NCBI GenBank assembly: GCA_030550015.1
Contig: JAUQQG010000041.1
Location: forward strand, 1-50,533
Length of the DNA stretch: 50,533 nucleotides
Direction of reading: 5' to 3'
From: a bacterium
GTDB lineage: Bacteria > Sysuimicrobiota > Sysuimicrobiia > Sysuimicrobiales > Thermofontiviventaceae
Position numbers and translations under genes: made by a program. Under the pieces are notes generated by a model. It saw nothing but the letters and a program-made list of their open reading frames with translations, was not told the origin of the DNA and did not search any database. Below, one piece after another: positions 1 to 50,533 of this stretch (within the stretch, counting starts at the first letter, position 1; the number at the start of each line of letters is the position of its first letter).

Positions 1-225
1 GATCTGGATCTTATCGCCAACTTTGATCCCAGCGCCCCTCAAGACCTTGGTTACCGAGAGCTGGAAAGACCCCGCGGAGACCTCCATGACCTTCCCCTCC
101 ACTGTGAACGTGGCAGCCGCAGGCCGGGCCGCGGCTTTGGCCTTGGCCGGGGCTGCGGCGAATCCGAAGGCGTTGAGGGTCAGGACAAGGACCCCCATCA
201 AGGCAAGAACCATCCATCGCTTCAT
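1..225 (-). CDS. Secreted protein of unknown function, N-terminal part (cut by window edge)
   Basis: The visible 75 residues begin with a signal peptide (MKRWMVLALMGVLVLTLNAF, then GFAA) followed by an Ala/Lys/Pro-rich linker. After that comes a beta-rich start (TFTVEGKVMEVSAGSFQLSV) that looks like a small beta-barrel or OB-like domain. The ATG at 225 is preceded by a good ribosome-binding site (GGGAGGG). The frame stays open to base 1, so the C-terminus lies outside the window. It is 76 bp downstream of the P-type ATPase gene on the same strand and could be co-transcribed with it. I do not recognise a family, so export is the only supported prediction. Confidence 0.75.
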   Translation of the reverse strand, partial: MKRWMVLALMGVLVLTLNAFGFAAAPAKAKAAARPAAATFTVEGKVMEVSAGSFQLSVTKVLRGAGIKVGDKIQI

Positions 226-301
226 TGCGTTCCCTCCCTTCAAGATGTTTTCCACGATGGCAAGCGCTGGAGGGGTAGGAGAAGTTCCCGACCCTTCCGC
301 T

Positions 302-2917
302 TCAGGGTTTTGAGGGGGTGGCTTCCACAGGGAGGTGCTGATAGAACCAGCGCTTGACGAGTTCCGCCGCGACCAGGTAACCGGCTGCAATCCCTCCCAT
401 CCCAAGCATGAGAGGGAAGGGGAGGGGAGCGAACCCAAGGAGTCTGGCCCCTGGCAGGTAAGGGAGGGCTAACGTGGTGAGCCCGACCGCCGCCGTGGCA
501 ACGAGCAACGCTTGGCTGGGTCGGCTGTGGAAGAGGGGTCCACGCGTCCTTAAAGAGAGCACGGCCAGGATGGCCGAAAGGATCGACTCCACGAACCAGC
601 CCGTCCGGAACAAGGCCGGAGTTTCCCGGAGAAGCCAAAGGAGGACGCCAAAGGTGATGTAGTCAAACACCGAGCTGAGCGGGCCGAACAGGAGCATGAA
701 CCGGCGGATGAACGGGATGTCCCACCGGTGCGGCCGCTCGACAAAAACCTCGTCCACGCGATCACCCGCGATCGTCATCTCTGGGAGATCGGTGAGGAAA
801 TTGATGAGCAGGATCTGCTTGGGGAGCATGGGGAGGAAGGGGACGAAGAACGATGCGCCCGCCATGCTGAACATATTGCCGAAGTTGGCGCTTGTGGCCA
901 TGAAGACATACTTGAGGGTGTTTGCAAAGGTCCTTCGCCCCTGTACGATCCCTTCATGGAGCACGGAGAGATCTTTTTTCAGCAGCACGAATTCCGCGGC
1001 CTCCTTGGCGACATCCACGGCATTCTCCACGGAGATCCCTACGTCTGCCGTATGAAGCGCGGGTGCGTCGTTGATCCCATCTCCCATGTACCCGACCACA
1101 TGTCCTGTTTTCTGCAGGGCCCGGATGATCCGTTCTTTCTGGTTCGGATCCACCTCCGCGTACAGGTTGGTCCGGCGGGCCACCTGCCAAAGTGCCTCAT
1201 CAGCGAGCTGATGAAGCTCTGAACCAGTAAGTGTTCCGGTGATATCGAGACCTATCGCTTCCGCCACGTGGGAAGCCACGAGCTTATTGTCTCCCGAAAT
1301 GATGACGATCTGCACCCCCAGCCTCGCAAGATCAGAGATCACCTCCTTCACCTCAGGTTTGGGGGGATCGAAGAAGAGCAAGAATCCTTCGAAGGTAAGC
1401 CCAGACTCATCGTTCTGGCTATATGCTTGCTGTTTGGGGACAGGTTTGCTGGCTAATCCGAGAACCCGAAACCCCTTCATGCTCCATTCGGTATACCGCT
1501 TGCGGATGCCCGTGATCCGCTCTTCGTCCAGCGGAAGGATCTTCTCCCCTTTCCGAAGGTGAGTGCAGATGGTCAAGAGGCCTTCCAAAGCACCTTTGGT
1601 AATGAGAAGGCATTCCTCCCCGAGCTGCACTACCACACTCAACCGTTTTCGAACGAAGTCGTAGGGGATCTCGTCAAGCTTGGTCACATCCCCGATCTCG
1701 GGTTGCGCATGCGCGACGATGGCCTCATCGAGAGGATTTGCAAGGCCGGCCTGCAGGCGCGCGTTAAGGAAGGCAAGGTAAAACACATCCTTGGATGGTC
1801 GGCCCTCTGCATCCAGCGCCCCATCGAGCCGTACAACCCCTTCTGTCAGCGTGCCTGTCTTATCTGTGCACAGGACATCCATGCTGCCGAAGTTCTCGAT
1901 GGAGGCTAGGCGGCGCACGATCACGCCCTGTCTGGCCATGGCTTGGGCGCCCCTGGCGAGGTTGACGGTGATGATCGCTGGCAGGAGTTGCGGGGTAAGG
2001 CCCACCGCGAGAGCCACCGAAAAGAGCAATGCGTCAAGGACCGGCCTATGGAAGAATACGTTGATGGCGAAGATGGCAAGCACGAGCAACAGCATGATCT
2101 CCGTGAGGAGGTGGCCCAGGCGCCGGATGCCGCGTTCGAACTCGGTTTCCGGTGGACGGAGGGTGAGCCTGTGGGCAATCTGGCCAAAAGCGGTGGATAC
2201 GCCGGTCTGCACGACGAGCACATGTGCCCAGCCACTGTGCACGCTCGTCCCCATGAAGACGGTGTTGGTACGGTCCGCGAGCCCAGCCTGGGCAGGGGCG
2301 GTTCCCGGTTCTTTCCTTACGGGAAAGGTCTCCCCCGTGAGCGTGGCCTGATTGACAAAGAGGTCCTTTGCCTCCAGGAGGATCCCGTCGGCGGGGACCA
2401 GGCTGCCTGCTGAAAGAACCACGACGTCACCTGGAACGATCTCCTCCGCGGGGATGGCCTGTGGCTGGCCATCACGGAGCACAGTGGCCTTGATCGTGAC
2501 CCGGGCCCTGAGCTTTTCGATGGCCGTCTGGGCGCCGTGCTCCTGGACAAACCCCAGGAGAGCGCTGGCGAACACAATGCTCAGGATGATCAGGGAATCC
2601 ACCCAATCCTTCAGTACCGCGGAGAGCCCCGTGGCGAAGAGCAGGATGAGGATCACAGGGCTGTTGAACTGGCCAATGAGGATTCTCCACTTGGTCACTC
2701 TCTTTTGAGGGCCTAGGGAATTCCGGCCAAAGCGTTCCAGGCGCGCGCGAGCTTCCGTTGAGGAGAGACCCGAAGGAGCACTTCCCAGAGCTTCGATCAC
2801 CTCTTCAGGAGAGAGGCTCCAGTACGCTGGGGGGATGCTGGCTTGGTAAACCATCAGGAGTGCTATACGATGGGTCTTCCCTTCTTCCCTGCCGATGGAG
2901 TATAAAGATTCACGCAC
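302..2917 (-). CDS. mgtA: Magnesium-translocating P-type ATPase (MgtA/MgtB type)
   Basis: This is an 871-residue P-type ATPase, close to the usual MgtA length. From the N-terminus it shows the cation-ATPase N-domain, the actuator motif TGE (residues 194-196), the membrane motif VGLTPQLLPAIITVNLARGA (about 305-324), which is characteristic of the Mg-type P3B branch, the phosphorylation motif DKTGTLT (Asp352) and the hinge MGDGINDAPA (611-620). The C-terminal half carries the remaining membrane helices. In this family ATP hydrolysis drives Mg2+ import across the inner membrane. The start shown is a GTG behind a G-rich stretch. An ATG at 2854 (Met22) matches the usual family N-terminus better but has no clear ribosome-binding site. 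No Mg-sensing leader was recognised upstream. Confidence 0.9.
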   Translation of the reverse strand: MRESLYSIGREEGKTHRIALLMVYQASIPPAYWSLSPEEVIEALGSAPSGLSSTEARARLERFGRNSLGPQKRVTKWRILIGQFNSPVILILLFATGLSAVLKDWVDSLIILSIVFASALLGFVQEHGAQTAIEKLRARVTIKATVLRDGQPQAIPAEEIVPGDVVVLSAGSLVPADGILLEAKDLFVNQATLTGETFPVRKEPGTAPAQAGLADRTNTVFMGTSVHSGWAHVLVVQTGVSTAFGQIAHRLTLRPPETEFERGIRRLGHLLTEIMLLLVLAIFAINVFFHRPVLDALLFSVALAVGLTPQLLPAIITVNLARGAQAMARQGVIVRRLASIENFGSMDVLCTDKTGTLTEGVVRLDGALDAEGRPSKDVFYLAFLNARLQAGLANPLDEAIVAHAQPEIGDVTKLDEIPYDFVRKRLSVVVQLGEECLLITKGALEGLLTICTHLRKGEKILPLDEERITGIRKRYTEWSMKGFRVLGLASKPVPKQQAYSQNDESGLTFEGFLLFFDPPKPEVKEVISDLARLGVQIVIISGDNKLVASHVAEAIGLDITGTLTGSELHQLADEALWQVARRTNLYAEVDPNQKERIIRALQKTGHVVGYMGDGINDAPALHTADVGISVENAVDVAKEAAEFVLLKKDLSVLHEGIVQGRRTFANTLKYVFMATSANFGNMFSMAGASFFVPFLPMLPKQILLINFLTDLPEMTIAGDRVDEVFVERPHRWDIPFIRRFMLLFGPLSSVFDYITFGVLLWLLRETPALFRTGWFVESILSAILAVLSLRTRGPLFHSRPSQALLVATAAVGLTTLALPYLPGARLLGFAPLPFPLMLGMGGIAAGYLVAAELVKRWFYQHLPVEATPSKP

Positions 2918-3006
2918 TGCCCGCCCCGACCACGGCCAAAGGAGTGGAACCAGATAGGACCCCTGTGCGCTAGTAAGAGTGGGGCTATAGCGAAGGAGGG
3001 GAACCC

Positions 3007-3198
3007 ATGAATATTGAGAAAGACCTCATCATCATCCTCCTGATTGCCCTGCTCATCTTCGGGCCATCCAAGCTGGCTGGGCTTGGTAGCGCCCTGGGCA
3101 AGACCATCCGGGACTTCCGCAGGGCGATGGAAGGGGGAGAAGAGCAGAGAGCGCAATCTCCACACCCGGAGGAGGCTTCCCGACAGGAGCGCTCGTGA
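3007..3198 (+). CDS. tatA: Sec-independent protein translocase subunit TatA/TatE
   Basis: This 63-residue protein has the TatA layout. A short N-terminus is followed by one membrane helix (about residues 7-19) ending in the hallmark FGPSKL, then an amphipathic helix (LGSALGKTIRDFRRAM) and a charged tail. TatA oligomers form the pore for folded twin-arginine substrates in the cytoplasmic membrane. The ribosome-binding site GGAGGGG precedes the ATG with normal spacing. The stop codon overlaps the GTG of the next gene by three bases, so the two are translationally coupled. No tatB or tatC gene is in the window. The short helix and FGP motif make the assignment firm, but TatA and TatE cannot be told apart. 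Confidence 0.88.
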   Translation: MNIEKDLIIILLIALLIFGPSKLAGLGSALGKTIRDFRRAMEGGEEQRAQSPHPEEASRQERS

Positions 3199-3812
3199 GA
3201 TCCGAACGCCGATTGATCTGGCTAGCCGCCATTGGGAAATTGGTCTTCCTTTCCCTGTGGATACGTCACTTTGGGATGGTCCCAGGGGACAGGGAGATCA
3301 TGATGCTTGTGCGCGCTTTCCCAGAGGGCATCGTCCGATTCTGTGCCTTCGCAGGAGGAGTGCCCACCATTGCTGGTCTCACTGTTCTCTTGGCCTGGCT
3401 CCACCGAAAATATGTCCACCCCTTGACTGTGATCGGTGCCATGGTTCCCATCCCGATCATCGAGTGGATCCTGAAGCATCTCATTGGAAGGCCTCGTCCA
3501 CTCGGAGAGGGACTCGCTTTCCCAAGTGGGCACGCCATCGCGTCTTTGACTCTTCTCCTGCTCATCGCAGGATACGCGTGGTCAGGGCGCTCCAGAACAC
3601 AGCGTGTAGTCTTTTCCCTCTTCTTCCTCATCTATGTTGTGGCCGTCGGGGTGGGTCGCGTGGCGCTGGGGTTCCACTGGCCAAGCGACATCCTGGGCGG
3701 ATGGCTGGTGGCAGTCATCTACGTATCTGGGATCCTTCGCTTTTTGCAGTACTGGAGACAGGAAGCAGGTTCTCGAATCCTGGCCCCATTGAACGTCAGA
3801 GGGAACTCATGA
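3195..3812 (+). CDS. PAP2-family membrane phosphatase
   Basis: This is a 205-residue membrane protein with about five or six hydrophobic segments and the three-part PAP2 signature: K(x6)RP in KHLIGRPRP, PSGH in AFPSGHA, and the third motif as GRVALGFHWPSD, where the usual Ser-Arg is Gly-Arg. The two histidines and the Asp of the catalytic site are present. The family dephosphorylates lipid phosphates such as undecaprenyl diphosphate or phosphatidylglycerophosphate at the outer face of the membrane. The GTG start overlaps the tatA stop (GTGA), so it depends on tatA translation. Undecaprenyl-diphosphate recycling is the likeliest role but is inferred from family only. Confidence 0.85.
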   Translation: MRSERRLIWLAAIGKLVFLSLWIRHFGMVPGDREIMMLVRAFPEGIVRFCAFAGGVPTIAGLTVLLAWLHRKYVHPLTVIGAMVPIPIIEWILKHLIGRPRPLGEGLAFPSGHAIASLTLLLLIAGYAWSGRSRTQRVVFSLFFLIYVVAVGVGRVALGFHWPSDILGGWLVAVIYVSGILRFLQYWRQEAGSRILAPLNVRGNS

Positions 3813-3895
3813 TGCAGATCCTCCAATGCTTCGAGAGGAAAGCGGGTTCGGACTAAGAACTAAGAAAAGTAACCCGATCCTGTTGAGGGGAGGAG

Positions 3896-4873
3896 ATGAA
3901 CCGTCCACGTGCGTTGAACCCTAAGCTCGTCTTCGGGTTCGCGGCTTTCCTCCTTATCTACCTCTCCTTTTGGTATTCGCCGGTCCCGGCAAGAAAGGCC
4001 CGCTTCCCCACGGTTCCCCCTCCGACGAGTTTGGATCGAATCCTTATTGTAGCGCCGCACATCGATGATGAGGCCATTGGCGCTGCGGGGTTTATAAGCG
4101 ACGCTGTGGAAGCAGGAGCGCAAGTCTTCATCGTTTATCTGACTTCAGGCGACGGGAATCGCTTTAGCGCCGCTGTCCTCGATCACACCATCCGGCCAAG
4201 GCGGCGGGATCTCCTTCGGGAGGGACGGATCCGGATGAGGGAGGCTGTTGAAGCCATGTCCACCCTGGGGATTCCTCCCGATCATCTCTTCTTCCTGGGT
4301 TACCCTGATGGGGGCTTACAGGACATCCTGGCGCATCCGGGCATGCTCTACGTCTCCCGAAGGACCGGAGAGAGTACGGTCCCTTACCCCGAAGCCCTCT
4401 CTCCAGGGGCTCCGTACAGGGCTGGGAACCTGCGGCGCGATTTCCTGTGGGTCTTCTGCAGAGTTCATCCCACCATCGTGATTGCGCCGATCACCTTCGA
4501 TGCCCATCCTGACCACCGGGCCGCTGGGCTCCTTACCAGGGAGACCATTTCCGGGCTGGAACCTCGAGTACGCCTTATGGGCTACCTGGTACACTTCCAC
4601 GGCTATCCACGCCCGTTTGCCCCTACCCCTCACCACCCCCTCCTTCCACCACCCCAGTTCCTCTCTTCCTCCTGGTCCATGTACTCCCTCTCCGCCAAAG
4701 CCTTGCAGAGAAAAGAAATAGCCCTGCGGGCTTATCGAAGCCAGAGAGACAGTCCTTTCCTGCTTGCCCTCCTCGATAGCTTCATCAAGAAGAACGAGCT
4801 CTTCCTCGATGAGCCGTTGCCTGAGGGCACAGAAGGTGAACGCCTGCACTGCACGAGGAGCACATTGGGATGA
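3896..4873 (+). CDS. PIG-L/LmbE-family N-acetylglucosaminyl deacetylase, membrane anchored
   Basis: This 325-residue protein has an N-terminal membrane anchor (about residues 11-28) and a PIG-L domain. The zinc-binding signature PHIDDE (usually PHPDDE) follows strand ILIVA, and the second metal motif appears as DAHPDHRAAG. The family removes acetyl groups from GlcNAc-containing glycolipids or small molecules such as the mycothiol and bacillithiol precursors. The ATG sits just behind GAGGGGAGG. The next gene is another deacetylase (NodB type) on the same strand, so the pair may act on a surface glycan. The P-to-I change in the first motif is conservative and leaves the metal ligands intact. 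The substrate cannot be read from sequence. Confidence 0.85.
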   Translation: MNRPRALNPKLVFGFAAFLLIYLSFWYSPVPARKARFPTVPPPTSLDRILIVAPHIDDEAIGAAGFISDAVEAGAQVFIVYLTSGDGNRFSAAVLDHTIRPRRRDLLREGRIRMREAVEAMSTLGIPPDHLFFLGYPDGGLQDILAHPGMLYVSRRTGESTVPYPEALSPGAPYRAGNLRRDFLWVFCRVHPTIVIAPITFDAHPDHRAAGLLTRETISGLEPRVRLMGYLVHFHGYPRPFAPTPHHPLLPPPQFLSSSWSMYSLSAKALQRKEIALRAYRSQRDSPFLLALLDSFIKKNELFLDEPLPEGTEGERLHCTRSTLG

Positions 4874-4941
4874 TGGAACCAAATATCTTTTCGATTTCGC
4901 TTCCTCACAGACAGAAACAAAGTTGAGGAGATTTTGTCTCT

Positions 4942-6180
4942 ATGAAACACCGTCCCGCCGTCTTGATGGTCATCTTGCTTGTCTTGATCTTCCACGTGCA
5001 GCTGCCTTTACAGGCCAAGATGCCTCAGCCTTATCCGCACCTTGCTGGGACTTTGCCATCTGTTGAGGAGGCACTCCTGAAAGCACTCCAGCAGCGGGGT
5101 TTGGAGGAGAGGGTGTGGCGGATCGCAGCCGATAGCAATGGGCATCTCGTGGTCACCTCGCTTGTCTTCGCCTCACCTGTGGCTTCCCCGCAAGCTCCTT
5201 CCCTCATAGAGCGGTATGCCTGGAACCTCGTGAGGACAGCGTTTGAAGCCGTCCCCTCCCTGGGGGAGGTCGACCTCACAGCTTATCCCAATGGGAGCGT
5301 GCCGTTCCTCCGGGGCGGGGGAGGGGCGACCTTTACCGCAGCAGTGTCCAGGGAGGAGTTCTTGCGCCTTGAGAGGACAGATCCGGTAGGTGTGCTCAAG
5401 ACATTACCCCGAGTGTGGTTCGACCCCTTGCTGGCGCACCCAGCACCGCTGCGAAGTATATCCCGGAGGCCTTCTTCACCTTCCTGGTCGTACCAGGAGA
5501 ACCGACCCACGTTCAGGGGGCTCGTGCAGGAGCAAGTGGAGGAGCTTTGGTTGAGGATCATTGGACGGGTGAGGGGAGGGACAATCGAGGGCAGGCTCTA
5601 CCGGGGTGACCCGAGGCGCCGCGCTGTAGCACTGACGTTTGACGATGGACCCGTCCCCCTCTATACTCCGCTACTTCTCGATACCCTGAGCCGCCTTGGA
5701 GTGAAGGCGACGTTCTTTCTAATTGGCCAGCACGTGAGAGAGTATCCCTACTTTGCACAGGCCATCGTCCAAGCCGGCCACGAGGTTGGAAACCACTCCT
5801 TCCACCATGGAAACCTCGCCCGCCTCCCTCCTGAGCGTGTGTGGGAGGAGATCAATTGGACTCAGGAGACTATTGCTCGTGTCGCTGGAGAAGCACCAAG
5901 GTACTTCCGGCCACCTGGTGGGGATTACAACGCCACCGTGCTCCGTGTGGCCCGCCAGTTTGGCCTAGTCACAGTATTCTGGACAGACAATCCTGGGGAC
6001 TACTTGAACCTGGATCCCCAGGTCCTGGAAACAAGGCTCTTCCTCCGTGCATCCAACGGAGGAATTATCCTTCTCCACCAGGGCATCCCGGGGACGTTAC
6101 GCGTCTTGCCCGTGATAACCCGCATCCTGCGCCGGTACGGGCTTGAAATCACCACAGTAAGCGGCCTACTGACTCCCTGA
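4942..6180 (+). CDS. Secreted polysaccharide deacetylase (NodB domain)
   Basis: This 412-residue protein starts with a signal peptide (hydrophobic residues about 6-25). A roughly 190-residue N-terminal region without a recognised family precedes the C-terminal NodB (CE4) domain, which has the catalytic TFDDGP motif, zinc ligands in HSFHHG, and RPPGGDYN. CE4 enzymes deacetylate peptidoglycan or N-acetylated exopolysaccharide outside the membrane. A GAGGAG ribosome-binding site lies 12 bp before the ATG. It follows the PIG-L deacetylase gene after a 68-bp gap and is convergent with the pyrophosphatase gene. All CE4 metal residues look intact, so it should be active. The N-terminal region may bind glycan. 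Confidence 0.87.
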   Translation: MKHRPAVLMVILLVLIFHVQLPLQAKMPQPYPHLAGTLPSVEEALLKALQQRGLEERVWRIAADSNGHLVVTSLVFASPVASPQAPSLIERYAWNLVRTAFEAVPSLGEVDLTAYPNGSVPFLRGGGGATFTAAVSREEFLRLERTDPVGVLKTLPRVWFDPLLAHPAPLRSISRRPSSPSWSYQENRPTFRGLVQEQVEELWLRIIGRVRGGTIEGRLYRGDPRRRAVALTFDDGPVPLYTPLLLDTLSRLGVKATFFLIGQHVREYPYFAQAIVQAGHEVGNHSFHHGNLARLPPERVWEEINWTQETIARVAGEAPRYFRPPGGDYNATVLRVARQFGLVTVFWTDNPGDYLNLDPQVLETRLFLRASNGGIILLHQGIPGTLRVLPVITRILRRYGLEITTVSGLLTP

Positions 6181-6201
6181 TCCGGCTGGGGCTCCTTTTT
6201 C

Positions 6202-8556
6202 CTACGGCCGGGGATCTGAAGATGCTGCGGTTGGTTCAGGCGCCATCACTGCCTTGATCTCGATGGGCGACCGCTTGCTCAAAAAGACGGCAACGGCGAT
6301 GAGCAGGGCCATCCCTACGACCACCGTGGCGCGTATCCCAAAGGGAAGGGGCCTAATCACCACAGGGGCAATGAGAATGGCCACAAGGTTCATGACCTTG
6401 ATGAGCGGGTTCAACGCCGGTCCGGCGGTGTCTTTCAGGGGGTCGCCCACGGTATCGCCGATGACGGCGGCTTTGTGATACTCCGTGCCCTTCCCTCCGA
6501 GGTAGCCCTCCTCGATCTTCTTCTTGGCGTTATCCCAGGCACCTCCAGTGTTGGCCATGAAGACGGCCAGGAGCTGTGCCGTGAGGATGGCCCCGGCAAG
6601 GTAGGCCCCCAGGGAAGCGGGGCCGAGGGCGAACCCCACGAGGATGGGTGCGCTGATGGCGATGAGGGCAGGGCTGAGCAACTCACGTTGCGCTGCTTTC
6701 GTCACAATGTCCACCGCGCGAGAGTAGTCGGGGCGGCTCTTCCCCTCCAGCAATCCAGGGATCTCCCGGAACTGCCGGCGGACCTCCTCCACCACCAAAA
6801 AGGCGGAACGTCCGACGGCGCGGATGAGGAACGCGCTCACGAGGAACGGCACCGCGCCCCCGATAAGCAACCCAATGAAAACCTGCGGGAGGTTTACCTG
6901 GATTCCCACGGAGGTGAGGAGCCCTTGTGCCTGTTCGACACCCGCGGCGGCAAGCTCGCGCACATCCACAAAGAGTCGCGCTTCATCGATGAACGAGCGG
7001 AAAAGGGCAATGGCCGCGACGACTGCGGTAGCGATGGCAAATCCCTTGGTGAGGGCTTTTGTGGTGTTTCCCACGGCATCGAGACGGGCCACGATGCGCC
7101 CGGTAGGGGTATCTCCTCGCTCCACCCCCGACATCTCAAAGATGCCGTTGGCGTTGTCCACGATGGGGCCATAGGTGTCCATGGCAAGAATGAAACCGGT
7201 AGTGGTGAGCAAACCGAGCCCTGAAAGGGCGATGCCGTAGGCGGAGAGCGCCAGGTTCCCTTTGAAGATAGCCATGGAGGCTCCAATCGTCAGGGCGATG
7301 GCCAAGATCGCCCAGACAGTGCTCTCCATTCCAGTGCCCAACCCCGTGAGGAGCATCGTGGCTGGCCCTGTCCTGGTGGCGTGGGCGATCTCCGTGACCG
7401 GAGCCCGATCCGCGTGGGTGAACAACTCGGTGAGCCAGCCGATGACCAGGGCGAGGAGGATCCCGGTGAGGGTCGCCAGGAAGAACCGGAAATCCGGGGC
7501 ACCGGTTACAGGGTCGCGGAGGTAGAAGTAGTTCACCAGGCCGAACCCGGCGATGGAGAAAAGCGCCGACACCCAGAATCCCACGTTGATGGGCTTCATG
7601 GGATCGCCAATCTCCTCATCCTTGGCCCGGACGCTCCAGGTGCCGATGACAGAGGCTACGACCCCGATGGCGCGCACAAGGAGCGGATAGATGATCAGCT
7701 TGAGGGCAAAACCTGCGGCGGCTGCGCCGTAGAGGGCAACGAACTGAGGGTCAAGGAGCGTGGCAGCGCCAAGGATGATGGCCGCGACAAGGGTGACCTC
7801 GTAGCTTTCAAAGACATCTGCTGCCATTCCCGCGCAGTCCCCAACGTTGTCCCCTACGTTGTCGGCAATGACCGCGGCGTTCCGGGGATCGTCCTCCGGG
7901 ATGCCTACCTCCACTTTCCCCACCAGGTCTGCTCCGACGTCAGCGGCTTTTGTATAGATCCCTCCCCCCACGCGCATAAACGCAGCCACGAGCGATCCGC
8001 CGAACCCGAATCCCACGAGGACCCGCATGGCGTCTTCCCGGAAGAGCATGAACATGATGGTTGCCCCCAGGAGCCCGAGGCCCACAGTGAACATCCCCGA
8101 GATGGTCCCAGCCTGGAAGGCGATCTCAAGGGCTTCCTTGTAGCTTCTCCGCGCGGCGTTGGCCACCCGAACGTTTCCCTGCACCGCCGAAGTCATGCCC
8201 ACGAACCCGGCTCCGTAGGAGGCGAAACAACCCAGGAGGAATGCCCCCGCCACGCCCAGGGTCAAAAGCGGCCGGCCGGCATAGATCGGCCGGTACAGAA
8301 GGTAAAGACCTATCGTGATGAGAACGATGACGGGTAGCATCGCGCGGAGCTGCCGACCGAGATAGGCCAAAGCCCCTTCCTGGATTGCAGCGGAAACCGC
8401 CACCATGGTCTCCGGGCCAGGCGATTTTTGCAGTACCCGTCGCCGGAGGTACCATCCGTACGCCAGCGCGAGGATGCTTGTGGCCAAGACCACCCAGAGC
8501 AAGGTGGTTTCCAAGACGCCGAATTGAGGCAGAGTTACCGTGGCTTCGCTCATCAT
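6202..8556 (-). CDS. hppA: Membrane-bound proton-translocating pyrophosphatase, K+-independent type
   Basis: This membrane PPase of about 784 residues and some 16 helices hydrolyses pyrophosphate and pumps ions out of the cytoplasm. The active-site block is intact (DVGADLVGKVE, IPEDDPRN, DNVGDNVGDCAGMAAD), as is the C-terminal GDTVGDPLKDTAGPA. The K+-dependence determinant reads GNTTKALTKG, with Lys and Thr where K+-dependent enzymes carry Ala and typically Gly or Ala, so it belongs to the K+-independent class, whose known members pump protons. Of three clustered ATGs (8562, 8556, 8553), the one at 8556 lies six bases after AGGGAG and is preferred. A promoter and a perfect inverted repeat precede it. 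It lies just downstream of a fluoride-riboswitch operon. Confidence 0.96.
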   Translation of the reverse strand: MMSEATVTLPQFGVLETTLLWVVLATSILALAYGWYLRRRVLQKSPGPETMVAVSAAIQEGALAYLGRQLRAMLPVIVLITIGLYLLYRPIYAGRPLLTLGVAGAFLLGCFASYGAGFVGMTSAVQGNVRVANAARRSYKEALEIAFQAGTISGMFTVGLGLLGATIMFMLFREDAMRVLVGFGFGGSLVAAFMRVGGGIYTKAADVGADLVGKVEVGIPEDDPRNAAVIADNVGDNVGDCAGMAADVFESYEVTLVAAIILGAATLLDPQFVALYGAAAAGFALKLIIYPLLVRAIGVVASVIGTWSVRAKDEEIGDPMKPINVGFWVSALFSIAGFGLVNYFYLRDPVTGAPDFRFFLATLTGILLALVIGWLTELFTHADRAPVTEIAHATRTGPATMLLTGLGTGMESTVWAILAIALTIGASMAIFKGNLALSAYGIALSGLGLLTTTGFILAMDTYGPIVDNANGIFEMSGVERGDTPTGRIVARLDAVGNTTKALTKGFAIATAVVAAIALFRSFIDEARLFVDVRELAAAGVEQAQGLLTSVGIQVNLPQVFIGLLIGGAVPFLVSAFLIRAVGRSAFLVVEEVRRQFREIPGLLEGKSRPDYSRAVDIVTKAAQRELLSPALIAISAPILVGFALGPASLGAYLAGAILTAQLLAVFMANTGGAWDNAKKKIEEGYLGGKGTEYHKAAVIGDTVGDPLKDTAGPALNPLIKVMNLVAILIAPVVIRPLPFGIRATVVVGMALLIAVAVFLSKRSPIEIKAVMAPEPTAASSDPRP

Positions 8557-8568
8557 TCCCATCTCCCT

Positions 8569-8598
8569 GAGGTATAACCTCGGTAGAGGTTATACCTC
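8569..8598. repeat. Perfect 13-bp inverted repeat in the hppA leader
   Basis: GAGGTATAACCTC and its exact reverse complement are separated by GGTA. The repeat ends two or three bases before the hppA ribosome-binding site and lies downstream of the predicted hppA promoter. In RNA it would form a 13-bp hairpin beside the start codon, and in DNA it is a typical dyad operator. There is no T-tract, so it is not an intrinsic terminator. Confidence 0.8.
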
Positions 8599-8653
8599 CT
8601 ATGATCAAGTCTTCACCTCCCTGGGGAAGCAATTGGTTTGCTGTCGCTTCCTC

Positions 8654-8682
8654 ATGCTAACGCACCTGCCTGCGATCGTCAA
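8654..8682 (-). promoter_or_regulatory. Predicted sigma-70 promoter of hppA
   Basis: On the minus strand TTGACG (8682-8677) and TAGCAT (8659-8654) are spaced by 17 bp. The start of transcription would lie near 8647, giving an untranslated leader of about 90 nt that contains the inverted repeat. It sits directly after the stop codon of the upstream CPxC/CxxH gene, so hppA can be expressed apart from the fluoride operon while still receiving read-through. Confidence 0.5.
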
Positions 8683-8693
8683 CGTTTTCGAAC

Positions 8694-9449
8694 TCATCTC
8701 CGTCGGATACGGACCTCCATAGGATCTCTGCCTACGACCATCTGGATCGCTTGTGCCCAGGAAGTAGCTTCCTCCTCAGTGATGGGTTCGTGGCTGAAGC
8801 GGTAGTCATGCTTGCGGATGAACTCCCCGAGGGACCCCACAATGTTCTGGAGTACCTCTACCTGGATTTGGGCCAAGCGGCGGATCTGAGTTGCTTCTCG
8901 GGCGATGGCCACCCCCATCTGGAAGTGGGGCAAGCAGAGCCACGAGGTGGTACTGAGCCGCTCCTGAACTTCCAGATCGTTCAGGCGCTCCAGGAGGGCC
9001 GCAAGCGCAGTCTCTTCCGTACTCCGGGCAACCTCGCAGGCAGGACAGGCTCGCTTGGGGAGCAAGGCCGACCTCAGGCGTGCAGCTGATTCCCGGGCAT
9101 CCCGCCGAAAGCCCGAGATCGGAGTTCTTTCTGCGAACAACCGAAGTTCCTGGAGAAGTTCCTGCAGGAGGTGGCGGTAGACAATTGCCACACCAAACGC
9201 GTCATAAAATTGTTGGAGCGCCCAGGCATGGTGCAAACAGAATCCCCGCGAGGTCAGGAATTCCTTCCTCGCCCCGGGGTCGTTCACCCGTTCATACAGG
9301 AAACCATCGAGGAAACGCTGGGCTGCCCTGTTTGCAAGCCAGCAGATCGGACAACCCCCGAAGGAAAGAGCTTCTCGCACCTTCACAAAGATGAGATCAT
9401 CCCCGGGGATCGCCTTCTTCTGATTCGCCTGGCGTCGTGGGATGCGCAT
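8694..9449 (-). CDS. Conserved unknown protein with two CPxC/CxxH motifs (DUF6062-like)
   Basis: This 251-residue soluble protein has two repeats of the same pattern: CPIC then FCLHH in the N-terminal half, and CPAC then LCLPHF in the C-terminal half. Each repeat could bind one metal ion through three Cys and one His, or carry a redox-active CxxC. Between and after the motifs it is helical and rich in charged residues. The layout resembles the poorly described DUF6062 family, but I cannot confirm this without a profile search. The ATG follows GTGAGGA with 7-bp spacing. It is the third gene of the fluoride-riboswitch operon, 9 bp downstream of the preceding gene. No enzymatic motif is visible, so the function is unknown. 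Confidence 0.8.
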   Translation of the reverse strand: MRIPRRQANQKKAIPGDDLIFVKVREALSFGGCPICWLANRAAQRFLDGFLYERVNDPGARKEFLTSRGFCLHHAWALQQFYDAFGVAIVYRHLLQELLQELRLFAERTPISGFRRDARESAARLRSALLPKRACPACEVARSTEETALAALLERLNDLEVQERLSTTSWLCLPHFQMGVAIAREATQIRRLAQIQVEVLQNIVGSLGEFIRKHDYRFSHEPITEEEATSWAQAIQMVVGRDPMEVRIRRR

Positions 9450-9458
9450 TGCTCGTCC

Positions 9459-9836
9459 TCACCCTGATGCCTCATTCCTGACTGCCATCGCTTGAACCTG
9501 CGCGCGGAGGGAAGTAAGGATCTCTTCCAGATCCATGAGGGATCGCTTCCCCTGCTCGAGGGATGCTGTGAGGCCGGTGATGTTCATCTCCAGGGCACGG
9601 ATGCTCTCATCGGCCACATAAGCCCGGTGGCGGAGCGTGGCAAGCTCTCCGCGGGCAGCGCCAAGCGAGTGCAGGAGATCATCCTTTGGGGTCCCCGCAT
9701 GAACGGCGAATCCATATCCCAGGAGGATGCGGATGCCTTCTTCCTCTCTCCACCCCTGGGCTCGGATGACCTCGACCACTTGCCTTAATACGGCTTCATC
9801 AAGAACGAATTGTACCTCGACCACCGAATCAGCCAT
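9459..9836 (-). CDS. Small coiled-coil protein, second gene of fluoride-controlled operon
   Basis: This 125-residue protein of unknown function has an N-terminal compact domain (VVEVQFVLDEAVLRQVV, then WREEEGIRILLGYG) followed by a helical, coiled-coil C-terminal half with heptad-like Leu spacing. The N-terminal domain matches the pattern of the preceding gene product (a beta strand, a helix, then G(x)3EEG and L(L/I)xxG), so the two are probably paralogues. The ATG at 9836 overlaps the end of the upstream gene by 8 bp, showing translational coupling. A longer frame upstream exists but only reads through the overlapping gene. There is no signal peptide or membrane segment. I do not recognise a named family. 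Confidence 0.75.
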   Translation of the reverse strand: MADSVVEVQFVLDEAVLRQVVEVIRAQGWREEEGIRILLGYGFAVHAGTPKDDLLHSLGAARGELATLRHRAYVADESIRALEMNITGLTASLEQGKRSLMDLEEILTSLRAQVQAMAVRNEASG

Positions 9837-10302
9837 GGAGACTTCGCAGAAACCGGTGGATGCTTTCCCAAAACCCTTTGCGGGCGGTCGGCCCTTCTGC
9901 TCGGGGATGCGTGGAACTGGCCAGGAGCATCTGTAGTCGCCTTCTTTCCTCTTGCATGGCAAAGAGACGGCTACGAATCTCTCTGTACTCGGCGGTCATG
10001 GTGTTCGCCTGTTCAATCAGGGCATGCATTTTCTCTTCCGTCTCCAAGGTGCGCGCGCGCATCGAGAGGAGGTGAGCGACAGCTTCGCGCCACTGGAGCT
10101 CCAATCTCTTTGGATCGTGCTCAGGCGTGCCTGTAGCGGAGAGGGATTCCCATACCTTCTGATCACAAGTGTAGTGGTGGGCGCCCTCTCCGATAAGCCA
10201 GGCAAAGCCTTCTTCCACGGACTTGCCACAGTCCGTCAGCAAGGAGGTAATCTTCTCATAGTCTTCCCGGGCAAGGGTGAGGCGCACAATCTGCATCTCC
10301 AA
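9829..10302 (-). CDS. Small coiled-coil protein, first gene of fluoride-controlled operon
   Basis: This 157-residue cytoplasmic protein of unknown function begins with a compact domain (MQIVRLTLAREDYEKITSLL, then KSVEEGFAWLIGEG). A long helical region follows with coiled-coil character, rich in Glu, Arg and Leu. The TTG at 10302 is an available start, and the ATG two codons on (10296) is equally possible. GAGGG lies 8 bp before the TTG. Its leader contains the fluoride riboswitch, so it is the first gene expected to rise with fluoride. Its C-terminus overlaps the next gene by 8 bp. It shares the EEG...LLxxG pattern with that neighbour. The domain and coiled coil suggest a structural or regulatory partner rather than an enzyme. 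Confidence 0.75.
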   Translation of the reverse strand: MEMQIVRLTLAREDYEKITSLLTDCGKSVEEGFAWLIGEGAHHYTCDQKVWESLSATGTPEHDPKRLELQWREAVAHLLSMRARTLETEEKMHALIEQANTMTAEYREIRSRLFAMQEERRRLQMLLASSTHPRAEGPTARKGFWESIHRFLRSLHG

Positions 10303-10477
10303 GCAAGGTACCCTCTAATTTCGGAAGATGCTCCGGTGAAAGTCGAAAGAATTTTGTCGGATACTTCCTGAAACCCGGATTTCGCAAGTTCTGTCTGTGG
10401 TAGTGGCCACAAACCGCATACCAAGCACACCTTCGTTCATGGAGCGAACGATTTCCCTTCACCTATTGGGTGAAGCG

Positions 10478-10508
10478 AAATAAAAAGCTCCTACCACAGG
10501 TAGGAGCT
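10478..10508 (-). terminator. Intrinsic terminator of the fluoride riboswitch
   Basis: A 10-bp perfect stem, AGCTCCTACC paired with GGTAGGAGCT across a 3-nt loop, is followed on the minus strand by TTTTTATTT. Its 5' arm is shared with the aptamer's pseudoknot strand, so ligand binding and termination are mutually exclusive. This is the classic layout of a fluoride-activated switch. Confidence 0.9.
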
Positions 10509-10552
10509 ATCAGCCTGCGAATGCAGGCAGAGACGGCGAGCCCCATCGCCGT
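10499..10552 (-). ncRNA. Fluoride riboswitch aptamer (crcB motif)
   Basis: On the minus strand, stem P1 is ACGGCG/CGCCGU around the loop AUGGGGCU. P2 is GCCUGC/GCAGGC, followed by the hallmark CUGAU and then AGCUCCUACC. The P1 loop GGGGCU pairs with AGCUCC to form the conserved pseudoknot, with one G-U pair. All landmarks of the fluoride class are present in order (GGCGAUGG, CGCC, CUGAU, CUCCUAC). The pseudoknot strand is also the 5' arm of the terminator, so fluoride should switch expression on. The genes it controls are not the usual crcB or CLC-F exporters but two small coiled-coil proteins and a CPxC/CxxH protein. Confidence 0.92.
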
Positions 10553-10571
10553 TTTTGATTTCCTTGTTTGA

Positions 10572-10601
10572 AACATAGCACCTGGACACAGAAGTTGTCA
10601 A
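10572..10601 (-). promoter_or_regulatory. Sigma-70 promoter of the fluoride-riboswitch operon
   Basis: On the minus strand TTGACA (10601-10596, a perfect -35) and TATGTT (10577-10572) are spaced by 18 bp. Transcription would begin near 10565, about a dozen bases before the aptamer's P1 stem, as expected for a short riboswitch leader. Confidence 0.75.
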
Positions 10602-10731
10602 CACCTCCTGCCTCTTCCTGACCGTATGACAGTTTTACGGGGGAAGTAGACAAAGGTTCACAGGTCTCCTTAAGCTTTAAGGGTGAGTAAACCAACTTGA
10701 ATCAGAGGGGCCACGCCTCTCCTCGGTTCAA

Positions 10732-10914
10732 GTGGATATCCGCTTCCTAGCAAAGCTAGCGCATATGGTCCTCAATAGTCTTCAGGCACGGCAGATTACC
10801 ACTGAGCAGGCCAACCAACTCCTGTGGTTCTCTGTTCGTCACTTCCGCCGCCTGGCTAGGAGATACCGCAGCTACGGTGCGATAACCCTTGTTCACGGAA
10901 ATCCGTTTTTGTGA
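10732..10914 (+). pseudogene. Relic of an ISNCY-type transposase N-terminus
   Basis: A 60-codon open frame encodes the helix-turn-helix start typical of ISNCY-family transposases: QITTEQANQLLWFSVRHFRR followed by RRYRSYGAITLVHGN. Intact members continue with a conserved RGRPS-like stretch and a full catalytic domain. Here the frame ends right after LVHGN, so it is a fragment. The GTG start has no clear ribosome-binding site. It lies between the divergent fluoride operon and the IclR gene and is best read as a decayed insertion. No terminal repeats could be assigned. Confidence 0.6.
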
Positions 10915-10927
10915 AGGAGAACCCCAC

Positions 10928-10957
10928 TTGCGTCTTGAAATAAGAGAATGTATTCTC
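10928..10957 (+). promoter_or_regulatory. Promoter of the iclR-liv-hut operon with overlapping operator
   Basis: TTGCGT (10928-10933) and TATTCT (10951-10956) are separated by 17 bp. A perfect palindrome, GAGAAT-GT-ATTCTC (10944-10957), covers the -10 element and ends 13 bp before the regulator's ATG. This is the position expected for autorepression by the IclR protein. Confidence 0.6.
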
Positions 10958-10970
10958 ATAAAGAGAGAAA

Positions 10971-11786
10971 ATGACGGAGAGGAAGCAAAAATCGAAGCCT
11001 CGGAATTCGGAAGAGAGGAATTCCTCTGCATCTGTTTTGCGGACGCTAGAGCGGGCGCTCCGAACGCTCATGCTCATAGCTGAGGAGGGACGTCCCTTGA
11101 CGGCCAGGGAGGTGGCGCACCAGCTCCGAATCCCCCTGAGCACAGTGTACCGGTATCTTCTTCCGCTCACGGAGTTTGGGCTTGTTCGGCGCGTAGGCGA
11201 TGATGGTCGTTATACCGTGGGGCCAAAGGCGGTCACCTTGTGGACGGCCTTCCGTCGAAGTTTCAACCTAGCGACCCACGCACGGCCTCTCATGGAGAAG
11301 CTCTGTCGGGAGACGCAGGAGACGGTGCTTCTCACGGTCACCGTGGGGAACCGGGCCATGTGCATCGAAGCCGTGGAAAGCCCGTTGCCCATCCATTACT
11401 CCTTCCGGCCAGGCGTGGAACGACCTCTTTACGCAGGCGCATCCGCTAAGGCGTTGCTCGCGTTCTTGGAGGATTCCCAGATCGAGGAAGTCCTTGCCGA
11501 AGCGCGGGTGCAGGCCCCTCATCTGTATGCTTCCTTACCTGAGGCTATTCGCCGGATCAGGGCTGATGGATATGCGGTGAGCGAGAGTGAGGTGGACCCC
11601 GGAGCGTGTGCAGTGGGCGTCCCCATTTTCGGAGAGGGAAACGTTCTGGAAGGTGCGCTGAGCGTAGTGGCACCGGTATTTCGGACCAACGAAGATCGTT
11701 TGAAGTTCCTCGTGGAGAAGACTGTGCAGACCGCTCGCGAGATCGAACAGAATCTACGTAGTCCCTCAGGCGGAAGATATCGATAA
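10971..11786 (+). CDS. IclR-family transcriptional regulator
   Basis: This 271-residue protein has a short charged N-terminal tail, a winged helix-turn-helix (about residues 25-90: LERALRTLMLIAEEG, LTAREVAHQL, STVYRYL), and the C-terminal GAF-like IclR effector domain (PGVERPLYAGASAKALLAFL through GYAVSESEVDPGACAVGVPI). IclR proteins usually repress or activate catabolic operons in response to a small metabolite. It is the first gene of an operon with an ABC amino-acid importer, hutU and hutI, 27 bp before the binding-protein gene. Histidine, urocanate or a breakdown product is therefore the likely effector (inference). A palindrome overlaps its own -10 box. The leader is very short, with only a weak purine-rich ribosome-binding site. 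Confidence 0.92.
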   Translation: MTERKQKSKPRNSEERNSSASVLRTLERALRTLMLIAEEGRPLTAREVAHQLRIPLSTVYRYLLPLTEFGLVRRVGDDGRYTVGPKAVTLWTAFRRSFNLATHARPLMEKLCRETQETVLLTVTVGNRAMCIEAVESPLPIHYSFRPGVERPLYAGASAKALLAFLEDSQIEEVLAEARVQAPHLYASLPEAIRRIRADGYAVSESEVDPGACAVGVPIFGEGNVLEGALSVVAPVFRTNEDRLKFLVEKTVQTAREIEQNLRSPSGGRYR

Positions 11787-11813
11787 AGAAACCTAGGTGA
11801 GGAGGGGAGAGCT

Positions 11814-12965
11814 ATGAGAAAGGTACTGGCATTGTTCACTTTGGTCCTCGCCCTTGCGCTAGGGAGCCTCGGAACTGCGGGGTTTTCGCAAATGCCTCCC
11901 ATCAAAGTGGGCGTCCTAGCACCACTCTCAGGCTTCGCCGCTGCGGACGGGAAAAGTGTGCTGACCGGAATTCAGATCGCGGCAGAGGAGATCAACGCAA
12001 AAGGCGGCATCTTGGGTCGACGTGTGGAGCTGGTTACGTACGATGACCAGGCTGACCCTAAGCAGGCGGTGAGCTTCACACGCCGGCTCATCGAGCTCGA
12101 ACGGGTGGCCTTCATCATCGGGGGATCCTACAGTGGCGCTAGCCTAGCGGCCTCTCCGGTGGCCAACGAGGCCGGCGTTCTCTTTATGGCCGCCTACGCG
12201 GTCCATCCTGATATCACCCGGGCTAAACCGTTCGCTTTCCGTATGGGGCTGCTTGGGCCAGTGCAGGGGAGGGTAGGAGCCCAACTAGTGAAGGATCTGA
12301 AGCTCAAGCGGGTTGCCATACTGACCATCCAGAACGACTTCGGAAGGGCCCTCGAGGCGGGCTTCCGTGAGCATGCGAAGAAGGTCGGTCTGGAAGTTGT
12401 CTTCGCGGAAGCCTATCCTCCTGGTAACCAAAACTTTACGCCCCTTCTCACCCGATTGCGGGGTGTTGCTCCGGACGCCATCTATGCTAGCGGGTACTAT
12501 GCCGAGGCGGCCAACTTGGTGCGCCAAGCCCGTGCCCTGGGTCTCCGTGTGCCCATCATCGGGCAAGAAGGGTACGACTCTCCGAAGTTCATCGAACTGG
12601 CAGGCCCCGCAGCTGAGGGCGTCCTGCTCACCACGACCCTGGACCGCGATAGCCGCAACCCGGAGGTCCAGGGCTTCCTCAAGAAATACCGGGAGCGGGC
12701 GGGAATCCCCGCGGACATGGTAGCTGCTTCTGGGTTCTCCGCGCTCAAGGTCATGGCGCTATCCGTCGAGAAAGCCAATAGGCTGGATTCGGAGGCTGTC
12801 CGTTGGGCGCTGCGTTCTCTCACGAACCTGGAGAGCGCAGTGGGCCACATCTACTATTTCACGGAGGACGGAGACCCGGTGAAGACCGCCACGGTACAGG
12901 TGGTGCGGAACGGAGAGTTCCGCCGGTTCCGGAACTACACAGATCTCTCTCTTCTGAAGCCGTGA
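11814..12965 (+). CDS. livK: ABC transporter substrate-binding protein, branched-chain amino-acid (LivJ/LivK) type
   Basis: This 383-residue periplasmic-type binding protein has a signal peptide (residues 1-25) and a type I periplasmic-binding fold (PF13458-like: PIKVGVLAPLSGFAAADGKS, GGILGRRVELVTYDDQADP). It captures the ligand outside the membrane for the LivHMGF complex encoded by the next four genes. The ribosome-binding site GGTGAGGAGGGG is strong. Related proteins bind branched-chain amino acids, amides, urea or other small molecules. The gene sits with hutU and hutI under an IclR regulator, so histidine or urocanate is a plausible ligand here, but the binding pocket cannot be read by eye. 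Confidence 0.93.
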   Translation: MRKVLALFTLVLALALGSLGTAGFSQMPPIKVGVLAPLSGFAAADGKSVLTGIQIAAEEINAKGGILGRRVELVTYDDQADPKQAVSFTRRLIELERVAFIIGGSYSGASLAASPVANEAGVLFMAAYAVHPDITRAKPFAFRMGLLGPVQGRVGAQLVKDLKLKRVAILTIQNDFGRALEAGFREHAKKVGLEVVFAEAYPPGNQNFTPLLTRLRGVAPDAIYASGYYAEAANLVRQARALGLRVPIIGQEGYDSPKFIELAGPAAEGVLLTTTLDRDSRNPEVQGFLKKYRERAGIPADMVAASGFSALKVMALSVEKANRLDSEAVRWALRSLTNLESAVGHIYYFTEDGDPVKTATVQVVRNGEFRRFRNYTDLSLLKP

Positions 12966-12981
12966 GAGGGAGCGATAGCGG

Positions 12982-13848
12982 GTGGACTGGAGCACTCTGG
13001 CAGCACTAACCGTTGACGGGTTGGCGGTGGGATCGATCTATGCACTGACAGCGTTCGGGCTCACTCTTGTCTATGGACTTCTCCGGGTCCTACACGTGGC
13101 CCATGCGGGAGTGTACGCCGTGGGAGCCTATGGAGGATGGCTCGCCTACACGCTGACGGGAAACCTGGGAGGAACTATCGTCGTCGGAACCTTGCTGGCT
13201 GTGATCGTGGGGGTTTTCCTTGAGTGGTGGTTTTATCGCCCCCTCCAAGGGAAACCTCCCCTTGTCCCTCTGATCGGATCTATCGGGCTTTTTGTAGCTG
13301 TGGGGGACCTGCTGCGTATCCTGTTCGGCCCCTACCAGCAGAGCTTCCCCGTACTACCGCCCCGTCCAATCCTCAGCCCGCTCACACTCCCGCAGGTTGC
13401 GGTGGTGGGAAGCACGGTCCTGCTCTTCCTCTTGGTCTACGTGGTCACGAACCGGACTGCGCTGGGCCTCAGTTGGAAAGCCATCGCGCAGGACCTGGAG
13501 ATGGCAGCGGCTGTGGGGATCCCACTGCCCCGGTACACCCGGATGGCCTTTGCTTTGGCAAGCGGGCTTGCTGGAGTTGCGGGCATCTTGGTGGGTGCCT
13601 ACTATAACCAGATTTACCCTTCTATGGGGTCTGTGCCAGCCTATAAGGCTCTGGCTGTGGTAGTCCTTGGGGGACTGGGCAATCCATGGGGAACCGTGGT
13701 GGCCGGGGTCCTCCTGGGTGTCATCGAATCCATCGCCACTGCTTTCCTCGGGAACCAGTTCCCTCCGGAAGGGGTGGCCTTCCTTGCCATGATCCTGGTG
13801 CTCCTCTTCCGTCCTCAGGGACTGCTGGCCAGCCGGATTCAGGGATAG
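12982..13848 (+). CDS. livH: ABC transporter permease, LivH type
   Basis: This 288-residue integral membrane protein has about eight helices and the LivH signatures: GLAVGSIYALTAFGLTLVYG at the N-terminus, the cytoplasmic coupling segment around MAAAVGIPLPRYTRMAFALA, and the Gly-rich ALAVVVLGGLGNPWGTVVAG near the end. It forms the translocation path with LivM. It starts at GTG behind GAGAGGGAGCGATA, 16 bp after the binding-protein gene, and ends 6 bp before livM. Nothing is missing compared with the family. Substrate preference follows the binding protein and is unknown. Confidence 0.93.
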   Translation: MDWSTLAALTVDGLAVGSIYALTAFGLTLVYGLLRVLHVAHAGVYAVGAYGGWLAYTLTGNLGGTIVVGTLLAVIVGVFLEWWFYRPLQGKPPLVPLIGSIGLFVAVGDLLRILFGPYQQSFPVLPPRPILSPLTLPQVAVVGSTVLLFLLVYVVTNRTALGLSWKAIAQDLEMAAAVGIPLPRYTRMAFALASGLAGVAGILVGAYYNQIYPSMGSVPAYKALAVVVLGGLGNPWGTVVAGVLLGVIESIATAFLGNQFPPEGVAFLAMILVLLFRPQGLLASRIQG

Positions 13849-13854
13849 CGAACG

Positions 13855-14667
13855 ATGTACTCGATCACCGTTCTCAGTCTGCTCTGCATCTACGCCATCG
13901 TGGCGATTTCTCTGAACCTGGTCACGGGCCTAGCCGGCCAGGTAACGCTGGGGCACGCGGCTTTCTTCGGAATCGGTGCGTATGCGGTAGGGTTCCTGAC
14001 CACCCGGGGATTGCCCTTCTTCCTTGCCTGGCCTGTGGGGGTTTTTATAGCCGCTGGACTTGGGCTTCTACTCGGCGGTATTAGTCTCCGCCTTCGGGAG
14101 GATTTCCTAGCTATTGCCACCATCGGATTCAATTTTGTGGTGGTGGCCGCCTTCCTGTATCTTCCCTACTTCGGAGGTGCCTACGGCATCAGTGGGATCC
14201 CTAGGCCTCTAGGGAATACATGGTTCTTTCTCCTCATCCTGGTGAGCACTTTGGCAGTGATGTGGCTCCACGAGCATGTGCGGCGCTCGGACCTTGGGCT
14301 CGCCTTGATGAGTCTGCGGGAGTCCGAGCTAGCGGCGGAAACACTTGGTGTAGATGTCCGCCGGTTCAAGATAACTGCGTTCGTGCTGGGGACAGGCATC
14401 GCCGGGCTGGCCGGCGGCCTTTACGCAGGGTATATTGGAGTGATCCGCCCGGAAGATTTCGGATTTCCCCTTTCCGTCACCTTCCTCGCCATGGTGGCGG
14501 TAGGAGGAATGGGTACCCTCTGGGGCCCTGTAGCTGGAGCGTTTCTGCTTGGCGGGTTCGCCCAGGCGTTTGCTTTTGTTTACAACTACCAGCTCGTGCT
14601 CTACGGTCTGTTGCTCGCCCTCATCATGCGGTACCGGCCACAGGGGCTTCTGGGGAGGATCCTATGA
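13855..14667 (+). CDS. livM: ABC transporter permease, LivM type
   Basis: This 270-residue membrane protein has about eight or nine helices, with the LivM hallmarks NLVTGLAGQVTLGHAAFFGI near the start and AETLGVDVRRFKITAFVLG before the conserved Gly-rich loop AVGGMGTLWGPVAG. It is shorter than E. coli LivM but normal for three-gene permease sets in other phyla. Its TGA overlaps the livG ATG (ATGA), so the permease and ATPase are translationally coupled. It pairs with LivH to form the channel. Confidence 0.93.
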   Translation: MYSITVLSLLCIYAIVAISLNLVTGLAGQVTLGHAAFFGIGAYAVGFLTTRGLPFFLAWPVGVFIAAGLGLLLGGISLRLREDFLAIATIGFNFVVVAAFLYLPYFGGAYGISGIPRPLGNTWFFLLILVSTLAVMWLHEHVRRSDLGLALMSLRESELAAETLGVDVRRFKITAFVLGTGIAGLAGGLYAGYIGVIRPEDFGFPLSVTFLAMVAVGGMGTLWGPVAGAFLLGGFAQAFAFVYNYQLVLYGLLLALIMRYRPQGLLGRIL

Positions 14668-15410
14668 CCGTCCTCGAGGTTCGTAATCTGTCGAAGCGCT
14701 TCGGTGGAGTGTTCGCGGTGACGGATGTTCATCTCCAGGTTCAAGAAGGGGAGCTGTTGGGGCTTTTTGGACCGAATGGAGCTGGAAAAACGACTCTCTT
14801 CAACCTGATCTCTGGCACCCTGAAGCCAGATAGCGGAGAGATCTTCTTCTTTGGGGAGAAGATTACTCATCTACCGCCTCATGTTCGTGCCAGGAAAGGG
14901 ATCGCCCGCACATTCCAGATCGTGCAGCCCTTCGGCGAGCTGACTGTGCTGGACAACGTATTGGTGCCTCTCGCTCAGCAGGAGCTTACCCGGTTGCTCC
15001 CTCTGCGTCCTTATGACAGCCTGGCTCGTCGAAAACAGGCCATGGAGATTCTTGAGCTGGTGGGACTCGCCGCGTGGGCGCACGAACGTGCCAGGAACCT
15101 TCCCCTTGGGTTACTCAAGCTGCTCGAGGTCGCCCGAAGTCTTGCCCTGCAGCCAAAACTCCTTTTACTGGACGAACCTCTCGCCGGACTACACCTGCAG
15201 GAATCCGAACAGCTCTTGGATGTGCTTCTATCCCTGCGCGGGCAAGTCACCATGGTGCTGGTTGAGCACAATGTACGCATGGCGTTACCGGTCTGCGATC
15301 GTGCCGTCGTGATGGATGCAGGACGGGTAATCGCGGAGGGAAATCCGGAGCAAGTTCGGAGGGATCCGCAGGTGATTCAAGCCTATCTGGGAGAGAGGGA
15401 GGATGCTTGA
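14664..15410 (+). CDS. livG: ABC transporter ATP-binding protein, LivG type
   Basis: This is a 248-residue ATPase. Walker A is GPNGAGKTT and Walker B is LLLLDEPLAGL, with the LivG-specific feature of a long Q-loop region (GIARTFQIVQPFGELTVLDN). The ABC signature is unusual: LPLGLLKLLEVAR where LivG normally reads close to LSYGxQRxLEIAR, so only the Gly of the SxG core is kept. The ATG at 14664 overlaps the livM stop. A longer upstream frame only overlaps livM and is not used. It ends inside the start of livF (8-bp overlap). It should hydrolyse ATP together with LivF. Confidence 0.93.
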   Translation: MTVLEVRNLSKRFGGVFAVTDVHLQVQEGELLGLFGPNGAGKTTLFNLISGTLKPDSGEIFFFGEKITHLPPHVRARKGIARTFQIVQPFGELTVLDNVLVPLAQQELTRLLPLRPYDSLARRKQAMEILELVGLAAWAHERARNLPLGLLKLLEVARSLALQPKLLLLDEPLAGLHLQESEQLLDVLLSLRGQVTMVLVEHNVRMALPVCDRAVVMDAGRVIAEGNPEQVRRDPQVIQAYLGEREDA

Positions 15411-16113
15411 GGTCGAAGGGATCACCGTGTACTACGGGAGGGCCCTAGCGGTGGACAACGTTAGCCTCCGGGTAGCGGAAGGCGCGTGGGTGGCCTTGCT
15501 CGGCCCCAATGGGGCTGGCAAAACTACGCTCCTTAAGGCAATCCTCGGACTGGTCCCGCACCGGGGCTCTGTGCGCTTCCTCGGGGAGGAGCTCTCCAGC
15601 CTGCCCGCTTGGGAGCGGGCTCAGAGGGGGCTAGGGTACGCGCCGGAGGGGCGGCGGATCTTTCCCAGGCTCACCGTCCGGGAGAACCTGCTGTTAGGAG
15701 GCTACCGACTTCCCGACGAGGAGAAACGTAAGGCTCTGGAGGAAGTCTATGCCCTGTTTCCGCGGCTGGCGGAACGCGACCAACAACCTGCGGGAACCCT
15801 TTCTGGAGGAGAACAACAGATGCTCTCCCTGGGACGGGCCCTTATGTGCAGGCCGAAACTTCTGCTCCTTGATGAGGCCTCCTTGGGCCTGATGCCCAAG
15901 GTGGTGCGCGAATTTTTCCAGGTGCTCTCTAGAGTACACCAAGTAGGGCTTTCCATCCTCATGGTGGAGCAGAACACTCGGTTGGCTTTGCAGTACGCCG
16001 AGCATGCTTACATCATGGAGGCGGGTCGGATCGTCCTTGCGGGAAGCTCCGCAGAGGTGGCACGTCACCCGAGGTTGGTGGAGAGTTACGGGCTCCGTGT
16101 CACAGTGGAATGA
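15403..16113 (+). CDS. livF: ABC transporter ATP-binding protein, LivF type
   Basis: This 236-residue ATPase has Walker A GPNGAGKTT, signature LSGGEQQMLSLGRAL and Walker B LLLLDEASLGL. The usual Walker B glutamate is kept, but the common EPS is EAS. The RGLGYAPEGRRIFPRLTV block is typical of LivF. The ATG overlaps the livG stop by 8 bp, so the five transporter genes are one translational unit. The hutU gene follows after 30 bp. Confidence 0.93.
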   Translation: MLEVEGITVYYGRALAVDNVSLRVAEGAWVALLGPNGAGKTTLLKAILGLVPHRGSVRFLGEELSSLPAWERAQRGLGYAPEGRRIFPRLTVRENLLLGGYRLPDEEKRKALEEVYALFPRLAERDQQPAGTLSGGEQQMLSLGRALMCRPKLLLLDEASLGLMPKVVREFFQVLSRVHQVGLSILMVEQNTRLALQYAEHAYIMEAGRIVLAGSSAEVARHPRLVESYGLRVTVE

Positions 16114-16143
16114 CGAGAGGGGAATGGGGGAGGTGAGGTGTCG

Positions 16144-17804
<1,661 letters not shown>

Positions 17805-17808
<4 letters not shown>

Positions 17809-18992
17809 AGGTCTTCACGGGGATCTCTGCGCTTTACACACCCTTCGAGCGCCTGGAACAGGCTGCGATCGCTGTCCGGGACGGCCGGATTTCCTGGATG
17901 GGACCTGAAGGTGCCCTCCCGGCGGAATATCGATCCTGGCCTCGGGAGGATCTGGGGGGCAGAGGGGTACTCCCGGGGCTCGTGGATGCCCACACCCACC
18001 TCGTATACGCGGGCAGCCGCCTTGAGGAGTATCTCCGGCGAGCACAAGGGGAGTCTTACGAGGCTTTTTTGGAAGCGGGAGGAGGGATCCACAGAACCGT
18101 CCGAGCCACCCAAGCGGCCTCCGAGGAGGAACTCCTGAACCTCGCACGGGCACGCCTGAGGAAGCTTCTGGCTGGTGGAGTGACCACCGTGGAGATCAAA
18201 TCTGGATACGGCCTCACGGTGGAACACGAGATTCGGCTCCTTCGGGTGATCCGGCGCCTCGGGGAAGAGGGACCCTGTCGGGTCTTCCCCACGTTTCTTG
18301 CTCACGTGATCCCAACCGGGTGGGAACGGGAAGCATATATCCAAGCGATCACCGAAGAGCTGATCCCGGAGGTGGCGCGTGGAAGGCTTGCTGAAGCAGT
18401 GGACGTTTTCTGCGATAGGGGTGGGTTTACCCTGGACGAAACACGACAGATCTTGGAGGCCGCACTGCGCCACGGGTTAAGAATCAAGGCCCACGCGGAG
18501 CAGTTCGAACGCACTGGGGCGACCCGTCTGTTGTCGGAACTCGGAGGTCTGTCAGCTGACCACTTGGAGGCGACCATCCCCGAGGATTGGAAGGCGCTGG
18601 CGCAAAGTGGGACCGTGGGAGTGATTCTCCCGGTAGCAGCCGTGGTATTACGGAAGCCGCTCCCTGACGCGCGCAGGATGTGGGACGCAGGAGTAAAAGT
18701 GGCTGTGGCCACTGATCACAACCCGGGCTCCTCGCCGGTGTACTCCCTGTTACTGGCTTTGCAGCTTGCGGTCGCGCTCGGTGGCCTTTCGGTGGAGGAG
18801 GCGCTGGTAGCAGGCACGGCGAACGCCGCGCTTGCCCTAGGAAAGCCAGAGCTAGGCCGGCTCATAAACGGTGCAATGGCGGACTTCCTAGTGGTGAACT
18901 CTCGGGAGGCTCTGGAGCTCTTTTACTGGTGGGGGGACAGCATGGTACACAGCGTTTATGTGGCCGGAGAACGGGTCTATCCCCACCAGTAG
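17805..18992 (+). CDS. hutI: Imidazolonepropionase
   Basis: This 395-residue metal-dependent amidohydrolase hydrolyses 4-imidazolone-5-propionate to N-formimidoyl-L-glutamate. It shows HTH (His63, His65) after PGLVDA, the substrate loop [18 protein letters not shown], and the metal Asp/His segment TDHNPGSSP. Length and motifs are standard for HutI. The ATGA overlap couples it to hutU. At its 3' end it overlaps the convergent ureohydrolase gene by 16 bp. With hutU and the adjacent importer, it defines a histidine or urocanate catabolic operon. Confidence 0.95.
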
Positions 18993-19924
18993 ATCAGGAT
19001 GTCCGCGAGCAGGCGCGCGCCCGTGAGAGCAGTGAGGCCGCTTGGATCCAGGTTAGGTGCCAGTTCCACGAGATCTGCGCCCACTAAACGATTCCGCTGG
19101 ATAGCGGCTTGGAGGATGCGAGTGACCTCGCTGTAATGCAACCCGTCGAGCTCAGGGCTTCCGGTTCCGGGCGCAACGGAGGGGTCGAGTACGTCGATGT
19201 CAAGGCTCACGTAAAGGTTGCGATCCCTGGGAAGGGCTTCCAGAACCCCTTCTACGTCCTCGCGGACCTGTCGGGCAGAGATCAAGGTGTGTCCCCGTTC
19301 CCGGGCCGCCCGATAGGCTTCAGGGTTAGTGCGCAGGCCACGGAGCCCGATCACAGTGATGTTCCGGAGGAAGGGCAGCATCTCCACTGCCCGGCGGAAG
19401 GGGCTGGAGTTGGAGTAGCGGGTGCTATTCCTGCTCTCAGAGAAGTCCAGGTGGGCATCGAGCTGCAGGACGAAGAGCTCTGGGAGGTCGTCGTAAGCCC
19501 GCAGGATCGGGTAGGTCACGGAGTGATCTCCGCCCACGAAAACAGGGAGACGGACCTTGCGTCGAAGCTCACGTACGGCCTCGGTGATCCGGCGGAAGGA
19601 CTCCTGGTACTCCAGCTGCGCAGGATCCACATCCCCTGCATCTACGATCCGCACGTTAACAAGCCGGAACTGCTCGGCCTCCCAATCGTAGTACCCCTCT
19701 GGTCCGAGGGCATATCGGCTGGAGGCTTCCCGAAGGGCATTGGGGGCGAACCGTGCTCCTGGACGAAACCCCACTCCGAAGTCATAGGGGATTCCCAGGA
19801 GGCCTACGTCCGCTTCCCAGGATTCCCAGAAGGGATGATAGGGGGCCTTGAAGAAAGATAACGGCCCCGTGAAGGGGAGTTCTGCTTGCCGCGAACTCCT
19901 TTCTTGTCTCGGTTGGTTCCGCAT
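18977..19924 (-). CDS. Ureohydrolase-family enzyme (agmatinase / formimidoylglutamase-like)
   Basis: This 315-residue arginase-superfamily enzyme has all the manganese-binding motifs: GGDHSVTYP, QLDAHLDF and SLDIDVLDPSVAPGTGSPE. The last stretch is the agmatinase-type signature. Close sequence features favour agmatinase or a related guanidino hydrolase. Because it faces hutU-hutI tail to tail, it may instead act as the formimidoylglutamase (HutG) that completes histidine breakdown to glutamate (inference). The ATG at 19924 has only a weak ribosome-binding site. Its last codons overlap hutI, so one mRNA can interfere with the other. The substrate cannot be fixed by eye. Confidence 0.87.
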   Translation of the reverse strand: MRNQPRQERSSRQAELPFTGPLSFFKAPYHPFWESWEADVGLLGIPYDFGVGFRPGARFAPNALREASSRYALGPEGYYDWEAEQFRLVNVRIVDAGDVDPAQLEYQESFRRITEAVRELRRKVRLPVFVGGDHSVTYPILRAYDDLPELFVLQLDAHLDFSESRNSTRYSNSSPFRRAVEMLPFLRNITVIGLRGLRTNPEAYRAARERGHTLISARQVREDVEGVLEALPRDRNLYVSLDIDVLDPSVAPGTGSPELDGLHYSEVTRILQAAIQRNRLVGADLVELAPNLDPSGLTALTGARLLADILIYWWG

Positions 19925-20409
19925 AGTCCAGTTGCCCCGCGATTGTTATATTCGCCGTGCACAGCCTCCGATTCCTCCGTGAGTCCTTCTCTGAGGAATT
20001 AGGAAGGATGACCCGGGAAAGTCTGGACCAGCTGCGGGAGACGGTGCCCTAGCTCACGGGACAATGTGATTCTCCCGTTCTTGCGGAGTAGAGGAGTTTC
20101 TGGGTAGATCTGATAGAGTAAGGAGGGCTGAAACCTTTCTCAATCTCCAGGAGATTCATCAGGGCCAGTGGAAGAAACGGCAGGTGAGGTAAAATCCGTC
20201 TACAACTTAAGGTGATCAACAGAGGATCTCCATCACCTACTCCTTTCATTAGGATATCTCCCGACGGTAAGCTCATGACTGCTACATAAGTCTATAAAAG
20301 GGGACCTTTTAGACCTCCTTTGGCATAGGGGTTGCTACCCCAACGGAAAGAACACAAACGAAGTCAGGCTTCCCGTTCTATCGGAAGTGTATTAGAAGGG
20401 GGGACCGAG
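19925..20409. other. 485-bp intergenic stretch without a supported gene
   Basis: This stretch lies between the divergent ureohydrolase and chemotaxis-transducer genes. It holds short inverted repeats (GGTGAT/ATCACC near 20212-20240, GGGG/CCCC near 20327-20342) and a 31-codon frame starting with GTG near 19955 without a ribosome-binding site. I see no known riboswitch pattern. The part from about 20280 on is likely the promoter and leader of the transducer gene. Confidence 0.4.
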
Positions 20410-21969
20410 ATGGAGCAATTGACCAGGCTGTACAGAATTAACGACACCAATCTAAAGCTCAGGAAGCAGTTTTTGCGTTTCGCAGAAGAAGATATCCATA
20501 TCCTGAAGCGACTCACGGGATGGGCTGAGCGCGTCGCAGATGCGATTGCAAAAGAATTCTATGACCATCAGTTCGGATTCTCGGAGACCAGAGCATTCTT
20601 CGAGAATTTTGCCAGGAAGAAAGGTATCCCGATCGAGCAGTTGCGGCAGGGACTGGAACGAACGCAGGCGGAGTATTTCCGCCAGATCTTCCGCGAAGCG
20701 GCCGCCGGAGGGGAATTCGGCCTGAGCTACTTTGAGCGGCGGCTCGTGGTGGGCATGGTGCACAACGTGATCGACCTGCCCCTCAAGTGGTATATCGGCA
20801 GCTACGCCCTATATCAAGATCTGGTGCGCAAGTACCTCCGCAGATCATTCCCTCTCCGTCCGGGCTTCTGGAGCAGAGCCGAACGAGCGATCTTCACTGT
20901 GTTCAACTACGACATGCAGGCGGTCGCGGAGTCCTTCTTCAATGATGTCTTGCAGTCATTTGGTGTGGACCTGGGCGCCGTGCAGATGCAGTCCACCGGA
21001 CACGATGTATCGGACTACTACGGGCAGTACAAAGCTCAGCTTCGAGAGGCATTGACGCAAAGCATTCAGACGAGCCGCCACCTCCTTGAAGCCAGCACCC
21101 AGCTCTCCAGTGCAACCGAGCAGTCCAAGACGGCGGTCATCCAGATCGCGGCTACAATCGACCAGGTTGCCAGGGCCGCTATGCAGCAGATGGAACGGAT
21201 GACCGCCGCCGCTAAATCTATCGAGGAAATGACCCATGGGGTCGAGGGTGTCGCCAAGGGGGCCCAGGAACAGAAAATGTCCGTGCAGCGCGCCTCCGAG
21301 ATGATCACGCGCATTCGCAGTAAAGTTGCTGAATCTGCCGACAAAGTACGGGAAATGGGCACGCGCTCGCATCAGATCGGGGAGATTGTTGAAACGATCA
21401 ATACAATCGCCTCTCAGACCAACCTGCTTGCGCTGAATGCCGCGATCGAAGCTGCACGAGCAGGAGAACAGGGCCGAGGATTTGCAGTGGTGGCGGAGGA
21501 GGTGCGGAAGCTTGCTGAACAGTCTGCTCTCTCTGCGAAAGAAATCGGTGAGCTCATCGTGGTGGTACGCCAGGCGATGAACGACGCAGTGCAGGCCATG
21601 GAGAGGTTAACGCAAGAAGTGGGAGGAGAACTAGTGAAAGCTATTGAGAACGTCTCATCGATTGTGGAGGAGTACACAGCATATACCGAGCAGATAACGG
21701 CTGGGATCACCGAAGTCAAGAAGGCAATGGAGGACACCGTGAGTGTCAGTGAGGAAAACAGCGCTGCCGCCCAGCAAGTAAGCGCTGCAACTCAAGAGGT
21801 AGCAGCCCAAGTGGCACAAATGAGCGCCTCAGCGAGGGACTTACGCGAGATGGCAGAGGTTCTCCAGAAGGCCATAGCACAGTTCAAACGAGAGACTGAC
21901 GGGGCCAAGCCTGCCAATGGCCATAGAGAAGAGGAGGTAGCCCAGCACCTGGTCGTGAGCCGCAGGTGA
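20410..21969 (+). CDS. Globin-coupled methyl-accepting chemotaxis protein (HemAT-like)
   Basis: This 519-residue soluble transducer has an N-terminal protoglobin domain (about residues 1-190) with the proximal heme His118 in [18 protein letters not shown] long coiled coil follows, then the MCP signalling tip [20 protein letters not shown] and [20 protein letters not shown]. There is no transmembrane segment, so it senses oxygen or another gas in the cytoplasm, as HemAT does. The ATG at 20410 lies 7 bp after a GGGGGGACC-type purine run. An upstream extension is possible but the globin domain starts here. No che or flagellar genes are in the window, so it may act at a distant chemotaxis array or in another output. 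Confidence 0.92.
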
Positions 21970-21996
21970 ACAACAGGCAGCGGGTGGATACACTTC

Positions 21997-22167
21997 ATGC
22001 TCACCGATGCCGCCCAGCGCACAAAGCCCATCCTTTCATTCCACCGAGTCTACACAGAGATCGCCCACTGGCGCGTCCGCCCGATTGCGACGATTGCCAT
22101 TGCCAGGAGGCCCCTAGCCCGCTGTGACCATATCCTCAAGGAGGCGAGTGATCCATGTGGGCTTTGA
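21997..22167 (+). pseudogene. Possible C-terminal relic of an IS110-type transposase
   Basis: A 56-codon frame reads FHRVYTEIAHWRVRPIATIA followed by IARRPLARCDHILKE. This matches the spacing of the IS110-family C-terminus (F-x-R, basic residues, IATIAIAR-L, YHILK). The upstream part of such a gene is absent, so it is a fragment at best. There is no ribosome-binding site. The assignment rests on a short pattern and is tentative. Confidence 0.4.
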
Positions 22168-22301
22168 TGAGATGGGATATTCCCTTACGCCAGGATCCGC
22201 GAGAACGTTCTGCTTCGCCGCGCCATATTGAACCGCGTAGTGGTCCTGCTCGATGACCCGCACCAAGTCCTTAAGGGGGGAGGCGTTTTAACTGGCAGGT
22301 T

Positions 22302-22658
22302 TTACTCATTGCTTCCCTCAGGAGCGTAAAGGGCATCGGTCTTGGCTGCCATGATGAAGTCGTTGCGATGGAGTCCTTTGATCTTGTGCGTCCACCAGGT
22401 AACGGTGACTTTCCCCCATTCCGTCAGGATCGCCGGGTGATGGCCCTCCTGCTCCGCTCGTTCCCCTACTTTGGAGGTGAAGGCCAGGGCGCTTGCAAAG
22501 TCTTTGAACCGGAAGGTCCGCCGAAGTCGCTTGATTCCATTTTCTTCAATGACTTGCCACCCAGATACCTGGGGAAGGAGGGTAGCGATCTCCTCGTCGG
22601 TAAGGGTTGGTTCTCCCTCCCTGCAAGCTATGCAACGCAGTTCCGCTAGCTTCTCCAT
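22302..22658 (-). CDS. phhB: Pterin-4a-carbinolamine dehydratase
   Basis: This 118-residue protein has the PCD fold and active-site pattern: GHHPAI with adjacent His pair, then TVTWWTHKIKGLHRNDFIMA. It dehydrates 4a-hydroxytetrahydropterin in pterin recycling, and members also act in molybdopterin metabolism or as moonlighting coactivators. The N-terminus has an extra CIAC pair (CxxC) that many PCD proteins lack. No aromatic amino-acid hydroxylase gene is present in the window. It is divergent from the thiol-redox operon, with a near-palindrome (AGATCC-ATTATAAT-GGGATCT, 22697-22717) in the shared control region. Confidence 0.88.
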   Translation of the reverse strand: MEKLAELRCIACREGEPTLTDEEIATLLPQVSGWQVIEENGIKRLRRTFRFKDFASALAFTSKVGERAEQEGHHPAILTEWGKVTVTWWTHKIKGLHRNDFIMAAKTDALYAPEGSNE

Positions 22659-22696
22659 CGGGTTTCCTCCTCGAGCGGTTGGCTATTGTCTTCGTA

Positions 22697-22717
22697 AGAT
22701 CCATTATAATGGGATCT
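22697..22717. promoter_or_regulatory. Near-palindrome in divergent control region
   Basis: AGATCC-ATTATAAT-GGGATCT is a dyad with one extra base on the right side. Its centre is a TATAAT read on both strands, so it could act as a -10 element for phhB or as an operator. Confidence 0.35.
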
Positions 22718-22751
22718 CCAAGGAAGGCGTTGGAAGTTGCAAATTTTTCCC

Positions 22752-22780
22752 TTGACGCTTGGGGAGGGGAGAAATACAAT
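22752..22780 (+). promoter_or_regulatory. Promoter of the PDO-osmC-osmC-cstR operon
   Basis: TTGACG (22752-22757) and TACAAT (22775-22780) are spaced by 17 bp. The start codon follows 31 bp after the -10 box, with GGAGGG in front of it. This is the only strong promoter seen before the four-gene operon, whose last gene encodes a CsoR-fold repressor. Confidence 0.65.
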
Positions 22781-22810
22781 ACAGGGTAGAGTTTATAGGA
22801 GGGAACCGAC

Positions 22811-23503
22811 ATGGGGCTCCTGAAACCAAAAGACGTCGAAACAATCCGCCAGCGCTTTTCCAGCGATCTCGTAGAGCCAGTCACGATCCGATTCTTCACC
22901 AACTCAACCGAGGGGCTAGCGATCCCGGGTGCAGAATGCGAGTACTGTCCCACAACCTACCAGCTTCTCCGTGAACTCGCGAGCCTCGATTCGCGGATCT
23001 CCTTGGAGGTACACAATATCCTCACAAACCCAGAGAGCGCCAGAGCATACGGGGTGGAGCGCATCCCAGCCATTCTCCTGAGCCGGGACAACGAATCCAG
23101 GGTCCGTTTCTACGGGATCCCAGCCGGGTTTGAGTTTGCTGTCCTTCTCGACGACCTGATCGACATTTCCCGGGGGCGGACGATCCTGAGCGAGCGGACG
23201 AAACTCGCGTTGGCGTCCCTGGAGAAGGATATCCATATCCAAGTCTTCGTGACCCCCACTTGTCCTTACTGCCCGAGAGCAAGCCGCATCGCCCACGCCA
23301 TGGCGATGGAGTCTCCCCGCGTGCGTGCCGACGTGATCGAGGCGATGGAGTTCCCTGCGCTTGCAGACCGCTACGGAGTCTATGGTGTCCCCAAGGTCGT
23401 CATCAACGAAACGACGAGCTTCGAAGGTGCTCTCCCTGAAGAGGCTTTTCTAGAGCATGTGCTCGTGGCGGCCTCGGGGAGTTCAGGAAATGTAGGGGAG
23501 TGA
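22811..23503 (+). CDS. Protein disulfide oxidoreductase with tandem thioredoxin folds
   Basis: This 230-residue protein has two glutaredoxin/thioredoxin-like units, each with an active-site CxxC: CEYC (Cys43-Cys46) and CPYC (Cys151-Cys154). The layout is that of the PDO family best known from thermophilic archaea and bacteria, which makes and isomerises disulfides in the cytoplasm. No signal peptide is present. The ATG follows GGAGGG. Its stop overlaps the GTG of the next gene (GTGA), so it heads a thiol-redox operon with two OsmC proteins and a CstR-like repressor. Confidence 0.9.
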   Translation: MGLLKPKDVETIRQRFSSDLVEPVTIRFFTNSTEGLAIPGAECEYCPTTYQLLRELASLDSRISLEVHNILTNPESARAYGVERIPAILLSRDNESRVRFYGIPAGFEFAVLLDDLIDISRGRTILSERTKLALASLEKDIHIQVFVTPTCPYCPRASRIAHAMAMESPRVRADVIEAMEFPALADRYGVYGVPKVVINETTSFEGALPEEAFLEHVLVAASGSSGNVGE

Positions 23504-23937
23504 GGACCGTGGACGTAAAGGTTCAATGGATACCGCCCATGCGGTTTGACGGTTTCGCATCGAGTGGGAGCTCGATAACTCTCGATGCGCATCCCGACCA
23601 TGGTGGGAGTGGGGCAGGACCTACGCCTATGGAATCTGTTCTCATTGCCCTTGCCGGGTGTACGGGGATGGATGTGGTCTCCATCCTTCGCAAGATGCGG
23701 GCTCCTCTTGCGGGCATGAGGATTGAAGTAAGCGCACAACGGGCTCCTGAGCACCCAAAAGTGTTCACGCAGATCCACGTACGCTATGTGGCCTGGGGGG
23801 AAGGGTTGCAGCACGATCAGGTCGAGAAGGCAGCGACGCTTTCCCAAGAGAAGTACTGTTCGGTGTCGGCAATGCTGAAGAAGACTGCGGACCTCACCTA
23901 TGAGGTGGTGGTCGCAGACCATGATCCTGAAGCGTAG
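23500..23937 (+). CDS. OsmC-family protein (organic hydroperoxide/thiol reductase)
   Basis: This 145-residue OsmC-fold protein has both catalytic cysteines of the family: one in ALAGCTGMDVVSIL and one in KYCSVSAML. OsmC and Ohr proteins reduce organic hydroperoxides with a Cys-Cys disulfide cycle, usually re-reduced by a dithiol. The PDO encoded just upstream could supply it (inference). The GTG overlaps the PDO stop. A second GTG three codons on is an alternative. The next gene is another OsmC protein, 12 bp away. Confidence 0.88.
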   Translation: MRTVDVKVQWIPPMRFDGFASSGSSITLDAHPDHGGSGAGPTPMESVLIALAGCTGMDVVSILRKMRAPLAGMRIEVSAQRAPEHPKVFTQIHVRYVAWGEGLQHDQVEKAATLSQEKYCSVSAMLKKTADLTYEVVVADHDPEA

Positions 23938-23949
23938 GGGGGGTGGATC

Positions 23950-24456
23950 ATGCACAACGTCCATGTCCAGAAGCTGCTTCAGACGGCACAAGAGTTCCGG
24001 GAGGACCCTGACAAGGCCAAGCGACCTGCCTCCTTACAGGGGGTTTGGAATGTGCAGGAGGGGGAACCCCAGTTCACAGCTGTGGTGAAGTTCGAAGGCG
24101 GGGAGAGCGTCCTGGAGATGGACCAGCCGACCTTTTTGGGGGGAGGAGGGACGCGGCCTGGCCCAATCCAGTACTGCCTGTACGGCTTTGCCGCGTGTTT
24201 CGCAGGTACCCTGGCTTCTGTGGCAGCAGAACAGGGTGTGACCCTGAAGCGCCTTGAGGTAACCGTGGAAACCACCCTGGACTTCAGCAGAGTCTTCGGC
24301 CTCTCCGAGAACCCGATTGCCGAAGGGATCACCATTGTCCCATTGATCGAAGCGGATGCGGATCCTTCCACGATCCAGCGGGTCAAAGAGCTAGCGGCCC
24401 AGCGCTGCCCAGCAGTGTACTGCTTGACCAATCCAATCCGAGTATCGGTGACGTAG
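23950..24456 (+). CDS. Second OsmC-family protein
   Basis: This 168-residue protein belongs to a different OsmC branch from its neighbour. The core reads CLYGFAACFAGTLASVAAEQ and the second cysteine site is CPAVYCLTNP. The cysteines occur in the expected places but with extra Cys nearby, so it may handle other thiol substrates such as persulfides or hydroperoxides. The ATG follows GGGGGGTGG. It lies 12 bp after the first osmC gene, and the repressor gene follows within 31 bp. Having two distinct OsmC types in one operon is less common than a single copy. Confidence 0.86.
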   Translation: MHNVHVQKLLQTAQEFREDPDKAKRPASLQGVWNVQEGEPQFTAVVKFEGGESVLEMDQPTFLGGGGTRPGPIQYCLYGFAACFAGTLASVAAEQGVTLKRLEVTVETTLDFSRVFGLSENPIAEGITIVPLIEADADPSTIQRVKELAAQRCPAVYCLTNPIRVSVT

Positions 24457-24487
24457 CTTGGTCGCCTTGGGGGGGAGGAAGTTGGCA

Positions 24488-24766
24488 ATGAAACTCGAGC
24501 TCCCGGAAGAGTTGCAGGGAAACCTCCTAGCGCGCCTCCGTCGCATCGAGGGGCAGGTGAAGGGTCTCCAGCGCATGCTCATGGAGGGTCGCGACTGCAC
24601 GGAGATCGCTCAGCAGGTAGCTGCTGTGCGTGTTGCCCTCGACCGCGTTGCGGTGCAGCTCATCGCAGCTGGCCTAGAGCAATGTGTCCGGCGCGATCTG
24701 GAGGGGGATCCCAAGGCGAAGGACGCACTCCGAAAGGTCACCAGGACCTTCCTGATGCTTGCTTAA
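24488..24766 (+). CDS. CsoR-family repressor, CstR-like (persulfide-sensor type)
   Basis: This 92-residue all-helical repressor of the CsoR/DUF156 family contains LRRIEGQVKGLQRML, Cys37 in GRDCTEIAQQ and Cys66 in GLEQCV. Copper-sensing CsoR has Cys-His-Cys ligands with His four residues before the second Cys. Here that position is Gly62, so the copper site is broken while the two cysteines stay. This is the pattern of CstR, which senses persulfide or sulfane sulfur through an inter-subunit Cys-Cys bridge. The ATG at 24488 is favoured by GGGAGGAAG. It is the last gene of the PDO-osmC-osmC operon and probably autoregulates it. Confidence 0.85.
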   Translation: MKLELPEELQGNLLARLRRIEGQVKGLQRMLMEGRDCTEIAQQVAAVRVALDRVAVQLIAAGLEQCVRRDLEGDPKAKDALRKVTRTFLMLA

Positions 24767-24888
24767 CGCAGCCCACAGATTCATTCTAAGAAAAGCTCCT
24801 GACACCTCCCTGGGGAAGGACGTGGCAAGCAGATTCCTGGGAACCAGAGGATCGCCTCCTTCGGCGAGGATTTCGAACCCAAGAGATC

Positions 24889-24916
24889 TAGACAGGCGGG
24901 GGGAATTTCCTATAAT
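24889..24916 (+). promoter_or_regulatory. Promoter of tRNA-Lys
   Basis: TAGACA (24889-24894) and a perfect TATAAT (24911-24916) are spaced by 16 bp, 18 bp before the first base of the tRNA. Confidence 0.65.
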
Positions 24917-24933
24917 AAATCAGGGGATGGGAT

Positions 24934-25009
24934 GGGCCGCTAGCTCAACCGGTAGAGCAGGGGCCTCTTAAGCCCAAGGTTCAGGGTTCGAGTCCCTGGC
25001 GGCCCTCCA
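24934..25009 (+). tRNA. tRNA-Lys (anticodon CTT)
   Basis: The acceptor stem is GGGCCGC/GCGGCCC, the D-arm GCTC/GAGC, the anticodon loop CTCTTAA (anticodon CTT), and the T-arm CAGGG-TTCGAGT-CCCTG. CCA is encoded. The outer anticodon-stem pair is a G-A mismatch and the discriminator is T, both slightly unusual. Confidence 0.93.
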
Positions 25010-25033
25010 TTTTCTATTTCTTTTGGTTCCTAT

Positions 25034-25129
25034 GGAGTCCCAGTAAAATCTCTTGTCGAGATTTTGCTGGGGACCCCGTTATTTCAAGAGGGACCCCCGA
25101 CAAAAGTTCAAAGACTTTTGCCGGGGTAC
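25034..25129. repeat. Paired-hairpin repeat, copy 1 (A + B)
   Basis: Hairpin A (25034-25077) has arms CCAGTAAAATCTC and GAGATTTTGCTGG with outer GGAGTC/GGGGAC pairs. Hairpin B (25090-25129) has arms ACCCCCGACAAAAGT and ACTTTTGCCGGGGT. The copy sits between tRNA-Lys and tRNA-Leu. Neither hairpin is followed by a T-tract, so it is not a simple terminator. Related copies occur at five other places in the right half of the window. Confidence 0.7.
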
Positions 25130-25153
25130 TTAGGAAAGTTGAGGGTGGCATAG

Positions 25154-25242
25154 GCGGGCGTAGCCGAATTGGTACAGGCGCCAGACTTAGGATCTGGTGG
25201 GACGGAAGTCCCGTGGGAGTTCGAGTCTCCCCGCCCGCACCA
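25154..25242 (+). tRNA. tRNA-Leu (anticodon TAG)
   Basis: The acceptor stem is GCGGGCG/CGCCCGC, the anticodon stem CCAGA/TCTGG with loop CTTAGGA (anticodon TAG), a long variable arm GGGACGGAAGTCCC marks a class II tRNA, and the T-arm is GGGAG-TTCGAGT-CTCCC. CCA is encoded and the discriminator is A, as expected for leucine. Confidence 0.95.
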
Positions 25243-25388
25243 GGATCCTCCGTAGCACCCCCAACCCTGAAGACGCCGTCCTTAAGAAGTACACGGGCAA
25301 CTTTTTTGCTTTTCCCTGGGAGCCCCCTCCCGTGGAGTGTAAGTTCGGGAGGTCCCAAAAGAGGTGTCTAGTCAGGAGGTACCCGCTC

Positions 25389-25416
25389 TTGCGAGGGCAA
25401 GCGGGCAAGCTATAAT
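25389..25416 (+). promoter_or_regulatory. Promoter of the tig-clpP-clpX operon
   Basis: TTGCGA (25389-25394) and a perfect TATAAT (25411-25416) are spaced by 16 bp and lie about 75 bp before the trigger-factor start codon. No heat-shock operator (CIRCE or CtsR type) was seen. Confidence 0.6.
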
Positions 25417-25493
25417 AGAGAGGCAGTGAACGGTTTGAGTTGAGCAGTTCCTCATCTCACGTCGCCTATGACTGAGCCTGGAGGAAGATCTCC

Positions 25494-26792
25494 GTGGAGT
25501 TGAACGTTCAAGAATTCAAGGTGGAGGTCCAGCGGGAAGCGCATAGCAAGGTCGTTTTAAAAATCGAAGTTCCCGCGGATGAGGTCCATCGGGCAGTAGA
25601 GCGAGCGTACAGGCGCTTGGTACAGCGAACGGAGATCCCCGGGTTCCGGAGGGGGAAGGCTCCTCGTCCCATTCTCGAGCGCTACCTCGGGAAAGAGACC
25701 CTTTTCGATGAAGCTGCCAACATCCTCGCCCCCGAGGCGTTTCGGAAGGCGATTCGCCAGACGGGCCTCGATCCCATCGGGGTTCCTAAGGTAGATGTCC
25801 AACGTCTCGAGGAGGGGAAACCTGCACTTGTCACGGTGGAAGTGGAAGTGATGCCTGAGGTCCAGCTTGGGGACTACACATCCATCCGGATCCCCTGGCA
25901 GGATCCCCAGGTCACCGAAGAGGACGTGGCTCAAGCCCTTGAAGACCTTCGCAACCAGCACGGAGTTCTCCTCTCCGTCCCCGATGCCCAGGCTGCCGAG
26001 GGAGATTATGTCCTTGCGCGGGTGGAGGCGGTTGAAGGGACGGAGCGATTCCGCCTGGAGCAGGAGCTCCTCATTGAGATTGGAAGTCACACCTTCCCCC
26101 ATGAGCTTGAGGAAGCTCTCCTCGGAGCACGCGTGGGCGAGCAGCGGGAGGTTTCTTTCTCCTCGGAGCACGGTGCAGGCAAAGTCTCCTTACGCGTCGC
26201 CGATATCAAGCGGAAGGAACTTCCGCCTCTTGATGATGCATTCGCCAAGGTAGCTGCTGGTGTGGCAACGCTCGAGGAGCTCAAGGCACAGTTCCGAGAA
26301 CGCCTCAAAGCTAGCGCGGAAGAGGAAGCCCGCGCCCAGTACGAGGCAAAGGTCGTGGATACCCTGATCGCCCAGAGCACGATCGAGGTCCCCCGATCCC
26401 TGGTGAACAGCGAGGTTGACGAGCTCGTCGAGGAGCTGCGGAAGAACCTGCAGCGTCAGGGATTGAGTCTGGAGTATTACCTGGTGCGGCAGCAGAAGAC
26501 CTTGGAGGACGTGCGCAGGGATCTAGAGCCCCTTGCCGAGCGGCGCCTGAAGATGGCATTCCTCCTGGAGGAAGTGGCTAAACGGGAAGGGATCTCCGTG
26601 AGCGAAGAGGAGATCAACGAGCAAGTAGAAAAACTCGCTACGACCCTCGGGCAGGATCCATCCCATGTGCGGAACAGGCTTGAGGAGGGAGGCGACCTTT
26701 CGAGACTTGCCACCAGGATGCGGATTCGCAAGGCTGTGGATCGGCTGGTGGCCATCGCTCGAGGCAATGCGCCAAAGGAGGAACGAATATGA
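25494..26792 (+). CDS. tig: Trigger factor (ribosome-associated chaperone, peptidyl-prolyl isomerase)
   Basis: This 432-residue protein has the three-domain trigger-factor layout. The N-terminal ribosome-binding domain contains the signature [12 protein letters not shown] (normally GFRxGKxP). A central FKBP-like isomerase domain follows (about residues 150-240, [15 protein letters not shown]), then the long helical C-terminal chaperone domain. It binds nascent chains at the ribosome exit. The GTG start is chosen because GGAGG lies 8 bp upstream and no ATG exists near it. Its TGA overlaps the clpP ATG (ATGA). The order tig-clpP-clpX, followed by lon, is conserved in many bacteria. Confidence 0.96.
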
Positions 26793-27373
26793 CGCTTATC
26801 CCCATTGTCGTTGAGCAGACCCCCCGTGGGGAGCGGGCCTATGACATCTACTCCAGGCTCCTCAAGGAACGCATCATCTTCATTGGAGGCCCCATCGACG
26901 ATGACGTCGCCAATTTGGTGATCGCCCAGCTCCTCTTCCTGGAGGGGGAGGACCCGGATAAGCCCATCAACCTGTATATCAACAGTCCTGGTGGCTCCTC
27001 CACTGCCGGGCTGGCAATCTATGACACCATGCAATATATCCGCCCCGAGGTTTCCACCATCTGCGTGGGGTTGGCTGCAAGTGCCGCTGCCGTAATCCTT
27101 GCCGGGGGGACGAAAGGCAAACGGTTTGCTCTTCCCTATTCCCGGATCATGATCCACCAGCCCTGGGGGGGTGCACAAGGATCAGCGGCGGACATCGACA
27201 TCCAGGCCAAGGAGTTTCTCACCGTGCGTCGAATCCTCACAGAAATCCTGGCGAGGCACACAGGCCAGCCCCTGGACCGTATCGAGCGGGATACCGACAG
27301 GAACTTTTGGATGAGCGCAGCCCAGGCCAAGGAGTACGGGTTGATCGACGACGTCATCAAGCCCCGGCGTTGA
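26789..27373 (+). CDS. clpP: ATP-dependent Clp protease proteolytic subunit, Asn in place of catalytic Asp
   Basis: This 194-residue ClpP without a long propeptide forms the tetradecameric chamber of the ClpXP protease. Ser98 (GLAASAAAV) and His123 (MIHQP) of the triad are present. The third residue falls in [10 protein letters not shown], where Asn172 replaces the usual Asp (DTDRDxF). The codon is AAC, so it is not an ambiguous base. An Asn at this position is known from Listeria ClpP1 and lowers or changes activity. The strand-handle and hydrophobic-pocket residues look normal. It overlaps tig and lies 12 bp before clpX, so a ClpXP complex is expected. Confidence 0.96.
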
Positions 27374-27385
27374 AGGAGGCTTCAG

Positions 27386-28672
27386 ATGGGAAGGCAAGGG
27401 ATGTTCCGGTTTGGGGATGAACGGGATCGGGTGAAGTGTTCATTTTGTGGAAAGACCCAAGACCAGGTCCGCAAGCTCGTGGCTGGTCCTGGAGTATATA
27501 TCTGCAACGAGTGTATCGAGCTGTGCAACGAGATCCTTGAGGAGGATCTCAGCGAGGTACAGCCCGAGGTGACCCTTCCGCGGATCCCCAAGCCCAAGGA
27601 GATCTACGAGGTCCTCTGCCAGTACGTCGTCGGACAGGAACGGGCGAAGAAAGCCCTCTCCGTTGCTGTGTATAACCACTACAAGAGGATCGGCACGCGG
27701 AGAACGAGCGATGTGGAAGTCCAGAAGAGCAACATCCTGCTCATCGGTCCAACGGGATGCGGGAAGACACTCCTGGCTCAGACCCTGGCCAAGATTCTGG
27801 ACGTCCCCTTCGCCATTGCCGATGCCACTTCCCTCACCGAGGCCGGCTACGTAGGAGAGGATGTGGAGAACATCCTCCTGCGCCTTATTCAGGCTGCGGA
27901 CAACGACATCAAGCGGGCGGAGCGAGGGATCATCTACATCGACGAGGTGGACAAAATTGCCAGGAAGTCTGAAAACCCCTCCATTACAAGGGATGTCTCA
28001 GGGGAAGGGGTCCAGCAGGCCCTTCTGAAAATCCTGGAAGGGACCATCGCCAACGTCCCTCCCCAGGGCGGGCGCAAGCACCCTCATCAGGAGTTCATCC
28101 AGATTGATACTACGAACATCCTGTTCATCTGCGGGGGTGCTTTCGAGGGTCTAGACAGGATCATCGAGTCGCGGATGCGCCAGACCAACATCGGGTTCGG
28201 CGCCCAGATTGAGAAGAAGACCAAGCGCGATGTGGGAGAACTCCTCGCCCAGGTGATGCCCCAGGACCTCCTTCGCTACGGCCTGATCCCGGAGTTCATC
28301 GGCCGGTTACCGGTGGTGGTCCCTCTTGATCCGCTCACCGAGGATGACCTCGTCTCCATTCTGGTGGAGCCCAAAAACGCCCTGGTGAAACAATATCAGA
28401 GAATTCTGGAAATGGACGGGGTCGAGCTAACGTTTACGGAGGGTGCCCTCCGGGCGATCGCAAGGGAGGCTATGGCAAGGGGGACAGGGGCGAGGGGGCT
28501 CAGGACGATCATCGAGGAGATCATGCTGAACATCATGTACGAGATCCCCTCGAGGCCAGACGTGAAGCGATGCATCGTTACGGAGGAAGCTGTGCTCCAC
28601 AGGAAGGATCCAGTCCTGATCACCAGCGTCGACCTCCAGCAGGAGGTCCCCCAGGAGAAACCCGCTTCTTGA
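27386..28672 (+). CDS. clpX: Clp protease ATP-binding subunit ClpX
   Basis: This 428-residue AAA+ unfoldase has an N-terminal zinc-binding domain CSFCGK...CNECIELC (four Cys). It also has Walker A GPTGCGKT, Walker [10 protein letters not shown], the pore loop GYVGEDVEN and the IGFG loop that docks on ClpP (NIGFGAQ). It recognises and unfolds tagged substrates for ClpP. The ATG lies 12 bp after the clpP stop, with GGAGG in front. All functional motifs are intact. Confidence 0.97.
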
Positions 28673-28719
28673 AACTACCCTGGGAATATCCCGTGAGGTG
28701 GATGTGCTAAAATAAGTAG

Positions 28720-28840
28720 AGGGCCCGGATTTCAGAGTGCAGGGCATGGAACTTGCCCTAGCCTCTTGCAGGACGGAAGGGGAGGATGAACAACGCTTGT
28801 CCACCTCTCCTGGGGTAATGGGCCTGATAAGGTGGACCAA
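28720..28840 (+). other. Structured, gene-free leader region between clpX and lon
   Basis: About 120 bp with several nested complementarities: GGGC/GCCC (28744-28762), GGGGAGG/CCTCTCC (28780-28811), GTCCACC with GGTGGAC, and a long-range AGG/CCC/ATT pairing with AATGGGCCT. A TAAAAT -10-like box lies just upstream. The compact structure suggests a leader RNA or small RNA. I could not match it to SRP RNA, 6S RNA or a known riboswitch. Confidence 0.35.
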
Positions 28841-28932
28841 CTCTAGCGGAACCTTTTGCAAAGTTTCGTAGAGAGATCTTACCATTGAGAAAGGGGCCCT
28901 CGGCAAAAATCACAACCTTTTGCCGGGGGGCC
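28841..28932. repeat. Paired-hairpin repeat, copy 2 (A + B)
   Basis: Hairpin A (28841-28874) pairs CTCTAGCGGAAC with GTTTCGTAGAG. Hairpin B (28893-28932) pairs GGCCCTCGGCAAAA with TTTTGCCGGGGGGCC. It has the same A-then-B order and spacing as copy 1, located 40 bp before the lon start codon. There is no T-tract. Confidence 0.65.
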
Positions 28933-28971
28933 TAAAGAAGACTACGAGACCGGATAGGAGGCACTCTCCAT

Positions 28972-31407
28972 ATGGCAGAAGAGAAAGCAACCGAGGCACG
29001 GTACCCCGACCGCCTTCCCCTCCTCCCTCTTAAGGGAACAGTCGTTCTCCCGCACATGATGGTCCCGCTCGGAGTCGGGAGGCCTCGCTCCCTCCAGGCT
29101 TTGGAGGCGGCGATGCAGGGAGAGAAACTCATTGTCCTAGCCAGCCAGAAGAAGGAGGATCTGGAGGAACCTACCCCGGCGGACATCTACTCGGTTGGAA
29201 CCATCTGCCGCATCCTTCAAGTAGGGAAGACGGCTGAGGGGACTGTTCAGGTTATCGTGGAGGGCCTCGTCCGGGCGAACATCCTCTCCTACGAACAGAC
29301 CCACCCGTATTTCGCAGTGCGCATTGAGGCGATGCCCGATCCCGTGGAAAAGAGCCTGGAGATCGAGGCGCTCATGCGCAGTGTGACTTCCCAGTTCGAG
29401 CGATATGCCCGCCTCACCCGAGGCGTCCCGCCTGAGGCCTTCATGGCCATTATGTCTACCGACGAACCTGGGAAGCTGGCTGACCTCGTGGCCCAGCACC
29501 TTCCGATGAAATTGGAAGAGCGACAAAAGATCCTGGAGCTTCCCCCGAGGGATCGCCTCGACTTCCTCAGCCAGGTTCTGATGAAGGAGATCAATATCCT
29601 CGAGTTGGAGCGGAAGATCCAAAACCGCGTCCGCAAGCAGATGGAGAAAACCCAGCGGGAGTACTTCCTCAAGGAGCAGATGAAGGCAATCCAGGAGGAG
29701 CTCGGGGAGAAGGATGAGCGGACGGCGGAGGTGGAGGAATACCGCAGGAAGATCGAGGAGGCCAACCTCCCGGACTACGTCAAGGAGAAGGCCTTAGAAG
29801 AAGTGAACAGGCTAGAAAAGATGCCTCCCATGGTGGCTGAGGCAGTTGTCGTACGGACTTACCTCGACTGGATCCTAGCCCTCCCATGGAACAAGCGCAC
29901 CGAGGACCGGCTGGATATCGAGGAGGCAAAGAAGATCTTAGACGAGGATCACTACGGCTTGGAGAAAGCTAAGGAGCGAGTCATCGAATATCTGGCAGTG
30001 CGCAAGCTTGCTCCTGAGTCCAAGGGTCCGATCCTCTGTTTCGTTGGCCCCCCAGGGGTTGGAAAGACCTCCATGGGCCGGTCCATCGCGCGAGCCCTGG
30101 GACGGAAGTTCGTGCGCATCTCTCTGGGTGGTGTGCGCGATGAAGCGGAGATCCGCGGCCACAGGAGAACCTATGTGGGAGCCCTCCCCGGGAGGATCAT
30201 CCAGGGGATGAAGACGGCGGGGAGCAAGAACCCTGTGTTCATGCTCGATGAGATCGATAAGCTCGGGGTGGATTGGCGCGGGGATCCCTCCGCCGCCCTT
30301 CTGGAGGCCCTGGATCCCGAGCAAAACCACAGCTTCAGCGACCACTACCTGGAGCTGCCCTTTGACCTCTCGGAGGTGATGTTCATCACTACGGCCAACA
30401 TCCTGGACACGATCCCTCCGGCTTTAAGGGACCGCATGGAGGTGATCCGGTTCCCAGGGTACATTGAGGAGGAGAAGGTGAAGATCGCCCAGCAGTTTCT
30501 CATCCCCAAGCAGCTCAAGGCCAACGGCCTCACCCCAGAACACCTCACCTTCACCGAGGAGGCCTTGCGACGCATCGCCCGGGAGTACACCCGAGAGGCA
30601 GGGGTTCGGAACCTTGAACGCGAGATCAGCACCATCTGCCGGAAGGTGGCCACCGAGGTGGCCAAAGGGAAGGGGACACATACGCACATCACTGTGCAGA
30701 ACCTCCACAAGTTCTTGGGCCCGCCCAAGTTCCGCTACGGCGTCGCCGAACGAGAGGATGAAGTGGGTGCAGCGACCGGCCTCTCTTGGACGGAGATGGG
30801 CGGTGACATTATCACTGTCGAGGTTACCTTGATGCGGGGGGAGGGGAAACTGATCCTCACTGGACAGCTCGGGGATGTGATGAAAGAGTCGGCACAGGCA
30901 GCATTGAGTTATGTTCGCTCTCGTGCCCGCTGGCTTGGTGTGGATGAGGAATTCTACGCCAAGACCGATGTCCATATCCACGTCCCTGCGGGCGCTGTCC
31001 CGAAGGATGGACCTTCCGCTGGGATCACCATGGCCGTCGCCCTGGCCTCGGCCGTGACCGGGAGGAAGGTGAAGAAGGACGTGGCCATGACCGGGGAGAT
31101 CACCCTTCGTGGGAAGGTGCTCCCCGTGGGCGGTATCAAGGAAAAGGTACTTGCAGCCCACAGGGCAGGGATTCATACTGTAATCCTTCCCAAGGAGAAT
31201 GAGAAAGACCTGGTGGAGATTCCTGCAAACGTGCGGCGGAAGCTCAGGTTCGTGCTCGTAGACCACATGGACCAGGTGCTGGCGGAGGCTTTGCTCCCGG
31301 CCGTGGCTCCGGCTCCTGTGCACACGCCGGCGCCTCCTCCAGCCATAGGTGTCCCTACACAACCATACCCTCAGCCGCAACCTCAGTCCGAGAGCAACGT
31401 GATGTGA
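28972..31407 (+). CDS. lon: ATP-dependent protease Lon
   Basis: This is an 811-residue LonA protease. The N-terminal substrate-binding LON domain is followed by the AAA+ module (Walker [10 protein letters not shown], Walker [12 protein letters not shown]) and the C-terminal Ser-Lys peptidase domain, with Ser682 in PKDGPSAG and Lys725 in [12 protein letters not shown]. It degrades misfolded and regulatory proteins in the cytoplasm. A Pro-rich tail of about 30 residues ([16 protein letters not shown]) extends past the usual end and is probably disordered. AGGAGG precedes the ATG by 10 bp. It follows clpX after a structured 299-bp gap that may hold its own promoter. Confidence 0.97.
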
Positions 31408-31411
31408 CTCC

Positions 31412-31439
31412 TTGACAGCCCTCTCCAGAGGGCTATAAT
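31412..31439 (+). promoter_or_regulatory. Promoter of valS
   Basis: TTGACA (31412-31417) and TATAAT (31434-31439), both perfect, are spaced by 16 bp at the 5' end of the T-box leader, five bases after the lon stop. Confidence 0.85.
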
Positions 31440-31783
31440 CAAAGCCAAGCAGGCGATGAAGGGGAGGAGTAAGCCTCTACTACCCTTCCAGAGAGGAGAG
31501 CGGAGAGGTGGGAGGCTCCCAGGGTGGGTGGCTGAACGTCGCCCCGGAGCTACGGGATGAAGAGGAGTAGTCCCGGCCGGGTACGCCCGTTATCGCGTAC
31601 GGCTCCAGAGAAAATGGGGAGGCTCTCTGGGGCCTTAGAGGGCCAGGTCTAGACCTTCTTCTGCGGGCCCAGCAATCTCTTCTCACTTGATCTCGATTCC
31701 GCGGATCCTGAGGTCTGGACCCTGGAAGAAAGGTGGTACCGCGGGGCGCTGCCTCGTCCTTTCCCAGGAGGGGCGGCGTTTTT
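31440..31783 (+). ncRNA. T-box leader sensing uncharged tRNA-Val
   Basis: The region between lon and valS carries the T-box sequence AAGAAAGGTGGTACCGCGG (31727-31745). Its TGGT can pair with the acceptor end of an uncharged tRNA with discriminator A. A Stem I-like fold precedes it, with GCTGAACGTCGCCCCGGAGC (31531-31550), in which GTC (31538-31540) is the likely specifier codon for valine. It ends in a terminator hairpin. Uncharged tRNA-Val should stabilise the antiterminator and turn valS on. The identity of the specifier fits the downstream gene. Confidence 0.93.
31746..31783 (+). terminator. Terminator of the valS T-box leader
   Basis: A GC-rich hairpin, CGCTGCCTCGTCC with GGAGGGGCGGCG, is followed by TTTTTATTT. 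It overlaps the 3' end of the T-box, so terminator and antiterminator exclude each other. Confidence 0.85.
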
Positions 31784-31850
31784 ATTTCGGATCAAATTGT
31801 CCTTTCCCTTCGATAGGAGAGGGGGAAGGTTAGCGTGAGAGGTGTCGTCC

Positions 31851-34493
31851 ATGGTTACGAAGACGTTGTCCCCGGTTTACGATCCCAAGCAGGTGGAGGG
31901 AAAGTGGTACCAGTTCTGGTTAGAGAGAGGGTACTTCCGGGCCACCGTGGACGAAACCCGGCGCCCCTATGCCATCATGATGCCCCTTCCCAACGTGACC
32001 GGGTCCCTCCACATGGGCCATGCTCTGAACAACACTCTGCAGGACCTCCTTACCCGCTTCCGACGGATGCAAGGGTTTAATGCCCTCTGGCAACCTGGGA
32101 CCGACCACGCTGGGATCGCTACCCAGAATGTCGTGGAGCGGGAGCTTGCCAAGGAGGGGCTGACCCGGGAGATGCTGGGTCGGGAGAAGTTCTTGGAACG
32201 CGTGTGGCAGTGGAAAGCAAAGTATGGGGATCTCATCTATACCCAGCTCAAGCGGCTGGGATGCTCCTGTGACTGGGACAGGGCAACGTTCACCCTTGAC
32301 CCTGGGTACTACGATGCCGTTCTGGAGGCGTTCATCCGCCTTTATGAGAAGGGCTACATCTACCGGGGAAAGTACATGGTCAACTGGTGCCCCCGGTGCC
32401 TGACGAGCATCTCCGATCTGGAGGTGGAGTTCCAGGAGGTGGAAAGCACGTTATACTACGTGCGCTATCCGGGTGCCGACGGCGGTGAAGGGATTGTCAT
32501 CGCCACGCAACGTCCCGAGACCATCCCTGCGGATGTGGCCGTGGCTGTGCACCCGGAGGACGATCGCTACCGGCACCTCATCGGTACTTTCGTGATCGTC
32601 CCCGTGGGGGGGCGGCGCGTCCCGGTCATCGCAGATAGGCGTGTGGACAGGGATTTTGGCTCAGGGGCTCTCAAGATCACCCCCGGCCACGACCCTCTGG
32701 ACTATGAAATCGGGCAGGACCATGGGCTGGAGATCCTGGTGACGATTGATGAGAGGGGCCGCCTGAACGATGTCGCGGGAAAGTATGCGGGGATGGATCG
32801 CTTCCAGGCCCGGGAGGTGATCGCCAGGGATCTTCAGGCGGGAGGGTTCATTGTCCGCGCGGAGCCCTACCGGACCTCTGTTGGACACTGCGACCGCTGT
32901 CATACTGTCATCGAGCCCTATCTCTCTGAGCAGTGGTTCTGCCGCATGAAGGAGCTTGCGGAGCCAGCGATTCGCGTCGTGAAAGAGGGGAAAGTGCGAT
33001 TTATCCCCGAGCGCTGGACCAAGGTCTACCTGGACTGGATGGAGAATATCCGTGACTGGTGCATCTCCCGGCAATTGTGGTGGGGGCACCGCATCCCCAT
33101 CTGGTACTGTCCCTGCGGTGAGACCATCGCCTCCAAGACGGAACCTGAAGGTTGCCCGAGGTGTGGCAGCAGGGAGCTGCGCCAGGAAGAGGACGTTCTA
33201 GATACGTGGTTTAGCTCGGCGCTCTGGCCTTTTGCGACCCTGGGCTGGCCCAGGGAGACCCCCGACCTCCGTTACTTCTATCCTACCAACGTTCTCATCA
33301 CCGGGAGGGATATCATCTTCCTGTGGGTGGCCCGGATGATCATGATGGGGTTAGAGTTCATGGGAGATGTCCCGTTCTCTCACGTCTACATCAACCCCAC
33401 AGTCCTCAACCTTGAGGGGAAGCGGATGAGCAAGTCCCTGGGAACAGGCCTTGATCCTCTCGACTACATTGAGATCTACGGGACCGACGCCCTCCGGTTC
33501 GCTCTTGTCCTGCGCTGCTCCCAGGCTCAACAGGACCTGCGCTTCGGGGAGAAGATGATCGAGGACACGCGCAACTTCGCCAACAAAATCTGGAACGCCG
33601 CCCGATTCGTCCACATGAATCTCGACGGGTTCGATCCTTCCATAATCGACCCTGCTAGGCTTTCCCTCTCCCTTCCCGACCGATGGATCCTCAGTCGCTA
33701 CGCCCGGACCGTCGATGCGGTCACCACGGCGCTGGAAGGGTACGAGTTCAATGAAGCTGCCAGGGTTCTCTACGACTTCATCTGGGGGGAGTACTGTGAC
33801 TGGTACGTGGAGATGGCCAAGGCGGACCTCTCGACAGAGCGGCGGGCCACAGTTCAGTACGTCCTCTGGTACGTGCTCTCGAATACCATGAAGCTCCTCC
33901 ACCCCATCATGCCTTTCCTCACCGAGGAGGTTTGGCAAAACTTGCCCCACGACGGGGAGAGCATCATGGTCTCCTCATGGCCGCAGAGGGAATCTGAGCA
34001 CATAGATGAGCAGGCGGAGGCAGAGATGAGCCTGCTCATGGATCTCATCCGGGAAGTCCGCAGCATCCGCGCGGATACCCGCGTCCCTCCAAACGCCGAG
34101 GTGGAGGTTGTCGTCCATGCCCCAGCTTCCCTCCATGGGATGCTCACAGAAGGAGAGCGCTACATCGCCCTCCTGACCCGGGCCAAGCAAGTTACAGTCG
34201 GTCGTCCTGAGGGCAAAAAACCTCAGAAGGCAGCCTCAGCGGTTGTGGGTCCTCTTGAGGTCTTCGTTCCCCTGGGGGATGTCATGGACCTCGAAGTCGC
34301 TCTCGCGCGCCTCCGGGAGGACCTTCGAGAGGTAGAACTCGACCTTTCAACCGTGGAAGCGAAGCTCTCGAATCCGGAGTTCCTGGAGAAGGCCCCTGCC
34401 GAGGTGGTGGAGAAGGAGCGGATACGCAGGGAAGAGTTGCGGGCTCGCCGGAGTGCCCTCGAATCCCGCCTTCGCTCCCTCCAGAGCAATTGA
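31851..34493 (+). CDS. valS: Valyl-tRNA synthetase
   Basis: This class I synthetase of about 880 residues charges tRNA-Val. It shows HMGH (HIGH motif) in TGSLHMGHALNN and RMSKS (KMSKS motif) in GKRMSKSLGTG. An editing CP1 domain lies between them, then the anticodon-binding domain and a C-terminal coiled coil (about the last 65 residues), as in bacterial ValRS. A zinc-type cluster CPCGETI...CPRCG is inserted in the central region. The ATG at 31851 is preferred because AGAGGTG lies 6 bp before it. A GTG at 31842 is also in frame. Expression is controlled by the T-box leader just upstream. Confidence 0.96.
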   Translation: MVTKTLSPVYDPKQVEGKWYQFWLERGYFRATVDETRRPYAIMMPLPNVTGSLHMGHALNNTLQDLLTRFRRMQGFNALWQPGTDHAGIATQNVVERELAKEGLTREMLGREKFLERVWQWKAKYGDLIYTQLKRLGCSCDWDRATFTLDPGYYDAVLEAFIRLYEKGYIYRGKYMVNWCPRCLTSISDLEVEFQEVESTLYYVRYPGADGGEGIVIATQRPETIPADVAVAVHPEDDRYRHLIGTFVIVPVGGRRVPVIADRRVDRDFGSGALKITPGHDPLDYEIGQDHGLEILVTIDERGRLNDVAGKYAGMDRFQAREVIARDLQAGGFIVRAEPYRTSVGHCDRCHTVIEPYLSEQWFCRMKELAEPAIRVVKEGKVRFIPERWTKVYLDWMENIRDWCISRQLWWGHRIPIWYCPCGETIASKTEPEGCPRCGSRELRQEEDVLDTWFSSALWPFATLGWPRETPDLRYFYPTNVLITGRDIIFLWVARMIMMGLEFMGDVPFSHVYINPTVLNLEGKRMSKSLGTGLDPLDYIEIYGTDALRFALVLRCSQAQQDLRFGEKMIEDTRNFANKIWNAARFVHMNLDGFDPSIIDPARLSLSLPDRWILSRYARTVDAVTTALEGYEFNEAARVLYDFIWGEYCDWYVEMAKADLSTERRATVQYVLWYVLSNTMKLLHPIMPFLTEEVWQNLPHDGESIMVSSWPQRESEHIDEQAEAEMSLLMDLIREVRSIRADTRVPPNAEVEVVVHAPASLHGMLTEGERYIALLTRAKQVTVGRPEGKKPQKAASAVVGPLEVFVPLGDVMDLEVALARLREDLREVELDLSTVEAKLSNPEFLEKAPAEVVEKERIRREELRARRSALESRLRSLQSN

Positions 34494-34510
34494 GTGGATC
34501 AAGTTCATCG

Positions 34511-34550
34511 GCTCCCCAGGAAATCTTCTTGAGAGATTCGGCTAGGGAGC
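34511..34550. repeat. Hairpin repeat, copy 3 (A)
   Basis: GCTCCCCAGGAAATCT pairs with AGATTCGGCTAGGGAGC over a TTCTTGAG loop, 17 bp after valS. It matches the A-hairpin core (CAG-GAAATCT...AGATT-CGGCT) of the other copies. No B hairpin is evident. Confidence 0.55.
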
Positions 34551-34630
34551 TGAGAAGGTCTTGCTCCCCCTCACGTCCAATACGAGAACCAACAAAGGTA
34601 CATGACCTGCAGGCGGAGGTGGATGCTGCG

Positions 34631-34990
34631 ATGCCCATTTACGAGTATCGGTGCACAGCGTGTGGCCGCCGCTCGAGCTTCCTTTTTCTGGATCCCGAGC
34701 GTCCTCCAGAGTTGCGCTGCCGGTACTGCAAGGGAACCGAGCTTGTGCGCATCATGTCCCGATTCGGCTGGATGCGTGGAGAAGAGGCGATCTTGGAGTC
34801 CATGGCCGATCCATCGAAACTGGGCGACATCGATGAAAATGATCCTGCCAGCGTGGCTCGATGGATGAAACGCTTCGGGAAGGAGTTCGGAGAAGAGCTT
34901 GGCGAGGACTTTGAGGAGGTCGTAGATGAAGCCATGGCAGAAGCAGAGGGTGAGCGGGAAGAAGGTGGGAGCGCAGGAGAGCAATTGTAA
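34631..34990 (+). CDS. FmdB-type zinc-ribbon protein
   Basis: This 119-residue protein starts MPIYEYRCTACG, the signature of the FmdB/Zn-ribbon_8 family, and has a second pair CRYC (residues about 33-36). The four cysteines form a zinc ribbon. The acidic, helical C-terminal half is longer than in minimal members. The family's cellular role is largely undefined. An ATG at 34631 is chosen because it gives the canonical family start. The final codons (GEQL then stop) are written by a 15-bp sequence that recurs 21 bp downstream, so the C-terminus may have been changed by an insertion. Confidence 0.8.
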   Translation: MPIYEYRCTACGRRSSFLFLDPERPPELRCRYCKGTELVRIMSRFGWMRGEEAILESMADPSKLGDIDENDPASVARWMKRFGKEFGEELGEDFEEVVDEAMAEAEGEREEGGSAGEQL

Positions 34991-35016
34991 GTTTTTCGGT
35001 GGCAATTGTAAGTTTT
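34981..35016. repeat. Direct repeat GCAATTGTAAGTTTT, two copies 21 bp apart
   Basis: Identical 15-bp copies lie at 34981-34995 and 35002-35016, two helical turns apart. The first spans the stop codon of the zinc-ribbon gene. Tandem copies of closely similar sequences occur at the ends of some IS21-type elements, so this may be an insertion-sequence end relic. No transposase gene is next to it. The 180-bp gap that follows is notably A+T-rich. Confidence 0.55.
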
Positions 35017-35170
35017 GTAGAAATTACCGATCTCATTCAAAAGAATGAAGGAATTTCCCATCTTTTGGCTAATTTCCCCTCTCAAAGTGTGCCTAGCATA
35101 CTTGCAAATTTAGCCATTTATCCCCCGGTTCAGGAATTTACACAGGTATCTTCAAAAGAAGGAGGTCAAG

Positions 35171-35848
35171 ATGAGCCCTGTTCCCATGGACGCAACGAGT
35201 TCATTCGAACGACTCTACCTCCTTCTCATCGGAAATGTGACATTGGTTCGCCTTGCTGTAAAGCAGCTCCTGAACAGCGTTTCTGGGATCATCATCCTTG
35301 GGGAGGCTGGTTCAGGGGAAGAAGCCATTATTTTGGCGAAGCGCTCGGAACCCGATATGGCGATCATTGCGATTCAGCGGTTTGACGAAACATGGGCTAC
35401 CTGTGTGAAGGAGATCCAGACAATCTCGCCACGGACCCGTTCCCTCGTCCTTGTAGACGAGGATGATGGCGACGGTCTGTTCCGAGCAGCAGAGCATGGG
35501 GTCTGGGGATACCTTCCCCAGAACATTTCCCAAGGGGAGCTTGTGCGTGCGATTCATCTGATCGCACGGGGGCAGGTCGTCATCGCTTGCGCCCTTGCCC
35601 CGGAGCAATTTGCCCGGCTCAGTTTCCTCAACACGCGGGGCACTAACAACCTGTTGCCCTTGAGTAACCGGGAGTTCGCCGTCATCAAGGCGATGGCAGA
35701 AGGCTATACCGATCGTCAAATTGCCCATCATTTAGGGCTCTCCGTCCCGACGGTGAAGACCCATGTGCGGTCGATTCTGCGGAAGACGCGTTCCAGGAAT
35801 CGCGCTGCGGCCATTGCCGTGGCCTTTCGCCACGGCGTGATCTCGTAG
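35171..35848 (+). CDS. LuxR-type response regulator with degenerate receiver
   Basis: This 225-residue protein has a receiver-like N-terminal domain (about residues 14-130) and a C-terminal LuxR/NarL helix-turn-helix (LSNREFAVIKAMAEGYTDRQ, TVKTHVRSIL). The receiver lacks its phosphorylation chemistry. The acidic pair after strand 1 is replaced (YLLLIGNVTLVR), and the phospho-acceptor position reads AIIAIQRFD instead of VLMDxxMP. It therefore cannot be phosphorylated in the normal way and may sense by protein contact or ligand. AGAAGGAGG precedes the ATG. A NusG paralogue and a second degenerate regulator follow on the same strand. Confidence 0.85.
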   Translation: MSPVPMDATSSFERLYLLLIGNVTLVRLAVKQLLNSVSGIIILGEAGSGEEAIILAKRSEPDMAIIAIQRFDETWATCVKEIQTISPRTRSLVLVDEDDGDGLFRAAEHGVWGYLPQNISQGELVRAIHLIARGQVVIACALAPEQFARLSFLNTRGTNNLLPLSNREFAVIKAMAEGYTDRQIAHHLGLSVPTVKTHVRSILRKTRSRNRAAAIAVAFRHGVIS

Positions 35849-35862
35849 GAGGAGCAAAGACG

Positions 35863-36501
35863 ATGAACCAGAGGAACGGCCAGAACGGGGATCAACAGGG
35901 GGTTGAAGGCATGGCCATGTGGGAGGACAGGCTTCATGCAGGATCTGTTCCCGTGTTGATCGCTCCGGGATCCGTTTTTCCATTCCCCCCCTCTGATGGG
36001 AAGAAGTGGTACGTGATGCAGACCAAACCCCACAACGAATCTCGCGTCATTACCCACATCAAACTTCGGACACAAGAGGTGGATGTGTTCCTCCCAAAGA
36101 TCGAGGTTGTGCGAAAGCGGAGGGGACGTCGCATTCGCTCCCTGGAACCCCTTTTCCCGAGTTACCTTTTCGTGTACATGCACCTTAACCCTGCCACGTG
36201 GCAAGCTGTACGGTGGGCCCCTGGGGTCAGGAGGATTCTGGGCGACGGGGAATCTCCCCTGGAAGTTCCAGAGGGCCTCATCCAGACAATTTGGGAGCGG
36301 GTTGCGCCCCTCGGGTTCGTGCGTGTTGGCCTGAACCTCACCCCGGGGATGAGGGTCCGCGTGAAGAACGGCCCGTTTGCAGGATTCGAGGGGATTTTCG
36401 AGCGTCCCACCTCTCGGAAGGAGCGTGTCCGCGTGCTGCTGGAGTTCCTAGGGAGCCTCAGACCCGTGGAGATTGACCCCTTGGATCTGGAGCAAGTTTA
36501 A
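35863..36501 (+). CDS. NusG-family specialised transcription antiterminator (RfaH/LoaP/UpxY-like)
   Basis: This 212-residue protein has an extra 45-residue N-terminal tail, a NusG N-terminal domain (KKWYVMQTKPHNESRVITHI, then SLEPLFPSYLFVYMHLNP) and a C-terminal KOW domain (PGMRVRVKNGPFAGFEGIF). The long tail, the lack of the ribosomal context (secE, rplK) and the divergent sequence mark it as a paralogue rather than housekeeping NusG. Such paralogues suppress pausing or termination in long operons for polysaccharides or secondary metabolites. GGAGGAGC precedes the ATG. It lies 14 bp after a LuxR-type gene and probably forms an operon with it. Its target operon is not in view. Confidence 0.85.
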   Translation: MNQRNGQNGDQQGVEGMAMWEDRLHAGSVPVLIAPGSVFPFPPSDGKKWYVMQTKPHNESRVITHIKLRTQEVDVFLPKIEVVRKRRGRRIRSLEPLFPSYLFVYMHLNPATWQAVRWAPGVRRILGDGESPLEVPEGLIQTIWERVAPLGFVRVGLNLTPGMRVRVKNGPFAGFEGIFERPTSRKERVRVLLEFLGSLRPVEIDPLDLEQV

Positions 36502-36552
36502 ACACTCCGGTAGCTGGGATTAGGTTAACTTGACTCTGCCGGAGCTCTCCAG

Positions 36553-36595
36553 GGGTTTCCAGTGAAGTCTTGACTCAAGATCTCGCTGGACTCCC
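36553..36595. repeat. Hairpin repeat, copy 4 (A)
   Basis: TCCAGTGAAGTCTT pairs with AAGATCTCGCTGGA around GACTC, with outer GGGG/CTCC pairs. A second imperfect hairpin and the sequence CAGTTCGTGAAGGAGG (36619-36634) follow. The latter also follows copy 5 in nearly identical form. Another inverted repeat, CTCCGG/CCGGAG (36505-36544), lies just upstream. Confidence 0.6.
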
Positions 36596-36651
36596 TCGAG
36601 GAGAGGCAGTAAAGTTGCTCCAGTTCGTGAAGGAGGTTGGGGGAAAGGGGG

Positions 36652-37296
36652 ATGCATGTGATCCGAATCCTCATAGCGGATCACCAGGTCCTCACGCGGC
36701 GAGGTCTTAAAGCCCTTCTGGATGGTGAGGGTGGCATCGAAGTCGTCGGTGAGGCCTCCTCCTCTCAGGAGGTCTTCGCTCTAGTGAAGGAGCGGAAGCC
36801 TCATATCGTCCTGATGAACATGGAACTGCCCCCACTAGGAGGCATCGGGACTACCATGACGCTCAAGTTAGAGGTTCCCGAGATCGAGGTCGTCCTGATC
36901 AGCGGACGGGACCCCGACGATCGTGTCATGGAGGCGATGGAGGTGGGGGCGAGTGGATTTGTCCTCACGGACATCAGTCCGGAAAACCTCGTGCGGGTGA
37001 TCCGCTCGGTGGCTGATGGGGGCACGGTAATCCACCCGAAAATCATCCGCCGCCTCGTGCACCGTCTGAGCAGCACCAGGAATGGGACAGTCCGCGCGGA
37101 GGGTCTGAGCGTGAGGGAGTGGGAGATCCTCCTCCATATCGCCCAAGGGTTCACGGACAGGGAGATCGCCACGAGGCTTCATATTAGTGAGACTACCGTG
37201 AAGACCCACGTGCGCTCGATCCTCAAGAAGACCCAGACCAGGAACCGTACAGAGGCTGTGACGAAAGTGCTGTACCGGCGCACCGGAACTGTGTAA
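36652..37296 (+). CDS. LuxR-type response regulator, phospho-acceptor Asp replaced by Asn
   Basis: This protein of about 214 residues has a receiver domain and a C-terminal LuxR/NarL helix-turn-helix (LSVREWEILLHIAQGFTDRE, TVKTHVRSIL). Strand 1 reads ILIADHQVLTRRG, keeping one acidic residue. The phospho-acceptor site is IVLMNMELPP, with Asn where Asp is expected, so it cannot be phosphorylated normally and may be locked in one state. The start is uncertain: the ATG at 36652 is used here, while a TTG at 36637 or a GTG at 36658 is possible. It follows the NusG paralogue by 150 bp, and its DNA-binding domain closely resembles the upstream regulator's (TVKTHVRSIL in both). Confidence 0.85.
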   Translation: MHVIRILIADHQVLTRRGLKALLDGEGGIEVVGEASSSQEVFALVKERKPHIVLMNMELPPLGGIGTTMTLKLEVPEIEVVLISGRDPDDRVMEAMEVGASGFVLTDISPENLVRVIRSVADGGTVIHPKIIRRLVHRLSSTRNGTVRAEGLSVREWEILLHIAQGFTDREIATRLHISETTVKTHVRSILKKTQTRNRTEAVTKVLYRRTGTV

Positions 37297-37369
37297 CTGC
37301 TCCAGCATAGGACATTCTCTGCGTTCTTCCCGGGGAACCCCTTTCCTGTTCTTTGAGATGAGGGAAAGT

Positions 37370-37939
37370 TTACCTCCCCAGAGAACGGTTCAGATCGTGG
37401 AAGTAAGTGCGGATGGCTGGCGTAATAACCAGGGGAACGAAAGGAGGGGATTTCGCGCCGATCCCCCCGTAGAGCTGCCGGTAGGCCTCAGCGAACGCCT
37501 CCTCACGATTCATCTGCCAGACCTGGTAAGAGCGGACGCCTCGGGGTCCGTTGGTGAACGTGGGGGTAAGCTCCTCGAACCGTTGCCAAGCAGGAGAGCC
37601 GAAGGGAGCGACAAGGTGCTGGAACCTGTGCCCGAACTCGTGGCTCAAGACCTCCGCAATGCGGGTGAGATCCCATCTTCCTCCCCGCTGGAGGTATGGG
37701 CTCGCGCGCAGGTAGATGGTCTGGGTATAAGGGTAGTAAAATGCCACAATGCCATCATTGCTGTCTGGGAGGACCTGGATCGGGGTCTCCGCTTGGAGCC
37801 AAAGGGGGATCGCTGTCTCTGCGAGGGCCTGCTGGATCGTCTGAGGCGGGATTGTTTCCTGGGCTCCCACTCCTGCCGGTGTAGGGGAGAGGAGTGCGAC
37901 GGAAACTGCAGCGATGAAGAAGAGAGCTCGAAATGACAC
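37370..37939 (-). CDS. Secreted zinc metalloprotease under c-di-GMP riboswitch control
   Basis: This 189-residue protein has a signal peptide (residues about 1-27) and a compact gluzincin-like domain. The zinc site is SHEFGHRFQ (HExxH), and a downstream glutamate helix REEAFAEAYRQLYG probably supplies the third ligand. This spacing resembles the M34/anthrax-lethal-factor-like peptidases that include the Pro-Pro endopeptidase PPEP-1. The GTG at 37939 is preferred because AGAGGTG lies five bases upstream. That ribosome-binding site is part of the riboswitch's closing stem. The substrate is unknown. By analogy with PPEP-1 it may cut surface adhesins (inference). Confidence 0.82.
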   Translation of the reverse strand: MSFRALFFIAAVSVALLSPTPAGVGAQETIPPQTIQQALAETAIPLWLQAETPIQVLPDSNDGIVAFYYPYTQTIYLRASPYLQRGGRWDLTRIAEVLSHEFGHRFQHLVAPFGSPAWQRFEELTPTFTNGPRGVRSYQVWQMNREEAFAEAYRQLYGGIGAKSPPFVPLVITPAIRTYFHDLNRSLGR

Positions 37940-37946
37940 CAATCCA

Positions 37947-38044
37947 CCTCTCTTCGGCAGCTCAGCCGGCCCGGTGCCGAGTTGGCGCGGGACCCTGATG
38001 CTTTGCGCCCCCGGGTCGCCCCGGGTTTGCCTTTGTCGGAGAGG
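37947..38044 (-). ncRNA. Cyclic di-GMP class I riboswitch (GEMM-I)
   Basis: Minus-strand landmarks appear in order: GGCAAACC, a short hairpin capped by a GCGA tetraloop (CGGG-GCGA-CCCG), GGCGCAAAGC, a P2 stem (GGUCCCG/CGGGCC), and the tetraloop-receptor side GGCUGAGCUGCCG. The closing stem pairs CCUCU (38044-38040) with AGAGG at 37951-37947. That strand contains the protease's ribosome-binding site (AGAGAGGTGG), so ligand binding should hide it and lower translation. The GCAAAC and CGCAAAGC cores are diagnostic of the class. A 3',3'-cGAMP variant cannot be excluded by eye. Confidence 0.85.
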
Positions 38045-38237
38045 CGAGGCCTCGTTTCTCCTCTCTTGGAGGAATCGACCGGTTTCAGCGGAACTTAAGC
38101 CCGCTCCTCAATGGAAAGAGATCCCTTGAAAATCCTTCTTTCGAAGGAAGGGAATCGAAAGGGAAAGGGCCGAACTCTCGTTGAGGAAAGATCGACCGAT
38201 GTATTAGGCAGGGACGATTCTCAGGAGGTGTCCTTTG

Positions 38238-38792
38238 ATGGGTGTTCGTGGGAGGATAAGCGCTGTGCTTCTTTCGGTGTTCCTCCTGGGTACCTTGACC
38301 TTTACGCCTATAGCCCTGGCCCAGGTCGAAACAGTGGGGAGTTTCGTGGTAAAGCTAGCCCGCGCGGCAGGATTTGACATTCCTGTTCCTGCCGACGCCC
38401 TGCGGACGCTGGTTGAGCGTGGGATCATCTCACGGCCCCTTGGCAACGTGCTCTCTCGCTACTTAGGGAGCGAGCTCACGAGAGGGTTGCTGGCACGTAC
38501 CCTGCTTGATGTGATGCGTCTCGACGCCCAGCTCGTGAGGGCACCTACCCAGGAGATGGTGAATTTCCTTGCCCAGCGGGGGATTATCTCGGCAGGGCCT
38601 GCCGGTTCCCTGATCACAGCTGAGGAGGTTGCATCAATTTTGGCAAACCCCACAGTGGCGGCGGCGATCTCGGCAGCGCTGGTTCCTGTCGTCGTGGTAC
38701 CAGTTGTTGCTGCGCCGGTTGCTCCGCTGATCATTGCAGTAGCCGCCGCTGCTGCCGCAGCAGGGGCGGCGTTTGCCCCGGCCAGTCCGTAG
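38238..38792 (+). CDS. Secreted or membrane-associated protein of unknown function
   Basis: This 184-residue protein starts with a signal peptide (to about residue 29, ending in ALAQ). A helical region follows with two similar segments: ADALRTLVERGIISRPLG and TQEMVNFLAQRGIISAGPAG. These resemble the short repeat of surface-associated domains. The C-terminal 60 residues are Ala/Val-rich and hydrophobic (PVVVVPVVAAPVAPLIIAVA), so it may be membrane-anchored. GGAGGTG precedes the ATG at 38238. It is divergent from the protease and shares its control region. I do not recognise a family. Confidence 0.7.
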   Translation: MGVRGRISAVLLSVFLLGTLTFTPIALAQVETVGSFVVKLARAAGFDIPVPADALRTLVERGIISRPLGNVLSRYLGSELTRGLLARTLLDVMRLDAQLVRAPTQEMVNFLAQRGIISAGPAGSLITAEEVASILANPTVAAAISAALVPVVVVPVVAAPVAPLIIAVAAAAAAAGAAFAPASP

Positions 38793-38813
38793 CCGCGGAT
38801 CCCGTCGCCGCGC

Positions 38814-39410
38814 ATGCGGCGGGTTAAATCCATCCTCATCCCGTTACCCCGCCGGTATGGCCTCCTGGTTCTGCTGATACCGGCGGGGTTTCTTTTGTTC
38901 TTCACCCGCATCTTTGTTGCAGACCTTTATTACCAACGGGCAATGACCTTGAAGCAGCAGGTTTACCTCGACCGTGCTGCGGCATACCTCCAAAAGGCCA
39001 TCGCCTGGCAACCGGGTAACGCAGTCTACCATCGGGAGCTCGGGCGAGTGTATATGGCGATGAGCCCTTGGCGGAAAGATCGGGAGAGGTGGATAGAGCA
39101 GGGAATTGCTGCTTATCGTCAATCCCTCGCCCTGAATCCTTATGACAGCGAGACTGCTTTCGATCTTGGCTGGGCATGGTTCGCAGCGGGGAATCTGGAG
39201 GAGGCCGAACGAGCTTTCAAGTCCGGCTTGCAGGTGGATCCGAATAACCCTGCCCTCTTCATCTCCCTCGGAGCAACCTACCAGGCCCAGGGGAAGCTCC
39301 AGGAAGCCAGGGCGGTCCTTGTCCGCGCTCTCGAGCTCTCCCCCATCCAGCGCGACGCCATCCGCAAGCAGATCCAGGCTATCGACCTAGCCCTCGCGCG
39401 ATCCCGTTAG
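38814..39410 (+). CDS. Membrane-anchored TPR protein
   Basis: This 198-residue protein has an N-terminal membrane anchor (about residues 16-36) and about four TPR-like units (for example AAAYLQKAIAWQPGNAVYHR and AFDLGWAWFAAGNLEEAERA). TPR domains mediate protein contacts, here probably at the outer face of the cytoplasmic membrane. The ATG at 38814 has no ribosome-binding site. It falls in the loop of a GC-rich hairpin (CGCCGC-GCAT-GCGGCG), so translation may be coupled or restrained. It lies 21 bp after the preceding unknown gene and is probably co-transcribed. Confidence 0.75.
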   Translation: MRRVKSILIPLPRRYGLLVLLIPAGFLLFFTRIFVADLYYQRAMTLKQQVYLDRAAAYLQKAIAWQPGNAVYHRELGRVYMAMSPWRKDRERWIEQGIAAYRQSLALNPYDSETAFDLGWAWFAAGNLEEAERAFKSGLQVDPNNPALFISLGATYQAQGKLQEARAVLVRALELSPIQRDAIRKQIQAIDLALARSR

Positions 39411-39563
39411 CTCGCTTCATCTTTACCGGACGGTTTTTGAGGCGCCCTGGTCCGCAATTCGTGGATCTCTTTTTGAGTAGTCTGGGGCATGGGTCCGCGA
39501 TCAGTGGGCAGGAAGGAGTGTATCCTTGAGGAGCGAAGGGAGTAGGGCAGAGGAGATGGGTCG

Positions 39564-40025
39564 ATGCGATTGCGCACAGTCGCCACAGTCGTGGTACTCC
39601 TAGGGCTGTTTGGCGCCTCTGTGTATATGGGGTACATCGTTGGGGGAAGCTTCATGGCTCCAAAGCAGAAGGCCCCGGCCTCCACAATGCCTCCACCAAA
39701 GGCGCGGGTGGTTGAGCCGGGACGCGCACCTGTTGTGCCTTCTCCCCCTCCCCAGCCGGCCGTAATTCCGGAAGCCCAGTCCGTTCCTCCCCTGACTCCC
39801 CGCAAGCAGGAGGCGCGTCTCTATCGGGTCCAGGTTGGCGCGTTCTTACGACGCGAGAACGCCGAGGCAATGGCCGAGCGCCTCCGAAAGGACGGTTACC
39901 GACCCTACATCTCCCCTTCTCCTCCCTACAAAGTCCAGGTGGGAGCCTTCAAGGAGAAGGCGAACGCGGAACGCCTAGCAGAGGAGCTCCGCGCCAAGGG
40001 GTACGAGGTTTACATCGCGCAATAG
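39564..40025 (+). CDS. SPOR-domain protein, membrane anchored
   Basis: This 153-residue protein has one N-terminal membrane helix (about residues 5-29), a Pro-rich linker (about 35-80), and a C-terminal SPOR domain whose two halves both read YRVQVGAF or YKVQVGAF. SPOR domains bind denuded glycan strands at division septa. GAGGAG lies 10 bp before the ATG. It lies upstream of surE and the ftsE-ftsX-envC cluster, which fits a role in cell division or septal peptidoglycan. No catalytic domain is present. Confidence 0.85.
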   Translation: MRLRTVATVVVLLGLFGASVYMGYIVGGSFMAPKQKAPASTMPPPKARVVEPGRAPVVPSPPPQPAVIPEAQSVPPLTPRKQEARLYRVQVGAFLRRENAEAMAERLRKDGYRPYISPSPPYKVQVGAFKEKANAERLAEELRAKGYEVYIAQ

Positions 40026-40257
40026 TCTTTCGAGGGAGCATGTCCCTCAAGTTCCATGGATCCGAACGCCACGAATATCCCCTCTTTGCAAATCATCTGA
40101 ATGAACACGCAAGCCATATCGATCCAGGAGGAGGCCTCCGGGGAGGGATGGACCTTTTGCACGTCGAAACCAGCAAGGAGTTTTGGGTGTTCTTCTTGCG
40201 GGGAAGCCCGGATGAAGACGCGCCTGGTTTCCCAAAGACGCTGGAAGGGTGGATGGA

Positions 40258-41043
40258 ATGGCTGTGCGTGTGCTGGTCACCAACGATGATGGGGTCCACT
40301 CCCCTGGCTTGCGGGCTCTGGTGGAGGCGCTTGCGGTGGGTTCTGAGCCCTATGTCGTTGCGCCCGAGCACCAGCGGAGCGCCACGGGCCATGCCATTAC
40401 CTTGCACAAACCCCTCAGGGCATTTCCGGTGGTGATCCCCCACGCCGTTTCGGCCTGGGCAGCAAATGGCACTCCTGCAGACTGTGTGGCCCTGGGTGTT
40501 CTCGATTTGCTAGGGTTTCGACCCGATGTCGTCGTCTCCGGGATTAACGCAGGAGCAAACCTGGGGCGCGACATCACCTACTCTGGCACAGTCTCAGGAG
40601 CCATGGAGGGAGCGATCTTCGGGATCCCCGCCTTGGCTGTCTCCGTGGATGCCTTTGAAAATGCCCGCTACGATGTGGCTGCAGCCTTTGCCTCCATGCT
40701 TGTCCGCCTCATCGCCGAGCGAGGCCTTCCCCCGGACGCCCTGCTCAACGTCAACGTGCCAAACTTGCCCAGGGAAGCTATCCGAGGGGTCACCATCACG
40801 CGACTAGGGAGAGGCAGGTACCTGAGCAAGCTGGAGAAACGTATAGATCCCCGCGGGCAGGCATATTACTGGCGGACCGGACAGCCCTCGGCAGAGGAGG
40901 AGGATCCCGGGTCAGACAGCTACGCTGTCCGTCATGGGTACATTTCGGTCACGCCTGTTCAAATGGACATGACGCATGAAGCCCTCCTTACGGCCCTGCG
41001 GACCTGGGAGATCCGCTTGGAATCCTCTTCACACCATGGATGA
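40258..41043 (+). CDS. surE: 5'-nucleotidase SurE
   Basis: This 261-residue metal-dependent phosphatase of nucleoside monophosphates has the N-terminal SurE signature VLVTNDDGVHSPGLRAL (metal Asp pair), PEHQRSATGHAIT, and SGINAGANLGRDITYSGTVS. The ATG at 40258 is chosen because GGTGG lies five bases upstream. A GTG three codons earlier is in frame. Its end overlaps a possible upstream start of ftsE. SurE is a common stress-survival gene, and here it heads the division cluster. Confidence 0.94.
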   Translation: MAVRVLVTNDDGVHSPGLRALVEALAVGSEPYVVAPEHQRSATGHAITLHKPLRAFPVVIPHAVSAWAANGTPADCVALGVLDLLGFRPDVVVSGINAGANLGRDITYSGTVSGAMEGAIFGIPALAVSVDAFENARYDVAAAFASMLVRLIAERGLPPDALLNVNVPNLPREAIRGVTITRLGRGRYLSKLEKRIDPRGQAYYWRTGQPSAEEEDPGSDSYAVRHGYISVTPVQMDMTHEALLTALRTWEIRLESSSHHG

Positions 41044-41059
41044 TCAAGGAGGGGAGAAG

Positions 41060-41746
41060 GTGATCGTCTTCCAAGGAGTCTCTAAGATCTATCCCAACGG
41101 GGTGAAGGCCCTCCAGGGTGTGAACCTGCACATCTCCCCTGGGGAGTTCGTGTTCATCGTGGGGCCTACCGGGGCGGGGAAATCGACCCTCCTGCGGATG
41201 ATCTACCGGGATGAGGTACCCACCAGGGGAAAGGTCTTCGTGGGCTCCCAGGACGTTACCCGCCTCCCTTCCCGCCAGATTCCTTACCTGCGCAGGAGGA
41301 TTGGCGTTGTCTTTCAAGACTTCAAGCTTCTCCCCCACAAGACAGCTTGGGAGAACGTGGCCTTCGCCCTTCACGTTACCGGAGCGCCAGAGGAGGAGAT
41401 CCCTCGGCGGGTGGGCAGGGCACTGGCGGTAGTGGGCCTCTTGGATAAAGCCCTATCCTTCCCCCACCAGCTCTCGGGAGGGGAGCAGCAGCGGGTAAGC
41501 ATCGCCAGGGCCCTCGTCCACGAACCGCCTATCCTTCTGGCGGACGAGCCCACCGGAAACCTCGATCCCGCAACCTCCTGGGAGATCATCCAGCTCCTTG
41601 CGGCCATCAACCGCCGGGGGACGACCGTAGTGGTGACCACGCACAACAAGATCATTGTGGACATGCTCCGGAAGCGCGTCGTCGAACTCTCCGAGGGGAT
41701 GGTGGTGCGCGATCAACAGCACGGCCTCTATGCGCAAGAAGGCTAG
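41060..41746 (+). CDS. ftsE: Cell-division ATP-binding protein FtsE
   Basis: This 228-residue ABC ATPase has Walker A GPTGAGKST, signature LSGGEQQRVSIARAL and Walker B ILLADEPTGNLDP. The N-terminus IVFQGVSKIYPNGVKALQGV is the classic FtsE start. The GTG at 41060 is chosen because AAGGAGG lies 8 bp upstream. An ATG at 41036 inside surE would add eight residues. FtsE binds FtsX and drives a mechanical change that activates a periplasmic murein hydrolase. Its C-terminus overlaps ftsX by 17 bp. Confidence 0.95.
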   Translation: MIVFQGVSKIYPNGVKALQGVNLHISPGEFVFIVGPTGAGKSTLLRMIYRDEVPTRGKVFVGSQDVTRLPSRQIPYLRRRIGVVFQDFKLLPHKTAWENVAFALHVTGAPEEEIPRRVGRALAVVGLLDKALSFPHQLSGGEQQRVSIARALVHEPPILLADEPTGNLDPATSWEIIQLLAAINRRGTTVVVTTHNKIIVDMLRKRVVELSEGMVVRDQQHGLYAQEG

Positions 41747-42710
41747 GCACCTCTGGCGGACCTTCTGGTATTTCTGCCAGGAGGCGTGGCTGGGCTTACT
41801 GCGGAACGGCATGATGAGTGTCGCCGCTGTCCTGACAGGGATGGTAGCCCTGCTCATCCTCGGCTCCTCCCTCCTCCTCCAGGCCAACCTTGCATATCTT
41901 GCCGATATTGTGGAATCCCAAGTGGAAATCGTCGCCTACCTGCGCGACGGCACAGATGCGCGGGAACGGACTTCCCTCCTTAGGAGAGTCGAAAGGATCC
42001 CCCATGTGCGCGAGGTCCGGTTCGTGTCCAAGGAAGTTGCCCTGGCTAGACTCCAGGAATCGTTCAAGAACCGGGTCGTGCTTCGGGACCTCCTCGATAC
42101 GAACCCCCTCCCCGATTCCCTGGAGATCACGGTCCACGACCCAGCGCGGATCCCTGAGGTGGTACAGGAGGTGCGCAGAGTTCCGGGGGTCGAGGAGGTG
42201 ACCTACGGGAGGCAGGTGATCGACCGGCTCTTGGCCCTCACTCGAACGGTCCGGTTCACGTCGGCCCTGGGGGTTGCCCTCTTCGCCGGGGTGGCGATGG
42301 TGATCATCGTGAACACTATCCACCTGACCATCCTCGCCCGGCGACAGGAGATTGAAATTATGAAGCTCGTGGGAGCGACAAATTGGTTCATCCGCTGGCC
42401 GTTCCTCTTAGAGGGGCTCCTGGAGGGATTCCTTGCAGCCATCCCTGTGATCGCGTTCCTTTCCCTGGCGTACATCGTTGGGGTATATCGCCTTGCAACC
42501 GTGATCCCTTTCCTTCCCCTCTTGGAGCCACCTGCAATTCTCCCCAGGGTGGCGCTCGTCCTTGTGACCACTGGCGCGGGGATGGGAATCGGAGGGAGCC
42601 TCATCTCCCTCCATCGCTTCTTCCATCCAAAGGAACCCAGGGCAAGGGATCCTCTCGGCCGTCCCCGCCGTAAGCCTATACACCCTCTGGGGAGGCTCAG
42701 GGTGAGGTGA
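41730..42710 (+). CDS. ftsX: Cell-division membrane protein FtsX
   Basis: This 326-residue protein has four membrane helices (about residues 23-45, and three in the C-terminal half) and a large extracytoplasmic loop (about 47-180, VESQVEIVAYL...) that contacts the murein-hydrolase activator. The C-terminal FtsX core, IVNTIHLTILARRQEIEIMK followed by LVGATNWFIRWPF, matches the family. The ATG at 41730 overlaps the end of ftsE, the usual arrangement. A hydrolase activator follows within five bases. The basic tail after the last helix is cytoplasmic. Confidence 0.94.
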   Translation: MRKKARHLWRTFWYFCQEAWLGLLRNGMMSVAAVLTGMVALLILGSSLLLQANLAYLADIVESQVEIVAYLRDGTDARERTSLLRRVERIPHVREVRFVSKEVALARLQESFKNRVVLRDLLDTNPLPDSLEITVHDPARIPEVVQEVRRVPGVEEVTYGRQVIDRLLALTRTVRFTSALGVALFAGVAMVIIVNTIHLTILARRQEIEIMKLVGATNWFIRWPFLLEGLLEGFLAAIPVIAFLSLAYIVGVYRLATVIPFLPLLEPPAILPRVALVLVTTGAGMGIGGSLISLHRFFHPKEPRARDPLGRPRRKPIHPLGRLRVR

Positions 42711-42714
42711 GGAG

Positions 42715-43860
42715 GTGAGGAGGAAAGCGTTTCTTTGCAAAGGGATCATCCTCCTGCTCATCGCTGCAGCAGTACTTTTTTTCTTGGAGTTCCCTTTGTA
42801 TAGCGCAGATTCGCTCTCTAAGCGGCGTGGGGAGTTGGAGCAGATCCAGCGCCGTCTCCAGGAGGAACGATCGCGGCTCCGGAAGGTGAAACGGGAGCAG
42901 CGGCGGGTGCTGGATGAGGTGGAGCAGCTGGACAGGGCAATGGAGCGAAACGAGATAAGGCTGAAGTTGTTGCAGCGGCAGCTGCGCCAGGTTCAGGCAC
43001 GGATCCAGGCCACAGGGACCAAGCTGACGATCAGCGAGGGACGGTTGAGAAGACAGCGCCAAGCCTTAGGGATGCGCCTCCGCCAGATCTATCAATGGGG
43101 GCGGGTCGGGTATCTCGACCTCCTCTTGGGCTCTCGGGATTTCGGGGAGTTCGTGACCCACTACACCTACTTGGGCTTGATCGTCCGCAGGGACGGGGAG
43201 TTGATCCAGGACCTTGTGGAGGAGACGCAGAGATGGAGAGAGCTCAGGGCGCAGCTCGCCTCCCAGCAAGAGGAGCTCCAGGGGCTCATCTCCCAGGTTC
43301 AGCGCGAGCAGCGCGCTCTAGAGCAGGAGGCGGAGAGGAAGCGCCAGCTCCTGGCAGAGATCGCCCAGAAGCGTGCCCTCTACGAACAAGTCGTGGAGGA
43401 TCTGGAGCGGGAATCCAAGGAGCTCGAGGAACTCATCCGGCAGATCCAAGCGGGGAGCCGGCGCTTTGGCGTGATCTCTCGGGGAGCGCTTCTCTGGCCG
43501 CTAGAGGGGGAAATCACCTCAGGGTTCGGGGTGCGGCGGCATCCTATCTTCCGCATCGCCAAGATGCATACGGGGGTGGACATCGCATCTACGTGGGGGA
43601 CCCCAGTGCCAGCTGCAGGAGATGGCGAGGTGATCTATGCAGGCTGGTTTGGGGGATATGGGAAGATTGTGGTGATCGATCACGGCGGGGGGCTCTCCAC
43701 GCTGTACGCGCACCTCTCGACGATCCTTGTGGAGCTTGGGCAAAAGGTGAAACGAGGCCAGATCATCGGCAGGGTAGGGAGCACAGGGTACAGCACCGGA
43801 CCTCACCTCCACTTTGAGATTCGCATCGACGGCCGCCCCGTGGACCCACTCGCCCCCTGA
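42715..43860 (+). CDS. envC: EnvC-like murein hydrolase activator with intact M23 peptidase site
   Basis: This 381-residue protein has an N-terminal membrane segment or signal (residues about 9-26), a long coiled coil (about 35-255), and a C-terminal LytM/M23 domain. Enteric EnvC lacks the zinc ligands and only activates amidases. Here the ligands are present, MHTGVDIAS (HxxxD) and GPHLHFEIR (HxH), so it could cut peptidoglycan directly. It starts at GTG with GTGAGGAG in front, four bases after ftsX. FtsEX is expected to control it from across the membrane. Catalysis is inferred from the ligands only. Confidence 0.9.
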   Translation: MRRKAFLCKGIILLLIAAAVLFFLEFPLYSADSLSKRRGELEQIQRRLQEERSRLRKVKREQRRVLDEVEQLDRAMERNEIRLKLLQRQLRQVQARIQATGTKLTISEGRLRRQRQALGMRLRQIYQWGRVGYLDLLLGSRDFGEFVTHYTYLGLIVRRDGELIQDLVEETQRWRELRAQLASQQEELQGLISQVQREQRALEQEAERKRQLLAEIAQKRALYEQVVEDLERESKELEELIRQIQAGSRRFGVISRGALLWPLEGEITSGFGVRRHPIFRIAKMHTGVDIASTWGTPVPAAGDGEVIYAGWFGGYGKIVVIDHGGGLSTLYAHLSTILVELGQKVKRGQIIGRVGSTGYSTGPHLHFEIRIDGRPVDPLAP

Positions 43861-43965
43861 TCGTCCTGCCGAGAGAAAAGTCTCCTTCCTGCAATCAGGG
43901 AAGAGTTCTCAGGGATTGCGATGTTCCGTTCGTTCGTGTATCGTGTATGAGTGTGTAAGGACCGG

Positions 43966-45210
43966 ATGATAAAGAAGCTGAGGCGGTGTGCGATGCGGAT
44001 CCGAAAGAAATTGGCTGCAACGGTGCTGATAGGGTTCCTTCTTCTTGGGGCCTTCTGGGCTGGCTACGGATATGGCCAGCGCAGGGCTTCGGCCGCGGAG
44101 ACGCAAACCCAGGGGATGGCTCTCCTGCGAGAGCTCCTGCGCGCTGTCCAACAGTACTACATCGAGCGGAAAATCGATCTGGACCGGCTCATGTACGGGG
44201 CTGCCAAGGGGATGCTGGAGGCCCTCGGCGACCCTTACACGCGCTTCATGGAGCCCAGGGCCTATCGGATCTTCCAGGAGGATGCGAGAGGGGTCTTCAA
44301 TGGCATCGGCATCTTCATCGACATCCGGGATGGCCACCTCATCGTCGTCCAGCCCATTGAGGGCACACCCGCTCACCGGAAGGGGCTTCGTCCAGGCGAC
44401 AAGATTCTTTCCATCGATGGCGTCTCCACCAAAGACATGGCGCTTCAAGAGGCGGTCATGCGCATCCGGGGCCCGGCAGGTACCACAGTGCGCCTGAAGT
44501 TGGAGCGGGAAGGTCGTGTCTTCGAGGTCGAGATTGTCCGGGCTAAGATCCAGATCGATACAGTACAGGGGCCCGAGATCGTGGATGCAGCAGTGCGAAA
44601 GGAGCTGGAACAGGAGCGCCTGGGATATGTCCGCATCCTTACCTTCAACGAGGCCACGAGCCGGGATTTCGAGGAAACGCTCCGGCCGATGGTCCAAAGG
44701 GGCATCCGGGGGCTCATTCTGGACCTGCGGAACAACGGCGGCGGGTTGCTGGACTCTGTCATCAAGGTGGCGGACGACTTTCTAGAGGGCGGTCCTGTGG
44801 TCTATGTGGTGGACCGGAACGGGAAGAAGGAAGCTTCCATGGCTAAAGGGGGCGCGATCTTCAAGGGACCTGTGGTGGTCCTCGTAAACGAGTTCACGGC
44901 GAGTGCGGCGGAGATCCTCGCGGGGGCCTTGCAGGACAGGTTGGACGCGCCCCTCGTGGGTGTGCAGACGTTCGGGAAAGGGGTGATCCAGACCATCGTC
45001 CCGCTCCCTGGAGGGGCGGCGGCGTCGATTACCACTGCCCGTTATCTCACCCCGAAAGGACGAGACATTCACAAGAAAGGCCTTTCACCGACCGTTGTGG
45101 CGGGGGAGAGGATCGAAGGGAAGCCGGACCTGGAGGTGCGGAAGATCCAAGCCCAGCAACTCAGCAAGGCCATCGAGGTGCTCAAGAACATGTTGGTGAG
45201 GAGGAAATGA
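43966..45210 (+). CDS. ctpA: Carboxyl-terminal processing protease (S41, CtpA type)
   Basis: This 414-residue exported protease has an N-terminal membrane anchor, an extracytoplasmic helical region, a PDZ domain (GVFNGIGIFIDIRDGHLIVV, GLRPGDKILSIDG) and the S41 peptidase domain. The catalytic Ser lies in NEFTASAAEIL and Lys in GVQTFGKGVIQT, the Ser-Lys dyad of the family. CtpA proteases trim or degrade cell-wall enzymes. The ATG at 43966 lies five bases after TAAGGA. A later ATG at 43993 is also plausible. It follows envC and overlaps the next gene (ATGA), as in many ftsEX-envC-ctpA clusters. Confidence 0.93.
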   Translation: MIKKLRRCAMRIRKKLAATVLIGFLLLGAFWAGYGYGQRRASAAETQTQGMALLRELLRAVQQYYIERKIDLDRLMYGAAKGMLEALGDPYTRFMEPRAYRIFQEDARGVFNGIGIFIDIRDGHLIVVQPIEGTPAHRKGLRPGDKILSIDGVSTKDMALQEAVMRIRGPAGTTVRLKLEREGRVFEVEIVRAKIQIDTVQGPEIVDAAVRKELEQERLGYVRILTFNEATSRDFEETLRPMVQRGIRGLILDLRNNGGGLLDSVIKVADDFLEGGPVVYVVDRNGKKEASMAKGGAIFKGPVVVLVNEFTASAAEILAGALQDRLDAPLVGVQTFGKGVIQTIVPLPGGAAASITTARYLTPKGRDIHKKGLSPTVVAGERIEGKPDLEVRKIQAQQLSKAIEVLKNMLVRRK

Positions 45211-46058
45211 AGCGGCCCTCCCTCTTCCTCATCCTTCTTGTGACTGTCTTTGCAGGCGTTGGGACAGGGGCTTTTTTGGCTTCCAGGCGCCAGGCTTTCC
45301 CACCGATTCCCCGGCCCCAACACGTTGTGCCGGTTCCCAAAACTCCAGAGGCTCCGAAGGTCTCCAAGGAGTCTCCTCCTTCTCCCCCCGCTGACCGGAA
45401 GGCACGCGTTGCCATTATCTTCGACGACGCCGGGGGAAGCTGGGAGGATTTCCTCGCGGTCCTCTCCCTCCAAAGGCCTGTAACCATCGCAGTCCTCCCC
45501 CACCTGCGCTACTCCCGACAGATCGCTGAGAGGGCGGCCCAAGAGGGGCTGGAGGTGCTCCTTCACCTTCCTATTCAGCCAGAAGATCCCGAGAAGGCAC
45601 TGGGGCCAGGAGGGATCAGGGTGGACATGGGAGAGGAAGAGATCCGGCGCGTGGTAAAGGACGACCTCTCTGCAGTCCCCGGGGTCAGGGGGGTGAATAA
45701 CCATATGGGGTCCCTGGGGACGTCCGACCCACGGGTCATGCGGGCGATCCTCCAGGAGGTGAAGGAACGAGGGCTCTTCTTTGTGGACAGCAAGACATCC
45801 CCTCGCTCCCTTGGAGAGGTCCTGGCACGGCAGCTCGGAGTTCCCGCGGCCTCCCGACATGTCTTCTTGGACAATGAGGATGACCCAGAGTATATCGCCG
45901 GGCAGATCAAGAAGCTCATCGAGATCGCCCTCCGACAAGGTGAGGCCATCGCCATTGGGCACGTTCACAGGAAGACGGCAAAGGTCCTGGCAGAGATGCT
46001 TCCTGAAATCGATGCAGCGGGGATCGAGATCGTTCCTGTTTCCAACCTGGTCCGCTAG
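45207..46058 (+). CDS. yibQ: Divergent polysaccharide deacetylase (YibQ/DUF610 family)
   Basis: This 283-residue protein has a signal anchor (residues about 5-26), a Pro-rich linker, and a CE4-like domain of the divergent deacetylase family: AIIFDDAGGSWEDF (metal Asp pair), NNHMGS, and FVDSKTSPRSLG. Members lie next to envC and ctpA in many genomes, probably acting on peptidoglycan outside the membrane. It starts with the ATGA that ends ctpA. Whether it is an active deacetylase is unproven for the family. Confidence 0.88.
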   Translation: MKRPSLFLILLVTVFAGVGTGAFLASRRQAFPPIPRPQHVVPVPKTPEAPKVSKESPPSPPADRKARVAIIFDDAGGSWEDFLAVLSLQRPVTIAVLPHLRYSRQIAERAAQEGLEVLLHLPIQPEDPEKALGPGGIRVDMGEEEIRRVVKDDLSAVPGVRGVNNHMGSLGTSDPRVMRAILQEVKERGLFFVDSKTSPRSLGEVLARQLGVPAASRHVFLDNEDDPEYIAGQIKKLIEIALRQGEAIAIGHVHRKTAKVLAEMLPEIDAAGIEIVPVSNLVR

Positions 46059-46193
46059 CCCCGTTGGCATATACTGGATCCACAAAGCGAATCGTTTTTC
46101 TCCCAAGCACGTTGGTCAGAGGGATTTCTTTGCCTTGTCGAGAAGTCTTACTAGGCGCCACACCAATACTCCCAAAAGGAGGGTGCGAGATCT

Positions 46194-47465
46194 ATGAGCC
46201 AGGAGACGGTCCTCACCAGGCCCAAGGAAGATCCCTGGGAGATGGCCCTGGAACAGTTCCACCGGGCAGCGGATTACCTTCCCCTCAAAAGGGGGATCAG
46301 GGAGTTCCTCGCCTATCCCAAGCGGGAGCTGACTGTGAACTTCCCCGTGAAGATGGACGATGGGTCCGTGCGAATTTTCACGGGATATCGCGTCCATCAT
46401 AGCACGGTCCTGGGGCCCACCAAGGGTGGGATCCGCTATCACCCTGACGTGACCCTCAACGAGGTTAGGGCACTGGCGATGTGGATGACCTGGAAGTGCG
46501 CCGTTGCTGGCTTGCCGTACGGAGGCGCGAAGGGCGGGGTTGTGTGCGATCCCAAGAAGATGTCCATGAACGAGCTGGAGAACTTGACCCGCCGGTACGC
46601 CACCGAGATCAGCATCCTCATGGGGCCCGAAAGCGATATCCCGGCCCCGGATGTGGGGACGAACCCCCAGGTGATGGCCTGGATCATGGATACCTACAGC
46701 ATGCACCGGGGCTACTCTGTGCCGGCGGTAGTGACGGGGAAGCCTATTAGCATTGGAGGATCCCAGGGGCGGTTTGAAGCGACGGGTCGAGGGTGTATGA
46801 TTGTCGCCCGGGAGGGGGCGAAATACCTGGGGATCCCGCTCCAAGAGGCGAGGGTCGTTGTTCAAGGATTTGGGAACGTCGGGTCTGTGGCAGCGTACCT
46901 GATGCACGACGCGGGGGCCAAGGTCATTGCAGTGAGCGACAGCCGGGGAGGGATCTATAACCCAAAGGGGATTGATCCGCGTCAGGTCCTGGACCACAAG
47001 CGGAAGACCGGATCCGTGGTGGATTTTCCAGGCGCAGACGTTGTGACCAACGAGGAGCTCCTAGAGCTCCCTTGCGATATCCTCATTCCCAGCGCCCTGG
47101 AGGGTGCGATCACAGGGGCGAACGCCCCGAAGATCAAGGCGAAGCTGATCGTCGAAGGGGCCAACGGTCCGACCACCCCGGAGGCAGACGAGATTTTGAA
47201 GGAGCGGGGGGTGACGGTGATCCCGGACATCCTGGCCAACTCCGGTGGAGTCATCGTTTCCTACTTCGAGTGGGTCCAAGATCTCCAGTCTTTCTTCTGG
47301 ACGGAGGAGGAGATCAACCAGAGGTTGGAGAGGCTGATGGTTCAGAGCTTCTACCATGTCCTCGAGACGGCGGAGAAGTATAAGGTGGACCTGCGAACTG
47401 GTGCGATGATCCGGGCCATCAGCAGGGTCTCCGATGCCCTCATGACCAGGGGGATCTACCCCTAA
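46194..47465 (+). CDS. gdhA: Glutamate dehydrogenase
   Basis: This 423-residue hexameric-type enzyme interconverts glutamate with 2-oxoglutarate and ammonia. It has the substrate segment [20 protein letters not shown], the catalytic Lys in LPYGGAKGG, and the dinucleotide motif [14 protein letters not shown]. Length and motifs fit the short bacterial/archaeal-type enzymes. The cofactor (NAD or NADP) cannot be fixed by eye. GGAGGG lies 10 bp before the ATG. It could drain the glutamate formed by the hut pathway and feeds ammonia metabolism. It is separated by 170 bp, including a paired-hairpin repeat, from the FAD oxidoreductase gene. Confidence 0.96.
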
Positions 47466-47530
47466 AACCTGTCCTATTGAAAGAGGTAGGGGGTTCTCCC
47501 CGCTGGTGGAAGTGGGTGCGTCGGAAGTTG

Positions 47531-47611
47531 CCCGAGCGAAATCCTTTGCCAGGATTCCGCTGGGACAGGGAGTTTCCAGGCGGCCTCCGGACAACGTCAA
47601 AGTCCTTTGAC
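47531..47611. repeat. Paired-hairpin repeat, copy 5 (A + B)
   Basis: Hairpin A (47531-47564) pairs CCCGAGCGAAATCCT with AGGATTCCGCTGGG. Hairpin B has the core GTCAAAG-TC-CTTTGAC (47596-47611, perfect) and is followed by AGTTCGTGAAGGGAGG, which includes the next gene's ribosome-binding region. A near-identical AGTTCGTGAAGGAGG follows copy 4. There is no T-tract. Confidence 0.65.
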
Positions 47612-47634
47612 AGTTCGTGAAGGGAGGGAAAGAG

Positions 47635-48795
47635 GTGGGAGAAAGTGTCCCGAGGAGCGCCGAGGTTGTGATTGTGGGGGCCGGTTCTACCGGCCTCAGC
47701 ATCGCCTACCACCTAGCGAGCCTGGGCGTGCGGGACGTTGTAGTGGTGGATCGCCTGGGGATCGCCTCTGGTTCAACGGGCCGAAGCGCGGGGGGCATCC
47801 GCCAACAGTTTGCCTCTGAGGTGAATGTCCGCCTTTCCCTGTACAGTGTGCAAGCCTACGAACGCTTCAAAGAGGAGGTAGGCCAGGATATCGACTTTCG
47901 CCAGTACGGCTATCTCTTCCTGGCCACCACTCCAGAGGAGGTAGAGGCATTCTCGACAAACGTGGCACTCCAGCAATCTCTTGGTGTCCCAGTGCGGTTG
48001 ATTGCAAAGGAGGAGGCGAAGGAGATCGTCCCCCAGCTTCATGTGGGAGACGTGCTGGCTGCGACCTTCTGCCCTACCGATGGGTATGCGGACCCGTATA
48101 GCGTGGCGATGGGATACGCTGCCGCGGCGAGGAGGATGGGGGTTTCCATCGTGGAGGGCGTGGAGGTGACAGGGATCAAGGTCACAAGAGGCCGCGTCAC
48201 CTCAGTGGTCACGGGCAAAGGGGAGATCTCCACGCATACCGTCATCAATGCGGCGGGGCCGTGGGCCGGGGTGATTGGGAGGATGGCCGGCGTGGACCTC
48301 CCCATCCAGCCCTTCCGCCGCCAGGTGTTCGTGACAGGGCCATTCGATAAACTCCCCGAGAGGCTCCCCATGGTCATTGAGTTCCGCACGCACTTCTACT
48401 TCCGCAGAGAGGGGCCGGGGATCCTGTTTGGCATGACTGATCCAGACGAACCGCCTGGCTTCCATACCCACGTGGATTGGGCGTTCCTGGAGAAGGTGCT
48501 GGCAAGGGCGGTCCACCGTGTCCCGGTCTTTGCTGAAGCGTCCGTCCATAGGGGGTGGGCTGGTCTCTACGATACGACTCCTGATGACAACCCGATCCTC
48601 GGGAAGATCCCTGAGGTTGAGGGGTTCATCGTGGCGGCTGGCTTTTCCGGACATGGATTCATGCACGCGCCCGCGGTGGGCCGGTGCATCGCAGAGATTG
48701 TGGTCTTTGGAGAGGCAAAGACGGTGGACATCTCCTCGCTGAGCTATGGCCGGTTTGTCCAAGGAGGAAGGGGGCGGGAACTGTACGTAATTTAA
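47635..48795 (+). CDS. FAD-dependent oxidoreductase of the DAO/sarcosine oxidase family
   Basis: This 386-residue flavoprotein has an N-terminal FAD-binding motif VVIVGAGSTGLSIAYHLASL (GxGxxG), the SGSTGRSAGGIRQQF segment characteristic of sarcosine-oxidase beta/dimethylglycine-type enzymes, and the C-terminal GFIVAAGFSGHGFMHAPAVG. It oxidises an amine or amino acid to an imine with release of ammonia or an aldehyde. The GTG at 47635 is favoured by GGGAGG seven bases upstream. A GTG at 47617 is in frame. It lies between gdhA and an orphan LivF ATPase, suggesting amino-acid or N-methyl amino-acid catabolism. Confidence 0.88.
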   Translation: MGESVPRSAEVVIVGAGSTGLSIAYHLASLGVRDVVVVDRLGIASGSTGRSAGGIRQQFASEVNVRLSLYSVQAYERFKEEVGQDIDFRQYGYLFLATTPEEVEAFSTNVALQQSLGVPVRLIAKEEAKEIVPQLHVGDVLAATFCPTDGYADPYSVAMGYAAAARRMGVSIVEGVEVTGIKVTRGRVTSVVTGKGEISTHTVINAAGPWAGVIGRMAGVDLPIQPFRRQVFVTGPFDKLPERLPMVIEFRTHFYFRREGPGILFGMTDPDEPPGFHTHVDWAFLEKVLARAVHRVPVFAEASVHRGWAGLYDTTPDDNPILGKIPEVEGFIVAAGFSGHGFMHAPAVGRCIAEIVVFGEAKTVDISSLSYGRFVQGGRGRELYVI

Positions 48796-48842
48796 TCTAT
48801 CCCCCGATGGGGAGCTTATTCCGTGAAGAGGGAGGGACGTAA

Positions 48843-49553
48843 GTGGCACTGCTTGAAGTTCAAAACCTCCATGTCTATTATGGGAACATCCATGCCCTCA
48901 AGGGGATTAGCTTCACCGTAGAGGAAGGCGAGATCGTAACACTCCTGGGAAGCAACGGCGCGGGGAAGAGCACGACGTTGCGGACCATCTCCGGCCTGCT
49001 CCGGCCACGCGAAGGGCAGATCTTCCTGGAGGGGAGACGGTTGGAGAATGTCCCTCCCCATGAGATTGTGGAGATGGGAGTCGCGCATGTCCCAGAGGGC
49101 AGACGTATCTTCGGTCGTCTCACTGTCCTGGAGAACCTCCTCATGGGGGCGTTCGTGCGCAAGGATCCCAAAGGGATCAAGGAGGACCTGGAGCGCGTGT
49201 TCACCCTTTTCCCCAGGCTTAAGGAGCGTATGCACCAGGTGGCTGGAACGCTTTCGGGGGGAGAACAGCAAATGCTGGCCATTGGGAGAGGGTTGATGGC
49301 CCGGCCACGCGTCCTCCTCCTTGACGAACCTTCCATGGGGCTTGCCCCTGTGCTCGTGGAACAGATCTTCGAGACCATCCAGGACATCAACCGGCAAGGG
49401 ACCACGGTCCTCCTCGTAGAGCAGAACGTCTATATGGCCCTTACCATCGCCCACAGGGGGTATGTGCTGGAGACAGGGACCATTGCCATCTCCGGTACCG
49501 CAAGCGAGCTGAGGGCCAACCAGCGAGTGAAGGAGGCTTACCTCGGGGCATAA
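48843..49553 (+). CDS. Orphan ABC ATPase of the LivF type
   Basis: This 236-residue ATPase has Walker A GSNGAGKST, signature LSGGEQQMLAIGRGL, Walker B VLLLDEPSMGLAP, and the LivF marker GVAHVPEGRRIFGRLTVLEN. It is a complete LivF-type protein, but no livG, livH, livM or binding protein lies beside it. It is clearly distinct from the LivF of the hut-linked importer. It may work with transporter parts encoded elsewhere. The GTG start follows GGGAGGGAC. It lies 47 bp after the FAD oxidoreductase, probably in the same operon. Confidence 0.9.
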   Translation: MALLEVQNLHVYYGNIHALKGISFTVEEGEIVTLLGSNGAGKSTTLRTISGLLRPREGQIFLEGRRLENVPPHEIVEMGVAHVPEGRRIFGRLTVLENLLMGAFVRKDPKGIKEDLERVFTLFPRLKERMHQVAGTLSGGEQQMLAIGRGLMARPRVLLLDEPSMGLAPVLVEQIFETIQDINRQGTTVLLVEQNVYMALTIAHRGYVLETGTIAISGTASELRANQRVKEAYLGA

Positions 49554-49788
49554 CACAAGGCTCCCCACCAGGCCATCTCCGCCCTTGTTCCTTCAAAAAG
49601 GCGAGGTAGTTACTCCCCTTGCGATCGTCCAGTTGCCCGAGGCAGCAGGGGCAGATCTTGGAATATCCCCAATGGAACATATTCCCCCTCTCGACAGGCT
49701 CCTGCGCTTTCCCGGAAGGCTTCCCCGCTGGGAATGGGAGAGAGTGGAGGTTGGGGGTGAAAGACCAATGGAAAGAGGTGATTTGAGG

Positions 49789-50289
49789 ATGAAATGGTTC
49801 TTGCTTTTGGTAGCGATCATTTTAGTGATGGCCATGCCTGCAGTAGCTCAGGTATCCTCCACCATCGTCGCCGGACAGTCCGTCGGGTCGTTGCGCATCG
49901 GCGCGCCCATCAGCGAGGCGATCAGTCTCCTCGGTGACCTCTATGAGAAGGAGGACTCCCAGTCTGGGAAGTTTACCTCCTATGATTGGCCCCTCACGCC
50001 GTTCTTTGTTGTTGCCGAGAAGGAGAGTGGGAGGATCGTGCTGATTTCGGTGTGGCGGACCAGTGCCTATCGGACGGACAGGGGGATCACGGGAGGAAGC
50101 CGTCGCGACGAAGTCACCCGGGCGTATGGGAACGAGTTCCAGACCGAGGAGGGGGAAAACCTGACGGGATTGATCTTCGACAGGCTGGGAATCGCCTTTT
50201 TCCTCGGGAAGAGGGGTGTCTTGACCGACCGTGTCGTGGAGATCGTGGTATTCGCACCAGGCCGGTGGAAGGAGATCACAGAGGAGTAG
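49789..50289 (+). CDS. Small secreted protein of unknown function
   Basis: This 166-residue protein has a signal peptide (MKWFLLLVAIILVMAMPAVA). The mature part contains a GxSxGSLRIGAPISEAISLLGD-type segment and a compact beta-rich domain. The repeated pattern of residues such as SRRDEVTRAYGNE resembles small periplasmic scaffold or lipoprotein-like domains that follow a distance rule (IGAPISEAI, GGSRRDEVT). The ATG at 49789 is preferred because it directly begins the signal peptide. An upstream ATG at 49768 is in frame. No catalytic motif is visible and I cannot assign a family. Confidence 0.72.
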   Translation: MKWFLLLVAIILVMAMPAVAQVSSTIVAGQSVGSLRIGAPISEAISLLGDLYEKEDSQSGKFTSYDWPLTPFFVVAEKESGRIVLISVWRTSAYRTDRGITGGSRRDEVTRAYGNEFQTEEGENLTGLIFDRLGIAFFLGKRGVLTDRVVEIVVFAPGRWKEITEE

Positions 50290-50290
50290 G

Positions 50291-50324
50291 ATCCAGCGGG
50301 ATCTTTGCAGGGTTTCGCTGGGTT
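50291..50324. repeat. Hairpin repeat, copy 6 (A)
   Basis: ATCCAGCGGGATC pairs imperfectly with GGTTTCGCTGGGTT around TTTGCA, immediately after the secreted-protein stop and before the convergent kinase stop. It closely matches the A hairpin of copy 2 (AGCGGAAC...GTTTCGTAG) and copy 5. Confidence 0.6.
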
Positions 50325-50325
50325 C

Positions 50326-50533
50326 TTAAGGACCTTCCCGGGGGAGGGTGAACGTGATCTCCGTCCCCTCGTGAGGCTTGCTTTTGGCGGTGATGCGGCC
50401 TCCGTGTGCTTCCACGATGTGCTTGGCGATGGCCAGCCCAAGCCCGCTCCCACCGGAACCTCGCGTGCGTGACCGGTCGGCGCGGTAGAACCGTTCAAAG
50501 ATGTGCGGAAGGTCGGCAGGGGGGATTCAGATC
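50326..50533 (-). CDS. C-terminal fragment of a sensor histidine kinase
   Basis: On the minus strand the frame reads [20 protein letters not shown], then [18 protein letters not shown] and ends with [12 protein letters not shown]. These are the F box and G2 box of the HATPase_c domain and the usual kinase C-terminus. The rest of the protein lies beyond the right edge. In the last seven bases the frame shows TGA where a Gly codon is expected before ATC-CCC-CCT (GIPP). This is either a sequencing or cloning artefact at the end or a genuine lesion. Confidence 0.85.

Follow-up and report, generated by a model that had tools for sequence, protein, structure and literature searches.

The window, by which we mean the whole 50,533-nucleotide stretch of DNA analysed, belongs to G000, a draft genome of 2.65 Mb and 94% completeness from the phylum Sysuimicrobiota, for which our comparison set comprised 43 genomes. 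Its minus strand carries a leader followed by three protein-coding genes, which we call ORFs A, B and C. The leader begins with a sigma-70-type promoter (10572..10601), which has TTGACA at 10601-10596, an 18 nt spacing and TATGTT preceded by TG. This is followed by a fluoride-type riboswitch aptamer (RF01734, 10494..10559) with an intact pseudoknot, from which the conserved AACCG linker is absent, and by an intrinsic terminator stem-loop (10486..10508) that incorporates the pseudoknot's 3' strand and runs into a T run at 10485-10481 (TTTTA). ORF A (157 aa, 9829..10302) starts at a TTG codon, with an alternative ATG two codons later, and is a paralogue of ORF B (125 aa, 9459..9836), which has a predicted ribbon-helix-helix-like N-terminus and a long coiled coil. 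ORF C (8694..9449) is a DUF6062 protein (PF19538) with an all-helical model and two CxxC...CxxH sites. The gene assignments relied on here come from tblastn, profile or Pfam matches; gene callers misframed the GC-rich loci.

Downstream of ORF C, on the same strand, lies the gene for the membrane-bound pyrophosphatase HppA (6202..8562), which may be a fourth gene of the A-B-C unit. The region between them contains a perfect 13-bp inverted repeat (8569..8598, minus strand) without a T run, possibly an operator or a hairpin close to the ribosome-binding site, and a weak promoter-like match (8682-8654) is found upstream of HppA. We rejected HppA as a constant member of the operon, since no match was found beside A-B-C in the fetched relatives. 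A single partial HppA match, at L052, lies roughly 4 kb away from a different aptamer, and the fluoride clusters L063 and L072 contain HppA.

The leader and its riboswitch

A covariance search matched the window aptamer to RF01734 at 41.1 bits (gathering score 34, E 4.5e-8 over the window), and 6/6 pairs of the pseudoknot form. G000 contains two RF01734 matches, the second of which scores 60.7 bits. The 5' arm of the terminator stem (10508-10486) is the 3' strand of the pseudoknot. The aptamer and a mutually exclusive terminator are thereby shown, while the reading of this shared strand as ON-switch geometry is inferred from sequence alone, as is fluoride binding. The window leader has a predicted folding energy of -40.5 kcal/mol (z -6.35 relative to shuffled sequences).

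We aligned 15 leaders of the A-B-C operon type, the window among them (alignment A4). The pseudoknot cells are paired in 100% of cases, the P1 cells in 93.3% and the terminator cells in 99.2%; covariation is modest because most pairs are invariant. The positions that we mapped to A6, U38, A40, U41 and U48, aptamer core residues whose roles have been described (PMC11586693, PMC11077080), are invariant in 15/15 leaders, the mapping onto these leaders being our own.

The promoter matches the consensus at 10/12 bases. Comparable matches occur in the region at chance level (2 found, 1.5 expected), so support for the promoter rests mainly on its position before the aptamer. An initial annotation of the locus had claimed a minus-strand fluoride aptamer with an intact pseudoknot, a shared-strand terminator and a promoter with a perfect -35 element. 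Each of these claims held, the last with the reservation that such matches alone are at chance level, and the covariance-model search that had been set as a check in advance gave a significant match and did not refute the aptamer. HppA, the missing linker motif and the leader of ~190 nt before ORF A were absent from that annotation.

The distance from aptamer to ORF A is ~190 nt in the window, compared to 20-44 nt in 12/12 relatives for which it was printed. This gap, and the existence of a decayed copy in another genome (G029), would favour a reading in which the window aptamer has decayed into a relic and no longer governs expression of the genes. We consider this very unlikely, since the aptamer scores above gathering, the pseudoknot and terminator are perfect and a promoter is present.

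By eye, the terminator's own GGAG appears to be the ribosome-binding stretch nearest to ORF A at L035, L056 and other loci. Matches of the RNA families SCARNA3 and P26 over the leader, and of mir-3135 elsewhere in the window, were dismissed as being below their cut-offs.

Conservation of the operon and its proteins

A profile search, confined to this phylum, found ORF A in 15/43 Sysuimicrobiota genomes, and an aptamer precedes it in all 15. RF01734 detected 13/15 of these aptamers at E<=0.001. The aptamer in G005 is a sub-threshold RF01734 match (22 bits), and that in G029, where the operon copy is decayed, was detected only by a model of our own, R1 (45.4 bits). R1 was built from the 14 other ORF A leaders and a locus with ORF C only, so it is not independent evidence for those 14 leaders.

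ORF B gave strong profile matches in 14/43 Sysuimicrobiota genomes, with three further weak matches to the coiled coil. When the search was widened to 386 genomes, all 17 with a match were Sysuimicrobiota and none was found among the roughly 343 genomes outside the phylum, in a search that scored few candidates per genome. The A-B pair lies behind an aptamer in 14/43 genomes, with ORF C adjacent on the same strand in 8/14, which shows a conserved operon. ORF C was found in 11/43 genomes, including one where it lies on the opposite strand from A-B within a canonical-aptamer cluster (G011), one where it stands alone downstream of a variant aptamer (G036) and one where it is present as a fragment (G016). 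In five A-B genomes out of 14 (G003, G008, G012, G025 and G028), the pair stands without ORF C.

Profile comparison confirms that ORFs A and B are related (probability 94.9, E 4e-8). The ORF B model (pLDDT 82, pTM 0.42) has an extended N-terminus followed by helices at residues 14-27, 31-46 and 51-124. The N-terminal strand is extended but unpaired in this single-chain model, and the topology fits strand-helix-helix. Foldseek matches include NikR, CopG, Arc, MatP, AmrZ and CdbA, which we take to be ribbon-helix-helix proteins, all of them weak (E above 1). Of 12 members examined, one matches RHH_5 and one FitA-like_RHH, weakly. The ORF B profile searched against the PDB retrieved mainly designed ankyrin (DARPin) chains, which we took as chance. 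The model resembles MatP/CdbA-type ribbon-helix-helix proteins in its extended start, two short helices and coiled coil, but differs from them in that ORF B has no significant sequence or structure match, and DNA binding is inferred only. That A and B would pair as a ribbon-helix-helix-type heterodimer joined by a coiled coil is likewise an inference, with no data on the dimer or on DNA binding. We would lean slightly against, rather than for, the assignment of A-B as a ribbon-helix-helix-type DNA-binding pair.

An alternative is an antitoxin-like or phage-defence role for A and B, with the riboswitch context incidental. In its favour, ORF B gives weak matches to RelB antitoxin chains that fall short of significance (E 0.05-0.07), and single members match ribbon-helix-helix families weakly. 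Against it, neither PADLOC nor PHROGs gave a match at E<=0.01 for ORF A, B or C, on which basis we rejected an antitoxin or defence identity for all three. A toxin-like partner was not seen, and the aptamer stands before every ORF A. We regard this alternative as very unlikely.

None of ORFs A, B and C has a Pfam match to CRCB, Voltage_CLC or any exporter family, and we rejected the idea that they are exporters in disguise for lack of any transporter-family match. CrcB (PF02537) was found in 3/43 and CLC (PF00654) in 6/43 Sysuimicrobiota genomes. Neither was found in 12/14 A-B genomes, G000 included, with the proviso that drafts may miss genes; the controls for this search were detected in 10/14 and 12/14 genomes. 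The exceptions are G003, which has CrcB, and G012, which has both. The second G000 aptamer, of canonical type, precedes a Na_H_Exchanger-type (Na+/H+) antiporter gene that is truncated by the contig end and has a frame break. A particular MFS transporter occurs in 12/15 ORF A genomes, mostly near one fluoride aptamer; it was not found at E<=1e-30 in G000, G009 or G029, and G009 has a weaker relative downstream of ORF C (E 2e-21). As a guess, the MFS transporter and the antiporter could be candidates for the missing export step.

DUF6062 and fluoride aptamers across bacteria

ORF C scores 66.7 bits with the DUF6062 profile (PF19538, cut-off 27), and 49/49 members of our alignment match the same family. 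C33, C36, C71 and H74, together with C135, C138, C172 and H175, are invariant across the 49 DUF6062 rows. The two CxxC...CxxH sites are a feature derived from this alignment and not a stated Pfam criterion. The DUF6062 model is all-helical (pLDDT 92). We set aside a known fold for DUF6062, having found no significant profile match in the PDB (best E 0.23) and no Foldseek match at E<=0.001. Pfam assigns the family no function, whereas the link to fluoride comes from the present analysis. It is possible, though no more than a guess, that ORF C is a helical protein stabilized by a metal, probably zinc, which shields a fluoride-sensitive cytosolic process or takes its place; metal binding is inferred.

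A pattern search returned 67 DUF6062 loci, of which 62, from 60 genomes, lie outside Sysuimicrobiota. At 20/62 of these loci an RF01734 match was mapped on the same strand, no more than 600 nt upstream (12 above the gathering score and 8 below cut-off), and 26/62 have one anywhere in the fetched locus. No RF01734 match was mapped within 600 nt upstream at the other 42/62, where the mapping left out the faintest partial matches, and many Chloroflexota loci, including a clade of nine rows, have no RF01734 match in the locus. DUF6062 on its own also follows fluoride aptamers in other phyla. A separate motif test was positive in 22/62 DUF6062 upstream windows and in 67/1730 control windows taken from elsewhere in these loci, a control set that includes genuine riboswitches. 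On a quick DUF6062 tree, the aptamer label requires at least 10 changes compared to a shuffled mean of 15.8, therefore the association is clustered on the tree. Only 4 label changes are forced by well-supported branches, and the tree counts L050, L081, L089 and L114 as lacking the association despite fluoride aptamers elsewhere in those loci. It may have arisen or disappeared more than once.

Ten chosen neighbours of DUF6062 were identified with Pfam. L063 contains MFS_1, enolase, H_PPase and a small zinc-ribbon/HEAT protein (HEAT_2, the ribbon being assigned by eye). CRCB lies directly downstream of DUF6062 at L066, NADHdh is a neighbour at L105 and L114, Na_H_Exchanger and Usp (UspA) at L089, and MFS_1 at L039. 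Further DUF6062 loci with such neighbour genes were added by tblastn. DUF6062 is shown in this way to lie among genes already known from the fluoride response.

For the genes of the window, the initial annotation had claimed that they are not a crcB or CLC-F exporter, that two of them encode related coiled-coil proteins and that the third encodes a double CPxC/CxxH protein. The first claim held. In the second, the relatedness of A and B held and a coiled coil is predicted for ORF B. The third also held, ORF C having two CPxC...CxxH sites and being DUF6062. The accompanying check, that the same genes should follow aptamer homologues in other genomes, did not refute the proposal, given the 14 A-B genomes and the eight with ORF C alongside. 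The candidate new branch of fluoride response that the annotation proposed is well supported as a regulon assignment, while fluoride binding and the functions of the proteins remain inferred.

The linker variant, a proposed mechanism and known systems

We classed the window aptamer as a variant because it lacks the AACCG linker, which is upper-case, that is conserved, in the Rfam consensus of RF01734. An AAC[C/U]G linker between P1 and P2 is found in 0/15 aptamers that precede A-B-C, A-B or C alone, compared to 27/27 other Sysuimicrobiota aptamers, the latter excluding one partial match (L058, 23.8 bits). Both kinds of aptamer co-occur in 12 genomes. The split has a Fisher value of 1e-11; the sequences are related, so it should not be read as if the events were independent, and the co-existence of both kinds in one genome is the stronger argument. 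RF01734 scores are 28-48 bits for the variant aptamers and about 33-61 bits for the others, with overlapping ranges. The conserved linker is not known to contact fluoride. Its absence means that the ligand or the affinity may differ. Outside the phylum, the 20 aptamers upstream of DUF6062 have the exact AAC[C/U]G linker in 10/20 cases, or 13/20 when the last base may be G or A, therefore canonical aptamers also drive DUF6062.

One explanation is that the variant aptamers form a true class whose ligand has changed to a different small anion or to an anion complexed with a metal, and that they answer to a related but different stress. Changes of ligand have occurred in other riboswitch families. 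The clean linker split among paralogous aptamers, which share a genome in 12 cases, and the distinct gene context of the variants speak for it. Against it are the invariance of the five mapped core positions in every leader, the retention of the linker in half or more of the DUF6062-upstream aptamers of other phyla, and the position of the G011 ORF C in a canonical-aptamer cluster. We consider a changed ligand unlikely. A second possibility, which is a version of our main reading, is that the linker only tunes affinity or kinetics, such that A-B-C respond at higher or lower fluoride than the antiporter in a two-step response. It is supported by the genomes containing both kinds of aptamer, by the tendency of the variant copies to lower RF01734 scores, albeit with overlap, and by the unchanged core positions. 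However, a lower model score is not a lower affinity, and no measurement lies behind it. We see this version as being nearly as likely as not.

Our main reading is that a variant fluoride ON-switch controls a non-exporter arm of the fluoride response, to which we give a probability of about 0.75, with fluoride binding and the protein functions inferred. According to this proposal, in the absence of ligand the terminator would capture the 3' strand of the pseudoknot and transcription would stop at about 10481. With ligand bound, the pseudoknot would persist and A-B-C would be transcribed, perhaps with HppA too. The ligand of the variant aptamer is inferred to be fluoride. If A-B are a DNA-binding pair, fluoride would therefore induce a second-tier regulator or a nucleoid-binding protein, while ORF C would protect or replace a fluoride-sensitive process in the cytosol. 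The assignment of A-B-C to the fluoride regulon is likely, and is well supported because both checks set in advance were passed and DUF6062 follows fluoride aptamers in other phyla; fluoride as the ligand is an inference, and there are no binding, expression or phenotype data.

A bolder joint reading is possible, though less likely than not. Here, a linker-less aptamer subclass with its own affinity or ligand would drive intracellular defence in exporter-less bacteria; A-B would be a heterodimeric ribbon-helix-helix regulator, and the metal-site DUF6062 a general, hitherto unnamed fluoride-protection protein, used in Sysuimicrobiota, Omnitrophota, Chloroflexota, Bacillota, Spirochaetota and others.

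Fluoride riboswitches are strong pointers to fluoride-response genes. The recurrence of DUF6062, a family of unknown function, behind fluoride aptamers in several phyla suggests a poorly known arm of fluoride defence, and the A-B pair, also of unknown function, belongs to genomes that mostly yielded neither of the usual exporters. Hot springs are a habitat of Sysuimicrobiota (PMC11604079). Such springs are often rich in fluoride. The fluoride survival of such cells becomes directly testable through one gene family, and two kinds of aptamer in the same genome form a natural pair for probing the role of the conserved linker.

We compared the locus to known fluoride-riboswitch systems. No paper naming DUF6062 was found in a full-text search of the open-access literature. 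Known regulons comprise CrcB/Fluc, CLC-F, Na+/H+ antiporter, pyrophosphatase, enolase and formate hydrogen lyase (PMC11139923, PMC2864571), the last four being among the riboswitch-associated genes listed in PMC11139923. We found no mention of DUF6062 or of the A/B pair in the relevant passages of these two papers. Several DUF6062 clusters include at least one gene of the known regulons, and the window has HppA adjacent. The window aptamer shares with the RF01734 fluoride (crcB) riboswitch its P1, P2 and pseudoknot architecture, the mapped core nucleotides and the terminator-overlap geometry, but differs in lacking the AACCG linker and in preceding A-B-DUF6062 rather than an exporter. Relative to these systems, the missing exporters, the linker variant and the wide link between DUF6062 and fluoride aptamers are new here.

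Hairpins in the leaders and ahead of HppA

In relatives within the phylum (such as loci L035 and L056), the ribosome-binding-like GGAG closest to ORF A of the operon lies inside the 3' arm of the terminator, and thus translation of ORF A may be controlled in addition to transcription. Downstream of ORF C, a perfect 13-bp inverted repeat with a 4-nt loop (window 8569-8598, fold z -4.93) is placed directly upstream of the start of HppA, the pyrophosphatase gene after ORF C. The repeat lacks a T run and could conceivably be an operator or a translation hairpin.

The window also carries a T-box leader (31447-31764, plus strand, 98.4 bits) and a c-di-GMP-I riboswitch (37953-38041, minus strand, 51.7 bits).

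Second fluoride riboswitch and outlying aptamer loci

The genome holding the window, G000, has a second fluoride riboswitch, of the canonical type (L003, G000:C23:1-652, 60.7 bits). It lies upstream of a Na+/H+-type antiporter gene, which contains a frame break and is truncated at the contig end.

A decayed copy of the operon was identified in L138 (G029:C310, about 700-1130), where ORF A is broken and the pseudoknot is degenerate as judged by eye; no ORF B match was found in genome G029. Model R1, built from 14 leaders of this operon type plus a C-only locus, gave an aptamer-like match on the minus strand of L139 (G014:C22 18122-18200), followed by a reading frame whose resemblance to NUDIX proteins was judged by eye. 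Loci L105 and L110 are islands, each with at least three fluoride-type aptamers on both strands, spread over a few kb.

Further candidate fluoride-response genes

In several phyla, clusters with a fluoride riboswitch repeatedly include a gene for a small protein that has two CxxC pairs and then HEAT-like repeats (L063 9149-9424, L096 1904-2290 and L089 6629-7129); it is a possible further fluoride-response gene. Fluoride clusters across phyla also contain a specific MFS transporter family (L039 4066-5259 and homologues), strongly matched in 15 of the 43 genomes of the phylum. We tentatively suggest this family as a candidate exporter where the known fluoride exporters, CrcB and CLC, are absent.
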